Position numbers and translations under genes: made by a program. Below are positions 1-64,000 of a stretch of DNA of 64,000 nucleotides, piece after piece. The notes beneath the pieces are model-generated. The model had not been told where the DNA came from. It worked only from the letters and a program-made list of their open reading frames with translations, and made no database searches. This DNA comes from Halococcus sediminicola. Its GTDB lineage: Archaea > Halobacteriota > Halobacteria > Halobacteriales > Halococcaceae. The stretch is taken from NCBI RefSeq assembly GCF_000755245.1, contig NZ_BBMP01000022.1:372001-436000 (forward strand), in the 5' to 3' direction. Each line of letters opens with the position of its first letter. Position 1 is the stretch's first letter.

Positions 1-1
1 C

Positions 2-160
2 CCGCACGCGATGTTCGGGCGGTGGAACGACAGCTCGCTGCGAGTGGAGCCGGCGCTGGCCGAACATCACGGAACCGAGACGACGGCCCGTCGAAACGAG
101 CGGCTGGACCACGGACGGGAGTTCGCGCCCGCCGCAGCGGTCCGCTGTCGTCACTCCTGA
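2..160 (+). CDS. 3' end of an unidentified gene (cut by window edge)
   Basis: An open frame enters from the window edge and stops with TGA at 158-160, giving the last 52 residues of a protein. They are rich in Glu, Arg and His and include RWNDSSLRVEP and EHHGTETTARR. Base composition fits haloarchaeal coding DNA, and the frame is the only long open one that ends here. I do not recognise the family from this tail. The start and most of the gene lie outside the window, so function cannot be inferred. Confidence 0.4.
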   Translation, partial: PHAMFGRWNDSSLRVEPALAEHHGTETTARRNERLDHGREFAPAAAVRCRHS

Positions 161-615
161 CGGCGTCGCGGTCCGACCCGCCCGCATCACTCGATAATCC
201 ACACAAAGCTTATGCTCTCAGAGCGCCAACTACTGGTTGGAGCGCGGCGCGCTCCCCGGACAGCGGGGTTCCGTTGCGTGGCATCACCTGTAACTTTCCC
301 CTGCTGTCTTTTTCGACGAATCAGCGACGAGCGACACGACAGTCGACACGAAAACAGTTGTAGACGAATCGGTCAACGGGATGTAAACCACGCGAAGACG
401 GCCCGACTCTCTACGTTCTCGATGCGCACCAAAAATGGGCCGACGCGGATTTGAACCAGAGCAAGACGGTCGCGTTCGCTTCGCTCACGCGCTGCGACTT
501 GCAGGGCTCAAATCCGGTTGCGTTCACGTTTCGCTCCTCACGTCCGTTTTCCATGACTTCGCTTCGCTCCTCACGACGTTTCACTCGCTTTGTTCGTGAA
601 ACCGTCGCAGAAACG
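161..615. other. Non-coding stretch with tRNA-like remnant and hairpins
   Basis: I see no convincing gene in these 455 bases; short open frames here lack a haloarchaeal codon pattern. Base composition drops near 190-330, with a TATA-like AAGCTTATG at about 205-213 that leads into no credible frame. From 437 onward the DNA contains a copy of the 3' end of the neighbouring tRNA-Ile gene. It is followed by TCGC/GCGA-rich inverted repeats (about 470-500) and an inverted CTCAAATCC segment (508-516) that mirrors GGATTTGA. Confidence 0.55.
437..457 (-). pseudogene. tRNA-Ile 3'-end fragment
   Basis: These 21 bases match the acceptor and T-arm 3' end of the intact tRNA-Ile at 617-637, with one mismatch (G for A at 442). 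The match stops abruptly at 457, so no D-arm or anticodon arm is present. Partial tRNA 3' ends of this kind are typical attachment-site scars left by integrative elements that target tRNA genes. No integrase gene is visible in this window, so the origin is inference. Confidence 0.5.
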
Positions 616-689
616 TGGGCCAACGCGGATTTGAACCGCGGACCTCCCGGTTATCAGCCGAGCGCTCAACCTAACTGAGCTATTGGCCC
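616..689 (-). tRNA. tRNA-Ile (GAT)
   Basis: Read on the minus strand this folds as a cloverleaf: a GGGCCAA/TTGGCCC acceptor stem, a GCTC/GAGC D-stem, an anticodon stem around CTGATAA with anticodon GAT, and a T-arm CGCGG-TTCAAAT-CCGCG. The discriminator base is A. No intron is present and the CCA end is not encoded. The anticodon stem has one G-U pair. FxsA ends about 50 bases upstream on the same strand. Confidence 0.96.
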
Positions 690-738
690 GACACTCGCCG
701 TTGCTCCCATCCGCTTGTAAGCGTTTCTTTTCGAGCTC

Positions 739-1239
739 TCACTCCCGGCTCGGGTCGCCGTCCGGGTCGTGGACCTCGTAGCTCTCGGCATCGACGTCGT
801 AGGTGTCCTCCTCGTCGGGGAAGCCGCCACCGTAGGCGACGCCGCTGGCGATCCCGCCCATCTTCCGGTCGAGGTACGGGATCACGAGCCATCGCTTGAT
901 CGCCTTACGGACGGGCCAGCGCGTCACCGGCACGACCAGCACCAACCCGACGAGGTCGGTCACCAGCCCCGGCGTGAGCAAGAACGCGCCCGCGGCGATG
1001 AGCAACCCGCCGTCGAGCAGTTCGTCGCCCGGCAGCGAGCCACGCTGGATCTGGCTCTGGATCTTCTGAGCCGTGTGGCGGCCCTCGGCGCGGACGAGTA
1101 ACATTCCGATGAGCGCCGTGAGCACGACCAGCGCCACCGCCCCGACCCAACCGAGCGGCGTCTGCGTCGCCACCGCGACGAGCACCACCATGTCGAACAG
1201 CGGGATCAAAAGGAGCAATCCGAGTATCCGGAGCAGCAT
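739..1239 (-). CDS. fxsA: FxsA family membrane protein
   Basis: The product is 166 residues. The N-terminal half carries hydrophobic segments at about residues 1-20, 28-50 and 78-105, and the tail is acidic and charged. The pattern (short loop with EGRHTAQKIQSQIQRG, then a GGLLIAAGAFLLTPGLVTD segment) is characteristic of the FxsA family. That family is named for suppression of phage T7 exclusion in E. coli; its biochemical role is unknown. The ATG is preceded by an A/T-poor but plausible TATA region about 27 bases upstream. The gene is divergent from the TrmB-like regulator. Confidence 0.88.
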   Translation of the reverse strand: MLLRILGLLLLIPLFDMVVLVAVATQTPLGWVGAVALVVLTALIGMLLVRAEGRHTAQKIQSQIQRGSLPGDELLDGGLLIAAGAFLLTPGLVTDLVGLVLVVPVTRWPVRKAIKRWLVIPYLDRKMGGIASGVAYGGGFPDEEDTYDVDAESYEVHDPDGDPSRE

Positions 1240-1358
1240 GGCTCACCTACTGGTCGCGCACGCAAAACCCTTTCCTGACGGGCGTGATCGAATCGTTCCG
1301 TGGCCTCACGTGATGAACTCCCGATGAGTTTATTGTGGTGGGATGGGACAGGGAGACA

Positions 1359-2165
1359 ATGGCGGACCTCAGCGACCTCGGTCTCTCCGAGTACGAGGCA
1401 CGCGTCTATCGGGCGCTGCTCGACACCGGTCCAACGACCGCAAAGGAGCTGTCCCGCGCCAGCGGCGTGCCGATGGGTCGCATCTACGACGTGCTCGCGA
1501 GCATCGAGACCCACAGCCTGATACGGTCACAGGACGCCTCCCGGCCCAAGAAGTATGTCGCGGTCGAGCCGGAGACGGCCCTCTCGCGGCTGCTCGAGGA
1601 TCGCCGGCGCGAACTCGACGCCAGAGCCGACCAGTACGAACAAGTCGTCGAGGAACTCGTGAGCGAACTCGACGCCACCCAGCGGACCGACGAGCGGTTC
1701 TGGACGGCTGCGGTCGGGCCCGCCGAGACCATCGACCTGCTTGAAGAGCGCATCGCGGCCGCCGACGACAGCGTGGTAATGGTCGCGGCGGCGCTGTCGG
1801 CACAGTTCGACACGGACGCGGTCGGCAACCGCGTCGCCGAGCGGCTGAACGCGGCCATCGAGCGCGGCGTCGACGTCTCACTGCTGATGCGCCCCGAACT
1901 CGTCGCGGCACTGCCCGAAACGGTCGGCGAGCGCTACGTGAACGCGCTCTCGCCACACGAACGGTTCAGCACGCGCACGAGCGAGACTGTCGAGCGCACG
2001 TTCACGATGATCGACGGTGTCGAGACTTGTATCGAGGTGCCACACCCGCTCGACAGCACGCAGTTGTTCGCGATGATCGACATCAAAGACCGGTCGTTCG
2101 CCGCCGACATCACCCGCGAGTTCGAACCGCGCTGGGAGCAGGCCGAACCGCTCGAACTGGGCTAG
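1359..2165 (+). CDS. TrmB family transcriptional regulator
   Basis: This 268-residue protein begins with the TrmB-type winged helix-turn-helix ([15 protein letters not shown], then a recognition segment with [15 protein letters not shown] at about residues 35-55). A heptad-like linker follows ([19 protein letters not shown]), then a phospholipase-D-like effector region. TrmB proteins in haloarchaea often act as global or sugar regulators. The ATG at 1359 is chosen over an in-frame GTG at 1335 because a TTTATT box lies at 1329-1334, right for a leaderless message. Its stop overlaps the convergent mptA stop by 4 bases. The effector is not identified. Confidence 0.88.
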
Positions 2166-3106
2166 TCGTCGGCCGGAACCGTATCGTCGAGTTCGGAGCG
2201 GAGTTGGCCGACGGTCGCAACGCGCTCGGCGTGGGCGTTGTGCTGGTGGATCGATTCGTCGTTCGACTGTTTCATCGTCACCACCGCCTCGTCCGCGAGG
2301 TCGGGGAACTCGCCCACGACGCCCTCGGCCATGTCGCGCACGCAGTCCTCGACGAACTTCGCGTTTTCGTGGGCGGCCTCGGTCATGTGGTCCTCGTCGG
2401 GGCGCTTGGCGAGGTTGTAAATACGGGCGCTCATCGAATCGCGTGCCACGTCGAGGAGGTCGTGAAAGTCGACTTCGGGCGCGCCGTCGCTCCGTATCCG
2501 GAGGGTCGCGTGCCCGCGCTGGGAGTGGCCGGCCTGTGGCACCTCCTCCAAGAACTGCTCGGTGGTCTCGTCGTCGACGCCCAACTCCGAAAGAGTATCG
2601 CGGGCGCGCGAGGCCGACATGCCCTGCGAGCACGGACAGACCGTCATGCCCGTGACTCTGGTACCGATCTCCTCGGTCGTTCCTTCCTCGGTCGCGCAGG
2701 CGCTGGCGATGATGGTCGCCGTTCCTTGGGTCTCCTTGTCGCTCGCGGGCGTCCGTTCGCGCGTGACGTACTCGGCTTCCATCTCGACCGTCGCCTCGGT
2801 CGTGTACTCGTGTTTGTCGAGCAGGCGCTCGGCGGCGTCGCCACAGACGTCCTCCACGCGATAGGCCGGTTCGGCGACGGCCGCCTCTAGGGTCTCGTCG
2901 ATGACCTCCATGTTCCGGCTCATGTCCGCGCCCTTGCGCCACGAGGGTAGGTCGACGAACACCTCGAAGGTCGCCATCAGGACGATGGGGCGCTTTTCCT
3001 CCCGACCGAGTTTGACGAGTTTCTCGACGTCGGTGACGCCGACGTGGTTGAGTCCCACAGTGACATCGGGCTTGGCGGCCTGTACGTCCGGCAGCTGCTG
3101 GCTCAT
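2162..3106 (-). CDS. mptA: GTP cyclohydrolase MptA (FolE2 type)
   Basis: This enzyme opens GTP at the first step of pterin synthesis; in haloarchaea it also feeds the preQ0/archaeosine pathway. The 314 residues match the COG1469 (FolE2/MptA) family. An early [12 protein letters not shown] segment (about 54-65) is followed by a [14 protein letters not shown] block with Cys157 and Cys159 in the metal-binding/catalytic area, and a [10 protein letters not shown] segment. The protein is not the canonical FolE type. It converges with the TrmB-like gene. A queuosine-precursor-type transporter lies at 43649-44362, but the two are not clustered. Confidence 0.93.
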
Positions 3107-3166
3107 TCGGCTGTTCGTTGGTGCTCCTCCCCGTTACACCTTGCGAAAGTCTCCCAGTAACGCGCG

Positions 3167-3991
3167 TCAGTCGAGTTTGTCGAGCGCGCTGAAGAACTCC
3201 AGCGGCGGGCCAGCAATACGGGTCGGTTCGTCGGCGGCACTCACCGTGACCGTCGCGGGTGCGTCGAGCGGGGCGCGGGTGCGGCCGTCGGCGACGACCA
3301 CCGTGTCGCCGTCGGCGGCAGAGATGACGATCTCGCTGTCGCGGGCGACGACCAGCGGTGGCATTGGATCGGTCGCAGCCATGTCCGTGACGACGAGCGC
3401 CGGCACGTCGGGATGGACCAGCGGGCCGCCCTCGCTCAAGTTGTAGGCCGTGCTTCCGGTTTGTGTGGCGACGAGCACGCCGTCGGCATGGCTATCGAGA
3501 TACTCGCTGCCGTCGATCTCGACGGTGAACGCCGCGCCGCGACCGGGACCGGGACCGCGCTGCCCCATCACGACGATTTCGTTGAGCGCGAGCGGCAGCG
3601 AGACGTCCTCGCCAGCGACGCGCAGTCGGGGTACGGTCCGGGTCCGTGGCTCGCCCGCGCGCTCGATGTGGTCGAGTTCGCGCGTGAGTTCGGCGAGCGC
3701 GTCGGCCGGCGAGGTCGCGTTGAGGAAGCCGACCTCACCGAGGTTGACCCCCATGATCGGCGTCGTGCCGACCTCGCGGGCGGTGAACAAGAAGGTGCCG
3801 TCGCCGCCGATGGAGAGCACGAGCGTGCAGTCGCCCATCTCTGCGACGGGGTAGCCATCGACCGCGAGCACGTCGGCGGTCGCCTCGTCGAGCCACACCT
3901 CGGCATCCGACTCGCGGAGGTGTTCGCGGACCTCGGCGGCGAGCGTGGCCGCCCGCTCGTTGCCTCGCCGGGCGACGATACCGACCCTCAT
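3167..3991 (-). CDS. nadK: NAD kinase
   Basis: The 274-residue product should phosphorylate NAD to NADP with ATP or polyphosphate. The diagnostic GGDGTF motif is at residues 62-67, followed by the NLGEVGFL block and the substrate-binding GSTAYNLSEGGPLVHP block. The ATG at 3991 is preferred to an upstream in-frame GTG because MRVGIVARRG matches the family N-terminus. The C-terminal tail ends FFSALDKLD, as is common in haloarchaeal orthologues. Upstream lies a long non-coding stretch holding dispersed-element copy A and tRNA-Arg. Confidence 0.94.
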   Translation of the reverse strand: MRVGIVARRGNERAATLAAEVREHLRESDAEVWLDEATADVLAVDGYPVAEMGDCTLVLSIGGDGTFLFTAREVGTTPIMGVNLGEVGFLNATSPADALAELTRELDHIERAGEPRTRTVPRLRVAGEDVSLPLALNEIVVMGQRGPGPGRGAAFTVEIDGSEYLDSHADGVLVATQTGSTAYNLSEGGPLVHPDVPALVVTDMAATDPMPPLVVARDSEIVISAADGDTVVVADGRTRAPLDAPATVTVSAADEPTRIAGPPLEFFSALDKLD

Positions 3992-4081
3992 CGCCCCTCT
4001 TTCACCCCCCGCGAGCAAAAAGCGCGTGGTCCGTCCGCGCCGTGGGCGGTGGCCGCCGGGCGGTAGTGGGAGCAGTGGGGT

Positions 4082-4378
4082 GCCTGGCGGATGAAGGGCG
4101 AGGGGCGTGGCACGAGCAGTGGGCGGCGCTCGCTACGCTTGCGCCGCCAAGCGAACGGGGAGCGGAGCGACCCGTGAGCGGAGTGAGTGCCGCGACCGAA
4201 GGGAGTGCGCCGAGGGCTTCAGCGGTGCTGTGCGGTCGGCGGTTGCGGAGGCAGTGCGGGAGCGTCAGCATCCGCGCGAGTGGAGCGAGCGCGGAGCGCG
4301 AGTGAGCGGGACGTTTTTAGCGTAGCTTTTTGCGAGGAGTGGTTCGCGCGAAGCGCGAACCCGAAGAAGTAAAAAGGT
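4082..4378 (+). repeat. Dispersed intergenic element, copy A (long form)
   Basis: This gene-free stretch shares with 39198-39410 a GGATGAAGGGCGAG segment, then GAGGGCTTC, GTGCTGTGCGG, AGCATCCG and AGTGAGCGGG segments in the same order. The core at 4313-4332 reads GTTTTTAGCGTAGCTTTTTG. A perfect 9-bp stem follows (4341-4349 with 4353-4361, loop GAA), then an A-tract at 4370-4375. It lies just downstream of tRNA-Arg (minus strand), so the closing A-tract becomes a T-tract after the tRNA. Function is unproven; terminator or REP-like element are the leading options. Confidence 0.6.
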
Positions 4379-4382
4379 ACCA

Positions 4383-4457
4383 CGGGCACGGTGGGATTCG
4401 AACCCACGGCCGTCGGATTAGAAGTCCGACGCTCTATCCGGGCTGAGCTACGTGCCC
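4383..4457 (-). tRNA. tRNA-Arg (TCT)
   Basis: On the minus strand the sequence gives a complete cloverleaf: acceptor GGGCACG/CGTGCCC, D-stem GCTC/GAGC, anticodon stem TCGGA/TCCGA around loop CTTCTAA with anticodon TCT, and T-arm GTGGG-TTCGAAT-CCCAC. The discriminator base is G. It is intronless, with CCA not encoded. It is transcribed away from the UPF0200 gene, which starts 85 bases to the right. Confidence 0.96.
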
Positions 4458-4541
4458 TCTGGGGTGTCTGAGAGCGAGTGGTTCAAAAGCAATTGGGTCC
4501 GGTGCGGAGCGTTTAACAGCGATTCCATCCTTCATCCTGCA

Positions 4542-5093
4542 ATGAGCGTCATCGGTATCGTCGGCTTGCCCGGCAGCGGCAAGAGCGAGGCCGCCGCCGT
4601 CGCCCGCGAGATGGGAATTCCGGTCGTGACGATGGGCGACGTCATCAGGGAGGCTTGCCGCGAGCGTGGTCTCGACCCCGCCGAACACCACGGCCGCGTG
4701 GCGCAGGCGCTCCGCGAGGAGAGTGGCCAAGGAGCCATCGCCGAGCGGTCGCTACCGGTCATCGAGCGCGAACTCGACAGCTCTTCGACGGTGCTCGTCG
4801 ACGGCATCCGTTCGGGCGTCGAGGTCGAGCGCTTCGAGGAGCGCTTCGGCGAAGGGTTCTCGCTCGTCGCCATCGAAGCCCCCTTCGAGACCCGCGCCGA
4901 GCGCGTCGACGCGCGGGGTCGGGACGCCGCGAGCGCCGACGGCGGCGAGAGTCTCCAAGCCCGCGACGAGCGCGAGCTGGGCTTCGGGATGGATGTGGCC
5001 ATCGAGCACGCCGACAGACGGATCGCAAACACCGACTCGCTCGAAGCGTTTCAGGACCGTATCCGAACGCTGCTCGCGGAGGAAGGGAGATGA
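4542..5093 (+). CDS. UPF0200 family P-loop NTPase (nucleotide/dephospho-CoA kinase-like)
   Basis: The 183-residue protein opens with a Walker A motif, GLPGSGKSEAA (residues 7-17), followed by a TMGDVIRE segment like those of adenylate and dephospho-CoA kinases. A late RDERELGFGMDVAI block is typical of the archaeal UPF0200 family. Its substrate is unknown. The ATG at 4542 is preceded by GTTTAA at 4511-4516, fitting a leaderless start; an earlier in-frame start would overlap the tRNA-Arg gene. Its stop overlaps the UPF0201 start (ATGA), so the two are translationally coupled. Confidence 0.87.
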   Translation: MSVIGIVGLPGSGKSEAAAVAREMGIPVVTMGDVIREACRERGLDPAEHHGRVAQALREESGQGAIAERSLPVIERELDSSSTVLVDGIRSGVEVERFEERFGEGFSLVAIEAPFETRAERVDARGRDAASADGGESLQARDERELGFGMDVAIEHADRRIANTDSLEAFQDRIRTLLAEEGR

Positions 5094-5503
5094 TGTACCG
5101 TATCGACGTCGAGGTCGTCGCACCGGTCAACGACACCGAGGTCACCGAGCGGGTCGTGACCGCCGTCGAGAACCTCGTTCCGGGTGCGGATATCGAGCGC
5201 GCGCCCGGCGAGGTGCGCGCCGAAACCCACAGTCTCGACCACTTCTCCGAACTGCTCCACGAGCAGGAGATCCTCGACAGCGCCCGCGGCGAGTTCTTCG
5301 ACGGTCGTCGGGGCGACACGGTGAGCGTCGCGCTGAAGAAACAGGCCGCCTTCGAGGGTGTCGTCAACTTCGCGGTCGGCGAGCCGGACGAACTCGGGGA
5401 CATCCACCTTCGAGTACGGGTCCACGAGCCGAGCGTCGAGGAGTACGTCAATCACGTCGCGCCGCCGACCGAGGACGGACGGCCCATCAGCGACCGTCAG
5501 TAG
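5090..5503 (+). CDS. UPF0201 family protein (COG1325)
   Basis: The 137-residue protein has an N-terminal MYRIDVEVVAPVNDTE strand, a Leu/Glu-rich helical middle and a C-terminal half containing GDIHLRVRV. This matches the archaeal UPF0201 family, sometimes described as an RNA-binding exosome-associated protein. Two ATG codons (5090 and 5093) are possible; the first overlaps the previous stop as ATGA. UPF0200 and UPF0201 are commonly adjacent in haloarchaea, hinting at a shared role that is not known. The 3' end overlaps the convergent molybdoenzyme gene by 17 bases. Confidence 0.85.
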   Translation: MMYRIDVEVVAPVNDTEVTERVVTAVENLVPGADIERAPGEVRAETHSLDHFSELLHEQEILDSARGEFFDGRRGDTVSVALKKQAAFEGVVNFAVGEPDELGDIHLRVRVHEPSVEEYVNHVAPPTEDGRPISDRQ

Positions 5504-6563
5504 CCCGCTCGTCGAAACCGCTCACGAAGATCGCCAGCCACTCGCTCGTGTCACGGTGCTGGCTGACCTCGATTCCCTCGACCCACTTCACCCACTGGAA
5601 GCCGCGCCGGCCGGGCGCGACCAGTCTGAGCGGGAAGCCGTGCCCATGTGAAAGGCGTTCGCCATCGGTGTGGGTCGCCAGCAGTGCGTCGCGAGCTTCC
5701 TCGATGGGGAGACTCCAGCGATAGCCCGTCACCGAGCGGAAGGAGACCCACTGGGCATCAGCGGAGGGTTCGACCGCGTCGAGGAGGTCGCCGACCCGCA
5801 GGCCGCGCCAGTCGTGGGTCGAGTACCAGCCACTGGTGCAGTCGAGCGTCGTCCGGTGCTCGCCATCGGGTTCGAGGTCCGCCGCGGTGAGCGCCAGTTC
5901 GCATTTGACCGCGCCGCCGACCCGAAGTTCCCAGTCATCGGGGTCGATGGGGTCCGGGTCGTCGGCGACCCAACTCGTCACCGGGAAGGCGTTGCCCGCG
6001 CCCGTGCCCTGCTCTTCGGAGCCGGTGAATCGCTGGTTGGTGGCGAGGCCGAACAGTCGATTGGCCCCGCGCTGGACGCGCCACGCGAGCGCGCCGAAGC
6101 CGACGACCGCGAGCGACGCGATGGCCGTGCGCCGGCCCTCGAAATCACTCGTGGAGGGGAGGCGAACGCGGCCACGGAGATGGACGAGGAGCACGGGAAC
6201 CACGAGCACGCCGAGGGCCATGTGGACGAACAGGAGCAGCCACGGGCCGAGCATCGGCGTCGCGCCCGACGTCCAGACGAGACCGGTAGCGAGCGCCGCG
6301 AGCGCGAGGATCGTCAGCAGGATGGACAACGGCGTTTCGCGGGTCCACGCCGCCCGGTTGGTCACCCGCGGGCGTACGCGCCGGAGTTTCCAGACGAGGA
6401 GGAGAACGAGCGCCAGCCCACCCATCCCGTGGAGGACGAACACGACCGCGTCGCCGGGCCGCCCCGAGACGAGGCTCAGCAGGCCGGTGGCGACCGCGAA
6501 ACTCACAGTGACGAGTATCGACAAGTCGACCAGCCGTGGCGGGAGTTCGAGACGCGATACCAC
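5487..6563 (-). CDS. Membrane-anchored sulfite oxidase-like molybdopterin oxidoreductase
   Basis: The 358-residue protein starts with about four transmembrane helices (residues 8-140), including GMGGLALVLLLVWKLRRVRP and a second His-bearing helix (FVHMALGVLVVPV) like cytochrome b561-type anchors. A sulfite-oxidase-type molybdopterin domain follows, in which TLDCTSGWYSTHDWRG supplies the cysteine that coordinates molybdenum. The C-terminal region has the GYRWSLPIEEA and HGFPLRLVAPGRRGFQWVKW blocks. The GTG at 6563 is chosen because upstream residues look non-coding and would overlap the nuclease gene. Electron acceptor and substrate cannot be read from sequence. Confidence 0.8.
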   Translation of the reverse strand: MVSRLELPPRLVDLSILVTVSFAVATGLLSLVSGRPGDAVVFVLHGMGGLALVLLLVWKLRRVRPRVTNRAAWTRETPLSILLTILALAALATGLVWTSGATPMLGPWLLLFVHMALGVLVVPVLLVHLRGRVRLPSTSDFEGRRTAIASLAVVGFGALAWRVQRGANRLFGLATNQRFTGSEEQGTGAGNAFPVTSWVADDPDPIDPDDWELRVGGAVKCELALTAADLEPDGEHRTTLDCTSGWYSTHDWRGLRVGDLLDAVEPSADAQWVSFRSVTGYRWSLPIEEARDALLATHTDGERLSHGHGFPLRLVAPGRRGFQWVKWVEGIEVSQHRDTSEWLAIFVSGFDERATDGR

Positions 6564-6600
6564 ACCGCTCTTAGGACATCCAGCCGGTTGAGTGCTGCGC

Positions 6601-7572
6601 TCAGCCGTACGAGCGCCGCGCGACGACCGCTCCGGTGGCATCCTCGACGATGACGGTGTCGCCGTCGTTGTTCCAGACCGCGCTCGTCAGCCCCCAGTAG
6701 CGGTCGGTTTTCGTGTCGGTTCCGCGGCCCGTGTGCAGCGTGAGGCGCTCGCCGGGTGCGAGGGCGCTCCCGTCCGGAAACGAGTAGGTGTGGCCTGCCT
6801 CGTCGCGGACCGTCCAGTCCGAGAGGGCGAGCACGTTCGTTCCACGGTTCTCGAACGTCACCGTCTCCTCGTCGAGGTTCGCGTTGTCGTTGCCCGGCGC
6901 GTCGGCAGCGATTGTGGCGACCGCGAGTGGTCCGCCGTCGGAACCGGTCGTCGCAGTTCGTTGCGAGTCGCCCGCACACTCCCAGAGACCGGTATGTGTT
7001 CGCTGGGCGCGTGCTTCGGCTCGATAGAACCGTTCCTGATCCCGAAACTGGCTGTCGTAGACCCGTGCGTACCCCTCCTTCACGAGTCGGAAGTTGAGGT
7101 TCGAGCCGTCGTGGACGACGAACGCCAGCAGGCGGTCGTAGCGGCCACGGCCATCGCCCGCGAGTCGCACCGTCTCGCCGCCGACCGTTCGGCTCACGAA
7201 CGCGCTCGCTGCATCGCCCGCCTCGCCGAGGCAGGTCTCGCCGACGTCCGTATCCGGAACGCCCTCGTACTCGCTCGGGTTCTCGGCGACGTGGACTTCG
7301 GGCGTGTCGACGCCGAGCAGTCGAACCGTATCGGTCGAGCCGTTTCGATACTTGATTTCGAGCGTGTCGCCGTCGACGACGCGCGTGACGGTCACTCGAA
7401 CACCCGAACGCGCCGGGGTCGGCGCGGAGAGTCCCGCATCGGCGGTAACAGGAGAGTCGTTGATCGGAGTGTTTTCGACCGACTCGCCGACCGTTGCGGT
7501 GGTTGCCGGGTCGGCGGCCGTGCAGCCGGCGAGCACGAGGCAACCGACGAGCAGCCACGCGAGTCGGGCCAT
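6601..7572 (-). CDS. Secreted lipoprotein nuclease (SNase-like) with lamin-tail domain
   Basis: The 323-residue protein begins with a signal peptide ending in a lipobox (VLAGC, Cys17), so it is probably anchored outside the cell. A staphylococcal-nuclease fold follows (VVDGDTLEIKYRNG, VRLLGVDTPEV, GRGRYDRLLAFV), with the Asp and Arg residues expected for metal-dependent phosphodiester cleavage. The C-terminal third (VTFENRGTNVLALSDWTVRDEAG) is a lamin-tail domain, common on haloarchaeal secreted nucleases. Likely role: scavenging extracellular DNA or RNA. It lies 37 bases upstream of the molybdoenzyme on the same strand. Confidence 0.9.
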   Translation of the reverse strand: MARLAWLLVGCLVLAGCTAADPATTATVGESVENTPINDSPVTADAGLSAPTPARSGVRVTVTRVVDGDTLEIKYRNGSTDTVRLLGVDTPEVHVAENPSEYEGVPDTDVGETCLGEAGDAASAFVSRTVGGETVRLAGDGRGRYDRLLAFVVHDGSNLNFRLVKEGYARVYDSQFRDQERFYRAEARAQRTHTGLWECAGDSQRTATTGSDGGPLAVATIAADAPGNDNANLDEETVTFENRGTNVLALSDWTVRDEAGHTYSFPDGSALAPGERLTLHTGRGTDTKTDRYWGLTSAVWNNDGDTVIVEDATGAVVARRSYG

Positions 7573-7619
7573 ACACCCACGAGCACGCCCGTCGTTCTAA
7601 ATCCCGACGGTTCGAGCGC

Positions 7620-8177
7620 TCAGACCACGACCCGCACGACGGCGAAGAGCACGAGCACACCCAATACATCCGAGACGTTCGTCACGACGGGAATCACCAC
7701 GTCGTCGGGATCGAGACCGAAGCGGTAGGCGGCGTAGGTCGCGATCACGGTAACGAGCACGGCGAGCACGGCGAGAATCGCGCCGCTGGTGGTCGCAACC
7801 AGCAGGACGGTCGCCAGCGCGAGTCGTGTCCCGCCGAGCAGCGCCGACAGCGCCCACGCGCCGGCCCCCACCACCGGAAAGACGGTCAGCGAGAGGGCAA
7901 CGGTGGCGACGGCGTTGCCGGCGAGCATGTCGTCGGACGGGGAGAAATCGAGCCGTCCCAGATGAAAGGCCGTCGAGAGCCGTGCGGCGAGCACGCTGCC
8001 GAGGTTGCCCGCCGTGCCGATGGTCACCGGCACGAGCACGAGCAGCGACGGGTATCGAAAGAGCGTCGTCTGGAACGAACCGAGAACGAGACCGCTGCCG
8101 AGTTCGACCAGCGTGAGCGCGAGCAGCACGGGGAGCGTGGCCCGAGTTATCGCTCGAACGGTCCACTCGGTCGGCAC
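7620..8177 (-). CDS. MgtE-type magnesium/divalent cation channel half protein (second)
   Basis: The 185-residue membrane protein has five or so transmembrane helices and the MgtE/SLC41 domain signature (SLLVLVPVTIGTAGNLGSVLAARLSTAFHLG, then DPDDVVIPVVTNVSDVLGVLVLF). The Asp and Asn residues in the last helices line the ion path in MgtE. There is no N-terminal CBS or N domain, so gating by those domains is absent. It starts with GTG directly after the TGA of the preceding gene. Together the two genes likely form one heterodimeric transporter, with the domain that is duplicated in SLC41 split over two polypeptides. Confidence 0.85.
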   Translation of the reverse strand: MPTEWTVRAITRATLPVLLALTLVELGSGLVLGSFQTTLFRYPSLLVLVPVTIGTAGNLGSVLAARLSTAFHLGRLDFSPSDDMLAGNAVATVALSLTVFPVVGAGAWALSALLGGTRLALATVLLVATTSGAILAVLAVLVTVIATYAAYRFGLDPDDVVIPVVTNVSDVLGVLVLFAVVRVVV

Positions 8178-8765
8178 TCACCCACCCCCGCCGAAGCCGA
8201 GTCCGAGCACGATGCGGACGGCCACCAGCAGATAGACGAGTCCGAAAACGTCGCCCGTCGTCGTCACGAGCGGGCCGACGAGCGTATCGGGGTCGTAACC
8301 GCGGCGATAGCCCGCAAACACCGCGACGACGACGACCGTCACAAGCGTGACGCCCGAAAACAACCCCGCGAGCACCGAGATGGCGACGAGCGTGACCGCC
8401 GGCGCGGGCGCGGCCGACGACACCCAGAGGACGAAATACGCCGCCAATGCAGCGAACGCACTGGCGAGCAGCCCGTTTGCGATTGCGGCCGTAACCGCCG
8501 CGCGCAGGCGACTGTCGCCACCGCGGACCCGCGGTTCGATGAGTCCCTGATGGAGTGCGGTGGCGATGCGTGCGCCGAGCGAGCTATAGACGTTCCCGCG
8601 GGTGGCGAGCAGTGCGGGTACGAGCACCAGCAGTCCCGACACCGCCCGGAGTTCGCTCCGCATCCCGCCGAGGACCACCCCAGCGAGAAGCCCGGCGACG
8701 AGGCTCGCAGACAGCGCCGGCAGCGCCTCGCGGTAGGCCTCGCGTGCGACCTCGGCGACGGTCAT
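8178..8765 (-). CDS. MgtE-type magnesium/divalent cation channel half protein (first)
   Basis: This 195-residue partner has the same fold: SGLLVLVPALLATRGNVYSSLGARIATALHQG near residues 46-78 and DPDTLVGPLVTTTGDVFGLVYLL near the C-terminus. It ends in a glycine run. The start is placed at the ATG at 8765 rather than an upstream in-frame codon at 8780, because MTVAEVAREAYREALP gives the expected short cytosolic helix. The stop abuts the next gene's GTG with no spacing. Ion selectivity (Mg2+ or other divalents) is inferred from family only. Confidence 0.85.
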   Translation of the reverse strand: MTVAEVAREAYREALPALSASLVAGLLAGVVLGGMRSELRAVSGLLVLVPALLATRGNVYSSLGARIATALHQGLIEPRVRGGDSRLRAAVTAAIANGLLASAFAALAAYFVLWVSSAAPAPAVTLVAISVLAGLFSGVTLVTVVVVAVFAGYRRGYDPDTLVGPLVTTTGDVFGLVYLLVAVRIVLGLGFGGGG

Positions 8766-8810
8766 TGCCGACCGAACCACCGCCAGCGATAAAAGTCCGT
8801 CCGGTTGGCG

Positions 8811-10217
8811 TTATCCGAACGGGCCGCCACCGCCGCCCATTCCACCCATGCCGCCCATCCCGCCACCGCCGCCGTCGCCTTGCTCCATGCGCTTCATCAT
8901 CCGCTGCATGTCCGCGTCGCCCATCCCCTGGAACTGCTTGAGGGTGCGCTCCATCATCCGATGCTGTTCTAAGAGTTCCTGGACGCGCTCTTCGGGCTGG
9001 CCGGAGCCGCGCGCGACGCGGCGAACCTGATTGGCCCCCACCGAGCGGGGATTTTCGAGTTCCTTCTCGGTCATCGAGTCCATGATGACGTCGAAGCTTC
9101 GCATTCGGTCCTGCGTGACGTCCATCGCGTCGTCGGGTAGTTGGTCCTTGAGACCGCCACCCAGTCCGGGAATCATGTCGAGCACTTGGTCGAGCGGCCC
9201 CATCTTGTTCATCGCGTTCATCTGGTGGCGCATGTCGTTGAGGGTGAACTGCCCGGACATGATGTCCTCGGGGTCCCAGTCGTCTTCCTCGTCGCCGGTT
9301 TCCATCGCGCGCTCGACCCGTTCGGCGAGTTGTTTGAGATCGCCCATCCCCAACAGTCGGGAGATGAAGCCGTTCGGCTCGAAGCGCTCGACGTCCTGGA
9401 CCGTCTCGCCGGTCCCCAGAAAGGCGATCGACGAGTCGGTTTCGTTCACGGCAGTCAGCGCACCGCCACCCTTGGCCGTCCCGTCGAGTTTCGTTATCAC
9501 GACGCCGTCGACGCCGATGGCCTCCTCGAAGCGCTTGGCCTGGTCTTTGGCCCCTTGCCCGATGGCCGCGTCCATCACGAGCAGGCTCCGGTCGGGGTCT
9601 ACAGTATCGTCGATAGCTTCAATCTCGTCGATGAGGCCCTCTTCGAGCGCGTGGCGACCGGCCGTATCGACGATGTGAACGTCGGCCTCCTCGGTGGCGG
9701 CGAATCCCTCGCGGGCGATCTCGACCGGGTCCTCGCTGTCGGGATCGCCGTAGAAGGTGACTTCGGCGCGCTCGGCCATCTCCTTGGACTGGTCGTACGC
9801 ACCCGGACGGAACGTGTCGGTCTGGATGATGGCCGGCCGGAGGCCCTTCTTCGAGAACCACCACGCCATCTTCGCCGCCGTGGTCGTCTTCCCGGATCCC
9901 TGTAGCCCCGCCAGCAGGATGGTCTGGGACTCCAAGGGCAGGTCGGTCGAATCGCCCACCAACTCGACCATCTCCTCGTAGACGATGCGGAGGACGAAAT
10001 CGCGCGCCGTCGTGCCGCCCGGGGGTTCCTCTTCGAGCGCGCGCCGCTCGATGCTGTCCGAGAGGTCCATCACGAGTGAGATTTCGACGTCGGCCTGGAT
10101 CAGCGAGCGCTGGATCTCCCGGACTACCTCCTCGACGTCCTCCTCGTCGAGGCGCGTCTTGCCCTGCAATCGGTCGAGCGTTCCGCGGAGGGAACTCCCG
10201 AGGTCGTCGAGTACCAT
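8811..10217 (-). CDS. ffh: Signal recognition particle protein SRP54
   Basis: The 468-residue GTPase binds 7S RNA and signal sequences and delivers ribosomes to the membrane by docking with FtsY. The N domain occupies about residues 1-90. The G domain has a P-loop GLQGSGKTT (104-112), DTAGRH and [10 protein letters not shown]. The M domain is methionine-rich ([38 protein letters not shown]). The tail is an unusual run of Gly-Met-Gly repeats ending GGGGGPFG. It lies 283 bases downstream of ftsY on the same strand, with dispersed-element copy C between them. Confidence 0.97.
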
Positions 10218-10260
10218 TTGCCGACGCTATGCCGTGTAGCTGGTAAAGGCTTGTCCGTCC

Positions 10261-10347
10261 CACTTTTTTTGCGTCGGGTCGGTTCGCTCCGCTTACCGAT
10301 CACTCCTTGAAAAACCTGGACTAAAAAGGTCCGCTCGCTCGCCGACG
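10261..10347 (-). repeat. Dispersed intergenic element, copy C (short form)
   Basis: Read on the minus strand, the core is CTTTTTAGTCCAGGTTTTT, preceded by GTCGGCGAGCGAGCGG. It is followed by an imperfect inverted repeat (CGGT ... ACCG) and a run of seven A's before GTGGG. The core matches copy B (39332-39352) over TTTTTAGTCCAGGTTTTT. It lies downstream of ftsY and upstream of ffh. The rest of the 283-base gap (10348-10500) carries only GAGTGAAACGA-like segments related to the upstream arm of copy B; I see no gene there. Confidence 0.6.
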
Positions 10348-10500
10348 GTTCGCTCGCGGTTCGATAGCTAACCCCTCAGCTACCGTGCCGCGACGGTCAC
10401 ACCCTCCCAACCGATTCGCTCGTTCGTTTCACTCGCCCCGTCATCCCTCGCACGAGTCGCACCTACTGCTCCCGTGCGCCGCACAACTCGAAAAGATTTC

Positions 10501-11889
10501 CTACTCCTCGTCCGCACCGAGCAACCGGTCGACGAGCGCGTCGGGGTCGAACCGCTCGATATCGTCGTAGCCCTGTCCAGTGCCCAAAAACAGAATGGGT
10601 TTGCCGGTGACGTGGGCGATGGAGATAGCCGCCCCACCTTGGGAATCGGCGTCGGCCTTGGCCAAAATCGCGCCGTCGATGGTCGCGGCGTCGTCGAACT
10701 CACGGGCGCGATTGGTCGCGTCCTGGCCGGCGACCGCCTCGTCGACGAACAGCGTCATGTCGGGGTCGACAACTCGGTCGATCTTCTCCAACTGGGCCAT
10801 CAGATCGTTCGAGGTGTGGAGTCGCCCCGCCGTGTCGCCGAGCACCACGTCGATGTCGTGAGCCTCGGCGTACTCGACGGCGTCGTAGAGCACGGCCGCG
10901 GGGTCCGAGCCCTGCTCGTGGGCGATGTATTCCTTGTCCAGATTTTCGGCGTGCTCGCCCAACTGCTGGTTCGCACCGGCCCGATAGGTGTCGCCGTTTG
11001 CGAGCACCGTCGAAAGCCCGCGCTCCTCGAAGTAGCGCGCGAGCTTGGCGATGGTCGTGGTCTTGCCGACGCCGTTCACCCCGGTGAAGACGATGGTCAC
11101 GGGCTTTTCGGCCTCCGCCACGCGCTCTTCGAAATCGAACTGTCCCACCGAGATGACCTCCCGGAGCGCCTCGGCGAGCGCTTCCTCGACGACCAGACCC
11201 GTGCCCTTGACCTGCGCACGCGTCGCACCGGTGAGTTCCTCGCGCAGGCGGTCGAGGATTGCTTCAGTTACACTCATCTCGACGTCGCTTTCGAGCAGCG
11301 CCATCTCCAACTCGAACAGCGGCCCTTCCAGTTCGGCGGCCTCAATGAGCGATTGGCCGGTGGCGAACAGCTTCGCCCGCGTCCCGAACCCGAGTTTTTC
11401 GCCGTCCTCCTCGCCGCCGTCCTCGGTCTCCTCCGCCGGCGATGGCCGCCGCAATCGCGTGCGGGTGGCTTCCTCGTCCTTGGAATCCGCTTCCGCGTCG
11501 CCTGCCGCGCGTTCGTCCGACTCGTCCGCAACGGTCTCCTCTCCAGCCGGTTCGGCCGCTTCCGGTTCGACCGCAGTCTCGGTCTCCGTCGTTTCGGTGT
11601 CGGACATATCGGATGCTACCGGCGCAGCGTCGGCTTCCGCATCCGATTCGGCCGTCGAAGGGGAGTCGTCGGTCGCCGCGTCGGGGTCGGTCAATGCAGG
11701 GCCGGAGTCCGCGTCGGGTTCGGTCGCTGTCGGGACTGTTTCCTCGGGTTCAGTGGAGGGATCAGCCTCGACCGCCGGTTCGGGTTCGTCCGCTGGCTCG
11801 TTCTCTTCGACCTCGGCGGTCGCCTCGTCGATCTCCTCCTCGGCGTCGCGCCGGAAGTCGCTGAGCCGGTCTTTGAGTCCGTCGAACAT
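10501..11889 (-). CDS. ftsY: SRP receptor FtsY
   Basis: The 462-residue GTPase receives the SRP-ribosome complex at the membrane. Residues 1 to about 165 are a very acidic, low-complexity region (long Glu/Asp/Ala/Pro runs), longer than in most bacteria but usual in haloarchaea. The N and G domains follow, with GVNGVGKTTTIAKLA as P-loop, GDTAGRLHTSNDL, AKADADSQGG and the closing FLGTGQGYDDIERFDP. It begins 3 bases after the pfdA stop, so it is co-transcribed with pfdA and probably the ribosomal genes upstream. Confidence 0.97.
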   Translation of the reverse strand: MFDGLKDRLSDFRRDAEEEIDEATAEVEENEPADEPEPAVEADPSTEPEETVPTATEPDADSGPALTDPDAATDDSPSTAESDAEADAAPVASDMSDTETTETETAVEPEAAEPAGEETVADESDERAAGDAEADSKDEEATRTRLRRPSPAEETEDGGEEDGEKLGFGTRAKLFATGQSLIEAAELEGPLFELEMALLESDVEMSVTEAILDRLREELTGATRAQVKGTGLVVEEALAEALREVISVGQFDFEERVAEAEKPVTIVFTGVNGVGKTTTIAKLARYFEERGLSTVLANGDTYRAGANQQLGEHAENLDKEYIAHEQGSDPAAVLYDAVEYAEAHDIDVVLGDTAGRLHTSNDLMAQLEKIDRVVDPDMTLFVDEAVAGQDATNRAREFDDAATIDGAILAKADADSQGGAAISIAHVTGKPILFLGTGQGYDDIERFDPDALVDRLLGADEE

Positions 11890-11892
11890 CGC

Positions 11893-12369
11893 CTACTCGT
11901 CGTCCGATTCCGGCTCCTGTCCCAGTCCGCCCATCTGGCCCTGAAGCTGCTGCATCTGCTGCTGTTGGAGCTGCTGGGCCTGCTGTTCGAGCTGGTCGCG
12001 CTCGCTTTCGATCTCGGTGATCTCCTCGCGGACTTCCTCGACGCGGTCGTCGAGCGCGTCGTGCTTGCGTTCGAGGGTCTCGATTGCGCCCGCCTCGTCG
12101 CGCTCGGCCGCGTAGCCACCGCCGAGGCTGACAACTGTTTCGTCGACATTCTGAACCTCGGCGCGGACGTAGGCATCACCGCCCAGCGGTACTTGGACTG
12201 TGGAGCCGCTTTCGAGGTTTTCGAGCGCCTCGGTCGCCTCGTCGATTTCGCGCTGCTCGTCGCGGAATCCCTCGATTTCACCCTCCATCGCTTCCTTCTG
12301 TTGTTCGAGGACTTCGAGTTCCTGTGAGAGCTGTTCGAGCTGGCCGCCACCGCCGCCACCCATGCTCAT
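11893..12369 (-). CDS. pfdA: Prefoldin subunit alpha
   Basis: The 158-residue chaperone subunit has two long coiled-coil arms (about residues 8-55 and 95-145, with DDRVEEVREEITEIESERDQLEQQAQQLQQQQ). They flank a beta-hairpin region (GSTVQVPLGGDAYVRAEVQN and VVSLGGGYAAER), as expected of the alpha subunit, two copies of which join four beta subunits. N-terminal MSMGGGGGG is a haloarchaeal feature. The ATG at 12369 overlaps the stop of a 21-codon open frame (ATGA), suggesting coupled translation. The C-terminal tail is acidic. Confidence 0.93.
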   Translation of the reverse strand: MSMGGGGGGQLEQLSQELEVLEQQKEAMEGEIEGFRDEQREIDEATEALENLESGSTVQVPLGGDAYVRAEVQNVDETVVSLGGGYAAERDEAGAIETLERKHDALDDRVEEVREEITEIESERDQLEQQAQQLQQQQMQQLQGQMGGLGQEPESDDE

Positions 12370-12431
12370 CGACCTGCCCCCGTGATGCACTCTCGACCAT
12401 GCGTCTCGCTGTCGGTGACGAACGTATCCAT
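12366..12431 (-). CDS. Possible 21-residue leader peptide upstream of pfdA
   Basis: A minimal frame, MDTFVTDSETHGRECITGAGR, starts at 12431 and stops at 12366, overlapping the pfdA ATG by four bases. A TATA-like CATACTT box is centred near 12458, 27 bases upstream of this start, the distance expected for a leaderless message. It does not resemble ribosomal protein L18a, often found at this point in related operons. It may be a real leader peptide or simply the 5' untranslated region of pfdA. Confidence 0.35.
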   Translation of the reverse strand: MDTFVTDSETHGRECITGAGR

Positions 12432-12502
12432 ATCCCCGCTGGGTGAGCGCGCCGGAAGTATGTTGTCCTCTGCCGGCGCGGCGGGAGCCGAACGGTCCGG
12501 GT

Positions 12503-13174
12503 CTATGACCCGTCGATGTAGCCGAGCGCGTCCTCGATGCGGCCGAGTTCCGGTCCGGTACACTCCTCACCGGCGATGTATCCGTGTGTGTTTGCGAGCA
12601 GTCCCGACCCGACGAGCGGCGCGCCGTAGTTCACGGTCCCGATGTCCGCCGGCACGCCCAGTAGTTCTTCCAGAAAGTCGAGTTCCTCGTCGGTCGCCTG
12701 CGGGTGACAGAGCACGCCACGGTCGGTGGCGACCGCTGCGGTCCCAACAGTTCGAACGCCGGCGAGCGCGCCCCGCTCGACCGGTACGTCGAGGTGTTCG
12801 CCGACCGTCTCAACGGCCTCGTCGGGAAGGTCCGGGTGGACGTACGCACCCTCGTCGTTTGCGAGGACGACGTTGCCGGCGGCGTTGATGCGACCGGGCA
12901 GCGTTTCTATGGGTACGTCGACGACGTCGGCGATGCGCTCGCGCTCGACGTCCGTGACGCGGTCGCTCGTGAGCAGCCCATTGGAGTTGCCGGCGACGAG
13001 CGCACCCACAGTTCCGGAACCGGCGATGGTCGTCTGGACGGCGGGAACGTCGAGTTCGTCGGTGAGGTCGTCGAGGAACCCGTCGTCGATGTCGGGTCTG
13101 ACGAGCAAGCAGTGGTCGGTCGCACGGGCGAAGACGCCGACGTACGAGGAACCGGAAAAGGCCGCGCGGAGCAC
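12503..13174 (-). CDS. tif6: Translation initiation factor aIF6
   Basis: The 223-residue factor binds the large ribosomal subunit and blocks subunit joining. The fivefold pseudo-symmetric repeat of eIF6 is visible: [73 protein letters not shown] and [19 protein letters not shown]. Translation starts at a GTG at 13174, one base after the rpl31e stop. A perfect CGGGTC-TAT-GACCCG hairpin overlaps the stop codon and could be a processing or termination structure. Confidence 0.95.
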
Positions 13175-13175
13175 G

Positions 13176-13454
13176 TTATTCGGCGTACTCGGCTTCGACG
13201 ACGCGCTCGCCCTCCTCCTCGAAGCGGGCCGCGCGTACGCGAAGCTTGCTCGGCGGGTTCGAGCGGCCGCGCGCCCAGACCGCCTCGTTGATCGAGGGGT
13301 CGAGGCGGACAGTCTCGGGATCGGCCTTGAAGTGCTGGGCGAGATGATCCCGGATGATCGTCATCGCTCTGTCGGCACCCTCGTGGTTCGCGCCCGCCTT
13401 CACCTTGCGGAGCGGGACCGTGACGACGCGCTCCTCGAAGTCGTCGGCGCTCAT
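13176..13454 (-). CDS. rpl31e: Ribosomal protein L31e
   Basis: The 92-residue protein lies near the exit tunnel of the 50S subunit. The family core is clear: [20 protein letters not shown], then [32 protein letters not shown]. The ATG at 13454 overlaps the rpl39e stop (ATGA). An upstream in-frame extension is rejected because it would run through rpl39e. It is acidic at the C-terminus, as expected for a halophile. Confidence 0.96.
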
Positions 13455-13603
13455 TCGTCCGTGTCCGACCGCCGCCAGTTGCGCCGTTTCGGGTTGCGCA
13501 TCGTGTCGCGGTCGGTCTTCATGATGACCCACGCCGGCACGCGGGAGTTCTGGCGTTCGAGTTTCCCGAGGCGTTTCTTCTTCGCCTTCGTGTTCTTGCT
13601 CAT
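13451..13603 (-). CDS. rpl39e: Ribosomal protein L39e
   Basis: This is a 50-residue, Arg/Lys-rich protein of the ribosomal exit tunnel. [18 protein letters not shown] and [19 protein letters not shown] match the L39e family over its full length. It heads the ribosomal/SRP gene block rpl39e-rpl31e-tif6-pfdA-ftsY-ffh, all on the minus strand. An apparent longer frame upstream overlaps the ZIP transporter gene and is not used. Confidence 0.95.
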
Positions 13604-13659
13604 GATGGATTCCTTTCCGCCGCGGCGCTTAAATCCTTGTCCTTCTCGTTCACGGGCGT

Positions 13660-14460
13660 TCAGACGAACCCCAGAGGAACCATCAGCGCCACGCCGACGG
13701 CGATGCCGGCGAGGAGTTCGCGCCGACCGTCGTTCGGCAAGCCCGCGCCGATCTCCCGGGCTTCGGGGATGAACTCCGTGAGCACCAGATAGATCATCGC
13801 GCCGGCGGCAAAGCCGAACCCGACGGCCATGAACTCGCGGGCGATGCGGACGAAGTAGAAGGCGACGACCGCACCCACCGGTTGGGGCAGGCTCGAAAAC
13901 ACCGCCCACCACACCATGCGAAGCTTCGAGACGCCCATCGACTGGAGCGGGATCGCGATGGCCACTCCCTCCGGGACGTTGTGAATCGAGATGGCGAGCG
14001 TCATGAACACCGCGAGCAGTGGGATCGAAAACCCCAGAATTTGCAGCCCGCCAGCGAGGTCGAGTTCGGCGAACGAGACCCCGACCGCGACGCCCTCCGG
14101 GAAACTGTGGACCGTGAGCACGCCGAGGATGAGCAGTAGCTTCCGATAGTCGGCCTCCTCGTACTTTCGTGGGTTGACTTCGGCCCCCGAGATGATGCGA
14201 TGGCTCACGACGACCAATACCACTCCGGCGAGAAGCCCGACCACGAGATCACGAGGAGTGCCCTCGGCGAGTCCCTCCGTGACCAGCCCGAACAGCGAGG
14301 CCGAGAGCATGATGCCCGAGGCGAGCCCCCAGAGGATAACACTCGTACGGTCGCTCACGTCGTCGACGAGGAAGAACGGTAGCGCCCCGATACCCGTTGC
14401 GAGCGCCGTCACGAGACCCGCGAGGAAGACCAACACGAGGCTCGCCAGTAGCTCCGCCAT
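13660..14460 (-). CDS. ZIP family metal (Zn/Fe) transporter
   Basis: The 266-residue protein has about eight membrane helices. The ZIP metal-binding motifs are present twice: [10 protein letters not shown] in TM4 (about residues 117-126) and [10 protein letters not shown] in TM5 (about 160-169). The central variable loop is short and lacks a His-rich stretch ([21 protein letters not shown]). ZIP proteins import Zn2+, Fe2+ or Mn2+ into the cytosol; which one here is not determined. It lies 57 bases upstream of rpl39e on the same strand but is probably a separate unit. Confidence 0.92.
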
Positions 14461-14542
14461 ACCTCGTGTAGCGTCGCCGGCTATTTATCAATTTCCAATA
14501 ATTTTTAGGCTCGCCTCAATCTTTCTTTGGGTATTCAAAATC

Positions 14543-15091
14543 TCAGAGTGCGAACCGCTCGACGGTCGAGTATTCGGGGCCGGCCTCGTCGAGCACGCTC
14601 TCGGTGATTTCGACGCTCTCGATACGGACGGTTCCGAGTGTCGGGTCCGCGTCGAGCGCCCGCTGGACCTGTTCTTTGCCACCGGCGTGGTCCATCCGCG
14701 CTATCGTCGCGTGTGGGGTGAACGCGTGATCTTCGGGGTCGAAGCCCATCTCGACGGTCCGCGCTTCGATGGCATCGTGCAATCGGGCGAGTTCAGTGCC
14801 GCCCTCGCGGACGCCGACCCAGAGCACACGAATGTATTCCTCGCTCGGAAACGCACCGAGACCGCCGAACTCGGCGGTGAAGGGGTCGACATCCGACTCC
14901 TCGATGGCCGTTTCGAGTGCGTCGACGAGGTCCGGGACGCGCTCCTCGCTCACGTCGCCGAGGAACTTCAGCGTGACGTGGACGTTTGCGGGTTGGGTAA
15001 GTCTGACCCCGCTCGCGCCGGCGAATCGCTCCTGAACGCTGGCTATTTCGTCGTCGAGACCCGTGAGCGCGGCGCTGACGAACAGGCGCAT
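14543..15091 (-). CDS. thpR: RNA 2',3'-cyclic phosphodiesterase / 2'-5' RNA ligase ThpR
   Basis: The 182-residue 2H phosphoesterase has both catalytic His-x-Thr motifs: HVTLKFLG near residue 44 and HATIARM near residue 130. The family opens 2',3'-cyclic phosphates and can join tRNA half-molecules by 2'-5' bonds in vitro. MRLFVSAALTGLDDEI fits the usual N-terminus, so the ATG at 15091 is used rather than an upstream in-frame codon. The natural substrate in archaea is unknown. It is divergent from the TPR gene with a 53-base gap. Confidence 0.92.
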   Translation of the reverse strand: MRLFVSAALTGLDDEIASVQERFAGASGVRLTQPANVHVTLKFLGDVSEERVPDLVDALETAIEESDVDPFTAEFGGLGAFPSEEYIRVLWVGVREGGTELARLHDAIEARTVEMGFDPEDHAFTPHATIARMDHAGGKEQVQRALDADPTLGTVRIESVEITESVLDEAGPEYSTVERFAL

Positions 15092-15144
15092 GGAGAAAAC
15101 CACGAGGCCACAGGCCTTAATCACGGTCGTCCCGTAGCCCGGCC

Positions 15145-15921
15145 ATGACCGACGACAGCGATCCCGACGGCGAACCGGAGCGTGGGGCGGACCATCCCTT
15201 CTCGGAGGGCGAGGGGTTCGCCGACCCGGAGGGGTTCGACCTCGACCCGCCGGAACTGTCGGTGGATCCGAGCGAGGTCGACCCGGTCGATTCTCGGGTA
15301 CTCACCGACCTGCTCGACGAGCGCCAACTCGGCAGCGAGGACGTCGACGTCGAGGAACTCATCGACGTGGGGTTGAGCTACATCGAGATCAACAGATACG
15401 AACAGGCGACCGAGACGTTCGAGCGCGCCGCGCGGTTCGCCGCGGACGACCGCCTCGAACAGGAGGCATGGGTGAACAAGGGCGCCGCCCACGCCGAACT
15501 CGAAGAGTACGACGCCGCCATCGGCGCGTATCGGGAAGCGCTCTCGATCGATGCCGACTCAGAGCACGCCGCGAGCGCCGAGACGAACCTCGCCTACGCG
15601 CTCTGGGAGAGCGGCCAGACCGAACAGGCCCTCGACCACGCCGAACGCGCCGTCGAGCGCGACCACCGCTTCGGGCAGGGCTGGTACAATCGTGGCTTCT
15701 TCCTGCTCGAACGCGGCCTCGCCGAGGAAGCCGTCGACAACTTCGACAACGCGCTCCGACTGGGCTTCAGGAACGCCGAGGTCCTCGAAGAGAAGGCCCG
15801 CGCGCTCGAAGAAGTCGGCGAGGACGAGCAGGCCGAGGAGGTCGCCGAAGAAGCCAGAGAACTGCGCGAGCAGGCCGAGGAGGAACTCGTCCGTGATCGT
15901 CAACGAACGCGAAACGCCTGA
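15145..15921 (+). CDS. Tetratricopeptide repeat protein
   Basis: The 258-residue protein has an acidic, Pro-rich N-terminus (residues 1-70). At least four TPR units follow between about 75 and 235: EELIDVGLSYIEINRYEQATETFERA, AWVNKGAAHAELEEYDAAIGAYREAL, TNLAYALWESGQTEQALDHAERAV and GWYNRGFFLLERGLAEEAVDNFDNAL. TPRs mediate protein-protein contacts; the partner is unknown. No signal or membrane segment is seen. Its 3' end overlaps the DUF424 gene by 29 bases, so the two are coupled. Confidence 0.9.
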   Translation: MTDDSDPDGEPERGADHPFSEGEGFADPEGFDLDPPELSVDPSEVDPVDSRVLTDLLDERQLGSEDVDVEELIDVGLSYIEINRYEQATETFERAARFAADDRLEQEAWVNKGAAHAELEEYDAAIGAYREALSIDADSEHAASAETNLAYALWESGQTEQALDHAERAVERDHRFGQGWYNRGFFLLERGLAEEAVDNFDNALRLGFRNAEVLEEKARALEEVGEDEQAEEVAEEARELREQAEEELVRDRQRTRNA

Positions 15922-16186
15922 GGGACGCCTCGTCGCGGTCTGTGACGACGAACTACTCGGCGAGACCTTCGACAACGATGGGGTGCCCTTCGAGGTAACC
16001 GAGGAGTTCTACGGCGGCGAGCACGCCGGTGAGGACCGAGTGGTGGCGAGCCTCGCGCGCGCCCGTGTAGCGAACATCGTCGGCGCTCACTCCGTGGGTC
16101 TCGCGGTCGAACACGGCTTCGTCGAGGAAGCGAACGTGCTCGACGTGGGCGGGACGAGCCACGCCCAACTGGTGCGACTCGGCTGA
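15893..16186 (+). CDS. DUF424 family protein
   Basis: The 97-residue protein begins at a GTG inside the TPR gene and reads VIVNERETPEGRLVAVCDDELLGETF, then VTEEFYGGEHA. This is the signature of the small archaeal DUF424 family, which is nearly universal in archaea and often near translation genes; its function is not established. The 29-base overlap with the TPR stop suggests translational coupling. The frame choice is supported by strong family resemblance over the full length. Confidence 0.88.
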   Translation: MIVNERETPEGRLVAVCDDELLGETFDNDGVPFEVTEEFYGGEHAGEDRVVASLARARVANIVGAHSVGLAVEHGFVEEANVLDVGGTSHAQLVRLG

Positions 16187-16187
16187 G

Positions 16188-16472
16188 CTACTCCTTGACG
16201 AGGCTGCCGAAGTGCTCGATGGGGACGCCCTCCATCGTGGACATGTCGAGACCGTGGCGCTCGGCGGCCAGCGAGAGTTCGAAGACCGAATCGCGGTCGG
16301 GGGCCTCGAAGACGAGCAGGAAGTCGTAGCGGCCGAGCAGCGCGTATGTATCCTTGATCTCGGCGTCGATCTCCTCCAGTTCGAGGCTGATGTCTCCCCA
16401 CAGCGAGGCGAGTTCCTGAAGGTCCTGAAACTCGGTACCGTCGGCTTCGACGAGCGATAGCCACGTCTGCAT
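16188..16472 (-). CDS. GYD domain protein
   Basis: The 94-residue protein (MQTWLSLVEADGTEFQDLQEL, then LLGRYDFLLVFEAPDRDSVFELSLAAERHGLDMSTMEGVPIEHF) matches the GYD domain family, small ferredoxin-like alpha/beta proteins of unknown function. The GRYD turn replaces the typical GxYD. The ATG at 16472 is chosen because upstream residues are Cys/Gly-rich and unlike the family. It is convergent with DUF424, one base apart. Confidence 0.85.
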   Translation of the reverse strand: MQTWLSLVEADGTEFQDLQELASLWGDISLELEEIDAEIKDTYALLGRYDFLLVFEAPDRDSVFELSLAAERHGLDMSTMEGVPIEHFGSLVKE

Positions 16473-16586
16473 GGGGCGTGCTCCGCAGGCACACCCTAAA
16501 GGGATTCCGGCCACCGAAACGGGTCACGTCGATCTGCTTGCCGATGCCGGCCACAGCCGTATCCACGCCACGCCGTTCGACGCCGT

Positions 16587-16733
16587 ATGGGCTACTCGAC
16601 GACCATCGGCTGGTCGCTGTTCACATCTGGCGTGGTCACGCTGCTGTTGAAAGTCGCCCCCTACGACTCGCTGTACTGGGGGATCGGGCTGCTCGTGGTG
16701 GGGCTGCTGATCATGTCACGGCGAGTTCTCTGA
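16587..16733 (+). CDS. 48-residue two-helix membrane miniprotein
   Basis: An ATG at 16587 opens a short frame, MGYSTTIGWSLFTSGVVTLL and so on, ending SRRVL with TGA at 731-733. Two hydrophobic helices (about residues 8-21 and 28-43) are separated by KVAPYDSLYW, and a basic SRR tail suggests a cytosolic C-terminus. Codon use is typical for the region. I do not recognise a named family. It sits between the GYD gene and sufS and is easily missed because of its length. Confidence 0.6.
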   Translation: MGYSTTIGWSLFTSGVVTLLLKVAPYDSLYWGIGLLVVGLLIMSRRVL

Positions 16734-16768
16734 GCAGCCTTCGGGCCCGAAACGACCGACGGGGCGGT

Positions 16769-16984
16769 TCAGACGACGCGACTGTCCTCCCAGCCGCAGC
16801 TACATCTGGTTCTGGCGACGAGCACGCGGCGACCGTCCACGCGGTCCGTGTCGGTCGCCGCCGAGAGGTCGTGGCGCTCTCCATCACCGGCCTCCGGACA
16901 CTGCCGTACGAGCGGGTCGAGCGACGGCGTCTGCTCGAAGCGAAGCTCCCCAGCCCCGTATGGCTCCCTGGCATCACGCACCAT
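16769..16984 (-). CDS. Small putative zinc-binding protein (71 residues)
   Basis: The frame from the ATG at 16984 encodes an acidic 71-residue protein. A Cys in VRQCPEAGDGERHDLSAATD and the tail RTRCSCGWEDSRVV provide three Cys and a nearby His that could bind a metal. A weak TATA-like GTAGTAG lies about 28 bases before the start. It reads as a plausible haloarchaeal small zinc-finger protein, but I cannot name the family. It is divergent from sufS. Confidence 0.48.
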   Translation of the reverse strand: MVRDAREPYGAGELRFEQTPSLDPLVRQCPEAGDGERHDLSAATDTDRVDGRRVLVARTRCSCGWEDSRVV

Positions 16985-17078
16985 ACGGTCGTGGGGAGGA
17001 GTCACGACTACTACACTCTTTCCGTTCCTCGGCGACACGACCGAAGAAGTGTTTGCCGTCCGGACCGTAGCGACGGCG

Positions 17079-18326
17079 ATGAGCACCCAATCCGAGGAAC
17101 CGCTCGACGTCGAACGCATCAGGGCCGACTTCCCGATCCTCGAACGCGACGTTGGTGATGGTCAGCGCGTCGTCTATCTCGACAACGCCGCCACGAGCCA
17201 GACGCCAGACCGTGTGGTCGACGCGATGGGCGACTACTACCGGGGGACGAACGCGAACGTCCACCGGGGCATCCACCACCTGAGTCAGGAGGCCTCGCTG
17301 GCCTACGAGGAGGCCCACGACCGCCTCGCCGAGTTCGTCGGCGCTTCTGGAGGACGGGAGGAGATGGTCTTCACGAAGAACACCACCGAAGGACTCAATC
17401 TGGTCGCCCATGCGTGGGGACTGAACGAGCTCGGGCCGGGCGACGAGGTGGTGCTCACGGAGATGGAACACCACTCCTCGCTGGTCACGTGGCAGCAGAT
17501 CGCCGAACGCACCGGGGCCGACGTGAAGTTCGTCGCGGTCGACGAGGAGGGTCGCCTCGACATGGACCACGCCCGCGAATGCATCACCGACGACACCGAG
17601 ATGGTCTCCGTGACGCACGTCTCGAACACTCTTGGGACCGTGAATCCGATCGGCGACCTCGCCGACCTCGCCCACGAGCACGGTAGTTATGTGTTCGCCG
17701 ACGGCGCACAAGCCGTCCCGCACCAGCGGGTGGACGTCGAGGATCTCGACGTGGATTTCTACGCCTTCTCGGGCCACAAGATGTGCGGACCCACAGGGAT
17801 CGGCGGACTCTACGGGAAGGGGCATCTCCTCGAAGCGATGGAGCCGTTCATGTACGGCGGCGGGATGGTTAGGAAAGTCGAATTCGACCGGACGACGTGG
17901 GCCGACGTGCCCGAGAAGTTCGAGGCGGGCACGCCACCTATCGCGGAGGCCATCGGACTCGCCGAAGCCGCCGACTACCTCGACGAGGTGGGTCTTTCCC
18001 GCATCGACCGCCACGAGCGCGACCTCGTCGAATACGCGATGAGTAGGTTAGACGAGTTCGACGACATCGAGATGTACGGCCCGCCGGCCGACGAGCGCGC
18101 GGGACTCGTCTCGTTCAATCTCGATGGCGTGCACGCCCACGACCTCGCGTCCATCATGAACGACCACGCCGTGGCCATCCGACCGGGCGACCACTGCACC
18201 CAACCGCTCCACGACGTCCTGGGGACGGCGGCCTCGGCGCGTGCCTCGTTCTATCTCTACAACACGAAGTCGGAAGTCGACGAACTGATCGATGCCATCG
18301 ACGACGCACGAGAACTGTTCGCCTGA
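17079..18326 (+). CDS. sufS: Cysteine desulfurase SufS
   Basis: The 415-residue PLP enzyme removes sulfur from cysteine for Fe-S cluster assembly. The PLP lysine is in SGHKMCGPTGIGGLYG (Lys234), and the catalytic cysteine in RPGDHCTQPLH (Cys373). The N-terminal block DFPILERDVGDGQRVVYLDNAATSQTP fits the SufS (group II) family. The start is the ATG at 17079; an upstream in-frame region back to 16848 is antisense to the small zinc protein and unlike the family. No sufBCD genes are nearby in the window. Confidence 0.95.
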   Translation: MSTQSEEPLDVERIRADFPILERDVGDGQRVVYLDNAATSQTPDRVVDAMGDYYRGTNANVHRGIHHLSQEASLAYEEAHDRLAEFVGASGGREEMVFTKNTTEGLNLVAHAWGLNELGPGDEVVLTEMEHHSSLVTWQQIAERTGADVKFVAVDEEGRLDMDHARECITDDTEMVSVTHVSNTLGTVNPIGDLADLAHEHGSYVFADGAQAVPHQRVDVEDLDVDFYAFSGHKMCGPTGIGGLYGKGHLLEAMEPFMYGGGMVRKVEFDRTTWADVPEKFEAGTPPIAEAIGLAEAADYLDEVGLSRIDRHERDLVEYAMSRLDEFDDIEMYGPPADERAGLVSFNLDGVHAHDLASIMNDHAVAIRPGDHCTQPLHDVLGTAASARASFYLYNTKSEVDELIDAIDDARELFA

Positions 18327-18451
18327 ACTCGTTTCCCGATTCTATCGCGTTTGCCAAAGGCTATGTGAACGCCGCTCGGAGCCGTAGTCGTGCTATCGAC
18401 CACCGATTCAAAAGACCAATGTGTCGGCCAGTCGCGGGAGGCGAGCCGCTG

Positions 18452-18823
18452 ATGGGACGGCTCGAAACGCTCGGGCGCGTACTGTTCGGCGGCGTGCTCG
18501 CCTTCACGGCCATCGACAACCTCCGCGACATCGAGGGGATGGCCGCCTACGCCGATTCGAAGGGCGTCCCGAAAGCCGACCGCCTCGTGCCGCTGTCGAG
18601 CGCGATGCTCCTGTTCGGCGGCGTCGCCACCATGTTCGGGCGCGCCCCGCGGCTGGCCGGCGGCGCGATCGCGGCGTTTCTCGTCGGCGTCACGCCGACG
18701 ATGCACGACTTCTGGAACATGGAGGACGACCAGCGCGAGGGCCAGCTGATCCATTTTCTGAAGAACACCGCGATGCTCGGCGGTGCGCTCTTCTTCCTCG
18801 CACGCGGCCCCGAAGAGAACTGA
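18452..18823 (+). CDS. DoxX family membrane protein
   Basis: The 123-residue protein has four hydrophobic helices. Features typical of DoxX/DoxD-like proteins are GRVLFGGVLAFTAIDNLRDIEGMAAYADSKGVP at the N-terminus and TPTMHDFWNMEDDQREGQLIHFLKNTAMLGGALFFL later. The family includes quinone-linked and redox-partner proteins; no enzyme activity is predictable here. The ATG at 18452 is chosen since upstream residues lack the family pattern. It ends directly against the convergent MBL-fold gene. Confidence 0.87.
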   Translation: MGRLETLGRVLFGGVLAFTAIDNLRDIEGMAAYADSKGVPKADRLVPLSSAMLLFGGVATMFGRAPRLAGGAIAAFLVGVTPTMHDFWNMEDDQREGQLIHFLKNTAMLGGALFFLARGPEEN

Positions 18824-19432
18824 TTACTCGGGATACTTCGGCTCGCGGCGCTCGGCACGTTCGAGCGCCCGCTCGACGACCGCGCGCACGTCGCCGTGGA
18901 ACTCCTCGCCGTGGCCGGCGTACATGTGCTCGACACTCGCGGGCAGGCGTTCGAGAAGCCGTTCGATGCTCTCGATGAGCACCTCGCGGGACTGGCCGGC
19001 CATGTCCGTGCGGCCGAAACTGCCGTCGTCGAACGCGCCGTCGTCGTGGACCACGACGTCGCCGGAGAAAATTGTACTCTCCGAGACCAGCGAGACGTGG
19101 TCGTCGGCGTGACCCGGCGTGTGGATCACGTCGAATCGCTCGTCGCCGATCTCGATCGTGTCGCCGTCGTCGATCTCCTCGGTGCGACGTGGATGATCGT
19201 CGTAGGCGAGCAGGTCGGCGTCGAAGCGGTCGAGTACGGCGTCGAGTTCGCCGACGTGGTCGCCGTGCTGGTGGGTCAGGACGACGGCATCGAGGTCGTC
19301 GGTGTGCTCGGCGACGACGTCCTCGACGCCGGCCATCGTCCCGGCGTCGACCAGCACTGTGCGCTCGCCCGTGACGAGATAGACGTTCGCGGTAAAGGTC
19401 TCCGCACCCTCCGTGACGGTGTGGACGTCCAT
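18824..19432 (-). CDS. MBL-fold metallo-hydrolase
   Basis: The 202-residue metallo-beta-lactamase-fold protein has the metal-binding motif LTHQHGDHVGEL, then HTPGHADDHVSLV, SGDVVVHDDGAF and a C-terminal YAGHGEEF. These give the full set of His/Asp ligands for two metals. It is closest to the glyoxalase II-like branch of small hydrolases, but the substrate is not known. The ATG at 19432 (MDVHTVTEGAETFTANVYLV) is chosen over longer in-frame options because this is the usual N-terminus. Confidence 0.9.
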   Translation of the reverse strand: MDVHTVTEGAETFTANVYLVTGERTVLVDAGTMAGVEDVVAEHTDDLDAVVLTHQHGDHVGELDAVLDRFDADLLAYDDHPRRTEEIDDGDTIEIGDERFDVIHTPGHADDHVSLVSESTIFSGDVVVHDDGAFDDGSFGRTDMAGQSREVLIESIERLLERLPASVEHMYAGHGEEFHGDVRAVVERALERAERREPKYPE

Positions 19433-19522
19433 ATCCTGTCGTCGGGTGGCGAACGTTTTGAGGCTGCCGGAATGAATGAAACCTGACAAACGTTTTTTCC
19501 GTTACCCATCCATAGACTACGT

Positions 19523-19702
19523 ATGGGCTTCGGGAGCTACGACGAATCAGAGCAGGGGAACCAAGAGTACAACACCGACTTCGAGGAGGGCGAAGACGAC
19601 CTCAAAACCGAAGAGGAGGCACACGCGGGCGAGGTGAGTTTCGAGTTCGGTGCCTCGAACGACGAGCTGCTCGACAGACTCGAGGACATCAAAGAGGAGT
19701 GA
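19523..19702 (+). CDS. DUF5786 family acidic miniprotein
   Basis: The 59-residue, strongly acidic protein (MGFGSYDESEQGNQEYNTDF, ending ELLDRLEDIKEE) matches the haloarchaeal DUF5786 family of unknown function. A T-rich box (GTTTTTTCC) is centred about 27 bases before the ATG, fitting a leaderless start. Its TGA overlaps the GTG of the DUF99 gene (GTGA), so it is the first gene of a coupled pair. Confidence 0.88.
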   Translation: MGFGSYDESEQGNQEYNTDFEEGEDDLKTEEEAHAGEVSFEFGASNDELLDRLEDIKEE

Positions 19703-20283
19703 AAGCCGGGACGCGCGCGCTCGGGGTCGCCGAATCATACCGTGGCGAGCGCGGCCGGAGCACGCTCGCCGGCGCGGTCGTCAGGGCCAGCCGCGTCGTC
19801 GACGGGTTCGTCTTCGGCTCCTGTACCGTCGGCGGCACCGACGCCACCGGAACCATCGTCGACCTCCACGCCCGCCTCGACCGCGCCGATGTAAACTACC
19901 TTCTCGTCGCGGGCATCGCACCCGCGTGGTACAACCTCCTCGACCTCCAGCGCCTCCACGACGCGACCGACATACCCGTGCTCTCGATCTCCTTCGGGGA
20001 GAGTTCCGGTCTGGAGCCGGCGCTCCGCGAGGAATTTTCCGGCGACGCGCTCGCGGCCCGGCTCGACATCTACCGCGCGCAACCGCCGCGTCGCCGATGT
20101 TCGGTCGACGACGAGACGCTGTTCGTCAGAGGCGTCGGTATCGACGGCGACGATGCCGAAGCGGTCGTCCGCGGGTTCACGCCCGAAGGCGGCCGGCCCG
20201 AACCGCTTCGCATCGCGCGACTGACCGCCCGTGCCGCCGATTCGTGGATGGCTGGTGAGCCGCAAGCCGGTAGCGACGGTTGA
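19699..20283 (+). CDS. DUF99 family protein (endonuclease V-like fold)
   Basis: The 194-residue protein shows the DUF99 (UPF0215) pattern: GVAESYRG at the N-terminus, VVDGFVFGSCTVGGTDATGTIVDLHARLDRADVNYLLVAGIAPAWYNLLDL, and PVLSISFGESSGLEPALREEF. The family is described as related to endonuclease V, with conserved Glu/Asp residues, and has been proposed to act on deaminated DNA. A uracil-DNA glycosylase follows 144 bases downstream, which fits a repair role. Translation starts at GTG overlapping the previous stop. Confidence 0.86.
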   Translation: MKAGTRALGVAESYRGERGRSTLAGAVVRASRVVDGFVFGSCTVGGTDATGTIVDLHARLDRADVNYLLVAGIAPAWYNLLDLQRLHDATDIPVLSISFGESSGLEPALREEFSGDALAARLDIYRAQPPRRRCSVDDETLFVRGVGIDGDDAEAVVRGFTPEGGRPEPLRIARLTARAADSWMAGEPQAGSDG

Positions 20284-20426
20284 TTCGAGCAGTATTTGTT
20301 ACCCATCTCGAAACCGCACGACTGCCACGAGTACCGGCTCAAATGAGAGACCGCTACCGCGCACCGCAAACCGGCCAAAGCACACCAAAGGCGGACGGTT
20401 AAGACCCGTCCCGACTCACCCCGTGT

Positions 20427-21029
20427 GTGAGCGAAACGGGCCACATGGACGGGCTTGAGGTCGATTCCTGCGAGCGCTGTCCCGCACTCTGCGAGTCGCG
20501 GAGCCGCATCGTCAACGGGGGCGGCCCCGACGATGCCGAACTGCTGTTCGTCGGCGAGGGACCGGGCGAGCGCGAGGACGAATCCGGCGAACCGTTCGTC
20601 GGGCGGAGCGGGACCGTCCTCGACGACGCACTCCGTGATGCGGGACTCGGGCGCGAGGACATCCGCATCACCAACTGCGTGCGCTGTCACCCGCCCGACA
20701 ACCGCGATCCACACACCGACGAACTCGCGAACTGCCGGGAGTTTCTGGAACAGGAGATCGCGACCGTCGACCCGGAACTCGTCGTCACGCTCGGGAAGGT
20801 TCCCACCGAACACCTCCTCGGGCGCGACGCGCGCGTGACGGAGGAATCGGGCAGCATCGAGGAGATCCGCATCGACGGAACGCCGCAGCGAGTGCTCATC
20901 TGTGTGCACCCGGCGGCAACGCTGTACGACGCTTCACAGAAGGAGACTTTCGTCGAAACTATCGCCACGGCTGCCGGCGTCGTCGGCGCGGGTGACGGCG
21001 ACGGCCAGTCGCGCCTCGACGGGTTCTGA
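20427..21029 (+). CDS. udg: Uracil-DNA glycosylase, family 4 (4Fe-4S)
   Basis: The 200-residue enzyme removes uracil from DNA. Four cysteines fit the 4Fe-4S cluster of family 4 enzymes (Cys15, Cys18, Cys87, Cys103). Motif A reads GEGPGEREDESGEPFVG and the late motif is CVHPAATLY. The GTG at 20427 is chosen because a GGTTAA box lies 26-30 bases upstream at about 20398-20403. An internal ATG at 20445 would leave only a few residues before the first ligand. No PCNA-binding tail is obvious, although the C-terminus SRLDGF is PIP-like. Confidence 0.92.
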   Translation: MSETGHMDGLEVDSCERCPALCESRSRIVNGGGPDDAELLFVGEGPGEREDESGEPFVGRSGTVLDDALRDAGLGREDIRITNCVRCHPPDNRDPHTDELANCREFLEQEIATVDPELVVTLGKVPTEHLLGRDARVTEESGSIEEIRIDGTPQRVLICVHPAATLYDASQKETFVETIATAAGVVGAGDGDGQSRLDGF

Positions 21030-21159
21030 GCGGGTACCGCGGACCGTCGCCGGTTACGGGGAGGACCGTAGAACAGGGACGAGTCGAGAAGCAACCGACA
21101 GAGAGCCGCGTTACTCCCGATACCCGAACTGCTTTGCCCGCGTATCACGTGCGGCTCGT

Positions 21160-21813
21160 ATGAGCACGGGACACGCCCAGCAGGCGATGGCGTCGGTGGT
21201 CGTCGTCGATTACGGGCTCGGCAATCTCAGAAGCGTGACGCGAGGGCTCGAACGCGCCGGGGCCAGTGTAGATATTTCCGAGGACCAGAGCACGTTCGCG
21301 AGCGCGGACGGCATCGTCCTTCCGGGTGTGGGCGCGTTCCGCGAGGGCGTCGAGAACGCCGGTCCGTACCGCGAGGCGCTCCTGGAGGCGGCGGAAAGCG
21401 GCACGCCGGTGTTCGGCATCTGTCTCGGCATGCAGATGCTTTTGACCACCAGCGAGGAAGCCGACCGCGCCGGCGAGGGCGAGGTCGAAGGTCTCGATCT
21501 GATTCCCGGTCGGAATCGACGCTTCGAGGGCGACCTGAAAGTGCCCCACATGGGCTGGAACGAACTCGCCGTCGAGCGCGACCACCCGCTCGTCGAGGGC
21601 GTCGATGGAGACTACGCCTACTTCGTTCATTCGTACTACGCAGCGCCCGAGAGCGAGAGTGCGACCGTCGCAAGCACCGAGTACGGGGCGCGCTTTCCGA
21701 GCGTCGTCGCCGACGAATCGGGCACCGTCTTTGGGACCCAGTTCCACCCGGAGAAGAGCGGCGAGACCGGGTTACGGATTCTGCGCAACTTCGTCGCCAT
21801 CTGTACCGACTAG
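21160..21813 (+). CDS. hisH: Imidazole glycerol phosphate synthase subunit HisH
   Basis: The 217-residue glutamine amidotransferase supplies ammonia to HisF in histidine synthesis. The catalytic cysteine is in FGICLGMQML (Cys88); the partner His and Glu are in FGTQFHPEKSG. The core begins SVVVVDYGLGNLRSVTRGL. The ATG at 21160 is used; a second at 21187 is possible and removes nine non-family residues. Other histidine genes in the window (hisA, hisB) are 20 kb away, so the pathway is dispersed. Confidence 0.95.
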   Translation: MSTGHAQQAMASVVVVDYGLGNLRSVTRGLERAGASVDISEDQSTFASADGIVLPGVGAFREGVENAGPYREALLEAAESGTPVFGICLGMQMLLTTSEEADRAGEGEVEGLDLIPGRNRRFEGDLKVPHMGWNELAVERDHPLVEGVDGDYAYFVHSYYAAPESESATVASTEYGARFPSVVADESGTVFGTQFHPEKSGETGLRILRNFVAICTD

Positions 21814-21870
21814 TCCACTCGTCGCCCGCACGTAGAAAGTCCTTTGCGAACGGCGCGAGCAGGGCTGACA

Positions 21871-22812
21871 ATGGCAGAAAGCAGGTCCGTCGTCATCGCC
21901 GCCCTCGTCGCCAACGGAGCCATCGCCGTGTTGAAGTTCGTCGGTTTTCTCCTCACCGGCAGCGCCGCGATGCTCTCGGAGACCTATCACTCGATTTCCG
22001 ATACGGGCAACCAGATCTTCCTCCTGATCGGGATACGGTACGGGGAGAAGGAACCCAACCGCGAACATCCCTTCGGGTACGGAAAGGCTCAGTTCTTCTA
22101 TAGCTTCCTCGTCTCGGTACTCCTGTTCGGCATCGCGGGCTGGGAGAGCGCGAAACACGGCTACGACGCCATCGTGCACCCACACCCGCCGGGGACGGGC
22201 GCGGTCAGCCTGCTGGGGACGAGCTTTCCCGGTGTCTGGGTCAACTATGGGGTGCTCGTCGGTGCGATCGCCTTCGAGAGCTACGCGCTCAAGAAGGCCA
22301 ACGACGAGATGACCCGCCAGATCGACGAGCACGGGTGGAGTGGGTACCGCGAGGCGTTCCGGAAGACGAGCGACGTGACCACGCTGACGGCGCTGACCGA
22401 GGACACCATCGCGATAAGTGGCGCGGGGCTGGCGCTGTTCGGGGTGTTCCTCAGCCGAGTCACGGGCAATCCCCTGTACGACGCGGTCGCCGCCCTGCTC
22501 ATCGGGCTCATGCTCATGGGCTTTGCCGTCGCGCTCGCGTGGGAGAACAAACGGCTCCTGCTCGGCGAGAGCTTGCCCGCCACCGAGGAGCGCGACCTCC
22601 GAAAGGTGGTCGCCGACTGGGACGGCGTCGACGAGATCGTCGACTTCAGAACTGTGTACTTCGGCCCCGAAGAAGTGATCGTTACTGGTGATGTGGAGTT
22701 CGACCCGGATCTCGACACCGAAACCATCGACGAACGCATCACCGCCATCGAGGACGCGCTCGTGGACACCAACCCACAGGTCAGGAAGGTCTATATCGAA
22801 CCCGAAGCCTGA
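21871..22812 (+). CDS. Cation diffusion facilitator (CDF) transporter
   Basis: The 313-residue protein has six transmembrane helices and a cytoplasmic ferredoxin-like domain. The metal-site residues are in SETYHSISDTGNQ (TM2) and in TEDTIAISGAG (TM5), a pattern seen in CDF proteins that export Zn, Fe or Mn. The His-Asp spacing differs slightly from the strict HxxxD of zinc-type members. The C-terminal domain (VDFRTVYFGPEEVIVTGDVEFD) is complete. A 51-base gap separates it from the helicase gene. Confidence 0.9.
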   Translation: MAESRSVVIAALVANGAIAVLKFVGFLLTGSAAMLSETYHSISDTGNQIFLLIGIRYGEKEPNREHPFGYGKAQFFYSFLVSVLLFGIAGWESAKHGYDAIVHPHPPGTGAVSLLGTSFPGVWVNYGVLVGAIAFESYALKKANDEMTRQIDEHGWSGYREAFRKTSDVTTLTALTEDTIAISGAGLALFGVFLSRVTGNPLYDAVAALLIGLMLMGFAVALAWENKRLLLGESLPATEERDLRKVVADWDGVDEIVDFRTVYFGPEEVIVTGDVEFDPDLDTETIDERITAIEDALVDTNPQVRKVYIEPEA

Positions 22813-22863
22813 CCCGTCCACTTTCGCCGCGCCACGCGAACCCTTTTGGGAGAACGCACACCA

Positions 22864-25032
22864 ATGTTGGGTACTGTGGCCGCCGACTCGTCACCGCTCC
22901 GATTCTTCCCCTACGAGTCGCCCTACGAGAACCAGCGCGCGGCGATCGAACGCATCCACGGGGCGCTCGAAGACGAACGCGACGTCCTCTTCGAGGGAGC
23001 CTGCGGCACGGGCAAGACGCTCTCGGCGCTCGTTCCGGCCCTGGATTTCGCCCGCGAGGCGGACAAAACCGTGGTCATCACGACGAACGTCCACCAGCAG
23101 ATGCGTCAGTTCGTCGCCGACGCCCGCGCGATCAACGACCGCGAACCGCTCAAGGCGACCGTGTTCAAGGGCAAATCCGCGATGTGTCACATCGACGTCG
23201 ACTACGAGGAGTGTCAGGTGCTTCGGGACAGCACGAAGGACCTCGTCGACGCCGAGGAGGACCTCGCGGACCTCGAAGCGCGCGAGGAGAGCCTGCTCGA
23301 CGCGAGTCAAGAAGGCGATAGCGACGCGGCCGAAGCGCGCAGCGCCGTGATGGACGAACTGGAAAACGTCGAGAGCGAGGTCGAAGAGTTGCGCGAGGAA
23401 TCGGTCTGCGAGCACTACTACAACAACCTCACCGCCGACACCGAGGGGTTCTACGCGTGGCTCGCAAGCGACGTGCGCACGCCCGAAGAGATCTACGAGT
23501 ACGCCGAGAGGGAGAACCTCTGTGGCTACGAACTCCTCAAGGACGGGATGGAGAGCATGGACCTCGTGGTGTGCAACTACCACCACCTGCTCGATCCAAT
23601 GATCCGCGAACAGTTCTTCCGCTGGCTCGGGCGCGACCCCGAAGACGTAATCACCGTGTTCGACGAGGCCCACAACATCGAGAGCGCCGCGCGCGAACAC
23701 GCCACCCGCACCCTGACCGAGACGACCCTCGACTCGTCGCTCGCCGAACTGGAAGATACCGGCGATTCGCGGGCCGCACAGGCGAGAAACGTCGTGAGCG
23801 CCTTCCGGAAAGCGCTGGTCTCGACCTACGACGAGAAGTTGGGGTTCGGCGAGCGCGAGCAGATCGGCGACGACTGGGAGGACCTGGCAATCGCCAACAG
23901 CGAGGGCCGCGACGACCTCACGCTGGCCTTCCTCGATGCGTACACCGGGCAGGGAATCGACACCGATGTCGAGGCGGCGCTCGCGCTCGGGGCGGCCCTC
24001 GACAGGGAATACGATAGACAGTACCGCAACGGCGAGACGCAGGTCCGCAAGGAGTGCCAGACGCTTCAAACAATCCAGTTCGTCGAATCGTGGCTCGCAG
24101 ATGGAGGTTCCGGCGGCCGCCATCCCGTCGTTTCGGTGCGCGAGGGTCCCGACGGCGTCTACGGCCGTGCGGAGTCCTTTGCCTCCATCCCGCGCGACGT
24201 GACCGAACCGCTCTTTTCGAACCTGCACGCGAGCGTGCTGATGAGCGCGACGCTGCGACCGTTCGACGTGCTCGCCGACGTGCTCGGATTGGAAGACCCC
24301 GAGACGATGGCCTACGGGCTGACCTTCCCCGAAGAGCGCCGTCGAACCTTCGCCGTGGATACGCCAGCGCTGTTCGCCAGCGAGCGCGACAACATGGATG
24401 TTCAGCGAACGATCACCGACACGCTCGACGACGCGATCCGGTTCACGCCGGGCAACACGCTCCTCTTCTTCCCGAGTTATAGCGAGGCCGAGCGCTATCA
24501 CGACCGCATCGCCGCCGCGACGGACGCCACGACTTACCTCGACGAACCGGGCGAACCCGTCGAGTCGCTGCGCGAACGATTTGCCGCCGGCGAGCACGGT
24601 GCACTCTTCACCTCGCTGTGGGGCACGCTCGCCGAGGGCGTGAGTTTCGACGGTGACGACGCCCATACGGTGGTCGTGGTCGGTGTCCCCTACCCACATC
24701 TCGACGACCGGCTCGAAGCCGTCGAAGACGCCTACGACGCTGCGTATGGATCAGGCTGGGAGTACGCCGTCGAGATACCCACCATTCGCAAAACCCGCCA
24801 AGCACTCGGGCGGGTGCTGCGCTCGCCCGAGGAGATCGGCGTGCGTGCGCTGCTCGACGCGCGCTATACCGAACGCGGTCGACGAGAGATGGGCAAGTAC
24901 GGCGTTCGTGAGACGTTCCCCGACGAGGAGCGCGCCGAACTGCTCGACATCGCGCCGGAGAAACTCAAGTTCGCCATGCTCAACTTTTATTCCGATCACG
25001 ACGCCTACGACGGCGACCCACCGACGCCCTGA
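22864..25032 (+). CDS. XPD/Rad3-like DNA helicase with Fe-S cluster
   Basis: The 722-residue superfamily 2 helicase has Walker A GACGTGKT (residues 45-52), VVITTNVHQQ (Ia), DEAH at 267-270, and late motifs FFPSYSEAERYHDRI and RQALGRVLRS. Four cysteines at 108, 117, 182 and 220 fit the 4Fe-4S cluster of XPD/FancJ/Dna2-type enzymes. A charged coiled-coil insert (about 125-180) separates the second and third. The ATG at 22864 is used; the upstream TTG adds only six residues. Likely 5'-3' DNA unwinding in repair; not proven here. Confidence 0.93.
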   Translation: MLGTVAADSSPLRFFPYESPYENQRAAIERIHGALEDERDVLFEGACGTGKTLSALVPALDFAREADKTVVITTNVHQQMRQFVADARAINDREPLKATVFKGKSAMCHIDVDYEECQVLRDSTKDLVDAEEDLADLEAREESLLDASQEGDSDAAEARSAVMDELENVESEVEELREESVCEHYYNNLTADTEGFYAWLASDVRTPEEIYEYAERENLCGYELLKDGMESMDLVVCNYHHLLDPMIREQFFRWLGRDPEDVITVFDEAHNIESAAREHATRTLTETTLDSSLAELEDTGDSRAAQARNVVSAFRKALVSTYDEKLGFGEREQIGDDWEDLAIANSEGRDDLTLAFLDAYTGQGIDTDVEAALALGAALDREYDRQYRNGETQVRKECQTLQTIQFVESWLADGGSGGRHPVVSVREGPDGVYGRAESFASIPRDVTEPLFSNLHASVLMSATLRPFDVLADVLGLEDPETMAYGLTFPEERRRTFAVDTPALFASERDNMDVQRTITDTLDDAIRFTPGNTLLFFPSYSEAERYHDRIAAATDATTYLDEPGEPVESLRERFAAGEHGALFTSLWGTLAEGVSFDGDDAHTVVVVGVPYPHLDDRLEAVEDAYDAAYGSGWEYAVEIPTIRKTRQALGRVLRSPEEIGVRALLDARYTERGRREMGKYGVRETFPDEERAELLDIAPEKLKFAMLNFYSDHDAYDGDPPTP

Positions 25033-25104
25033 ACGGTCGAAGAGCGTTCGCGCCTGCTTTCGAGCACGATCGACCATCCCGAGCCGGGGGTCTAGCAGCG
25101 ACAG

Positions 25105-25176
25105 ATTTATCATGATGTGTAAAGCATGTTTTACTGTAAAGCGTGCTTTACGGAACGTTCGCTTTACACACGAACC
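25105..25176 (+). promoter_or_regulatory. Promoter with tandem palindromic operators
   Basis: A TATA-like TTTATCAT lies at 25107-25114. Downstream, GTAAAGC-AT-GTTTTAC (25119-25134, one mismatch) and GTAAAGC-GT-GCTTTAC (25136-25151, perfect arms) are two 16-bp palindromes whose centres are 17 bp apart. A third copy of the right arm, GCTTTAC, is at 25161-25167, in the same register. They cover the likely transcription start before the ATG at 25177. Such placement suggests repression, most likely by the Xre-type protein encoded two genes downstream. Confidence 0.65.
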
Positions 25177-25593
25177 ATGACACAAACCGAAACAACCGGA
25201 CGGAAGCGCTTCACGAAGAGACGCCGTTACCGCCGTGTGATGATCGGGACACTCCTCGCCGGCGTCGCCGTCGGCCTCGTCCTCAGATCGATCGGTTATC
25301 CGTTCGTGGGGGAGGCAGTGTACTGGCTTGGGATCATCAGCACTCTCGCGATCTGGCGCAGCACGTCCCTGACACTGTTCGACGAGCGCGATCAAGAACT
25401 CGAACGACGCACGGCGATGACCACGCTGAGTGTTTTCGCGGTGGTGGTGGTCACCGGCGCGTCAGCCGCTAGAGTGCTGGCGTGGACCGGAATCTACACC
25501 GTTCCGCCGGTACTCGCGGGTGCACTATACGGCTACGTCGTACTGTTCCTAGTGGCGTTGTTCATCGGCGCATGGTACCGGTATCGCGGATGA
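25177..25593 (+). CDS. DUF2178-like four-helix membrane protein
   Basis: The 138-residue protein has a basic N-terminus (RKRFTKRRRYRRV) and about four transmembrane helices (residues 22-40, 47-63, 83-103 and 110-132). A cytosolic loop LTLFDERDQELERRTAMTT resembles the DERxxxI loop of DUF2178-type proteins, often paired with an Xre regulator. Function is unknown; some such pairs are thought to sense membrane or stress signals. Its stop overlaps the start of the regulator (ATGA). The upstream operator array indicates tight control. Confidence 0.75.
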   Translation: MTQTETTGRKRFTKRRRYRRVMIGTLLAGVAVGLVLRSIGYPFVGEAVYWLGIISTLAIWRSTSLTLFDERDQELERRTAMTTLSVFAVVVVTGASAARVLAWTGIYTVPPVLAGALYGYVVLFLVALFIGAWYRYRG

Positions 25594-25811
25594 AAAACAC
25601 GATTCGACGGCATCGAGACAGTGCGGACCTAAGTCAGGCCGATCTCGCGGCAGCAGTCGACGTCACTCGCCAGACGATCAATGCGGTCGAGCGCGAGCGC
25701 TACGACCCGTCCGTCGAGCTGGCGTTCAAACTGGCCGCCCACTTCGACTGCCGCATCGAGGATCTCTTCGACCCCGAACTGAACGGAGTTGGGGCCGACC
25801 ACGACGACTGA
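25590..25811 (+). CDS. Xre-type HTH transcriptional regulator
   Basis: The 73-residue protein is almost entirely one helix-turn-helix: LSQADLAAAVDVTRQTINAVERERYDPSVELAFKLAAHFDCRIEDLF. This is the common short Cro/C1 class (COG1476). No ligand domain follows. It starts inside the preceding stop (ATGA) and so forms a two-gene operon with the membrane protein. The palindromes at 25119-25151 upstream of that operon are the natural candidates for its binding sites. Confidence 0.88.
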   Translation: MKNTIRRHRDSADLSQADLAAAVDVTRQTINAVERERYDPSVELAFKLAAHFDCRIEDLFDPELNGVGADHDD

Positions 25812-25917
25812 GGCCCCACTTCGTTCACCGGTTCGATCACTCGTCGCGGTGGAGTTTACCGCGGTTCGTACTGCGACGAACTGAAGGTTTTTGCCGCCGC
25901 CGCGCGAGCGAGTGGGT

Positions 25918-26340
25918 ATGGACTACCGGGAACTCGATGGGGGCCGCGAGTTCGTCGCCGGGCTGGATCACGGCGCGGACTGGCGCGAGGAACTCGAAGC
26001 GCTCGCGACCGATGCCGGCGTGGACGCGGGCTTTTTCGTCGCGCTCGGCGCGGTGCAGGACGTCGAGCTGTTCTTCTACGATCAGCGTCGGCAGGAGTAC
26101 GATGCGGTGGCGTTCGACGAACCGCTCGAAGTCGCCGCCTGCGTGGGCAACGTTTCGTGGTTGGAGGGCGAGCGCTTCGCTCACACCCACGCGGTCTGCT
26201 CGCGCGCGGACGGTTCGACCGTCGCGGGCCACCTGAATTCTGGTACCGTGTTCGCCGGCGAGGTCTATCTCCGCGAACTCGATACCCACCTCGAACGCGA
26301 GCACGATAGCACTACTGACCTCGACCTCTGGCCGCTCTGA
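25918..26340 (+). CDS. PPC domain DNA-binding protein (DUF296)
   Basis: The 140-residue protein matches the PPC/DUF296 fold: DGGREFVAGLDHGADWREELEALA, GFFVALGAVQDVELFFYD, FAHTHAVCSRADGSTVAGHLNSGTVFAGEVYLREL. HTHAVCS and GHLNSGTV hold the conserved His residues that may bind a metal. Archaeal members are often annotated as DNA-binding, but direct evidence is scarce. Its TGA overlaps the PolD large subunit ATG by one base (TGATG), tying it to replication by context. Confidence 0.88.
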   Translation: MDYRELDGGREFVAGLDHGADWREELEALATDAGVDAGFFVALGAVQDVELFFYDQRRQEYDAVAFDEPLEVAACVGNVSWLEGERFAHTHAVCSRADGSTVAGHLNSGTVFAGEVYLRELDTHLEREHDSTTDLDLWPL

Positions 26341-29300
26341 TGGAGTCGAACGACGAGCGCTACTTCGAGCGCATCGAATCCGCGCTGGACGAGGCCATCG
26401 CGGTCGCCGGGGACGCGCGCGAGCGGGGTGGTGACCCGTCCCCCGAGATCGAGATACCGGTCGCCAAGGACATGGCCGACCGCGTGGAGAACATCCTCGG
26501 TATCGAGGGTGTCGCCGAGCGCGTGCGCGAACTCGAAGGCGAGATGAGTCGGGAAGAAGCCGCCCTCGAACTCGCCGCCGATTTCGCCGAGGGCCGTGTC
26601 GGCGATTACGAAACACAAGCGGGAACCATCGAGGGCGCGGTCCGGACCGCGGTCGCGCTCCTCACCGAGGGCGTGGTCGCCGCGCCCATCGAGGGCATCG
26701 ACCGGGTCGAACTCGCGGACAACCCCGATGGAACCCAGTTCGTCAGGGTGTTCTACGCCGGGCCGATCCGCTCGGCGGGCGGCACCGCACAGGCCCTCTC
26801 GGTGCTCGTCGCCGACTACACGCGCGCGCTGCTCGGTCTCGGTGGCTATCAGCCCCGTGACGAGGAGGTCGAGCGCTACGCCGAGGAAGTCGATCTCTAC
26901 GACTCCGAGACCGGACTCCAGTATTCGCCGAAAGATGCGGAAACGAAGTTCATCGCCCGCCACTCGCCGGTGATGCTCGACGGCGAGGCCACGGGACAGG
27001 AGGAGGTCTCGGGCTTTCGCGATCTCGAACGGGTCGGGACGAACAACCCCCGAGGAGGAATGTGCCTCGTGCTCGCGGAGGGTATCGCCCAGAAAGCGCC
27101 GAAGATCAAGCGCTACACGACGAAATTGGACGAGGTGGACTGGCCGTGGCTCGACGACCTCATCGCGGGGACCGTCGGCGACGGTGCAGACGAGGATGAG
27201 GCGAACGAGGAACCCGCCGAGGAGGACGGTGCAGATGCGGACCCGGAGACGGACACTCCCGCAGGACCACTTCGGCCTGACCCCTCCGAGAAATTCCTTC
27301 GTGACCTCATCGCGGGTCGGCCGGTCTTCGGTCATCCGAGCGAGGCGGGTGGCTTTCGGCTTCGCTACGGCCGCGCACGCAATCACGGCTTCGCCACCGC
27401 CGGGGTGCATCCGGCGACGATGCATCTCGTCGACGACTTCCTCGCGACCGGCACCCAACTGAAGACCGAGCGCCCCGGCAAGGCCGCCGGCGTCGTGCCC
27501 GTCGATTCCATCGAGGGCCCCACCGTGAGATTGGCCAACGGCGACGTGCGGCGCATCGACGACCCGGCCGAAGCGCTCGAACTCCGCAACGGGGTCGAAG
27601 CCATCCTCGATCTGGGCGAGTACCTCGTCAATTATGGGGAATTCGTCGAGAACAACCATCCCTTGGCACCGGCCTCGTACACCTACGACTGGTGGATTCA
27701 GGAGTTCGAGGCCACCGACGCGAACGTGCGCGCGCTCGCGGACTCGACGCGCATCGACCTCGAACATCCCCGTTCGGAAGAGGCGATCGAGTGGGCCATC
27801 GAGTACGACGCGCCGCTACACCCCGACTACACCTACTGCTGGCACGACATCACAGTAGCAGAGTTCGAGGCGCTCTGTGAGGCGGTCGCGGCCGGCGAGT
27901 TCGTCGATGGCGTGTTGGCGCTCGACCCCGACCCCGGGAATCGTGACGCGCTCGAAGCACTCTTGGTGCCCCACTCGCAGGCCGCCGACGCGCTCAGGAT
28001 CCCCGACCACGCGGCGTTCGTGCGCTCGCTCGGGTTCGACGGGTCGCTCGACCGCACGTGGGAGGCCCTCTCTGAGGAGGCGCGCGAGTGGCCGAACGCG
28101 ATGAAGGCCGTCGAGGAGGTCGCACCCTTCGCCGTCCGCGAGCGCGCGCCGACGCGCATCGGCGGGCGGATGGGACGGCCCGAGAAATCCGAGACGCGCG
28201 AACTCTCGCCGGCGGTCCATACCCTGTTTCCCATCGGCGAGGCGGGCGGCAACCAGCGCGACGTGGCGAAAGCCACCGAGTACGTCCACGACGACGGTGG
28301 CGAGCGCGGCGTCGTCCCCGTCGATATCGGCCGCCGCGAGTGCGTCGACTGTGGCGAACGAAGTTACGAGACGCGCTGTCCGGACTGTGGCGCGCTCACC
28401 GAACCGCGCTACGAGTGTCCCGACTGCGAGATCGGGGTCGAACCCGACGAGTCCGGCCGTGCGAAGTGTCCCCGCTGTGGCAACGAGGCCCGCCCGACCG
28501 AGTGGCGGGCCGTGGACCTCCGCGAGGAGTACCAGAGCGCCCTCCGTGAGGTGGGCGAGCGCGAGAGCGCCTTCGAGATTCTGAAGGGTGTGAAAGGGTT
28601 GACCTCGGAGCGCAAGACCCCTGAACCGATGGAGAAAGGCGTTCTGCGGGCGAAACACGGCGTCTCGACGTTCAAGGATGGAACTGTGCGCTACGACATG
28701 ACCGACCTGCCCGTCACGAGCGTGAGGCCAGTCGAACTCGACGTCTCGGTCGACCAGTTCCGCGAACTCGGCTATCACGAGGACATGAACGGCGACCCGC
28801 TGCGCCACGACGACCAACTGGTCGAACTCAAAGTCCAAGACGTCGTGCTCTCGAACGGCGCGGCCGAGCATATGCTCAAAACCGCCGCCTTCGTCGACGA
28901 CCTGCTCGAAAGCTACTACGGACTCGATTCGTTCTACGACTTCGACGACCGCGACGATCTCGTGGGGGAGCTCGTCTTCGGGATGGCCCCGCACACCTCG
29001 GCGGCGGTCGTCGGTCGCGTGATCGGCTTTACGAGCGCCGCCGTCGGCTACGCACACCCCTACTTTCACGCCTCGAAGCGCCGGAATTGCGACGGCGACG
29101 AGGACTGCGTCATGTTGCTGATGGACGGCCTCCTCAACTTCTCGAAGGCCTACCTGCCCGACAAGCGCGGCGGGCGGATGGACGCACCGTTGGTGATGTC
29201 CTCGCGCATCGACCCGGCCGAGATCGACGACGAAGCCCACAACATGGACGTCGTGGATTCCTACCCGAGGAAGTTCTACGAGGCCACCCTCGAAATGGCC

Positions 29301-29834
29301 GACCCCGGGAGCGTTGACATCGAGATCGCCGAGGCAAGCGTCGGCACCGAAAGCGAGTATTCGGGCTTTCGCCACACCCACGACACCTCGAACCTCGCGC
29401 TCGGACCGTCGCTGTCGGCGTACAAGACGTTGGGTTCGATGACCGAAAAGATGGACGCCCAGCTCGAACTCGCCAGAAAGCTTCGGGCGGTCGACGAGAC
29501 CGACGTCGCCGAACGCATCATCGAGTACCATTTTCTGCCGGACCTCATCGGCAACCTCAGAGCCTTCTCCCGCCAGGAGACGCGCTGTCTCGACTGTGGG
29601 ACCAAATACCGACGGATGCCGCTCACGGGCAACTGTCGGGAGTGTGGCGGCGACGTGAATCTCACAGTACATGAAGGGTCGGTGAAGAAGTACATCGGCA
29701 CCGCGACGCGCGTCGCCGAGGAGTACGGTACCCGTGATTACACCAAACAGCGCCTCGAAGTGCTCGAGCGCACGCTCGAAAGCGTCTTCGAGAATGACAA
29801 GAACAAACAGAGCGGGATTGCGGACTTCATGTGA
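26340..29834 (+). CDS. polC: DNA polymerase D large subunit DP2
   Basis: The 1164-residue protein is the catalytic subunit of the archaeal replicative polymerase PolD. Visible features are the N-terminal region with FYAGPIRSAGGTAQALSVLVADY, a Cys-rich zinc region (CVDCGERSYETRCPDCG, ECPDCE, CPRCG; about residues 669-715), the catalytic motif NCDGDED near residue 917, and a C-terminal zinc finger (CLDCGTKYRRMPLTGNCRECGG). An acidic insert (about 280-305) is halophile-specific. There is no intein; the catalytic motif is uninterrupted. It overlaps the PPC gene by one base. Confidence 0.97.
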   Translation: MESNDERYFERIESALDEAIAVAGDARERGGDPSPEIEIPVAKDMADRVENILGIEGVAERVRELEGEMSREEAALELAADFAEGRVGDYETQAGTIEGAVRTAVALLTEGVVAAPIEGIDRVELADNPDGTQFVRVFYAGPIRSAGGTAQALSVLVADYTRALLGLGGYQPRDEEVERYAEEVDLYDSETGLQYSPKDAETKFIARHSPVMLDGEATGQEEVSGFRDLERVGTNNPRGGMCLVLAEGIAQKAPKIKRYTTKLDEVDWPWLDDLIAGTVGDGADEDEANEEPAEEDGADADPETDTPAGPLRPDPSEKFLRDLIAGRPVFGHPSEAGGFRLRYGRARNHGFATAGVHPATMHLVDDFLATGTQLKTERPGKAAGVVPVDSIEGPTVRLANGDVRRIDDPAEALELRNGVEAILDLGEYLVNYGEFVENNHPLAPASYTYDWWIQEFEATDANVRALADSTRIDLEHPRSEEAIEWAIEYDAPLHPDYTYCWHDITVAEFEALCEAVAAGEFVDGVLALDPDPGNRDALEALLVPHSQAADALRIPDHAAFVRSLGFDGSLDRTWEALSEEAREWPNAMKAVEEVAPFAVRERAPTRIGGRMGRPEKSETRELSPAVHTLFPIGEAGGNQRDVAKATEYVHDDGGERGVVPVDIGRRECVDCGERSYETRCPDCGALTEPRYECPDCEIGVEPDESGRAKCPRCGNEARPTEWRAVDLREEYQSALREVGERESAFEILKGVKGLTSERKTPEPMEKGVLRAKHGVSTFKDGTVRYDMTDLPVTSVRPVELDVSVDQFRELGYHEDMNGDPLRHDDQLVELKVQDVVLSNGAAEHMLKTAAFVDDLLESYYGLDSFYDFDDRDDLVGELVFGMAPHTSAAVVGRVIGFTSAAVGYAHPYFHASKRRNCDGDEDCVMLLMDGLLNFSKAYLPDKRGGRMDAPLVMSSRIDPAEIDDEAHNMDVVDSYPRKFYEATLEMADPGSVDIEIAEASVGTESEYSGFRHTHDTSNLALGPSLSAYKTLGSMTEKMDAQLELARKLRAVDETDVAERIIEYHFLPDLIGNLRAFSRQETRCLDCGTKYRRMPLTGNCRECGGDVNLTVHEGSVKKYIGTATRVAEEYGTRDYTKQRLEVLERTLESVFENDKNKQSGIADFM

Positions 29835-29912
29835 ACGCTATCGGGGTCGGACGGACGTATGCCGCGAGTTCCGCAGCGTTAACCGACCGGCGACCGTAGC
29901 ACTGCCGAAACG

Positions 29913-30368
29913 ATGAGCGACGAACACACATCCACGGCGGTCGAGCCGGGTTCCGACGAAGGACCGACGGAGGCGCTCCACGAGACCATCGCGGCGTTCG
30001 ACTGTACGTCGGGAACGCTCCATCGGTGGGACGGGGACGAACTGGTGCTCGTCGCGTCCGTCGACATTCCGGAGTCCGTTCGCACCCGAATCGAGCGGAT
30101 TCCCATCGGCAAGGGAATGGCCGGGCTGGCGGCCGAACGGATGGAACCGGTCGACGTCTGTAACCTCCAGACGGACGATTCCGGGGTCGCCGAGGACGGT
30201 GCGCGCGCGACGGGGATGGAGGGGTCGCTCGCCGCTCCGGTCATCGGCGTGGATGAAACTCTCAAAGGAACCATCGGGGTTGCCAAACCGGAGCGATACG
30301 AGTTCACCACCGAGGAGCGCGAACGATTGATGGCCGTCGGCAGACGGATGTTCGCCAATGACGACTGA
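29913..30368 (+). CDS. GAF domain protein
   Basis: The 151-residue protein is a single GAF domain: ETIAAFDCTSGTLHRWDGDELVLVASVDIPESV, IPIGKGMAGLAAERMEPVDVCNLQ, and GSLAAPVIGVDETLKGTIGVAKPERYEFTTEE. GAF domains bind small ligands, nucleotides or bilins, or sense redox through cysteines. Two Cys (in AFDCTSG and DVCNL) could be redox-active. There is no kinase or output domain. Its 3' end overlaps the following HTH gene by 11 bases, so sensing and output may be split over two proteins. Confidence 0.87.
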   Translation: MSDEHTSTAVEPGSDEGPTEALHETIAAFDCTSGTLHRWDGDELVLVASVDIPESVRTRIERIPIGKGMAGLAAERMEPVDVCNLQTDDSGVAEDGARATGMEGSLAAPVIGVDETLKGTIGVAKPERYEFTTEERERLMAVGRRMFANDD

Positions 30369-30555
30369 CCCGCCGCTCGGCGCGGAACTGCGCGACCGCC
30401 GCGAGGCCCGTGGTCTCAACAAGACGGAACTGGCGGCCCATCTCGGCGTCACGGCGGTCGTGGTTGCGGCGTGGGAACGCGGCGACCGGCAGCCGAGCGA
30501 CGAGCACGCGGCCGCGCTCGTGGAACTGTTCGGCGAGAGCGAGCGCTCCGCGTAG
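30358..30555 (+). CDS. Small HTH (Xre-like) DNA-binding protein
   Basis: The 65-residue protein consists of a helix-turn-helix: LGAELRDRREARGLNKTELAAHLGVTAVVVAAWERGDRQPSDEHAAALVELFG. No other domain is present. It overlaps the GAF gene by 11 bases and is probably translated with it. It is reasonable to infer that the GAF protein modulates this DNA-binding protein, but that is not shown by sequence alone. Confidence 0.82.
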   Translation: MTTDPPLGAELRDRREARGLNKTELAAHLGVTAVVVAAWERGDRQPSDEHAAALVELFGESERSA

Positions 30556-30585
30556 CCGAGCAAACGGTGTGGGCCGGGCGGTGAG

Positions 30586-30593
30586 TTTTATAT
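30586..30593 (+). promoter_or_regulatory. TATA box for the rubredoxin-like gene
   Basis: TTTTATAT at 30586-30593 is centred 26 bases before the ATG at 30616, matching a haloarchaeal leaderless promoter. It shows that the rubredoxin-like gene has its own promoter despite following the GAF/HTH pair closely. Confidence 0.65.
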
Positions 30594-30615
30594 CCGTCGA
30601 CGGCGAATCATCGAT

Positions 30616-30909
30616 ATGGGCCAGGAGAATCCCACGATTGGGGTCGGTACGACCGTCTACACCGAAGATGGCGCAAAGCTCGGCACCGTTCGCGGCTTCG
30701 ACACGGACGGGTTTTTCGTCACGACCCGCGAGGGGGTGGCATCGCTCTCGGTCGAACACGAGCGCGCGGGCCACGCGCTCGGCGAGGCCGAACTGATGTG
30801 GCGCTGTGGCGACTGCGGCGAGATGGGCGACCTCAAAGGTGGCATTCCCGACACCTGCCCCTCGTGTGATGCGCCGAAAGAGGAACTGTACTACTGGACC
30901 GAAGACTGA
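30616..30909 (+). CDS. Rubredoxin-like zinc-binding protein (DUF7130 type)
   Basis: The 97-residue protein has an N-terminal beta domain (GTTVYTEDGAKLGTVRGFDTDGFFVTTREGV) resembling a PRC-barrel-like strand set. A rubredoxin-like knuckle pair follows: WRCGDCGEMGDLKGG and CPSCDAPKEELYYW. The two CxxC pairs would bind Zn or Fe. In true rubredoxins this arrangement carries electrons; here the role is unknown. A strong TATA box precedes the ATG. The panE start follows two bases after its stop region, giving a possible operon. Confidence 0.85.
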   Translation: MGQENPTIGVGTTVYTEDGAKLGTVRGFDTDGFFVTTREGVASLSVEHERAGHALGEAELMWRCGDCGEMGDLKGGIPDTCPSCDAPKEELYYWTED

Positions 30910-30910
30910 C

Positions 30911-31786
30911 GTGGATATTGTCGTCTTCGGCGCGGGAAGTCTGGGAAGCCTCGTCGGCGGTCTCTGTGCGCGCGAGCACCGCGTGACGCTGGTCGGGCGC
31001 GACCCGCACGTCGCCGCGGTCCGCGAATCGGGCCTCGCCGTCGAAGGTACCGTCGAGTTCACGGCCCATCCCGATGCCCGGACGACAGTCCCCGATCGCG
31101 CGGATCTCGCGCTCGTCACAGTGAAATCGTTCGACACGCCCGAGGCCGGACGCACGCTCGCCGACTGCAAACCTTCGATCACCTGCTCGCTCCAGAACGG
31201 TCTCGGCAACGAGGACACTCTCGATACTCACCTCGACCCCGTGCTCGCCGGCACCTGCACCTACGGCGCACGACTGCTCGAACCCGGACGGGTCGCGTGC
31301 ATGGGACTGGGTGAGGTCGCGCTCGGCGCGCCCGACGGCGGCCACTTGGCAGCGGCCGAGCGCGCAGCAGCGGCGCTCCGGGCGGCGGGCATCGAGACGA
31401 GCGTCACGAGAGAGATGCCCGAACGGCTCTGGCGAAAGCTCGCCGTCAACGCCGGCATCAACCCCACGACCGCGCTCGCCGGCGTTTCCAACGGTGTGCT
31501 CGCCGACGGCCCGCTCTACGAGATCGCCAGCGAGGCCGCCCGCGAGACCGCCCGCGTCGCCCGCGAGCAGGACGTCGACCTCGCCGAGCGCGAAGCGGTC
31601 GCGGCGCTCGATTCGGTGATCGCGGCGACCGCCGACAACACCTCCTCGATGGCCGAAGACATCCAGAACGGACGGCGAACCGAAATCGACGCCATCAACG
31701 GAGCCGTCGTCGAGCGCGCGGAGAGTTCCGTACCGGTGAATCGCACGCTCGCCGCGCTCGTTCGGGCGCGAGAGCACGCCGGCTGA
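30911..31786 (+). CDS. panE: 2-dehydropantoate 2-reductase
   Basis: The 291-residue NADPH-dependent enzyme reduces ketopantoate to pantoate for coenzyme A synthesis. A Rossmann motif, GAGSLGSLVGG, lies at residues 7-17. The active-site Lys and Asn are in LVTVKSFDT and CSLQNGLGN, and RLWRKLAVNAGINPTTAL carries the substrate-binding Asn. The start is the GTG at 30911, one base after the upstream stop; no ATG gives a full Rossmann fold. It is complete and of normal length. Confidence 0.93.
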   Translation: MDIVVFGAGSLGSLVGGLCAREHRVTLVGRDPHVAAVRESGLAVEGTVEFTAHPDARTTVPDRADLALVTVKSFDTPEAGRTLADCKPSITCSLQNGLGNEDTLDTHLDPVLAGTCTYGARLLEPGRVACMGLGEVALGAPDGGHLAAAERAAAALRAAGIETSVTREMPERLWRKLAVNAGINPTTALAGVSNGVLADGPLYEIASEAARETARVAREQDVDLAEREAVAALDSVIAATADNTSSMAEDIQNGRRTEIDAINGAVVERAESSVPVNRTLAALVRAREHAG

Positions 31787-31795
31787 ATCGAAGGG

Positions 31796-33262
31796 TCAGT
31801 CGATATAGCCGAGGTCTTCAAGGCGCTGTTTGGCGTCGTCGCCCATCCCCGAGAGCACTTCGTCACCCTCGACCGTTCCCCAGTCGTCGCGGTTGCGCTC
31901 GAATTCGCGGAGGGCGCTCTCGATGTCGTCGACGACCGAATCCTCGCTCCCGTGGGTGTCTTCGAGTTCCTCGGGGTCCGTATCGAGCCGGTAGGCCTCG
32001 TCGGCGATGCGCTCGTTGTGGATGTATTTCCCATCGGGCCGGCGCGCGGCGCGCATCCGCGAGTAAAAGCGCGAATCTTCGGGAATATCGATGCCGGCGG
32101 CGCTGGCCTTGTTCTCCAACTGATTGAGTTCGACCACCGGCCGGTGGTACTCGACGAAGGCGTTCTCGCCGCCGTCGAACTCCCGATAGGACCCCGAGAG
32201 CAGCGAGCGCTCGGGGTCGAGCGGGACGCCCTTGCCGCGCGCGTCGGCGTGGTCGAGCACCGTGTGATAGAGGTCGATGAGTTCGACCTGTTCGTCGCGC
32301 CGGCCCGGGTCGAGATCGGGATGTTTGACCATGAGCGGGACGTTGACGATGGGGTCGTAGACCGCGAATTCGTGACCATAGAGTCCGTGCTCGCCGTGGA
32401 GTTCGCCGTGGTCGGCACAGACGATCACGAGGGTGTCGTCCCACTCGTCGTTGGCGCGCATCCACTCGAAGAGCCGGTGGAGTTGGGCGTCGACGTGGTG
32501 GATCTCGGCATCGTACAGCCCGCGGATCGAGTTCCATTCGGCTTCGCTGATGTCGCGCGCGCCGCTGTTGTACTCCTTTGAGTTCTGACAGACCTGCGTG
32601 GAGTCCACACCGGGGGCGAACAGTTCCTTGTGCTCGTCGGGCGGGTGGTAGGGCAGGTGGGCGTCCATCAGGTTGATGAAGGAGAAGTAGGGGTCGTCGG
32701 TCCCGTCGATGAACTCGATCGTGCGGTCGATGACTGCCGGTGTCTTCGAGTCCGCTCCCTCGCCGCTGGCGAGGAACTCGTGGATCTCGTTGCCGGCGTT
32801 GACGAGCCAGTCGGCGGCCTGCCGGAGGCGCTCGTTGTCGTTCATCGTCTTCCACGCCCGCGCGAGCGGTCCCGAGAGCAGGTCGCCGGGCATCACCTCG
32901 AAGAAGTTGTCCTGACTGTCGAACCCGTCGGTGAGATGCGTGTAGGGCGTTATCCACGCGTTCGACGAGTAGCAGGAGCTTCGATGGTCTTCGAGCGACT
33001 GGGCGAGGGTGGGATGGCCTTCGAGATACGGGTTTTCCTGGGTCGCGTTGTGCTCGCCCGGGTAGCGCCCGGTGAACATCGAGGCGTGGGAGGGGAGCGT
33101 CCACGGCGCGGGGGCGACCGCCTGCTCGAAGACGGCGGCTTCCTCGGCGAACGCTTCGAGTCCGGGCGTCGTCTCGCGGTCGTCGTCGTAGACCGAGAGG
33201 TGGTCCTTGCGGACCGTGTCCATCACGACGAACAGGACGTTCCGTGCGGGCGTATCGCTCAT
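31796..33262 (-). CDS. Sulfatase/alkaline phosphatase superfamily protein with Thr nucleophile
   Basis: The 488-residue protein has the sulfatase fold: metal-binding FVVMDTVRKDHLSVY (Asp15), and APWTLPSHASMFTGRYP at the nucleophile site. Metal ligands also lie in VIVCADHGELHGEHGLYGHE. The position that carries Cys or Ser for formylglycine formation in true sulfatases is Thr55, so sulfatase activity is not certain; phosphatase or phosphotransferase chemistry is as likely. No signal peptide or membrane helix is seen, pointing to a cytosolic enzyme. It faces nhaP divergently. Confidence 0.86.
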   Translation of the reverse strand: MSDTPARNVLFVVMDTVRKDHLSVYDDDRETTPGLEAFAEEAAVFEQAVAPAPWTLPSHASMFTGRYPGEHNATQENPYLEGHPTLAQSLEDHRSSCYSSNAWITPYTHLTDGFDSQDNFFEVMPGDLLSGPLARAWKTMNDNERLRQAADWLVNAGNEIHEFLASGEGADSKTPAVIDRTIEFIDGTDDPYFSFINLMDAHLPYHPPDEHKELFAPGVDSTQVCQNSKEYNSGARDISEAEWNSIRGLYDAEIHHVDAQLHRLFEWMRANDEWDDTLVIVCADHGELHGEHGLYGHEFAVYDPIVNVPLMVKHPDLDPGRRDEQVELIDLYHTVLDHADARGKGVPLDPERSLLSGSYREFDGGENAFVEYHRPVVELNQLENKASAAGIDIPEDSRFYSRMRAARRPDGKYIHNERIADEAYRLDTDPEELEDTHGSEDSVVDDIESALREFERNRDDWGTVEGDEVLSGMGDDAKQRLEDLGYID

Positions 33263-33369
33263 ACCTACCCGTCGCTCTCGCGCCGCATAAATACACGCCG
33301 TTCGTCCTCGTCGACCGGGCGCTGGTGCGAGGCGAGGCGTTTAACCGGCCCTATTGAGTATTCGTGGGC

Positions 33370-35082
33370 ATGCTGGCACAGACGGTCGCGGCGACCGAAA
33401 TCAACCTGCTCGTCGTCTTCATGATCGCCGCGGGCGTCGGCATCTTCGTCGCCAAGGTCGGTCGCTTTCCCTACACCATCGCGCTCCTGCTCGCCGGGTT
33501 CGGCATCTCCGGCATCCAAGCGATATTCGGGATCCAACTGTTCGACGTCCAGCTCTCACACGACCTCATCCTCCTCGTGCTCCTGCCGCCGCTGTTGTTC
33601 GAGGGTGCGGCGACGACCGACCTCGAATCCTTCCGTGAAAACTTCGTGCCGATCATCACGCTCGCGGTGCCCGGCGTGTTGCTCTCGGTGCTCGTGCTCG
33701 GCTATCTCGGCCAGTTCGCCTTTGGCTTTCCCCTCCTGATTTCGCTGTTGTTCGCCGCGATGATCCTGCCCACCGACCCGGTGAGCGTGCTCGCGCTGTT
33801 CGACGAACTCGGCGCGCCGGAGCGGCTCTCGACGCTCGTCGAGGGTGAGAGCCTCCTCAACGACGGCGTCGGCGTCGTCGTCTTCACGGCACTGTTGGCG
33901 CTCGCCGAGGAGGCCAGACGGACCGGCCTGTCGGCGTCCGAACTGCTCACGCTGCGCGAGATCGGGACGACCACCCTCGACATCCTCGTGACGAGTGTCG
34001 GCGGAATGGTCGTCGGGCTCCTCGCGGGCTACGCCATCTACCGCGTGATGGTCAACCTCGACGAACACATGACCGAGATCGTCCTCACGCTGATCCTCAC
34101 CTACGGGAGCTTCCTGCTCGCCGAACACTACCTCCACGTCTCGGGGGTTATCGCCACCGTCGTCGCGGGACTGTTCATCGGCAACCGCGGCGTCGAGTAC
34201 GCGATGAGTCCACAGACGAAACTGTCGATCTTCAACACCCTGGAGACTGCGGCGTTCATCGTCAACACGTTCATCTTCGTCGCCATCGGCGCGACGACGC
34301 CCATCCGTCAACTGGGTGATTTCGCCGTTCCCATCGCGATCGCCATCGTCCTCGTGTTGCTCGCGCGCGCCGTAGTGGTCTATCCGCTCACCGCGCTCAC
34401 GAACCGCGTTGCGACCAGCAAGGTGCCCCTCGACTACCAGCACGTGATGGTCTGGGGCGGGCTACACGGCTCGATTCCGGTCGCGCTCGTGCTCGGACTC
34501 CCGCCCGGGTTCGAGCCGGGCGGCAAGCTCCGGGCGATGGTCTTCGGCGTCGTCGCGTTCAGTCTCGTGGTGCAGGGATTGACGATGCCGCGCCTGCTCA
34601 ACGGGCTGGGCATCGCCACCCGCTCGTCCGACCAGCAGCTCTACGAACTGCTCAACGGGCGGGCACGGGCGACCGACGCCGCACTCGACGCCGCCGAGAG
34701 CCTCCGCCAGCGTGGTGACATTCCGGGCGACGTCTACGAGGACTTCACCGCCGAGTACGAGCGCGAGCAGGAAGACCTCCGACACGCGATTTCACAACTG
34801 ATGCAAGAACACCCGGACCTCCGGCGCGAGGAGCTGCTCATCGGCGAGCGCAGGCTGCTCCAGCGCGAGAAAAACGCCATCCGCGAGGCGGTGCGCAACG
34901 GCGTCATCGGCGGCGACATCGGCGATCGCCTGCTCGAAGAGGTGGACCTGAAACTCGACCGCATCAACGACGGCCAGAGCACCGTCGACGAACGCGAGGA
35001 GGGCTACGAGGAGTTCTGGCGCACGCAGGCCGCCGAGTTCGGTCTCGACATCGAACCGAAAGGCGAGGGCGCGGACGACTGA
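33370..35082 (+). CDS. nhaP: NhaP-type Na+/H+ antiporter (CPA1)
   Basis: The 570-residue protein has about 12 transmembrane helices (residues 15-400). The CPA1 ion site is in AAMILPTDPVSVLALFDELG and EGESLLNDGVGVVVF, which holds the paired Asn-Asp. A long cytosolic C-terminal tail (about 405-570), rich in charged helices, is typical of archaeal NhaP and often regulatory. The ATG at 33370 is chosen because TTTAA at 33340-33344 lies about 28 bases upstream; a GTG at 33364 is also possible. It exports Na+ in exchange for H+, fitting a salt-dwelling cell. Confidence 0.93.
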   Translation: MLAQTVAATEINLLVVFMIAAGVGIFVAKVGRFPYTIALLLAGFGISGIQAIFGIQLFDVQLSHDLILLVLLPPLLFEGAATTDLESFRENFVPIITLAVPGVLLSVLVLGYLGQFAFGFPLLISLLFAAMILPTDPVSVLALFDELGAPERLSTLVEGESLLNDGVGVVVFTALLALAEEARRTGLSASELLTLREIGTTTLDILVTSVGGMVVGLLAGYAIYRVMVNLDEHMTEIVLTLILTYGSFLLAEHYLHVSGVIATVVAGLFIGNRGVEYAMSPQTKLSIFNTLETAAFIVNTFIFVAIGATTPIRQLGDFAVPIAIAIVLVLLARAVVVYPLTALTNRVATSKVPLDYQHVMVWGGLHGSIPVALVLGLPPGFEPGGKLRAMVFGVVAFSLVVQGLTMPRLLNGLGIATRSSDQQLYELLNGRARATDAALDAAESLRQRGDIPGDVYEDFTAEYEREQEDLRHAISQLMQEHPDLRREELLIGERRLLQREKNAIREAVRNGVIGGDIGDRLLEEVDLKLDRINDGQSTVDEREEGYEEFWRTQAAEFGLDIEPKGEGADD

Positions 35083-35176
35083 GCAGTCGTCGGAAGCGAA
35101 CAGTCGTCCGATGGCGAGCGCGCTATCCGGAAAATCGAGACACGAACAGAAGCGCCCAGTGGTATCGTTTCAGCCG

Positions 35177-35205
35177 CGGTACGGCCCGTGAATCGGCCGT
35201 GACCG
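35177..35205. terminator. Hairpin between convergent genes
   Basis: CGGT-a-CGGCC and GGCCG-tg-ACCG form an imperfect stem with a loop of about eight bases in the gap between nhaP (ends 35082) and the NifU-type gene (ends 35209). Placement between convergent genes suits a bidirectional terminator, but a U-tract is short or absent, so this is tentative. I see no gene in the 126-base gap. Confidence 0.3.
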
Positions 35206-35208
35206 GTT

Positions 35209-35574
35209 TCAGAACGGGGCCTGCGGGCCTTCGTCGTCGTCGGTCGTCTCGCCGGGGAAGGAGGGACTCATCCCGCCGCCACCGAAGCCGGCGTCGCCCG
35301 CACCGCCGCCACCCATCCCGGTGTTTGCGTGGACCTGGTTGATCTCGGGGATCTCCTTGACCATCCGGCTCTTGATCGCCTGGATGGTCATCGGCGAGAT
35401 GCCACAGCCCGAACAGGCCCCGCCGAGCGCGACGGTCACTTCACCGGACTCGCGGTCGAGGTCCTGAATCGCGGCGCTGCCGCCGTGCATCTGGATCTGC
35501 GGGAAGTTCCGGCGCAGGAAGTTCGAGATCTCCTCGCGCAGGTCGTCGTCGTTGCTTTGGGTCTCCGTGCTCAT
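35209..35574 (-). CDS. NifU C-terminal domain Fe-S scaffold protein
   Basis: The 121-residue protein contains the NifU/NFU C-terminal domain: NFPQIQMHGGSAAIQDLDRESGEVTVALGGACSGCGISPMTIQAIKSRMV. The CxxC at Cys54 and Cys57 can hold a transient 4Fe-4S cluster for delivery to target proteins. The tail is unusual, a Gly/Met-rich stretch (GMGGGGAGDAGFGGGG) and an acidic end. It probably works with SufS (17079-18326) in the same pathway, although not linked in an operon. Confidence 0.92.
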   Translation of the reverse strand: MSTETQSNDDDLREEISNFLRRNFPQIQMHGGSAAIQDLDRESGEVTVALGGACSGCGISPMTIQAIKSRMVKEIPEINQVHANTGMGGGGAGDAGFGGGGMSPSFPGETTDDDEGPQAPF

Positions 35575-35599
35575 GGCTACGGGTAGGGCTGCACGCTTC

Positions 35600-35935
35600 T
35601 TAGACCTTTGGACTCCCTACATTGAGGTCGAACACGTTCGCCAGTTCGGCTTCGAGCGTCGCAACGTAGTCGGCGAGCACGCCCTCGAATTTCTCCTGGC
35701 CGACCACCGTCCCCGAAAGGCGCTCGTAGGGGTTCTCGGGGAGTTCGATCCGAAAACCGTCCTCCTCGTCGTAGAACGGCTCGCTCTCGTTCAACACCTG
35801 CTGGTCGATGGCGTGGACGAGTTCGGAGTCGTAGCGCTCGCCCATCGATTCGAAAGCGTTGCGGTAGGCGGTCTGGAGTTCGGGGAAGTAGTTCGCGTAC
35901 TTGTCCTCGAATTGTTCGGGACTGAACTCGGTCAT
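35600..35935 (-). CDS. DUF5783 family protein
   Basis: The 111-residue acidic protein (MTEFSPEQFEDKYANYFPEL, then AYRNAFESMGERYDSELVHAIDQQVLNESEPFYD) matches a family found in haloarchaea and annotated as DUF5783. No metal motif, signal or membrane segment is visible. An upstream in-frame extension to 36016 is rejected because its residues are unlike the family. It is 25 bases from the NifU-type gene on the same strand and may be co-transcribed. Function is unknown. Confidence 0.8.
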   Translation of the reverse strand: MTEFSPEQFEDKYANYFPELQTAYRNAFESMGERYDSELVHAIDQQVLNESEPFYDEEDGFRIELPENPYERLSGTVVGQEKFEGVLADYVATLEAELANVFDLNVGSPKV

Positions 35936-36027
35936 GGGTCGAGAACGCGCGGCAGGGACTAAAGCGAGAGGGTAGGCGGACGAGAGGCTGGGATGTTCGA
36001 AACTGATTTGCGACACATCCGTGAACG

Positions 36028-37125
36028 ATGGGCATGGACCCTCGCGTCCGCGAGCACGCGGCAGTCATCGTCGAGCACTGCTGTGACGTCTCCGCGGAGG
36101 ACAACGTCGTCATCGGGGCACCGTCGACCGCGGAAAACCTCGTCGTTGCACTCTACGAGAGGCTAGGTGAGCGCGGTGCCCGACCGGCGCTTCACTGGTC
36201 GAGCGCGCGGGCCGGTCGCGCCTACGCCCGTGCGATGAATCCCGACGACTACCGCACTGCCGAACATCGACTCGCGGAAATGGAAGAGACGGACGTCGTC
36301 ATCATGATCGGCGGGTCGCACAACACCGCCGAACAGAGCGACGTGAGCGCCGAAATGGGACCGGCGAGGAGTCGTGCCCACGAACCAATCCTCCAAGAGC
36401 GCCTCGAAAAGCAGTGGGTCCTCACCCAGCATCCCACGACCGGCAACGCCCAGAAAGCCGGGATGAGCACCGAAGCCTACGAGGACTTCGTCTACCGGGC
36501 CGTGAACAAGGACTGGGACGAACAGCGCGAGTTCCAAGCGCAACTGGTCGAGGTTCTCGACCCCGCGAACGAGGTACACATCGTCTCGGGCGATTCGACC
36601 GACCTCACGATATCGGTCGAGGGGATGCACGCCGTGAACGACAACGGTAAACTCAACTTGCCGGGCGGGGAGGTGTTCACCGCGCCGGTGCCCGATTCGG
36701 TGGAAGGTGAGGTTCACTTCGACAAGCCACTCGTCCGTTACGGACGGGAGATCCAGGACGTGCGACTCACTTTCGAGAAGGGCAAGGTGATCACCCACGA
36801 GGCCGCGAAGAACGAGGACCTGTTGACGTCGGTACTCGATACCGACGACGGCGCACGCCGACTCGGCGAGTTGGGCATCGGGATGAACCGCGACATCGAC
36901 CGCTTCAGCTACAACATGCTGTTCGACGAGAAGATGGGCGATACGATTCATCTGGCGCTCGGCGACGCCATCGACGAGTGTGTCCCGGAGGAAATGGAGG
37001 CGAACGAGAGCGCCCAGCACGTCGACATGATCGTCGATATGAGCGAGAATTCGAAAATCGAAGTCGACGGCGAGGTCGTCCAGCGCGACGGAACGTTCAG
37101 GTTCGAAGACGGTTTCGAGGGGTAG
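36028..37125 (+). CDS. M29 family metallo-aminopeptidase, copy 1
   Basis: The 365-residue protein matches the M29 (thermophilic aminopeptidase, AmpS/PepS) family. Metal-site blocks are visible: LPGGEVFTAPV (Glu), RLGELGIGMN (Glu), FSYNMLFDEKMGDTIHLALG (Tyr, His) and SAQHVDMIVDM (His, Asp). It removes N-terminal residues from peptides, with two metal ions. It is one of a tandem pair with closely similar sequence; the second copy starts 94 bases later. The tail ends GTFRFEDGFEG. A MD start six bases downstream (36034) is equally possible. Confidence 0.92.
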   Translation: MGMDPRVREHAAVIVEHCCDVSAEDNVVIGAPSTAENLVVALYERLGERGARPALHWSSARAGRAYARAMNPDDYRTAEHRLAEMEETDVVIMIGGSHNTAEQSDVSAEMGPARSRAHEPILQERLEKQWVLTQHPTTGNAQKAGMSTEAYEDFVYRAVNKDWDEQREFQAQLVEVLDPANEVHIVSGDSTDLTISVEGMHAVNDNGKLNLPGGEVFTAPVPDSVEGEVHFDKPLVRYGREIQDVRLTFEKGKVITHEAAKNEDLLTSVLDTDDGARRLGELGIGMNRDIDRFSYNMLFDEKMGDTIHLALGDAIDECVPEEMEANESAQHVDMIVDMSENSKIEVDGEVVQRDGTFRFEDGFEG

Positions 37126-37218
37126 CGAACGTTTTTGATGCAGCTCCTTCCGAATTCCGACCGACAGTAGACGTTCGGGTTTCGAAACTGGTTTGCACAG
37201 TCCGAGAATCGATGGGAC

Positions 37219-38319
37219 ATGGACCCACGAGTGCGCGAGCACGCACAGTTGATCGCCGACGCCGTCGACCTCGGGGCTGGCGACGACTTTCTCATCAAAT
37301 CCGAGCCACCGGCCGACGACCTCGTGACCGCTCTCTACGAGGTCGCCGGCGAGCGCGGTGCGCATCCGCTCGCCATCCGAACGAACCGAAGCGGGCGGGC
37401 GATTCGAGCCTATCTCAACGCCGCCGACGAGAGCGAAGTGGAGTTCGAGACGCCCGCCCACCAGCGCGCGCTCGTCGAGGCCGCCGACTGCCACGCCATC
37501 ATCCGCGCCCACGAGAACGTCACCGAACTCGGCGACGTCGACCCGGACGTGAACTCGGCCTACGAGAAGGCTCACGGACCCATCCTCGAAGAGCGCCTCG
37601 GCGACCGCTGGACGCTGACCCAATATCCCACCCCTGCAAACGCCCAGCTCGCCGAGATGAGCACCGAAGCCTACGAGAACTTCGTCTACGACGCCATCCT
37701 GAAGGACTGGGACGAACAGGCCGAGTTCCAAGCCCAGTTAGTCGAGATCCTCGACCCGGCCGAGGAGGTCCGCATCGTCTCGGGCGAGAGTACCGATATT
37801 ACGATGTCCATCGCGGGCAACCACACCATCAACGACACCGATAGCCACAACCTGCCCGGCGGCGAGGTGTTCACGGCACCTGTCCCCGAAAGCGTGGAGG
37901 GCGAGGTCCACTTCGACAAACCCGTCTATCGCCGCGGGCGCGAGATCACCGACGTGCGACTCACCTTCGAGGACGGCGAGGTCGTGTCCCACGAAGCCGA
38001 GAAGAACGAGGACCTCCTGACGACGATCCTCGACACCGATGCTGGTGCGCGCCGTCTCGGCGAGTTGGGCATCGGGATGAACCGCGACATCGACCACTTC
38101 AGCTACAACATGCTGTTCGACGAGAAGATGGGCGACACAGTGCACATGGCCGTCGGCAGAGCCTACGACGACAATATCGGTGATGGCAACGAGCAGAACC
38201 AGAGCGCCCAGCACGTCGATATGATCGTCGATATGGGCGACGACTCGCGTATCGAGGTCGATGGCGAAGTCGTCCAACGCGACGGCACCTTCCGATTCGA
38301 GGACGGTTTCGAGGCGTAG
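37219..38319 (+). CDS. M29 family metallo-aminopeptidase, copy 2
   Basis: The 366-residue paralogue of the preceding gene has the same metal motifs (LPGGEVFTAPV, LGELGIGMN, FSYNMLFDEKMGDTVHMAVG, SAQHVDMIVDM). It diverges most in the N-terminal 110 residues, which may change peptide specificity. The tail is GTFRFEDGFEA, and the same 11 codons occur again downstream at 38388-38423. It starts with ATG at 37219, with no obvious separate promoter, so co-transcription with copy 1 is likely. Confidence 0.92.
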   Translation: MDPRVREHAQLIADAVDLGAGDDFLIKSEPPADDLVTALYEVAGERGAHPLAIRTNRSGRAIRAYLNAADESEVEFETPAHQRALVEAADCHAIIRAHENVTELGDVDPDVNSAYEKAHGPILEERLGDRWTLTQYPTPANAQLAEMSTEAYENFVYDAILKDWDEQAEFQAQLVEILDPAEEVRIVSGESTDITMSIAGNHTINDTDSHNLPGGEVFTAPVPESVEGEVHFDKPVYRRGREITDVRLTFEDGEVVSHEAEKNEDLLTTILDTDAGARRLGELGIGMNRDIDHFSYNMLFDEKMGDTVHMAVGRAYDDNIGDGNEQNQSAQHVDMIVDMGDDSRIEVDGEVVQRDGTFRFEDGFEA

Positions 38320-38321
38320 CG

Positions 38322-38381
38322 GTCGTTTTTAGCGCAGATTTTTGTGAGTGCCGAGCGAAGCGAGGGACGAAGCAAAAAGGT
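38322..38381 (+). repeat. Dispersed intergenic element, copy D (short form)
   Basis: The core GTTTTTAGCGCAGATTTTTG (38325-38344) follows the aminopeptidase stop directly. It is followed by GAGTGCCGAGCGAAGCGAGG, a small inverted repeat, and by CAAAAAGG, which mirrors the TTTTTG of the core. The match to copy A is TTTTTAGCG-tag/cag-TTTTTG. It separates the real gene end from a second, orphan copy of the aminopeptidase C-terminus. Confidence 0.6.
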
Positions 38382-38423
38382 GCGACTGGGACCTTCCGGT
38401 TCGAGGACGGCTTCGAGGCGTAA
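38382..38423 (+). pseudogene. Remnant C-terminus of a third M29 aminopeptidase
   Basis: After element copy D, the bases at 38388-38423 encode GTFRFEDGFEA and a stop, the same tail as copy 2 (38281-38319), with third-position changes and TAA instead of TAG. Homology extends a few bases upstream (TGCGAC) with a one-base shift. Nothing else of a gene is present. It looks like the scar of a deleted third tandem paralogue, or a duplication made when the element arrived. Confidence 0.6.
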
Positions 38424-38430
38424 TCAGTAA

Positions 38431-39126
38431 TCAGAACTCTTCCGTGTGTGGTCGGAGGTCGAGTTCGAGCGTCCACGCACTCGGGTCCTGTCCGACTAAG
38501 TGCCAGTAGCTTGCGGCGATGGCGTCGGGGTCGAGATACTCCTCTGGATTGTGGACCTCGCTGTCGGGCGGGCGGATGCCGCCGTCGATGACGACGTGGG
38601 CGACGTGAATACCTCGAGGACCGAGGTCGCGGGCCATCGACTCGGCCATGCCACGGACGGCGAACTTCGCCGTCGAAAAGGCGAGCGCGCCCTTGTTTCC
38701 TCGTACTGAGGAGGTCGCCCCCGTGAAGATCACCGTGCCGCTGCCCTCTTCGAGCATGTCCGCGACGGCCTCCTGTGAGCAGTGAAACCCGCCCTGAGTG
38801 CCGACCGCGAGCGCGTGCTCGAACTCCTCACCAGAGAGATCCATCAGTCGCTTCCACGCGCCGCCGCTCGCGTGATTGACGAGCACGTCGACGGGACCGA
38901 ACGCTTCGCGGACTTCATCGAAGCCCGCTTTGACCGCTTCGGCGTCGGTGATATCGGTCTGGACCGCAAGCGCGTCACCGTCCTCGTTCAGTTCGTCGGC
39001 GAGGTCTTCGATGAACTCCGCCGAGCGCGCGAACAGGCCGACCGCACAACCCTCGGCGACGAACTTTCGCGCTATCGACGCGCCCAGACCGGGACCGACG
39101 CCCGCGATGACGGCCGTTCGTGTCAT
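38431..39126 (-). CDS. Short-chain dehydrogenase/reductase lacking the catalytic Tyr
   Basis: The 231-residue SDR has a dinucleotide motif GVGPGLGASIARKF (residues 9-22) and the structural VNHASGGAW. The active-site region reads GATSSVRGNKGALAFSTAKFAVRG, so the usual Tyr of YxxxK is Phe150, with Lys154 kept. The Ser at about 139-140 is present. A subgroup of SDRs has this natural change, and altered or lost dehydrogenase activity is possible. It ends just short of the aminopeptidase scar and converges with it. Confidence 0.88.
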   Translation of the reverse strand: MTRTAVIAGVGPGLGASIARKFVAEGCAVGLFARSAEFIEDLADELNEDGDALAVQTDITDAEAVKAGFDEVREAFGPVDVLVNHASGGAWKRLMDLSGEEFEHALAVGTQGGFHCSQEAVADMLEEGSGTVIFTGATSSVRGNKGALAFSTAKFAVRGMAESMARDLGPRGIHVAHVVIDGGIRPPDSEVHNPEEYLDPDAIAASYWHLVGQDPSAWTLELDLRPHTEEF

Positions 39127-39197
39127 ACTCTCCTCTCGCCATCCAGCGCCAAAACCGTTCGGTGGCCGGCGGCGTTGCGGCCGCGGTGCGGTCGCGG

Positions 39198-39410
39198 TCC
39201 TTGGTGGATGAAGGGCGAGCGACTGAAAGGAGCGAGGGCTTCGGCGGAGGCGGTGCTGTGCGGAAAGTGTAGCATCCGTGCGAGTGAAACGAGCACGATT
39301 CGCCGCGAACGAGCCGTCGGCGAGTGAGCGGGTGTTTTTAGTCCAGGTTTTTGGTCGGGGTTCGAGTGAGCGCCGAAGGCGCGAGCGAGGACCCCGTCTG
39401 AAAAAGTGGG
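39198..39410 (+). repeat. Dispersed intergenic element, copy B (long form)
   Basis: This gene-free gap shares a series of ordered segments with 4082-4378: GGTGGATGAAGGGCGAG, GAGGGCTTCGGCGG, GTGCTGTGCGG, AGCATCCG, CGAGTGA and GAGTGAGCGGG. The core GTTTTTAGTCCAGGTTTTTG (39334-39353) follows, then a GGGGT ... GCGCC-GAA-GGCGC ... ACCCC inverted repeat and GAAAAAGTGGG. It lies downstream of the ferredoxin gene (minus strand) and upstream of the SDR gene. I see no gene in it. Confidence 0.6.
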
Positions 39411-39411
39411 T

Positions 39412-39801
39412 TTAGATAACGCGGTTCTGGAGGTAGTCGAGGTGTTTGGCGTTGTAGACGATCTTCACGGTGTCGGCGGCGGGGCTGCCGATGCAGGTCA
39501 GACGCACGTTGCGGTCCTCGACTTCCTCGTCGGAGAGGATCTGCTGCATGTCCATGTCGATCTCGCCCTCCTTGACGATGGCCGCGCAGTTGGCGCACGC
39601 GCCAGCGCGGCACGAGAAGGGCCAGTCGTAGCCCTGTGCTTCGGCGGCTTCGAGAATGTATTCCGATTCGTTGACGTCGAGCGAGCCGTAGTCCTCCTCG
39701 CCGAGACCGGCGTCTTCGGCCTTCTCGAAGAGGTCGTCGTCGTCGATCTCCCATCCCTGGTCGTCGAACACTTCGTAGTTGACGTATTCTACTGTGGGCA
39801 T
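39412..39801 (-). CDS. fdx: Halophilic [2Fe-2S] ferredoxin
   Basis: The 129-residue ferredoxin has the plant-type cluster ligands Cys64, Cys69, Cys72 (CRAGACANC) and Cys103. The acidic N-terminal insertion (residues 14-45) is the hallmark of haloarchaeal ferredoxins. It accepts electrons from 2-oxoacid:ferredoxin oxidoreductases. Its length matches well-known haloarchaeal ferredoxins. The ATG at 39801 is chosen because the longer upstream frame runs into the phosphate transporter gene. Confidence 0.95.
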
Positions 39802-39857
39802 CACCCGCTGTTCTCGCCCCGGACTGTTAGATGTTGCTGTTTGCACCACCGAATCGC

Positions 39858-41045
39858 TCAAAAGACCGGGAGAAATCGAAAGACGAGGTAGGCCGCAACC
39901 GTCGAGATGGCGGGCACGAGGTTCTGGAGGGCGATGACCTTCGCGGTCGTGGTCGGTTCGAAGAGATCCGCGGCCGCCGGCACGTCCTCTTCGCCGATCG
40001 CCGGCGGCTCGTGCGCGTCTGGCGTGCCACCCTCGCCGACGGTCGGAACGTCGTCGCCGGCCAGCGCGTCTATCGACACGTCGGGTGGTTCCTCGACGGC
40101 CTCGGCGACGGTCGTCGTCCGGGTCGCTCGTCCCCAGCCGAGTCCGACGATGGACATCGTGGCGATGATAACCACACTTACTGGAATATCGAACCACGAC
40201 AGAACAGTGACGAGCGTCGAACTCACGACCGCGACCACGAGCGCCGCGAGCAGCGGCATCTCGGTGAGGTCATCGCCCATCGTGGCGATGGTCCGCCGGC
40301 CGATGGTGAACGCGCCAAGCCCGACCGCCACCCCCACGAGTAGCAGTCCCGGTTCCATCCCGAGCGTACCAGCCCCCACGAGCGGCGCGATGGCGTTGGC
40401 CGCGTTCGACGTGCCGGCGCTGAACGCGGTATAGCAGGCCACGGCGACCACCGCGACCGTGCCGACGGCCTCGCGCCGCGTGGTGTTCGTGCCGAGTTTC
40501 GGCCGCGGAACCGTTCCCGTGCGGTCGAGTGCGAGCAGCGATCCGTCGGATTGGTTGACGGCGAGCAAGCGGGCGAGTCGGGGGTAGTAGTACCGCCCGA
40601 TGACGCCGCTGACCCAGAAGGCGATGACTGGCGAGACGAGCCACCACGTGAGGATCTCGGTCATCGTCGCCCAGTCGAGCGCCTCGCTCGCCAGCCCCAG
40701 CCCCGCGATCGAGCCGACGCCGGTCATCGATGTCGAGGCCGGGACCCCCACGACGTTGGCGAGGAAGAGCGCGAATCCGATGAAAAAGAGCACGACGACG
40801 CTCGTCTCGGGCGTGAAGTAACTCGACGGGACGATCCGCCCGCCCATCGTCTTGACAACGCCACGCCCGACCGTCCAGCCGCCGAGGAAAAACGAGATCG
40901 TCATGAGCGCCGCCGCGCCGGTCTTCGAGACCGCGCTCGCGCCGGCGGCCGGCCCGAAGGCGACGCCGATGTTCGATCCGCCGACGTTGAAGCCGACGAA
41001 CACCGCGACCGCGAGACCGACGACGAAGAGAGCCGAGAGAGCCAT
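39858..41045 (-). CDS. Inorganic phosphate transporter (PiT family)
   Basis: The 395-residue membrane protein has about ten helices and the two PiT signatures: [19 protein letters not shown] in the N-terminal repeat (about residues 18-36) and [19 protein letters not shown] in the C-terminal repeat. A hydrophilic loop is near residues 170-190, and the acidic end of the protein is followed by a last helix. It imports phosphate with Na+ or H+. No PhoU partner is adjacent. Confidence 0.92.
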
Positions 41046-41157
41046 GATCCCTCATACGATGCCGAACGGATAGTTCTTGCTCTCTCATCAGAAACCAGTT
41101 CGTAAGTTATCGGCGGCGATTCCGACGGGTTTAGGCCGGCGCTCACGGAGTGGCCCC

Positions 41158-41886
41158 ATGTTCGAGGGATACGAGGTGATCCCCGCCGTCGACGTGCAGG
41201 CGGGGGCGGTCGTCCAGCTCGTCGGCGGCGAGCGCGGCAGTGGAACGGAGTACGGCGACCCGGTCGAGGCGGCCGAGCGTTGGGTCGCGGCGGGCGCGCG
41301 CACGCTCCATCTCGTCGACCTCGATGGGGCCTTCGACGGCGAGCGCGAGAACGCGCCGGCGATCGAACGCATCGTCGAGGCGGTCGACGTTCCCGTGCAA
41401 CTGGGCGGCGGGATCCGTACCGCCGACGACGCTCGGACGCTGCTCGATAGCGGCGTCGAGCGCGTCATTCTGGGGACCGCAGCCGTCGAGAACCCGGCTC
41501 TCGTCACCGAAATCGGTGAGACCCATCCCGGACGGGTGCTCGTGAGCCTCGACGCCAAAGGCGGCGAAGTCGTCGTCGCGGGCTGGACCGAGGGCACAGG
41601 TTTGAATCCCGCCGCGGCGGCCGCCGAGTACGAAAAGCGCGGTGCGGGCGGGATCCTGTTCACCGACGTCGACGTCGAGGGTCGGCTGGAGGGTGTCGAC
41701 GCCGAGCGCGTGCGTCGCGTCGCCGAGGCGGTCTCGATCCCGGTCGTCGCCAGCGGCGGCGTCGGCACCATCGACGACATCCGGACGCTTCGGGAGGCGG
41801 GCGCGAGCGCGGTCGTCGTCGGCAGCGCGCTCTACGAGGGACGGTTCACACTGGAGGAGGCCGTCGAGAGCGTCGCGGACGAGTGA
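41158..41886 (+). CDS. hisA: HisA, ProFAR isomerase
   Basis: The 242-residue (beta-alpha)8 barrel isomerizes ProFAR in histidine synthesis. Catalytic Asp residues are in [17 protein letters not shown] (Asp near residue 11) and in [14 protein letters not shown]. Phosphate-binding loops are LGGGIRT and [11 protein letters not shown]. The ATG at 41158 gives the family N-terminus. hisB follows after 52 bases, and the regulator and YigZ genes follow with overlaps, so four genes may form one operon. Confidence 0.94.
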
Positions 41887-41938
41887 GGGCCATCTCACGG
41901 AGCACAACGGCCTTACGTCTGCCCGGGAGAGCACCCGT

Positions 41939-42523
41939 ATGCCCCGGACTGGGACCGTGACGCGCGCAACGGCCGAGACGGACATCGAGGTGTCGCTCGT
42001 CGTCGATGGCGACGGCGACTCGACCACCGAGACGGGAATCGGTTTCTTCGATCACATGCTCGATTCGTTCGCCAAACACGGCCTGTTCGACCTCGAAATC
42101 ACCTGCGACGGCGACCTCGCTATCGACGACCACCACACCGTCGAGGACGTCGCCATCGCGCTCGGGACGGCCTTCGACGAGGCGCTCGGCGACCGCGCCG
42201 GGATTCGGCGCTTCGCCGATCGGAAAGTCCCGCTCGACGAGGCCGTCGCGGGCGCTGTCGTCGACGTGTCGGGCCGACCGCTCTTTCGGTTCGATGGCGA
42301 ACTCTCGCAGGCCACGGTCGGGGAGTTCACGAGCGTGATGGCACCCCACTTCTTCCGATCGCTCGCCATGAACGCCGGGCTGACCTTGCACACTGAAGTG
42401 ACGGGCGAGAACGCCCACCACGAGATCGAGGCGCTGTTCAAGGCCGTCGCGCGGGCGCTCGACGACGCCACCCGGCCCGACGAGCGCCGCGAGGGAACGC
42501 CGAGCACGAAGGGTTCCCTGTAG
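41939..42523 (+). CDS. hisB: HisB, imidazoleglycerol-phosphate dehydratase
   Basis: The 194-residue enzyme dehydrates IGP with manganese. Metal-binding His/Glu clusters are [44 protein letters not shown] and [17 protein letters not shown]. The stop overlaps the GTG of the next gene by one base (TAGTG). It is monofunctional, lacking the HisN phosphatase domain found in enterobacterial HisB. Length is normal for the family. Confidence 0.95.
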
Positions 42524-43026
42524 TGTTCGACGAGATCATGGCGAAGTTCGCTGGCAGTCCGGGCCAGCAGGCCGTCGTCAGGCTGCTGCTCGAACGTGGC
42601 TTCTCGGTCAGCGAAGAGGGCCGGGTCGTCTCGGGCGACATCGAGATCCCGAACACGCAGGTCGCGACCGAGGTCGGCGTCGATCGGAGAGTCGTGGACT
42701 CGACGACCGACGCGCTGCTCGACGACGACGAATTGCGGCCGATCTTTCGAAACATCTCGGCGGTCCCCAGTTTGAAGGACCTCGCGCCGGTGCTCGATCT
42801 CTCGGTGCTCACCGTCGCGGTCGGCGACGCCGAGGGGGTCGGCATCGTCGCTCGCGTCACGACCGTGATCGCCGATCACGACGTCTCGATCCGCCAGACG
42901 ATCAGCGAGGATCCCGAGTTCACCGACGAGCCGCGGCTGTCGATCATCACCGACGAACCGCTGCCGGGTGAGGTACTGACCGAGATTCGAGAGTTGGAAT
43001 TCGTCCGCAAGCTCGAACTCGAATGA
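42523..43026 (+). CDS. ACT domain regulator of amino acid metabolism
   Basis: The 167-residue protein has an N-terminal winged helix-like part (AVVRLLLERGFSVSEEGRVVSGDIEIPNTQVATEVGVDRRVVDSTTDALL) and a C-terminal ACT domain (VLTVAVGDAEGVGIVARVTTVIADHDVSIRQTI). ACT domains bind amino acids, so it likely controls genes in response to an amino acid. Placement in the his operon suggests histidine or a related pathway, but the ligand is not shown. It starts at GTG overlapping hisB and overlaps the next gene (ATGA). Confidence 0.85.
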   Translation: MFDEIMAKFAGSPGQQAVVRLLLERGFSVSEEGRVVSGDIEIPNTQVATEVGVDRRVVDSTTDALLDDDELRPIFRNISAVPSLKDLAPVLDLSVLTVAVGDAEGVGIVARVTTVIADHDVSIRQTISEDPEFTDEPRLSIITDEPLPGEVLTEIRELEFVRKLELE

Positions 43027-43634
43027 GCGAGACCTACCGCACGGTCGAAGGCCGCGGCGAGGCGGCCTTCGAGGAGCGCGGCTCGCGGTTCATCGGTTAC
43101 ATCGCACCCGCCGAAACGGTCGGCGACGCCGAGGCGTTCGTCGCCGCTATCGAAAACGAACATCCGGACGCGTCGCACAACGTGCCCGCCTACCGGGTGC
43201 GCGCCGATCCACTCAGGGAATACGCGAGCGACGACGGCGAGCCCGGCGGGTCGGCTGGCAAGCCCGCACTCACGGTTCTGGAACGCGAGGAACTGGAGAA
43301 CGTCGCGGCGGTCGTCACGCGCTACTACGGCGGGACGAACCTCGGCGTCGGCGGACTCGCACGCGCCTACGGCCGGGCGGTGAAGCTCGCGCTCGACGAG
43401 GCCGGAACCGTCGCACAGCGCCCGCACGAGCGGCTCCGCCTCGCCGTCGATTACGACGATTCGGGGACTGTGCGGGGCATCCTCGAAAGCAGTGCAGTGG
43501 ACTTCGAGGCCGAGTACGAAGAGCGGGCGGCCTTCGCGGTGCGCGTACCGAGCGCCGACGCCGAGGAATTGCGCGAACGACTACTGAGCGCGACCAGCGG
43601 CCGGGCGGAGCTGGAATCGGCCGACGACGAGTGA
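43023..43634 (+). CDS. YigZ/IMPACT family protein
   Basis: The 203-residue protein has the UPF0029 N-terminal domain: GSRFIGYIAPAETVGDAEAFV, then NVPAYRV, DDGEPGGSAGKPALTVLEREELENVAAVVTRYYGGTNLGVGGLARAYGRAVKLAL. YigZ-like proteins resemble the eukaryotic translation regulator IMPACT; activity is not defined. A C-terminal DUF1949-like domain follows (LAVDYDDSGTVRGILESS). It ends the his-linked gene set by ATGA coupling. Confidence 0.88.
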   Translation: MSETYRTVEGRGEAAFEERGSRFIGYIAPAETVGDAEAFVAAIENEHPDASHNVPAYRVRADPLREYASDDGEPGGSAGKPALTVLEREELENVAAVVTRYYGGTNLGVGGLARAYGRAVKLALDEAGTVAQRPHERLRLAVDYDDSGTVRGILESSAVDFEAEYEERAAFAVRVPSADAEELRERLLSATSGRAELESADDE

Positions 43635-43648
43635 GAGCGGGGAGAAAG

Positions 43649-44362
43649 TCAGTCAGCGCCGGCGGCCGATCCGGCCGTCGTCCGTGAGCGCGCGTAGCCG
43701 ACAATAGCGTAGACCACGGGCGTATCGAGGAGTGCGATGAGGAGTTTGAGCAGGTACTGGCCGATACCGAGCCCGAGCAGGATGGACGGCGGGAGCGCGC
43801 TGCCGACGCCGAGCAGTTCGGGCGCGAGGTAGAACGCGACGCCGACGAAAATGACTGTGTCGATCGCCTGACTCGTCGCCGTCGAGCCGACGTTGCGCAG
43901 CCAGAGCGCGCGCCCGTCGGTGTACTCCTTGAGCCGGTGGAAGACGAACACGTCCCAGTTCTGGCTGACGAGATAGGCGAGCAGGCTTCCCAGGACGACG
44001 TTGGTGCTCGCGCCGAGCACCGCGGCGAACGTTCCAGGATCGACCGCGCTGCTGGCCGCGGCGGGGGCGGCGATCGTCGCCCAGACTAGCCCCAAGAGAA
44101 CGAGGTTCATCGCGAAGCCGAGGTTGACGAGGACGTGGGCCGCCCGCCGGCCGTACAGCTCCGCATAGCAATCGGAGGCGAGGAAGGTCAGCGCGTAGGC
44201 CAGCGACGCCCCCGGCAGGATCAGCTCCGCGCCGACGACCGGCAGCGAGAACGGGATCGAGAACGCGAGCACCTTGGTCGCGGTGAGCTGGGCGGTCACG
44301 AGCGCCGTGGTAAAGAGGGCGATCAGCGCGACCTGAATGCCGGAGGCCCCACGATCGCTCAT
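43649..44362 (-). CDS. Queuosine precursor transporter (QPTR/YhhQ family)
   Basis: The 237-residue membrane protein has six helices and the family motif ASDCYAELYGRRAAHVLVNLGF near residues 63-84. A later ASQNWDVFVFHRLKE-like segment and NVGSTATSQAIDTVIFVG also match. These proteins import queuine precursors such as preQ0/preQ1; in archaea the same base can become archaeosine. It may add to the pathway that MptA starts. It is convergent with the YigZ gene. Confidence 0.87.
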   Translation of the reverse strand: MSDRGASGIQVALIALFTTALVTAQLTATKVLAFSIPFSLPVVGAELILPGASLAYALTFLASDCYAELYGRRAAHVLVNLGFAMNLVLLGLVWATIAAPAAASSAVDPGTFAAVLGASTNVVLGSLLAYLVSQNWDVFVFHRLKEYTDGRALWLRNVGSTATSQAIDTVIFVGVAFYLAPELLGVGSALPPSILLGLGIGQYLLKLLIALLDTPVVYAIVGYARSRTTAGSAAGAD

Positions 44363-44437
44363 CGTGGCCTCCAGGCGATATCCGTCGAGAAGCGTGTCAT
44401 ATCGGAGGCGAACGCCACGGATAGATAGGCCGTTCGG

Positions 44438-46663
44438 TCAGTCGGCGCTCTCGCGCTGGCCACGGGTGGTGCGCCGCCCGCCGAGGGTATATATCCAGAG
44501 CAAGCCGAGTCCCAATCCGTAGCAGAGCATGATCGGAATCCCGATGATGAACATCATGAACACGCCGCGTGGCGAGGCGTAGGCGGTGAACGCGAAGACG
44601 CCGACGGTCACCTCGCGCCAGCGGTTGCGCATCGCGCCGTAGGGGACCAACCCCCCACGGTGAAAGAGCACCATCGTCACGGGGATCATCGCGAGCAAGC
44701 CGATGCCGGCGGTCGTGAAGAAGACGAGCCAGCCCGCGGCGCTGATGCGGTAGGCGACCACCATGTTCGAGCCGACGACGTCAGCGGCGAGCCACGAGAT
44801 GACCGTGGGGGCCACGGTGGTGTAGCCGACGGCGACGCCGCCGGCCAGGCTCGCCAGCATCGCGCCGGCCCAGGCGAACAGCACTCGTCTGTCGCCGCCG
44901 GCCAGTCCCCGCTCGCGCAGTGCCGGCCACGCCCAGTAGAGGAAGAACGGGAGGATGGCGAGCACCGCCAGCAGCGTACTGAGCTTGATCTCGAAGACGA
45001 GCGCCTCGACGGGGTGGAGTTCGACGACGCCGACCTGTTCAGGGCGGACAGCCGCAGGCAATCGAGTGAGGAAGTCCGTCTGAATGCCGCCGATGCCGCC
45101 CTGTGAGAGCCAGATGAACGTGCCGGCGAGCACGGCCATGAACAGTCCGAACAGGAGGAACGCACGCGAGCGCAGGCTGTTGAGGACGAAGGCGATGTCG
45201 TAGTAGTAACCGCCGATGTCGTCTTCGGTGGTCTCCTCGGCAGTGAACCCATCGACCACCCCGGCAGTCATTCGGGTGAAGGCGTTGCTTTCGTCCGATT
45301 CCGCGATTTCGGCCTCGTCGACCGTGCTCTCGGCTACCGGTTCGGTCTCGTGCACCTCGTCGTCCGCTTCGTCGGCGCTTTGAGCCTCGTCGAAGCGGTC
45401 GAGGATAGCCTGTGCCTTGTTCGGGTCGCCGTCGCTCATCGCCATGCTCGCCTGCGCGGTCGCCTCCTGTTCGCTCATCGCGGTGAACGCCTCGACCGGC
45501 GCGGCCCGAACGCCCGCCTCGTCGAGGTCGGCGACGTCGATGCTCGCGGGGCTGTCGGGACGACCGGGCTGGCTGGCAGCGTGCTCGACGGCGCGATAGA
45601 CGTAGTAGACGAGCGCGACGACGACCAGCGCGAGCAGGACGGCGGCCGCAACCACTGCGATGGCCGCGTCCCTGGGCAGGCCGAGCATCGGCCCGATGTA
45701 CTTGAAGACGGGTTCGGCGGGCGTATAGAAGGGTATCCGAGGGACGATGACCCGGTTGAAGTAGCCGCCGAAGCCCGCGACGATGGCTCCTGCGACGACG
45801 CCGGCGACCAGTATGGGAACGCCGAGAATCCGCGCCCAGCGGTCGCGGACGACGCCGCGGACGCTGACCGCGCTGCCACCGCGCTGGAGGGTGACGACGA
45901 AGCGCGTGAGGCCGAGACTGAGCACGTAGAGAAAGACGATGGGGACCGCCCAGAGCACCTGGGTGAAGGGGTCCGGGGGCGAGAACAGCGCGCCGAAGCC
46001 GAAGGCGGCGACGATGGCGTACTTCCACTTCTCGCGGAAGGTCTCGTAGGGAACGACCCCCGAAAGCGAGAGACCGGTCATCACGAGCGGGAGCTGGGCG
46101 GCGACGCCGAAGGACAGCGACAGGAGGAGGATGAACTGTGCCCAGAGCACGATCGAGTAGGTCGGTTCGAAGCCGACCGCCACCGAGTTCGTCGCGAGGA
46201 ACTCGAACATGAGCGGGAAGAAGACGAAATAGCCGTAGGAAGCGCCCACGAGGAACAACAGCGCGGCGAAGACCACGACGAGAGCGAGTTTCCAGCGCGC
46301 GCCGACCTGCGGCCAGTAGCCACGGGCCTTGAGCGCGTCGCGCGAGTAGTAGAGCAGGACAGGGAGTGAAACGAACGCGCCGACGAACAGCGCGATCTTC
46401 ACTTGAAGAAGGGGCACGTCGAACGGCGTGGTGGCGACCACCGAGGTCTGTTTGGCGACGGCGGGCGGCAATCGTGCGAAGAGATCGGTCTTCAGGCGGT
46501 CCCAGACGTAGAGCCAGAGCGCGTAGAACGTGCCGAGGAAGGCGACGAGGAAGACGATGGCCACCTTCTGGAGATGGGTCTGGGCGGCCGACAGCAGCGC
46601 ACCCAGCGTCTCCCGCCCGCGCGCGACCGAGCGGCGGACGTCGTCGTCGACGGCTCCGGACAT
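44438..46663 (-). CDS. tatC2: TatC-like protein with two fused TatC domains (TatCt)
   Basis: The 741-residue protein is nearly three times the size of a normal TatC. The first TatC domain (about 40-330; FLVAFLGTFYALWLYVWDRLK, then FFPLMFEFLATNS) and the second (about 480-720; WLSQGGIGGIQTDFL, GVAVGYTTVAPTVISWLAADVVG) are joined by a long acidic linker (about 370-450). This is the TatCt form known only in haloarchaea, which translocate many folded proteins. tatC1 is divergent at 46758. The ATG at 46663 is chosen over an upstream in-frame codon at 46696. Confidence 0.93.
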   Translation of the reverse strand: MSGAVDDDVRRSVARGRETLGALLSAAQTHLQKVAIVFLVAFLGTFYALWLYVWDRLKTDLFARLPPAVAKQTSVVATTPFDVPLLQVKIALFVGAFVSLPVLLYYSRDALKARGYWPQVGARWKLALVVVFAALLFLVGASYGYFVFFPLMFEFLATNSVAVGFEPTYSIVLWAQFILLLSLSFGVAAQLPLVMTGLSLSGVVPYETFREKWKYAIVAAFGFGALFSPPDPFTQVLWAVPIVFLYVLSLGLTRFVVTLQRGGSAVSVRGVVRDRWARILGVPILVAGVVAGAIVAGFGGYFNRVIVPRIPFYTPAEPVFKYIGPMLGLPRDAAIAVVAAAVLLALVVVALVYYVYRAVEHAASQPGRPDSPASIDVADLDEAGVRAAPVEAFTAMSEQEATAQASMAMSDGDPNKAQAILDRFDEAQSADEADDEVHETEPVAESTVDEAEIAESDESNAFTRMTAGVVDGFTAEETTEDDIGGYYYDIAFVLNSLRSRAFLLFGLFMAVLAGTFIWLSQGGIGGIQTDFLTRLPAAVRPEQVGVVELHPVEALVFEIKLSTLLAVLAILPFFLYWAWPALRERGLAGGDRRVLFAWAGAMLASLAGGVAVGYTTVAPTVISWLAADVVGSNMVVAYRISAAGWLVFFTTAGIGLLAMIPVTMVLFHRGGLVPYGAMRNRWREVTVGVFAFTAYASPRGVFMMFIIGIPIMLCYGLGLGLLWIYTLGGRRTTRGQRESAD

Positions 46664-46757
46664 CCTACGAGAAGGTTGCTGACTCCCGGTTATCAATCTT
46701 GTCGGTTCCGACGGCGAGAAGAAGGCTTACAACACCCACGCCGAAACCACCCGTTAG

Positions 46758-47531
46758 ATGGCCGAATCGACGGGGACGGGTGTCGCCGACGGCGAGAACA
46801 CGCCGCTCGAAGACACCGAGATGCCGCTGGCCGACCACATCGAGGAGATGATCAAGCGGCTGGCGGTCGTGCTGGTCGTCATGGCGCTGGTCAGCGGCGT
46901 CGTCTTCCCCGTCGCCGACGACCTCATCAACTTCATCTGGTACGAGCTGTTGCCCGGACCGATGGGGCCGGGAGCGGCCAAACCCCGTGTGTACGACCCG
47001 CTCGCGCTGATCCTCGCGCGCCTCAAGGTGTCCTCGCTCGCGGGCTTCGTCATCGCCCTGCCCCTGTTCGTCTATCAGACCTACCGCTTCATGCGACCGG
47101 GGCTCTACCCCACGGAGCGCCGCTACTACCTCGCGGCCGTGCCGACGAGCCTCGTGCTCGCGCTCGCCGGCGTCGCCTTCGCGTTCTATCTCATCCTCCC
47201 GGTGATCTTCACCTACTTCCTCCAGTACTCACAGGGCGTGACGGACATCGCGTTCGGGCTGACCGAGACGTTCGGGCTGATGACGCTACTGATGGGCTTT
47301 TTCGCGCTCGTCTTCCAGATCCCGCTGTTCGTGATGCTCGCCATCATGATGGGTGTGACCTCGCGGGCGTGGCTCGCGAGCAAGCGCCTCTACTTCTGGG
47401 GTGCCTTCCTCGGGATCTCCTTCCTGTTCAGCCCCGACCCCACGGGAATGGCCCCAATTTTGGTGGCGGCGACGATGATCACCCTGTTCGAGGGAACGTT
47501 ATTACTCCTTCGCTGGACCGGCAACGAGTAG
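46758..47531 (+). CDS. tatC1: TatC protein (TatCo)
   Basis: The 257-residue TatC has six membrane helices. The N-terminal MPLADHIEEMIKRL corresponds to the signal-peptide-binding H-x-EL-R region; family blocks FRPGLYPTERRYY and PDPTGMAPILVAATMITLFEGTLLL follow. It forms the Tat receptor with TatA-like partners, which are not in this window. It diverges from tatC2 with a 94-base gap that should hold both promoters. Its stop is 3 bases from the cdc6 end (convergent). Confidence 0.94.
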   Translation: MAESTGTGVADGENTPLEDTEMPLADHIEEMIKRLAVVLVVMALVSGVVFPVADDLINFIWYELLPGPMGPGAAKPRVYDPLALILARLKVSSLAGFVIALPLFVYQTYRFMRPGLYPTERRYYLAAVPTSLVLALAGVAFAFYLILPVIFTYFLQYSQGVTDIAFGLTETFGLMTLLMGFFALVFQIPLFVMLAIMMGVTSRAWLASKRLYFWGAFLGISFLFSPDPTGMAPILVAATMITLFEGTLLLLRWTGNE

Positions 47532-47533
47532 CG

Positions 47534-48649
47534 TCACAGCCGGTCGCGGATGGCGTCGGCGTCGTAGGAAAGCGAGAGTTCGCGCGAGCGCCCGCGGCCG
47601 TCGACCGAGGTGTAGGCGGTCTCGATCAGTCCCACGCGGTCGAGTTTGTTGACCAGTTCCGAATAGCGCGTGTAGCCGAGGTCCGTCTCGTCGTGGAAGG
47701 CCTCGTAGACTTCACCGGCGCGCTCGCCGTCGTGGTCGGCGATGGTCGTCAAGAGAGCGCGTTCGGGGTCGGATAGCCCGCGCACGCGCCGCGAGAGGTG
47801 GACGTGTCTGGCCGTCTCGTAGGCAGTCTCGACGTCTTCGCGCTCGACCGTGTCGCTCGCGCGCCGCTCGGCGTTCAGTCCCGCTCTCCTGAGCAGGTCG
47901 ATACCGACTCGGAGGTCGCCCGTCTCGGCGGTGAGGTCGGCGACGCGGTCGAGGACCGTGGTGGCGACCACACCCTCGCGGAAGCCGCGCGCGACGCGCT
48001 CGCCGAGGATGTCGACGATGGCTTCCTCGTCGTAGGCCGGGAAGAACACTTCTTCCGGGCGAAAGACACTCTGGACCCTGCCGTCGAGTTCGGCGACCAC
48101 GTCGAGGTCGAGGTCAGAAGAGACCAGCAGGACGCCGATCTTCGCGCCCGCGTGGGTCTCGTGTGCCCTGAGCAGCGAGTAGAGCGTGTCGGAGGCCTCG
48201 CCTTCGTAAAAGAGGTAGTTCACGTCGTCGAGACACACGGTGAGAACGTCCTCCTCGTCGGTGAGGTGGTCGGTGATCTGCTTGAACAGGCTCTTGAACG
48301 AGACGCCGCTGGCCGGTGGTTCGTACTCGAAGAGCTGTTCGAAGATGCGTGAAAAGACCGCGTATCGCGTCGAGTCCACCTGACAGTTCACCCGCACAGT
48401 TCTCACGCCGCGCCGGCCGTCGAGTTCACCGAACAGTTTCTGGATGGCGGTCGTCTTCCCCGTGCCGGGCGGGCCGCGCACCATCGCGTTGAGTGGGCGC
48501 GAGCCACGGACGGCGGGTCGGAGCGCGTACTGGAGTCCCTCCAACTGCTTGTCGCGGTGCTGGAAGGTCTCGGGCAGGTAGTCGATCTCGAAGACGTGCT
48601 CGTTCCGAAAGAGCGACTCGTCCCACGAGAGCATGCCGTCCTCGGCCAT
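47534..48649 (-). CDS. orc: Orc1/Cdc6 replication initiator
   Basis: The 371-residue AAA+ protein binds origins and loads the MCM helicase. Walker A GPPGTGKTT is at 59-67, Walker B VCLDDVNYL, sensor I VLLVSSDLDL, and a C-terminal winged helix (LGYTRYSELVNKLDRVGLIETAYTSVDGRGRSREL). It is shorter at the N-terminus than several paralogues. The ATG at 48649 is chosen; ATG codons 30 bases up or 15 bases down are possible. I see no origin recognition boxes or A/T-rich unwinding region beside it. Confidence 0.93.
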   Translation of the reverse strand: MAEDGMLSWDESLFRNEHVFEIDYLPETFQHRDKQLEGLQYALRPAVRGSRPLNAMVRGPPGTGKTTAIQKLFGELDGRRGVRTVRVNCQVDSTRYAVFSRIFEQLFEYEPPASGVSFKSLFKQITDHLTDEEDVLTVCLDDVNYLFYEGEASDTLYSLLRAHETHAGAKIGVLLVSSDLDLDVVAELDGRVQSVFRPEEVFFPAYDEEAIVDILGERVARGFREGVVATTVLDRVADLTAETGDLRVGIDLLRRAGLNAERRASDTVEREDVETAYETARHVHLSRRVRGLSDPERALLTTIADHDGERAGEVYEAFHDETDLGYTRYSELVNKLDRVGLIETAYTSVDGRGRSRELSLSYDADAIRDRL

Positions 48650-48694
48650 CACTTTCACCACGCTCCCCGGTGGCTTCAAGGCTTCGGCGGCGGC

Positions 48695-49474
48695 CTATCC
48701 GGTGTTCGTCAGTCCGCCGTCGATGAGGATGGATTCACCCGTGACGTAACTCGCGAGGTCGCTCGCGAGGAACACGGCGACATCGCCGACCTCCTTCGGC
48801 AGGCCGGGTCGGCCGAGCGGAATCCCAGGCGTCGCTTGGTCGTTCTGCTCGGGTTCGCCCGAAGCCATATCCTCGGAGGTCATCGCAGTGTCGATCTGGC
48901 CCGGATGGATGGAGTTGACGCGAATGTCGTGTTGACCGAGGTCGCCCGCTGCAGCGTACGAGAACAGTCGAACGCCGCCTTTCGCGGTCGAGTACGGGGT
49001 GAGGTTCGAGTAGCCCTCGAAGCCGGCCGCGCTCGACATGTTGACTATCGAGCCGCCGTCGTCCCCGTCGATCATCGCCGCCGCTGCGGCTTGAGTCCCG
49101 AAGTAGACACCATCGAGGTTGATGTCCATGAGCTGTCGATACTCCTCGTAACCGACCTCCGTGAGCGGCTTCTGGGGACCGATGATGCCCGCGTTGTTGA
49201 CCATCACGTCGATACCGCCGAACTCCTCAGCCGCCCCGACGGCGTCTTCGACCGATTCGCGATCGGTCACATCACACTCGACGAACGCCGCGCGAACGTC
49301 GGTTTCGGCTTCGAGCAACTCGTGTGTCGGTTGCCCGCCGAGACGGTCTTCCTCCTGAATGTCGGCGATGACGACGTCCGCACCCTCCTCGGCGAACCGC
49401 CGGGCGATTCCTCGACCGTTCCCGCTCGCTGCCCCGGTGATGACGGCCGTTCGACCCTCCAGTAAACCGGACAT
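48695..49474 (-). CDS. SDR family oxidoreductase
   Basis: The 259-residue classical SDR has the dinucleotide motif TGAASGNGRGIARRF (13-27), NNAGIIG, and the catalytic SSAAG ... YSTAKGG (Ser, Tyr, Lys). It ends VTGESILIDGGLTNTG, typical of glucose or 3-oxoacyl dehydrogenase-like SDRs; the substrate is unknown. The ATG at 49474 is used because the upstream region looks non-coding and A/T-rich (CTACAAAAAACATACC), probably the promoter. The gap to orc is 45 bases. Confidence 0.9.
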   Translation of the reverse strand: MSGLLEGRTAVITGAASGNGRGIARRFAEEGADVVIADIQEEDRLGGQPTHELLEAETDVRAAFVECDVTDRESVEDAVGAAEEFGGIDVMVNNAGIIGPQKPLTEVGYEEYRQLMDINLDGVYFGTQAAAAAMIDGDDGGSIVNMSSAAGFEGYSNLTPYSTAKGGVRLFSYAAAGDLGQHDIRVNSIHPGQIDTAMTSEDMASGEPEQNDQATPGIPLGRPGLPKEVGDVAVFLASDLASYVTGESILIDGGLTNTG

Positions 49475-49639
49475 GGACGTCACTCGGATAGCCACCCAGG
49501 TATGTTTTTTGTAGATGTTTTGTAACTGTTGGAGACGAGCCGAATCCGCAACACCCCGAGCAGCCACCTCGCGTGCCGCCCGGTCCGCGTCGAGACGGTT
49601 GTTTTCGCCATCGGTTGGCGGATAATGTATCAGGTAGCG

Positions 49640-49645
49640 TTAATA
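49640..49645 (+). promoter_or_regulatory. TATA box for gamma-glutamyltransferase
   Basis: TTAATA at 49640-49645 is centred about 27 bases before the ATG at 49670, decisive for that start over an in-frame ATG at 49625 upstream. Confidence 0.6.
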
Positions 49646-49669
49646 CGTCGTCATGTGAGTTCCGGACGC

Positions 49670-51538
49670 ATGGCACACGATGACAGCCAGCGGAAAGCGG
49701 ACGAAGAAGGGACAGAAATCGAATACGAATCAGTAGATGGGGAAGCGGGCCGAACCCGGCGGCGGACGTTTCTGAAGGGGTCGGCCGTCGCGCTCAGCGC
49801 GGGTGCGTTCCCCGTCGCGGCCAATCGTGCGGCCGCCAACGACGGACCGGATGACACCGAGCGCGTCGACCGGGTCGAGACGGCCACGGGCGACGAAGGG
49901 ATGGTCGCCTCGTCGGACCCGCGGGCGAGCACCATCGGGGCCGACGTGCTCGACGCAGGCGGCAACGCGGTCGATGCGGCGGTCGCCGTCCAGTTCGCGC
50001 TCAACGTCGTCCAGCCTCACACATCAGGAATCGGCGGCGGCGGGTTCATGCTCGTCTACGACGCGGGCGAGGACGAACTCTATTCGGTGGACAACCGCGA
50101 GCGCGCGCCGTTCGGCGCGACACCGGATATGTTCCTCGACGACGGCGAACCGATACCGTTCGACGAGCGCATCACGCTCGGGCAGGCGGTCGGCGTTCCC
50201 GGCACGCTCAAAGCCTGCGACATCGCGCTGAAGCGGTTCGGCACGCGGGAGATCGCCGACCTTATCGACCCGGCCATCGACCTCGCGGGTGGCGCACGTG
50301 TCGACTACTACCTCGGGCGAACCATCGAGGAAGAGCACGAGAAGTTCAACGACGCCGCGCGATCGGTGTTCGCGCCCGGTGGGACACCCCTCAGTATCGG
50401 CGATCGGGTCGAACAACCGGACCTCGCGGCGACCTTCGAGACCATCGCCGAGGAGGGCGTCGGCGCACTCTACAAAGGTGGCATCGGCGAGGCGGTCGCC
50501 AACGTCGTCCAGGAGAACGGCGGCAGCATGACGCCCGCCGATCTGGGCGCGTACAACGTCACCATCGACACGCCCGAATACGTCGAGTACGGCGACGTCA
50601 CCGTCCGAACCCAGCCGCTCCCGAGCTCCGGCGGGCTGACGATCGCGAACATTCTGTCGCTACTGGAACCGTTCGACCTCTCTCAGTACGACCGCCAGTC
50701 GGTCGAGGTTTCGCAGTTGCTGGCCGAGGTGTTCAAACTCGCCTACGCCGACCGCGGCGAGTACATGGGCGACAAGCAGTTCGTCGACGCGCCGTGGCAG
50801 GGGCTGCTCGACGACGAATACCTCGACGAGCGCCGCGGGATGATCGAACTCGGGGAGGCGACGACCGAGACCCAGCAGCCGGGCGACCCGTGGAGCTACC
50901 AGCCCGGCGAGCCGTACGCCATCGACCCGCTTACTGTCGACGACGCCTCCCAAGCCAAGGACGCACCGCGACCGTACATCCCCAGTCCGCGCGGCAGCAC
51001 GACGCACTTCACGGTCGCCGACAGCGAGGGGAACATGGTCTCGTGGACGAGCACCATCGAGCAGCTGTTCGGGAGCGGCATCATGGTTCCCGACCACGGA
51101 TTTATGCTCAACAACGAGATCACCGACTTCGACGCCGAACCCGGCGGACCGAACGAGGTCCAGCCCCTCAAGCGGCCGCTCAGCTCGACGAGTCCAACCA
51201 TCGTCTTCCGCGACGGCGAGCCGTTCTTTACGGTGGGATCGCCCGGCGGCACGACCATCATCACGACGGTCGTCGAGACGATACTGAATATCGTCGAGTT
51301 CGACATGAGTTTGGCAGAAGCGGTCGCCGAACCGCGCCTCTACGCCAACTCCGAACCCGCGGTCTACCCCGAGGCGAGCGTTCCGGGGGACGTCCAGCAG
51401 GGGCTGCGCGACCTGGGCTACGAACTCTCGCCGTTCACGACGCTCGGCAACGTCATGACGATTCAGCGAGACCCGAAAACCGGCGCGTACACCGGCGCGG
51501 CGGACTTCCGGAACGGCGGGGCGACGCGCGGACTCTGA
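49670..51538 (+). CDS. ggt: Gamma-glutamyltransferase, Tat-exported
   Basis: The 622-residue protein starts with a Tat signal (RRRTFLKGSAVALSAG, residues 31-46), so it is exported folded, in line with the Tat genes nearby. The ggt core shows GIGGGGFMLVY, LAEVFKLAYADRG and the autoprocessing site GSTTHFTV, where Thr444 is the likely nucleophile. It should cleave itself into two chains and move gamma-glutamyl groups from glutathione-like peptides, here probably gamma-glutamylcysteine, the common haloarchaeal thiol. The ATG at 49670 has a TATA box 27 bases upstream. Confidence 0.93.
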   Translation: MAHDDSQRKADEEGTEIEYESVDGEAGRTRRRTFLKGSAVALSAGAFPVAANRAAANDGPDDTERVDRVETATGDEGMVASSDPRASTIGADVLDAGGNAVDAAVAVQFALNVVQPHTSGIGGGGFMLVYDAGEDELYSVDNRERAPFGATPDMFLDDGEPIPFDERITLGQAVGVPGTLKACDIALKRFGTREIADLIDPAIDLAGGARVDYYLGRTIEEEHEKFNDAARSVFAPGGTPLSIGDRVEQPDLAATFETIAEEGVGALYKGGIGEAVANVVQENGGSMTPADLGAYNVTIDTPEYVEYGDVTVRTQPLPSSGGLTIANILSLLEPFDLSQYDRQSVEVSQLLAEVFKLAYADRGEYMGDKQFVDAPWQGLLDDEYLDERRGMIELGEATTETQQPGDPWSYQPGEPYAIDPLTVDDASQAKDAPRPYIPSPRGSTTHFTVADSEGNMVSWTSTIEQLFGSGIMVPDHGFMLNNEITDFDAEPGGPNEVQPLKRPLSSTSPTIVFRDGEPFFTVGSPGGTTIITTVVETILNIVEFDMSLAEAVAEPRLYANSEPAVYPEASVPGDVQQGLRDLGYELSPFTTLGNVMTIQRDPKTGAYTGAADFRNGGATRGL

Positions 51539-51577
51539 AAACTCACTCCCTTCCCCACCCCGACCATCTGCCCCGAC

Positions 51578-52789
51578 TCAGTCGGTCGCCGCGGCATCAG
51601 CCCGCTCGACCGCCGCGAAGCCGCGTTCGAGATCGGCGAGCAGGTCCTCAGGGTGTTCGATGCCGACCGAGACCCGGATCAGGGTGTCGGTGATGCCGTT
51701 TGCGAGGCGCGTCTCGCGCGGGATCGGTTCGTGGGTCATCCCGGCGGGATGCTCGATGAGGCTCTCGACGCCGCCGAGGCTCACGGCGAGCGAGAAGACG
51801 TCGAGCGCTTCGAGGAAGGCCCGCGCATCGCCGAAGTCGCCGTCGAGTTCGAAGGAGAGCACGCCGCCGAAGCCCGATTGTTGGGCGCGGGCGAGCTCGT
51901 GCTGGGGATGGCTATCGAGGCCCGGATAGTGCACATCCCGAACCGCCTCGTGCTCGTCGAGATGGGTGGCGAGGATCGATGCGTTCTCCTCGTGGCGCTC
52001 CATCCGGACGGGCAGCGTCTTCAATCCGCGCGCGACGAGGAACGAATCGAAGGGCGCGAGCATGTCGCCCAGCCCGACCCGCTGGTGGAATTCGAGCGTC
52101 GCGGCGAGGTCGTCATCGCTCGTGATCGCCGCGCCGCCGACCGAGTCGGAGTGGCCGTTAATGTACTTGGTCGTGCTGTGGACCACGACGTCGGCACCCA
52201 GATCGAGCGGCTGCTGGAAGTACGGACTTAAGAACGTATTGTCGACGATGAAGGTCGCGTCGCCGACCGCCGCCGCGATGGCCTCGATGTCGCAGAGTTT
52301 CAGCAGGGGGTTGGTCGGCGTCTCCATCATCACGAGCGTCGTCTCGGGTTCGATGGCCGCCGCCACGGTCCCAGGGTCGGTCGCGTCGACGAAATCGACG
52401 GCCACGTCGAGACGGCTCTCGAAGACGGTCTCCAGGAGTCGCTGCGTCCCGGCGTAGAGACCGTCGAACGCGACGACGTGGTCGCCCGGTTCGACGACGG
52501 ACAGTACTGTGGTCGCGATCGCCGCCGTCCCCGAGGAGAACGCGAACGCGCGGTCGCCGCCTTCGAGCGCCGCGAGGCGTTCTTCGAGGGCGTGTCGCGT
52601 CGGGTTCGAGAGCCGCGAGTAGAGGAACTCGCCGGCCGCCGGATCGGCGTCGTCGAGACCGATGCTCGGGTCGAGCGCGTCCAGCTCGAACGTCGAGGAG
52701 AGGTGGATCGGCCGCACCACATCGCCGGTCTCCGAGGAACGCCCGCCCGTGCCGATGGCCGTCGTGTCGAACCGCCGGTCGTCGTCCAT
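51578..52789 (-). CDS. Cystathionine gamma-synthase/lyase family PLP enzyme
   Basis: The 403-residue trans-sulfuration enzyme has the PLP lysine in VVHSTTKYINGHSD, the substrate-contact FAFSSGTAAI segment and the late SLGGVESLIEHPAGMTHE block, typical of MetB/MetC/CGL enzymes. Direction (synthase or lyase) cannot be told. The ATG at 52789 is chosen; a 52825 ATG lies only about 14 bases after a TAATTATT box (52836-52843), too close to be in the transcript. Confidence 0.9.
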   Translation of the reverse strand: MDDDRRFDTTAIGTGGRSSETGDVVRPIHLSSTFELDALDPSIGLDDADPAAGEFLYSRLSNPTRHALEERLAALEGGDRAFAFSSGTAAIATTVLSVVEPGDHVVAFDGLYAGTQRLLETVFESRLDVAVDFVDATDPGTVAAAIEPETTLVMMETPTNPLLKLCDIEAIAAAVGDATFIVDNTFLSPYFQQPLDLGADVVVHSTTKYINGHSDSVGGAAITSDDDLAATLEFHQRVGLGDMLAPFDSFLVARGLKTLPVRMERHEENASILATHLDEHEAVRDVHYPGLDSHPQHELARAQQSGFGGVLSFELDGDFGDARAFLEALDVFSLAVSLGGVESLIEHPAGMTHEPIPRETRLANGITDTLIRVSVGIEHPEDLLADLERGFAAVERADAAATD

Positions 52790-52913
52790 GTCGGCGCTAC
52801 CGGCTCCCCTACCAAAACTCTTCATCAGTTGTCAGTAATTATTGCCGGCGCGATATGAGCGATGGTTATTCGAGACGGGTGGCGTCGCTCGACGAGACGT
52901 GTAATCGTGGCAA

Positions 52914-52922
52914 AAGTATATC
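52914..52922 (+). promoter_or_regulatory. TATA box for small membrane protein gene
   Basis: AAGTATATC at about 52914-52922 is centred 28 bases before the ATG at 52947, which fits a leaderless promoter. Confidence 0.6.
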
Positions 52923-52946
52923 CGTAACAATACGGAAAACGAACGT

Positions 52947-53291
52947 ATGGACCGCCGTGTGGTGCTCGGTCTCGGGGTCAAATACGGCGTTCTGTACGCC
53001 GGTGGCACCGTTCTCGCCGTACTCGTCGGGAGTCAGGTCGTCGGGTATGCGTTCGGTCTCGCCGCGCTGGTCATGTTACTGGGCACGCTCGTCGTTCTTC
53101 CGTTGCTGTTCGGTGCGTCGGACGCCGATCTCGATACCGTCGAGGAGGGTGGTACGGTCGGCTTTCAAGACGTTACGGACCCATCGCAGTACCAGCCCGA
53201 TTCGCTCTCGTTACCCGGCAAGTTCCAACTCGGCATGTACGTGCTCGGTATCGCGGCGTACAGCGCGATCGGACTGGCGGTAACGATGTAG
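52947..53291 (+). CDS. Small three-helix membrane protein
   Basis: The 114-residue protein has helices at about residues 8-30, 33-55 and 92-112, with an acidic loop of about 35 residues (GASDADLDTVEEGG). I do not recognise a named family; it looks like the many haloarchaeal short integral membrane proteins. It has its own TATA box and convergent relation with the MutS-like gene, so it is a single-gene unit. Confidence 0.78.
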   Translation: MDRRVVLGLGVKYGVLYAGGTVLAVLVGSQVVGYAFGLAALVMLLGTLVVLPLLFGASDADLDTVEEGGTVGFQDVTDPSQYQPDSLSLPGKFQLGMYVLGIAAYSAIGLAVTM

Positions 53292-53320
53292 CCACCGAAA
53301 ATGGGACCAAAAACGATGGT

Positions 53321-55303
53321 CTACTCGAACTTCTCCAGTAATCGCTCGTAGAACTCGCCGTTCACGCCCGTTTCGTCCTCGGTAGCGAGTTTCTCGACGA
53401 TGAGTTCGGGCGTCGAGCGCGCGAGAACGCCCTTCTTCGGCGAGCGCTCGACCACCAACTCGCCGTCTTCGAGTCCGACGGCCTCGATACCGTCGACCGA
53501 AACCTCGAAATCGGCCGCCTCGCGGATCTCGCCGGCGAGATGCGAGACGAACACCCCTGTGGTCTCGCCGGCGAGCGCTTCGAGGATGCCGGCGATGATG
53601 GTCGCCGACGCGCCGGGTTCGGTGATGCTTTCGAGTTCGTCGACCAGCACGAGCCGTCGCGTCTCGCCGGCGACGAGCCCGGCGAACTCCCGAAGCGTGG
53701 CCTCGAACGCACCCGCATCGAGCGTGCCCTGACTTTTCGCTTGGTAGTGCAACGCCTCGTAGCGCTCGATGCGCACCGATTCGGCGGGGACGGGCAAGCC
53801 CATGTGGGAAAGCACCGTCACGAGCGCGAGCAGGTCGAGCGTCGATGTCTTGCCCCCCGAGTTCACCCCCGAGAGCAGCGTCGGTCCCGACACCGCGTAG
53901 TCGACCGGCTCGACGTCCGCGAAGGCGCAGTCGAGCAGCGGTGAGCAGCCACCTTCGACGGCGATGCCCGTCCCCTCGAATGCGGGGAGGACGCAGTCGA
54001 AATCACGGGCGAAGCGCGCAACGGCGAGTTCGACGTCGCGGTCGAGCGCCGCCCGGACGAGGTCGTCACAGCCCTCGCGCATGCCGGCGAGGTCGGCCGC
54101 GAGACCGCGCTTCAACTGTGCCGCCCGGCGGTCGCGCGCCACCGTCAGATCCTCGCGCAGCCGATTGACGACGCCCTCGTCGTGTTCGACCGGAAACGTC
54201 GGCTCCTCGGGGAACGCCCGCACCGCAAGCTCCGCCTCGCTGTCGGTGAGCGCCAGCGCGTCGACGAGTTGCTCGCGCGCGGCGTCGATGGCGGCGGCGT
54301 GTTCGTCTTCGAGTTCGCGCGAGAGCAACGAGTCGACGCCCGCACCCTGCTCGACCAGCGAGAGCAGATCAGCGCCCTCGATAGTGACGTCGCGTTCCTC
54401 GATGGCCTCACGGAGCCGGTCGTTGGCGACGCTCTCGGCGGTGGAGACCGCCGCGTCGAGGTCCGCGACGGCGCGTTCGAGCCTGTCGAGCTCCTCGTCG
54501 CCGATCACCCCGCCATCGTCGTCGAGGTTCGAGAGGCGGGTCTCGAGCGCCGCGAGGTCGAGAGGGGATTCGAGATCCGCGGCGCGGTGGACGGCGGCGG
54601 CTGCTCGAAGGCGCTCGCGGTTGTGCGCGAAGAAGGCGAGCGTGCGCTCGGGGACCACCTCTTCAGGACTGTCGAGCGCGTCGGGCATGACGCGCACGTC
54701 GCCGTCGATATCGACGCCGGCAAAGGTTTCGTCGAGCGCGATGACCGTCGCGTAGCCGCGCGCGAGGTCCGCCAGCTCTCGGGTGTTCTCGACCGCCTCG
54801 ACCGACAGCTCCGGGAACGCGTCTTGAGCCTCGGCGTGGCGCTCGGCGTCCGTGGTGGCGAGACAGCGCTCACGGATCCGTCCCGTGGACGGTGATTCGA
54901 GCGGCGCGACGCCGGCGAGTGCCTCGAGCACGTCGGGGTCGGCTTCGCGCTCCATCGCCCGCTCGACCCACTCGCGGACCTCCTCGATGCGCGAGGCACT
55001 GCCGGTGGGAAAGAGCGTCTCCAGCCGCCGGGCGGCGTCGTCGGTGACCGCGCGCTCCTGAAGCAGACCGAGTACGTCGCGGTATATCTCCCGCGAGCGT
55101 TCGGTGGCGAGGAACTCCCCGGAATCGTCGTGTTCGGCTCTGATGGCTCCGCGCGCGATGGCCGCCGCCCGCCCCGGCGAGATGCCGGGCGCGCGGGCGA
55201 GCGCCGCCACGTCGCCCTCCCGCAGCGCCCGTTCGGGATTCTCCAGCGAATCGAGCCGCTCGGCGGTCTTCGCGCCGACCCCCGGAACGGATTCGAGGTC
55301 CAT
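53321..55303 (-). CDS. MutS-family ATPase with N-terminal helix-hairpin-helix
   Basis: The 660-residue protein begins with a helix-hairpin-helix-like unit (LESVPGVGAKTAERLDSLENPERALREGDVAALARAPGISPGRAAAIA). A long helical middle with a coiled-coil core follows, then a MutS ATPase domain: Walker A SGVNSGGKTST and Walker B LVLVDELESITEPGASA. The mismatch-recognition domain of MutS1 (Phe-x-Glu) is absent, as is a C-terminal Smr nuclease. This resembles the archaeal MutS2/MutS5 class, linked to recombination or branched DNA rather than mismatch repair. It is divergent from larE. Confidence 0.87.
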   Translation of the reverse strand: MDLESVPGVGAKTAERLDSLENPERALREGDVAALARAPGISPGRAAAIARGAIRAEHDDSGEFLATERSREIYRDVLGLLQERAVTDDAARRLETLFPTGSASRIEEVREWVERAMEREADPDVLEALAGVAPLESPSTGRIRERCLATTDAERHAEAQDAFPELSVEAVENTRELADLARGYATVIALDETFAGVDIDGDVRVMPDALDSPEEVVPERTLAFFAHNRERLRAAAAVHRAADLESPLDLAALETRLSNLDDDGGVIGDEELDRLERAVADLDAAVSTAESVANDRLREAIEERDVTIEGADLLSLVEQGAGVDSLLSRELEDEHAAAIDAAREQLVDALALTDSEAELAVRAFPEEPTFPVEHDEGVVNRLREDLTVARDRRAAQLKRGLAADLAGMREGCDDLVRAALDRDVELAVARFARDFDCVLPAFEGTGIAVEGGCSPLLDCAFADVEPVDYAVSGPTLLSGVNSGGKTSTLDLLALVTVLSHMGLPVPAESVRIERYEALHYQAKSQGTLDAGAFEATLREFAGLVAGETRRLVLVDELESITEPGASATIIAGILEALAGETTGVFVSHLAGEIREAADFEVSVDGIEAVGLEDGELVVERSPKKGVLARSTPELIVEKLATEDETGVNGEFYERLLEKFE

Positions 55304-55390
55304 CGCTTCGGTCGAATCGTGCCGGGGGCAAAAACCATCCGGGCAGCACACGAGCGCCGTGCTTTTGACGCATGGCCCCCGACGGGTGGC

Positions 55391-56245
55391 ATGAGCGTCG
55401 CAGACAAGGCGACCGCCGCTCGCGAGGACCTCGCCGACCGCGACGGCGTGCTCGTCGCCTTCTCGGGCGGGGTGGATTCGAGCGTGGTCGCGGCGCTGGC
55501 CCACGACGCGCTCGGCGACGACGCGGTGGCCTGCACCGCAAAGAGCGAGACGCTGCCCGACGCCGAACTCGAGGATACGAAACGAGTGGTCGACGAAATC
55601 GGGATCCGCCACGAGATCGTCGAGTTCTCGGAACTCAGTAGTGATGAATTCGTCAGAAACGACGGCGAACGCTGCTATCACTGCCGGACGATGCGGCTGT
55701 CGGCCATGTTCGACGCCGCCCGCGAGTTGGGAATTTCGACTGTCTGTGACGGCACGAACGCCTCGGACCCCGGCGAGGGCCACCGCCCCGGCCTGCGCGC
55801 GGTCGAGGAACTCGATGCGTACTCGCCGCTGCTCGAACACGACATCACGAAGGAGGAAGTCAGGGAGATCGCCCGCGACTATGGATTGTCGGTGTCGGAA
55901 AAGCCCTCGATGGCGTGTCTCTCCTCGCGGATCCCCACAGGGTTGGAAGTCACCGAGGAGCGCCTGACGCGCGTCGAGAAGGCCGAAACCCTGCTCCGAA
56001 CGTGGGGGTTCGAGCAGTTTCGTGTGCGCGACCACGACGGACTGGCCCGCATCGAGGTCGCGCCCGCGGAGTTGGAGCGCGCGCTCGACCCCGACTTCGC
56101 CCGGGCGGCCCGCGAGCATCTCTCGGACATCGGTTTCGAGCACGTGACGCTCGACCTAGAGGGGTATCGAACTGGAAGTGTGAGCCCCGCCGAGACCGAC
56201 ACTGACCTCGACCTCGGTGCGGAGTACCCGACCGCCGAGGACTGA
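55391..56245 (+). CDS. larE: Sulfur transferase LarE (nickel-pincer cofactor synthesis)
   Basis: The 284-residue PP-loop enzyme gives its own cysteine sulfur to the pyridinium carboxylate precursor of the nickel-pincer cofactor. The PP-loop is SGGVDSS (25-31). The sacrificial Cys lies at Cys176 in PSMACLSSR, the same position as in the studied enzyme. A CYHC pair (95-98) is extra. It works with LarB (61031) and LarC; LarC and a LarA racemase are not in this window. Confidence 0.93.
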   Translation: MSVADKATAAREDLADRDGVLVAFSGGVDSSVVAALAHDALGDDAVACTAKSETLPDAELEDTKRVVDEIGIRHEIVEFSELSSDEFVRNDGERCYHCRTMRLSAMFDAARELGISTVCDGTNASDPGEGHRPGLRAVEELDAYSPLLEHDITKEEVREIARDYGLSVSEKPSMACLSSRIPTGLEVTEERLTRVEKAETLLRTWGFEQFRVRDHDGLARIEVAPAELERALDPDFARAAREHLSDIGFEHVTLDLEGYRTGSVSPAETDTDLDLGAEYPTAED

Positions 56246-56305
56246 CCCACGTCGAACCCGATAGTCGTCCGAAATTTTACAACAGTTCGCGAAGACGTGT
56301 TCCAC

Positions 56306-56503
56306 ATGGCGCTTCGTCTCGATCGGGAGAGCTTCGACGACACGCGGCAGGCAGAGGCAGGGGTGGTCGCCGGTGCGACGGGCGCGGTCGTCGCCATCGG
56401 TTCCGGCGCGAGCGGTGCCGTCGAGATCGCGCTGGTGACCGGTCTGGTCGCGCTCGTGTTGGGATACGGGATCGTGCTGGCGGCGATGGCCGAGTGGAAC
56501 TGA
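56306..56503 (+). CDS. Small two-helix membrane protein (65 residues)
   Basis: A short basic-acidic N-terminus (MALRLDRESFDDTRQAEAG) is followed by two hydrophobic segments (AGVVAGATGAVVAIGSGASG and VEIALVTGLVALVLGYGIVL). A TTTTAC box is centred about 29 bases before the ATG at 56306. The protein is of unknown family. An upstream GTG at 56297 is possible but is too close to the box for a leaderless start. Confidence 0.72.
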   Translation: MALRLDRESFDDTRQAEAGVVAGATGAVVAIGSGASGAVEIALVTGLVALVLGYGIVLAAMAEWN

Positions 56504-56567
56504 CCGCGGGCGGGACGGCTGCGGCGGCTACAGCGACCAGAATCGTTTTCATCGCCACCGCTGAACG

Positions 56568-56963
56568 ATGAGTATGGCCGGTCTTCCACGTCGCGCTCTC
56601 GCCGTTCTCGTCGTCCTCGTCGTCGTTTCGAGCGGCTGTCTCACGCTCGACCCGACGATCGCGGCCGACACGGGCGGGTCGGCGGTCTTCGAGAGCGTCT
56701 CGGTGGACGAACCGTGGGCGAGCGAGCACGTTCGCGCCAACGCCACGCTGGCTTCGACGCCGACGGCGGGCGACGTCACGACGATAACGATAATCGGCGC
56801 GGACGGACGAGAGTACGACACGGTGAGCGTCGCGTCGGGCCAGTCGGTCGTCGCGCTCTGGATCCCGACCAACAAGAACACGACGCTCGTCGCCTCCAAT
56901 AGCGTGAATTCGACGACGCTCGATTCGCTCAACGTCTCGACGGGCGGCGACCGGATCCCCTGA
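56568..56963 (+). CDS. Putative secreted lipoprotein
   Basis: The 131-residue protein has a signal sequence (LPRRALAVLVVLVVVSSGC) with a lipobox ending in Cys24. The paired Arg hints at Tat export, but the full motif is weak. The mature part has repeated beta-like segments (VTTITIIGADGREYDTVSVASGQSVVALWIP) and several N-x-S/T sites (NAT, NTT, NST, NVS) for glycosylation. Function is unknown. It precedes the DUF4177 gene. Confidence 0.8.
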   Translation: MSMAGLPRRALAVLVVLVVVSSGCLTLDPTIAADTGGSAVFESVSVDEPWASEHVRANATLASTPTAGDVTTITIIGADGREYDTVSVASGQSVVALWIPTNKNTTLVASNSVNSTTLDSLNVSTGGDRIP

Positions 56964-57007
56964 GTCGGGACGGAGGGACTTTTAGCGCCGACGGCTCTGG
57001 GTGGCGT

Positions 57008-57223
57008 ATGGACGACCCGGACTCCCCGCCGAGATGGGAGTACGAAATCATCAGACCGCCGCGCGACGAGACGAAAAAGGAGGCCGCGAACCCGAAAGCC
57101 GAGATCAACGCCCTCGCGGCCGACGGCTGGCGACTCGTCGAGACCATCGACTATTCGAGCGGCGGTACCAAGTACATGGTCTTCGAGCGACCGTGTGCCG
57201 AACAGTCAGAGGATGCCCCGTGA
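57008..57223 (+). CDS. DUF4177 family protein
   Basis: The 71-residue protein (RWEYEIIRPPRDETKKEAANPKAEINALAADGWRLVETIDYSSGGTKYMVFER) is a full-length DUF4177 domain, a small beta-alpha protein found widely with membrane neighbours. A CTTTTAG box about 27 bases upstream fits the ATG at 57008. The stop overlaps the next gene (GTGA), so it is coupled to the membrane protein that follows. Confidence 0.86.
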   Translation: MDDPDSPPRWEYEIIRPPRDETKKEAANPKAEINALAADGWRLVETIDYSSGGTKYMVFERPCAEQSEDAP

Positions 57224-58263
57224 CGGCCGAGGTCGACGAGTCGAACGTCGATACCGACGTCGACGTCAGTACGGCGAACACGATGCGGGCGCGAGCCGAC
57301 GAGAGCCGCGTCAAACTCTGGATACTGCTGAAGGCGAACCGACTCGTCCTCACGGGCGGGCTCGCGGTCGCCTTCTTCGTCGTCTTCGTCATCGGCATCA
57401 CGGTGTTGCCACCGCCGTTGATCCCCCAACTCAACAACAGCGACACGATCGACACGCTGTTTTCGACGATGATCAGCGCCGTCATCACCGGCGTGACGCT
57501 CGTCGTCACCATCTCCCAGCTCGTGCTCTCACAGGAGAACGGCCCGCTCGGTGACCAGCGAAAGCGCATGGAGGACTCGATGGACTTCCGGGACTACACC
57601 GAGGAACTCGTCGGCTCGCCGAGTCCCGCCGATCCATCCGCGTTCCTCCGGAACCTCATCGACGTCTGTCAGGAGCGCGCCGAGGCGGTCCGCGAGGAGT
57701 TCGGTGACATCGAGAGCGACCAACTCCGCTGGGAGGTCGACCAGTTCACCCAGAGCGTCATCGGCAACTCCGAGGAGGTCCGCGAGCAGCTCGAAGGGGG
57801 GACCTTCGGCGATTTCGACGTGACCTTCGCGGCACTGAACTTCAACTACGGCTGGAAGATATTCCAGGTCGAACGGCTGCTCCACGACCACGAGGAGGAC
57901 CTCGGCCAGCCCGAAAACGAACTGCTTCACGAACTGAAGACCGCGCTGTCGATGTTCGGGCCGGCACGCGAACACGTGAAGACGCTGTACTTCGAGTGGG
58001 CGTTGACGTCGCTGTCGCAGTTGATACTCTACGCGGCGATGCCGGCACTCGCCGTCGCGGGCATCATGACGGTCATCGGCGAGGCGGGAACGCTCACGGG
58101 GAGCACGCTCGGCGTCGAGAACATCGCCTTCCTGGTCGGCGTGACGCTGACGATAACCCTACTCCCTTTCTTCCTGCTCGTCTCGTACGTCTCACGCATC
58201 GTGACGCTCGCCAAGCGGACGCTCGCCATCGAGCCGCTCATCCTCCGGGAGTCCCAGCGGTAG
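57220..58263 (+). CDS. Multi-helix membrane protein of unknown function
   Basis: The 347-residue protein has two N-terminal helices (LVLTGGLAVAFFVVFVIGITVL and MISAVITGVTLVVTISQLVL). A long soluble, acidic, helical middle (about 110-240) and two C-terminal helices (YAAMPALAVAGIMTVI and AFLVGVTLTITLLPFFLLVSYV) follow. The architecture recalls DUF-type haloarchaeal proteins with a bestrophin-like layout, but I do not assign a family. It starts at GTG within the DUF4177 stop, hence is probably its functional partner. Confidence 0.78.
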   Translation: MTAEVDESNVDTDVDVSTANTMRARADESRVKLWILLKANRLVLTGGLAVAFFVVFVIGITVLPPPLIPQLNNSDTIDTLFSTMISAVITGVTLVVTISQLVLSQENGPLGDQRKRMEDSMDFRDYTEELVGSPSPADPSAFLRNLIDVCQERAEAVREEFGDIESDQLRWEVDQFTQSVIGNSEEVREQLEGGTFGDFDVTFAALNFNYGWKIFQVERLLHDHEEDLGQPENELLHELKTALSMFGPAREHVKTLYFEWALTSLSQLILYAAMPALAVAGIMTVIGEAGTLTGSTLGVENIAFLVGVTLTITLLPFFLLVSYVSRIVTLAKRTLAIEPLILRESQR

Positions 58264-58278
58264 GGCGATCGACCGGCT

Positions 58279-58890
58279 CTACACCGACTCCCGATAGCTC
58301 GTGTCGTTTCGGCGCACCAGCTCGAACGTCTCCGCAGTTGGTTGGAGTTCGTTCACCGCGCAGTTGTCCTGTGAGTGCTCGTCGATGATCGTCGCGTAGT
58401 CGAGTCCCATGACGTGGCTGCAGACCGCGTACAGCGGCCCGCCGTGGGTGACGACCAGCACCGTTTCGTCGACAGCGAGCGCATCGAAGCCGGCCAGCAC
58501 GCGCTCGCGCAGGTCGAGCAAACTCTCGCCGCGCTCGGGCGTCGCCGCGAGCGCCGCCTCGCCCGACTGGCCCACGGAGAACTCGGGATACTCCTCGAAC
58601 ATCGTCTCGTAGGTCAGTCCCTGATAGACGCCGAAATCGCGCTCGCGCCAGCGTTTCTCGAACGTGGACTCGGGGTCCACGCCCGCCCGGTGGATGCGCT
58701 CGGCCGTCTCGCGGGTCCGCCGGAGGTCCGAGGCCACGGTTCTATCGAATTCGTAGCGCGCGGCGAGGTGTTCGCCGACGCGGGTGGCCTGTTCGCGCCC
58801 GCGCTCGGACAGCGGCGTCGGTGCCCAGCCCTGGAGGCGTCGCTCGGCGTTCCAGTCGGTCTCGCCGTGGCGAACGAGTACGACGGTCAT
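58279..58890 (-). CDS. Histidine phosphatase family protein
   Basis: The 203-residue protein has the phosphoglycerate-mutase-like motif LVRHGETDWNAERRLQGW (catalytic His8), ERWRERDFGVYQGLTYE-like active site and VVTHGGPLYAVC with the second His. It removes phosphate from small molecules; the substrate is unknown, and cofactor-dependent mutase activity is unlikely in archaea. It is divergent from the hexomutase gene. Confidence 0.9.
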   Translation of the reverse strand: MTVVLVRHGETDWNAERRLQGWAPTPLSERGREQATRVGEHLAARYEFDRTVASDLRRTRETAERIHRAGVDPESTFEKRWRERDFGVYQGLTYETMFEEYPEFSVGQSGEAALAATPERGESLLDLRERVLAGFDALAVDETVLVVTHGGPLYAVCSHVMGLDYATIIDEHSQDNCAVNELQPTAETFELVRRNDTSYRESV

Positions 58891-58982
58891 GGGTCGTGTG
58901 AGACGGCCATCCGAAAGAGCGTTCGTATCGGCTCGCCGCTCGCGTGAGTCAGCGTTTTGTACGGCTCGGCATTCGAACTACT

Positions 58983-60299
58983 ATGTTCGGCACCAGCGGC
59001 ATCCGTGGACCGGTCGGTGAGGAGGTCACCGCGGCGCTCGCCCTCGACGTGGGGCGCGCGCTCGGCGTCGACTGCGAGCGCGTCGTCGTTGGGCGCGACC
59101 CCCGCGAGAGCGGTCGTCTCCTCACTGACGCGCTGACCGCCGGCCTGCGAGAATCGGGTACCGATGTACTGGACGCGGGCCTCGCGGCGACCCCGACCGT
59201 GGCCAGGGCGGTCGGCTGGCAGGACGCCGAGGCCGGCGTCTCGGTGACGGCGAGTCACAACCCGGCACCGGACAACGGGCTCAAGCTCTGGCAGCCGAGC
59301 GGACAGGCCTTCGACGAGAAGCGTCGCGAGGAAATTTCTCGGCGCGTGCGCGAGGGCGAGTCGAACCTCGTCCCGTGGGACGATCTCGGCGAGCGACGCG
59401 AGATCGACGCGGGTGAGTACCACCTGAACGTACTCGGCGAGATCGAGATCGACGACCCCGCATCAGTAATCGTCGATCTCGGCAACGGTGCCGGCGGCGT
59501 CACGGTCGACGCCCTCCAGCGGCTCGGCTGCGAGGTCGAGACGCTCAACGCCCAGCCCGACGGCTCCTTTCCGGGACGGCCCTCCGAACCCACCGCCGAG
59601 AACTGCGAATCGCTACGTGCGCTCGTCGAGGCGAGCAATGCTGCAGTGGGACTCGCCCACGACGGCGACGCCGACCGCTTGCGGGCCGTAACCGACGACG
59701 GGGAGTTCATCTCCGGCGACGTCCTGCTCGCGCTGTTCGCCCGTGAGGCGGTCGCCGAGAGCAACGTCGGCGATCCCCAGGTCGCCGTCCCCGTGGACAC
59801 GAGCCTCGCGGTCGACGACGCGCTCGCGCCGGCGGCGTCGGTCACCCACACGAGAGTGGGCGACGTCTTCGTCGCCGAGCGCGCCACCGACGCGGACGTG
59901 GTATTCGGCGGCGAGCCGAGCGGCGCGTGGATATGGCCCGCTCAGACTCTGTGTCCGGACGGCCCGCTCGCGGCCTGCCGGTTGGTGGCCCTCGCCGCCG
60001 AGCGCTCGCTCGCCGAGCGCGTCGACGAGATCGAGACGTACCCGATCCGGCGCGAGAGCATCGAAGTCACGGACAAGGGTGGAGTGATGGAGCGCGTCGA
60101 GGAGCGAGTGACAGGGGAGTACGAGGCGGTGCGAACGCTCGACGGGGTTCGGGTCGATTTCGACGACGGCTGGGTGCTGGTGCGCGCGAGCGGGACCCAG
60201 CCGCTGGTGCGGATCACCGCCGAGGCGCGCGACGACGGGCGCTGCGAGGCACTGTTCGAGAGAGCGGGCGCTATCGTCGAGGACGCACGAGAGAAGTAG
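58983..60299 (+). CDS. glmM: Phosphoglucosamine mutase-like phosphohexomutase
   Basis: The 438-residue protein opens MFGTSGIRGPVGEEV, with the phosphoserine in VTASHNPAPDNGLK (Ser91). The metal-binding DGDADR, substrate GGEPSGAWIW and late RASGTQPLVRITAE blocks complete the four domains. The GIRG start and GEPSG loop favour GlmM-type activity; phosphomannomutase is the alternative. The ATG at 58983 is used; upstream frame residues lack the pattern. Confidence 0.9.
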   Translation: MFGTSGIRGPVGEEVTAALALDVGRALGVDCERVVVGRDPRESGRLLTDALTAGLRESGTDVLDAGLAATPTVARAVGWQDAEAGVSVTASHNPAPDNGLKLWQPSGQAFDEKRREEISRRVREGESNLVPWDDLGERREIDAGEYHLNVLGEIEIDDPASVIVDLGNGAGGVTVDALQRLGCEVETLNAQPDGSFPGRPSEPTAENCESLRALVEASNAAVGLAHDGDADRLRAVTDDGEFISGDVLLALFAREAVAESNVGDPQVAVPVDTSLAVDDALAPAASVTHTRVGDVFVAERATDADVVFGGEPSGAWIWPAQTLCPDGPLAACRLVALAAERSLAERVDEIETYPIRRESIEVTDKGGVMERVEERVTGEYEAVRTLDGVRVDFDDGWVLVRASGTQPLVRITAEARDDGRCEALFERAGAIVEDAREK

Positions 60300-60305
60300 G
60301 CCGGT

Positions 60306-60464
60306 TCAGCTTCGTCGCGTCGAGCGCGCCTGCCTGACCTCCGCACCGTCGCGGATCTTGTCCTCACACTGGGGACAGACGCGTGGTTCGTCGATGCCGC
60401 TCGGGGTGAACACTCGCGCGTAGGCCGCCGTCACGAACGCACCACAGTTTTGGCATTCCGGCAT
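60306..60464 (-). CDS. DUF7563-type zinc ribbon miniprotein
   Basis: The 52-residue protein MPECQNCGAFVTAAYARVFT has CxxC at 4-7 and a second CPQC pair, forming a zinc ribbon; the tail is basic (RQARSTRRS). A TATATATT box is centred about 26 bases upstream (60487-60494), right for a leaderless start at 60464. A second member of the same type is encoded at 61911-62060. Function is unknown. Confidence 0.85.
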   Translation of the reverse strand: MPECQNCGAFVTAAYARVFTPSGIDEPRVCPQCEDKIRDGAEVRQARSTRRS

Positions 60465-60633
60465 GGAGTGTGATTTCGTGGCATCCAATATATAGGCCAC
60501 GGTACGCTCGTGCACGGTCTGCCGGTTTCTCCGCCGGTCCAAGCGCTCGATGCGGCCGCGTGCCGGTCACGGCGCGCGATGAATCGAGCGCTGTCGCTGG
60601 CGGCGAGATGACCGAAAAATCGGGGGTTCGACC

Positions 60634-60801
60634 TTACAGGTCGCGCGGCTGGACGGTCTTTCGGTCGTTCTCGTCGGCGCGACGGGCGGCGTTTTCGAGC
60701 AGCGTCGAAACCTCCTCGTCGAGGGCGTCGTAGAAGTCCGACGAGACGTTCATGTCGCTCAGCTCATCCTTGACGGCGGCTTTGACGATCAGGTCTGCCA
60801 T
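60634..60801 (-). CDS. DUF1931-type histone-fold-like miniprotein
   Basis: The 55-residue protein (MADLIVKAAVKDELSDMNVS, then DFYDALDEEVSTLLENAARRADENDRKTVQPRDL) matches the DUF1931 family of histone-fold-like proteins. The end RKTVQPRDL is the typical histone loop-helix finish, suggesting DNA binding as a dimer or in a larger assembly. An AATATTTATAAAG box lies about 28 bases upstream. It is too short to be shown by common gene finders. Confidence 0.88.
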   Translation of the reverse strand: MADLIVKAAVKDELSDMNVSSDFYDALDEEVSTLLENAARRADENDRKTVQPRDL

Positions 60802-60824
60802 ACAAAGTCGTTTTCAGAAGGGCG

Positions 60825-60837
60825 CTTTATAAATATT
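60825..60837 (-). promoter_or_regulatory. TATA box for the histone-fold miniprotein
   Basis: On the minus strand, AATATTTATAAAG (60825-60837) is a strong TATA box centred about 28 bases before the ATG at 60801, supporting a leaderless transcript. The rest of the gap up to larB (60838-61030) shows no gene. Confidence 0.7.
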
Positions 60838-61030
60838 CCCATAATCGTTCGATATCGGCACTCTCGAAGCGGTTCGCGCGTGGTCGAACGCGAGCACCGA
60901 TGTCGTCGGTTCGAAAACGCTCGTTCGCCGAGACGATCCGTTCGTGCTTCCCTCGGGCGGTTTTTCGCTGAGTCGGGACGGTCGGTGGCGGAGTCGATGG
61001 GAAGTAGTGTGTCGAACCCCGAGCGGGGTC

Positions 61031-61792
61031 ATGCACGAAACGCTGGCGGCGCTCGCGGCGGGCGACATCTCGGTGGCGACCGCCGAGGCGCGGCTCGCGG
61101 GCTACGCGACGGGCGAGAGCGGGCGCTTCGACGCCGCCCGCGAGGCACGAAGCGGGCTGCCGGAGGCGGTGTTCGCCGAAGGGAAAGAGGACGAGGAAGT
61201 GGTCGAACTGCTCGATCTCGCGCTCGAAACCACGGGTCGCGGGCTGGCGACGCGAATCGACGACGAGACGGCCGCAGTGGTGCGAGCAGGGGTCTCGGAA
61301 AAGTGGCCCGAAGCGGAGACCATACACGACGAACGAGCGGGCGTGCTCCGGGCGCACACGCCGGAGTACGAGCCGCCCAGCCTCGACGCCGTCGTCGGCG
61401 TCGTCACGGCGGGCACGGTCGATGGGGGACCGGCCGGCGAGGCAGCAGTGATCGCCCGCGAGATGGGAGCGACCGTCGAGCGCTACGACGACGTGGGTGT
61501 CGCCGGCCTGCACAGACTGCTCGACGACCTCGACGGGATTCGAGGGGCGGACGTCCTGGTGGTCGCCGCCGGACGCGAGGGGGCGCTGCCCACGGTGCTG
61601 GCGGGTCTCGTCGATATACCTGTCATCGCCCTACCAATCGCCTCGGGCTACGGCTATGGAGGGGAGGGCGAGGCCGCTCTATCGGGGGCGCTCCAGTCGT
61701 GTACCGCGTTGACCACGGTGAACATCGATGCGGGGTTCGTCGCGGGCGCACAGGCGGGGTTGATAGCGCGGGTACTCGACGGGGCCCGGTGA
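61031..61792 (+). CDS. larB: LarB, nickel-pincer cofactor synthase
   Basis: The 253-residue enzyme carboxylates and hydrolyses nicotinate adenine dinucleotide, the first step to the nickel-pincer cofactor. The C-terminal half is PurE-like (VGVVTAGTVDGGPAGEAAVIAREMGATVERYDDVGVAGLHRLL, VVVAAGREGALPTVLAGLVDIPVIALPIASGYGYGGEGEAAL). The N-terminal helical part (HETLAALAAGDISVATAEARL) is usual for LarB. The ATG at 61031 fits; longer in-frame options lack family sequence. LarE lies about 5 kb upstream, not in the same operon. Confidence 0.93.
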   Translation: MHETLAALAAGDISVATAEARLAGYATGESGRFDAAREARSGLPEAVFAEGKEDEEVVELLDLALETTGRGLATRIDDETAAVVRAGVSEKWPEAETIHDERAGVLRAHTPEYEPPSLDAVVGVVTAGTVDGGPAGEAAVIAREMGATVERYDDVGVAGLHRLLDDLDGIRGADVLVVAAGREGALPTVLAGLVDIPVIALPIASGYGYGGEGEAALSGALQSCTALTTVNIDAGFVAGAQAGLIARVLDGAR

Positions 61793-61883
61793 TGAGTGAA
61801 ATCGTCCGCCGGGAGTACGGTCGTGCGCCGGCGATACCGCCGCGGAAAGGGTATTTACCGCGTGAGACCCTAGTATTTCCACC

Positions 61884-61898
61884 GGCAGGAGGACTGCC
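61884..61898 (+). promoter_or_regulatory. Hairpin with Shine-Dalgarno-like loop before a zinc ribbon gene
   Basis: GGCAG-GAGGA-CTGCC forms a perfect 5-bp stem whose loop contains the GGAGG-like sequence. It lies 12 bases before the ATG at 61911, downstream of GTATTTA (61851-61857) and GTATTTCC (61873-61880) boxes. The GGAGG is too far from the ATG for standard pairing, so its role is unclear. Confidence 0.3.
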
Positions 61899-61910
61899 AA
61901 CACACCTCAT

Positions 61911-62060
61911 ATGCCAGAATGCAATTACTGTGGAGAGCACGTCTCGGAGCGCTTCGAACGGGTGTTCGCCGACGAGCACGGTCGGCTGTTCGCCTGTCCC
62001 GGCTGTGCGGCCAACGCCGGCATCGCCGAGGCGGCCAAAGAGCGCGCGAAGAACGCCTGA
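61911..62060 (+). CDS. DUF7563-type zinc ribbon miniprotein (second copy)
   Basis: The 49-residue protein MPECNYCGEHVSERFERVFA has CxxC at 4-7 and a CPGC pair at about 29-32; it ends AKERAKNA. The sequence is related to the 60306-60464 protein but distinct. Likely a zinc ribbon of unknown role. The ATG follows a possible leader with a hairpin. The GIY-YIG gene starts nine bases after the stop. Confidence 0.85.
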   Translation: MPECNYCGEHVSERFERVFADEHGRLFACPGCAANAGIAEAAKERAKNA

Positions 62061-62069
62061 ACGGTCCCC

Positions 62070-62309
62070 GTGAGCCACCACGTCTACATCGTCGAGTGTA
62101 GCGACGGCACCCTCTACACGGGCTACACGACCGACGTCGAGCGCCGCGTCGGCGAACACAACGCCAGCGAGGGGGCGAAGTACACCCGCGGACGGACGCC
62201 CGTCGAGTGTCGCCACACCGAGGAGTTCGAGTCGAGAGGAACCGCGTTATCGCGCGAACACGAGATCAAGCGGCTGTCGCGGGCGGAGAAGGAACGGCTG
62301 TGCGAGTGA
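62070..62309 (+). CDS. GIY-YIG nuclease domain protein
   Basis: The 79-residue protein is a single GIY-YIG domain of the UPF0213 type: HVYIVECSDGTLYTGYTTDVERRVGEHNASEGAKYTRGRTPVECRHTEEF. The catalytic Tyr/Arg/His/Glu set appears in VYIVE, LYTGYT, RRVGEHN and ALSREHEIKRL. Single-domain members lack a DNA-binding module and their biological target is unknown. The start is the GTG at 62070. Confidence 0.9.
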   Translation: MSHHVYIVECSDGTLYTGYTTDVERRVGEHNASEGAKYTRGRTPVECRHTEEFESRGTALSREHEIKRLSRAEKERLCE

Positions 62310-62345
62310 CGGGAAGCTTTTGTTCACGGCGGCGACACCCGAGGC

Positions 62346-63731
62346 ATGGACGCCATCTCCTTCGGCACCGACGGCTGGCGGGCGACGCTCGACACCTTCA
62401 CCGCGCCGCGCGTGCGGATGGTCGGGCAGGCGGTCGCTACACACCTCCGCGAGGCAGGTCACAGCGCGCCAGTGGGCGTCTGCTACGACGCCCGCGAGAC
62501 CTCCAGGGGATTCGCCGAGGACCTCTCACGGGTGCTCGCGGCCAACGGATTCGACGTCCTGCTCCCCGAGCGCGACCGCCCGACGCCGCTGCTCGCGTGG
62601 GCCATCGACGAGCGCGAACTGGCGGGCGGGCTGATGGTCACGGCCTCGCACAACCCCGCCGACTACAACGGCGTGAAGTTCATCCCCGACGACGGCGCGC
62701 CCGCCCTGCCCGAGACAACCGAAACAATCGAGGCGAACCTCGCCGAGCCGGAGGCGCTGCCCGAAGGGGAGTGGGGAACCGTTCGAGAGGTTGATTTCGT
62801 CGCCTCGCACGCCGAGCACGCCCGCGACCTCGCCGGCGACTATGGAAAAAGCGCACTCGACGGTCTCACCGTCGCCTACGACGCCATGCACGGCAGCGGT
62901 CGCGGCGTCACCGACGAACTGCTCTCGCGGGCAGGGGCGTCGGTCAAGCGACTGCGCTGCGAGCGCGCACCGGATTTCGGCGGCACGCCGCCCGAGCCAA
63001 ACTCCGAGCATCTCACAGAACTGGAAGCGTGCGTCCGGGATGGCGCGGCGAATCTCGGCATCGCCAACGACGGCGACGCCGACCGGCTCGCAGTCGTCAC
63101 CCCGGAACGGGGCTATCTCGACGAGAACCTGTTTTTCGCCGCGCTGTACGACTACCTCCTCGAATCGGATTCGGGTCCCGCAGTCCGGACCGTCTCGACG
63201 ACGTTTCTCGTGGACAGGGTCGCCGAGGCCCACGGTGAGGAAGTCGTCGAGACCGCGGTCGGGTTCAAGTGGGTCGCGCGGGCGATGGCCGAGCACGACG
63301 CGCTCGTCGGCGGCGAGGAGTCGGGTGGGTTCTCGGTTCGTGGTCACATCCGCGAGAAGGATGGGGTACTGCTAGCGCTGCTCGCGGCGGCCGCCGAAAA
63401 GGAAGAATCGCTCGACAACCGGGTGGATCGCTTACTCGAAGAGTATGGAGAAATCCACCAGTCGAAGGTCAGCGTCGAGTGTCCTGAGAGCGAGAAAACA
63501 CGGGTACTCGACGAGTTGGAGGGAGAACTGCCCGAGCGCGTCGCGGGCGAGGCGGTGGCGGAGGTGGTCACCAAAGACGGGTTCAAGATCCTGCTCGACA
63601 GCGGCGCGTGGCTACTCGTTCGTCCCAGCGGCACCGAACCCGTGTTGCGGGTGTATGCCGAAGCCGAAAGCGAAGAGCGAGTCGGGGAGTTGCTCGACGC
63701 CGGTCGGGAGTTGGTCACGCCGCTCGTCTGA
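62346..63731 (+). CDS. Phosphoglucomutase/phosphomannomutase family protein
   Basis: The 461-residue phosphohexomutase begins SFGTDGWRATLDTF. The phosphoserine is in MVTASHNPADYNG (Ser101); IANDGDADRLAVV binds the metal, and GGEESGGFS and VRPSGTEPVLRVYAE bind sugar and phosphate. It differs clearly from the protein at 58983-60299, so the window encodes two different hexomutases. The GTDGW start and GGEESGG loop suggest glucose-1,6-bisphosphate-type phosphoglucomutase, but mannose or glucosamine cannot be excluded. Confidence 0.9.
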   Translation: MDAISFGTDGWRATLDTFTAPRVRMVGQAVATHLREAGHSAPVGVCYDARETSRGFAEDLSRVLAANGFDVLLPERDRPTPLLAWAIDERELAGGLMVTASHNPADYNGVKFIPDDGAPALPETTETIEANLAEPEALPEGEWGTVREVDFVASHAEHARDLAGDYGKSALDGLTVAYDAMHGSGRGVTDELLSRAGASVKRLRCERAPDFGGTPPEPNSEHLTELEACVRDGAANLGIANDGDADRLAVVTPERGYLDENLFFAALYDYLLESDSGPAVRTVSTTFLVDRVAEAHGEEVVETAVGFKWVARAMAEHDALVGGEESGGFSVRGHIREKDGVLLALLAAAAEKEESLDNRVDRLLEEYGEIHQSKVSVECPESEKTRVLDELEGELPERVAGEAVAEVVTKDGFKILLDSGAWLLVRPSGTEPVLRVYAEAESEERVGELLDAGRELVTPLV

Positions 63732-63791
63732 TGTGGTATGGGCGGCGAAAGCGTTTTGCCCGTCAGCGAAGCACCATCCGTCGAACAGCAC

Positions 63792-64000
63792 ATGCTCGAA
63801 CTCACGCTCGACGTCGAGCAGTACGACTGCCCGTACATCGCGGCGACCGACGACCACAGGGTGGCCTTCTCGACGCTGAACTGGGAGTTCGACCGCACGG
63901 CGGCGGAACTCGAAACCCGGATGGTCGTCGAGGGCGCGGACAGGACGAGCCTCGATGCGGGACTCCGGACGCTGCGCGCCCGCGACGAAATCCTCGATTA
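63792..64000 (+). CDS. Regulator N-terminus (cut by window edge)
   Basis: An ATG at 63792 opens a frame running off the window end (69 codons seen). The sequence (MLELTLDVEQYDCPYIAATD, then FSTLNWEFDRTAAELETRMVV) resembles the N-terminal input region of haloarchaeal HTH-10/bacterio-opsin activator-like regulators, which have a C-terminal helix-turn-helix. The HTH itself is not in view, so the assignment is tentative. The start sits 60 bases after the mutase stop. Confidence 0.6.
   Translation, partial: MLELTLDVEQYDCPYIAATDDHRVAFSTLNWEFDRTAAELETRMVVEGADRTSLDAGLRTLRARDEILD

Follow-up and report, generated by a model that had tools for sequence, protein, structure and literature searches.

We report that the 3′ end of an aminopeptidase gene is present twice in the window (the whole 64,000-nucleotide stretch of DNA that was analysed; source genus Halococcus, genome G000), once on each side of a short hairpin, and that equivalent layouts recur behind unrelated genes of haloarchaea. 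To account for this arrangement, we propose with moderate confidence a cassette, X–E–X′, in which a gene end with its stop codon (X) is followed by a hairpin of the gene 3′ end (E) and by a direct copy of the gene end starting from the 3′ foot of E (X′), and which would be moved by recombination and kept by conversion.

Architecture of the locus and its native gene end

The features of the locus are as follows.

36028–37125, + strand: aminopeptidase 1 (Peptidase_M29); ORF, Pfam PF02073, E = 2.4e-61; orthologue of gene A of genome G001, which carries a tail–E–tail unit
37126–37143, + strand: probable start of a decayed hairpin element 3′ of aminopeptidase 1, CGAACGTTTTTGATGCAG; recognized by eye against CGGTCGTTTTTAGCGCAG at 38320–38337 and the sequence downstream of G001 gene A
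37219–38319, + strand: aminopeptidase 2 (Peptidase_M29); ORF, Pfam PF02073, E = 1.6e-62
38284–38319, + strand: attached tail X, the newcomer end (last 11 codons plus TAG); pattern match and copy alignment; the G004 end reads GGCTTCGAGGCGTAATCAG instead
After 38319 and before 38326: six-base spacer between X and E
38326–38387, + strand: hairpin element E; covariance model match at 38326–38386, E = 2.4e-09 (its own copy being in the training set); covarying stem
Pairing within E: outer stem 38333–38336 with 38381–38384; TTTTT 38339–38343 with AAAAA 38374–38378
38388–38423, + strand: orphan tail X′, the native end of aminopeptidase 2, closing with TAA; its junction (TAATCAG, then the SDR gene) recurs in the E-less G004 and H. 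thailandensis
38431–39126, − strand: convergent short-chain dehydrogenase (SDR) gene, marker of the native downstream flank; ORF, Pfam PF00106, E = 6.6e-39

An initial annotation of this DNA had noticed the tail of aminopeptidase 2 on both sides of an element, and both tails are indeed present: the tail pattern has two exact matches in the window (38287–38319 and 38391–38423) and none in 100 dinucleotide shuffles. Both X and X′ encode GTFRFEDGFEA followed by a stop, TAG in X and TAA in X′, with 91% identity between them across 35 nt; a third copy, at 83%, is the tail of aminopeptidase 1. The insert between X and X′ is a gene-free hairpin of about 62 bp, and its assignment to a repeated element is borne out by a covariance model, which places four copies of the hairpin family in the window (4314–4383 +, 10257–10327 −, 38326–38386 + and 39335–39412 +). 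Because an identical layout is found in many independently sequenced genomes, an assembly artefact at 38320–38423 is very unlikely.

Two further window copies also lie at gene ends. The copy at 4314–4383 ends exactly where a tRNA-Arg gene on the opposite strand (4383–4457) has its 3′ end, so that the foot of E adjoins not only stop codons but also RNA genes. The copy at 39335–39412 ends at the stop codon of a convergent ferredoxin-like ORF (named from its sequence) and is without a tail copy.

Comparison with relatives indicates which of the two tails belongs to the site. Both G004 and G009 (H. thailandensis, of the same genus as the window) carry a single M29 gene at this locus (proteins 94–95% identical), the 3′ end of which runs directly into the same convergent SDR gene. 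These genes end in ...TTCGAGG[C/G]GTAATCAGAAC, leading into the SDR gene (...GG[C/G]GTAA TCAGAAC), a junction equal to that of the orphan tail; X is without the native junction and ends in TAG CGGTCG TTTTT. Because X′ shares the junction to the SDR gene with G004 and G009 and X does not, X′ is the native gene end and the segment X + TAG + E the newcomer. In the third close relative, H. morrhuae (G003), a single M29 gene is present and E is absent, and the downstream sequence is different, so that it offers no clean empty site. The Halococcus genome G001 has three tandem M29 genes (G001:C9:21941–25758), with a tail copy behind the first, gene A.

Structure and recurrence of the hairpin element

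An exact-motif search found about 40 copies of E genome-wide in G000. The support for a stem comes from an alignment of 33 E sequences, in which the outer stem of four to five pairs changes on both sides (CGCA/TGCG, CGTA/TACG, CGAC/GTCG and CGAA/TTCG) and is accompanied by a conserved mismatch and a TTTTT/AAAAA stem. Pairing was found in 86.4% of cells; shuffles gave 76.7%, none of the 500 reaching the observed value, and slid pairings did not exceed 70.0%. The covariance model gave between 1 and 68 matches in each of eight genomes, the majority of them also sources of the training set; some of the matches, in these genomes and in the window, were themselves training sequences. A strict pattern (CATCGANGTTTTT...AAAAAGNTCG) had suggested that E is unique to M29 genes; this was overturned by the covariance model.

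E is a 3′-end element of genes, because a stop codon on the opposite strand lies 3–23 nt past its A-run in 52 of 91 distinct copies (49 of them at 3–11 nt), compared with 9.9% at random positions. Rfam 15 gave no gathering match for eight loci with E, and its one match in the window region 38000–39600 was at chance level and away from E. Plasmid and phage collections gave no match to E, a weak negative given one short query each. Most Halococcus copies of E (L047–L076) have a longer shared repeat upstream (for example, GCGGTTCACCGCGAGCGA..GAGCGGGAG), so that E could form half of a composite unit.

The layout seen in the window recurs widely. A pattern built from the window junction, and hence biased toward that junction, matched 21 times in 18 of 392 genomes of the order, and 19 of these matches, in 16 genomes, lay behind M29 tails as judged by eye; the M29-tail layout was found in at least six haloarchaeal families. 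In a count free of that bias, a tail copy (at least 24 of 30 positions) was present at 11 of 79 named M29 loci and at 3 of 1353 other ORF ends of the same loci. Among 91 copies of E from nine genomes, an upstream repeat (at least 19 of 20) started at the 3′ foot in 19, as compared with 1 of 451 swapped control pairs; the 19 include L212 (intergenic) and L248 (tRNA-like), which are probably not gene ends, and L188 and L202, which are second copies within arrays. E alone is insufficient for a tail copy, as the other 72 copies are without one.

Beyond M29, the genes with tail copies include those for citrate synthase, isoleucyl-tRNA synthetase (IleRS; two genomes, different groups), thiolase, an FAD oxidase, a phosphorylase and a ferredoxin. 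Where genes are involved, E has the complete gene on its 5′ side and the orphan tail on its 3′ side. The 3′ junction of E is fixed: the copy always begins just behind the 3′ foot, while the point in the gene at which it starts differs by group and the copied length ranges from about 30 to 140 nt. At L204, the left copy ends 1 nt before E and the right copy begins at its foot, with 135 of 138 positions identical. L204 and L217, from genomes of different groups, are both IleRS ends (DUF5915) with E and a tail copy, and their junctions differ. In L193 (G395), L146 and L082, the whole tail–E unit occurs in tandem arrays, which is what unequal crossing-over between X and X′ predicts.

Tail copies keep the stop codon in 23 of 25 loci. 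The frame offset from the gene stop to the tail copy is spread over the three frames (10, 5 and 10 of the 25 loci); because the frame is not kept, a translated role of X′ by read-through or frameshift was rejected as unlikely. The regular expression found no E in L234, L246, L249 and L253, and none in L190, L210 and L211.

Maintenance, origin and mechanism of the cassette

The tail copy tracks its own gene. In 13 Halorubrum-like loci, X′ differed from its own X by 0.92 mismatches per 27 nt and from the X of other species by 2.37 (0 of 20000 permutations as low), although repeated fresh duplication would equally make X′ follow X; this measurement left out L284 and L293, where tail copies are present and E escaped the regular expression. 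For citrate synthase in Haloarcula and a close relative (n = 9), species-specific changes were repeated in the copy in three species, a remnant was seen in one and none in five.

The presence of the unit is patchy between close species. In Halorubrum (the genus, as we take it, of G218), the E motif is present in 18 of 50 loci, and a tail copy accompanies it in 15 of the 18; in the other three (L294, L300 and L290) E is broken or doubtful and the copy is absent. None of the E-less loci among the 50 has a tail copy. This set excludes G411, L305 was not located and L304 repeats L270. On the weakly supported Halorubrum gene tree, the E label changes 15 times, compared with 14.9 in shuffles; the placing of gains and losses of E on this single-gene tree was dropped, because the support of the tree is too weak. 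Since the tail copy tracks its own gene and its presence is patchy between close species, the unit appears to be homogenised and to come and go easily. Both the tracking and the patchiness would be explained by gene conversion between X and X′ combined with loss through recombination of the two.

Short extra pieces of M29 tail directly after the stop codon were observed at the M29 ends L264, L261, L301 and L256 (genus of G218), without E in the first three; they are possible scars of lost cassettes. A collapsed E in Haloarcula sebkhae (L135) has the look of a short-homology deletion.

Aminopeptidase 1 is the most likely source of the unit in the window. We favour a transfer from one tandem paralogue to the other because aminopeptidase 1 groups with the tail–E–tail carrier G001 gene A (SH-aLRT 96), because a probable decayed E (only about 18 nt, recognized by eye) follows aminopeptidase 1, and because the window E is 87% identical to the E of G001 gene A, 81% to that of a Halorubrum M29 gene and at most 70% to 26 other copies of its own genome. 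Gene C of G001, the orthologue of aminopeptidase 2, is without tail–E–tail. An X copied straight from gene 1 should resemble the gene 1 tail, yet X has GGCACCTTCC and GAGGCG in common with G004, the E-less relative of gene 2, and only some X positions are gene-1-like (GGTTTCGAG, TAGCG); other donors by gene transfer are possible. We do not favour a recent jump by a member of the genome's E family, as the window E is nearer to E copies at M29 genes in other genera than to the 26 own-genome copies; across genera, the E copies at M29 make up a lineage specific to that locus. The third-position differences between X and X′ described in the initial annotation are present; they are compatible with separate drift of the two gene ends or with X having originated in aminopeptidase 1.

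We suggest the following events for the cassette. A first tail copy could arise if, at the 3′ foot of E, a DNA end or a strand being copied were joined back to some point in the end of the upstream gene, the trigger being perhaps hairpin-provoked breakage or template switching. In this genome, recombination between the similar tails of the two aminopeptidase genes would have carried the segment X–stop–E from aminopeptidase 1 into aminopeptidase 2; gene conversion would keep X and X′ alike, and recombination between X and X′ could remove E and restore the empty site.

An extension of this scheme, which we put forward tentatively and hold to be rather doubtful, is that E is a minimal mobile element that uses the gene end of its neighbour as a homology arm and, flanked by the two copies, enters and leaves alleles or paralogues by host homologous recombination without a recombinase of its own. 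Each lineage of E would be tied to one gene across species (M29, citrate synthase or IleRS), because the homology arm would serve as the address.

Unlikely, in our estimate, is the explanation that E is a transposable element inserting near gene ends with a long, variable target-site duplication, where the gene would survive because the duplicate includes the stop codon. The X–E–X′ geometry, the nearly identical L204 copies flush with E and the empty sites in relatives are all as such an element would leave them; the span of copied lengths, the majority of E copies without a duplication, the locus-specific M29 lineage and the tandem tail–E arrays speak against it. A target duplication made on insertion had also been considered in the initial annotation, and the link between duplication and element holds in spirit; the varying copied length, the majority of E copies without a duplication and the nearness of the window E to M29-linked copies of other genera argue against a recent jump of a transposon from the same genome.

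Less probable again is that E and the tail copy form a putative functional 3′-end module, a terminator or RNA-stabilising hairpin, with the copy kept by selection. The proximity of the A-run to opposite-strand stops, the window copy that ends at the tRNA-Arg gene, the covarying stem and the retained stop codons agree with such a role, but the unit is patchy among close species and the frame spread makes a translated role of X′ unlikely.

Finally, it is highly improbable that, as first annotated, a deletion ending in the element reduced a third tandem aminopeptidase gene to the orphan tail: M29 genes are tandem here and stand three in a row in G001, but there the copy lies behind gene A and is followed by the complete genes B and C, the single M29 gene of G004 and G009 abuts the SDR gene with the junction of the orphan, H. 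morrhuae likewise has one M29 gene, and equal tail copies stand behind citrate synthase, IleRS, thiolase and other non-tandem genes.

Relation to known repeats and integrative elements

A literature search found no description of a hairpin with a renewed host-gene end, and the tail–E–tail layout is unmentioned in the available portions of PMC12306157 and PMC13321033; the gene-end/E/gene-end arrangement in haloarchaea is apparently undescribed. Short intergenic hairpins are common, and what appears to be new is the pattern of a hairpin with a fixed foot and a renewed host-gene end at unrelated genes and in different species. The X–E–X′ layout suggests how a non-coding repeat could spread and disappear with no transposase involved, a route open to testing, and it could serve as a natural reporter of gene conversion in polyploid archaea. 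For annotation it carries a warning that an orphan gene end is not necessarily the sign of a lost gene.

REP and REPIN sequences of bacteria are intergenic hairpins in many copies, often at the 3′ ends of genes; we know of none with duplicated gene ends. E has the REP-like trait of a short palindromic hairpin with many intergenic copies, as its covarying stem and its abundance in G000 indicate. At tRNA genes, integrative elements duplicate their att site and so rebuild the 3′ end of the gene. The window unit resembles them in that the newcomer would supply a fresh gene end and displace the old one downstream; it differs in its size of about 100 bp, the lack of a recombinase gene and a copied end that changes from gene to gene.

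Closest at hand are the MITEs, PATEs and SMRs of Haloquadratum, to judge from the available part of PMC3119063. Like these transposase-free mobile repeats, E is a short, non-coding, palindromic and multi-copy repeat of haloarchaea; what sets it apart from them, as they are described there, are the long and variable copies of the adjacent gene's end that flank it on one side, and its ties to particular genes. Haloquadratum MITEs have terminal repeats in common with a transposon (same source, same portion), and E departs from a MITE in that it has no short constant target duplication, its duplicates measuring about 30 to 140 nt and being absent at most copies. According to the same portion of PMC3119063, target duplication is absent from SMRs and PATEs; set beside the SMRs (HqIRS) by description, E has both states, 72 of 91 copies being without a duplication and 19 with one. 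That text also describes, in the part available, repeat-mediated deletion in haloarchaea, in which the segment between direct repeats, usually shorter than 20 bp, is lost together with one repeat. The step from X–E–X′ to an empty site is alike in form, with the difference from the deletions described there that the repeats are gene ends of about 30–140 nt and are seemingly renewed.
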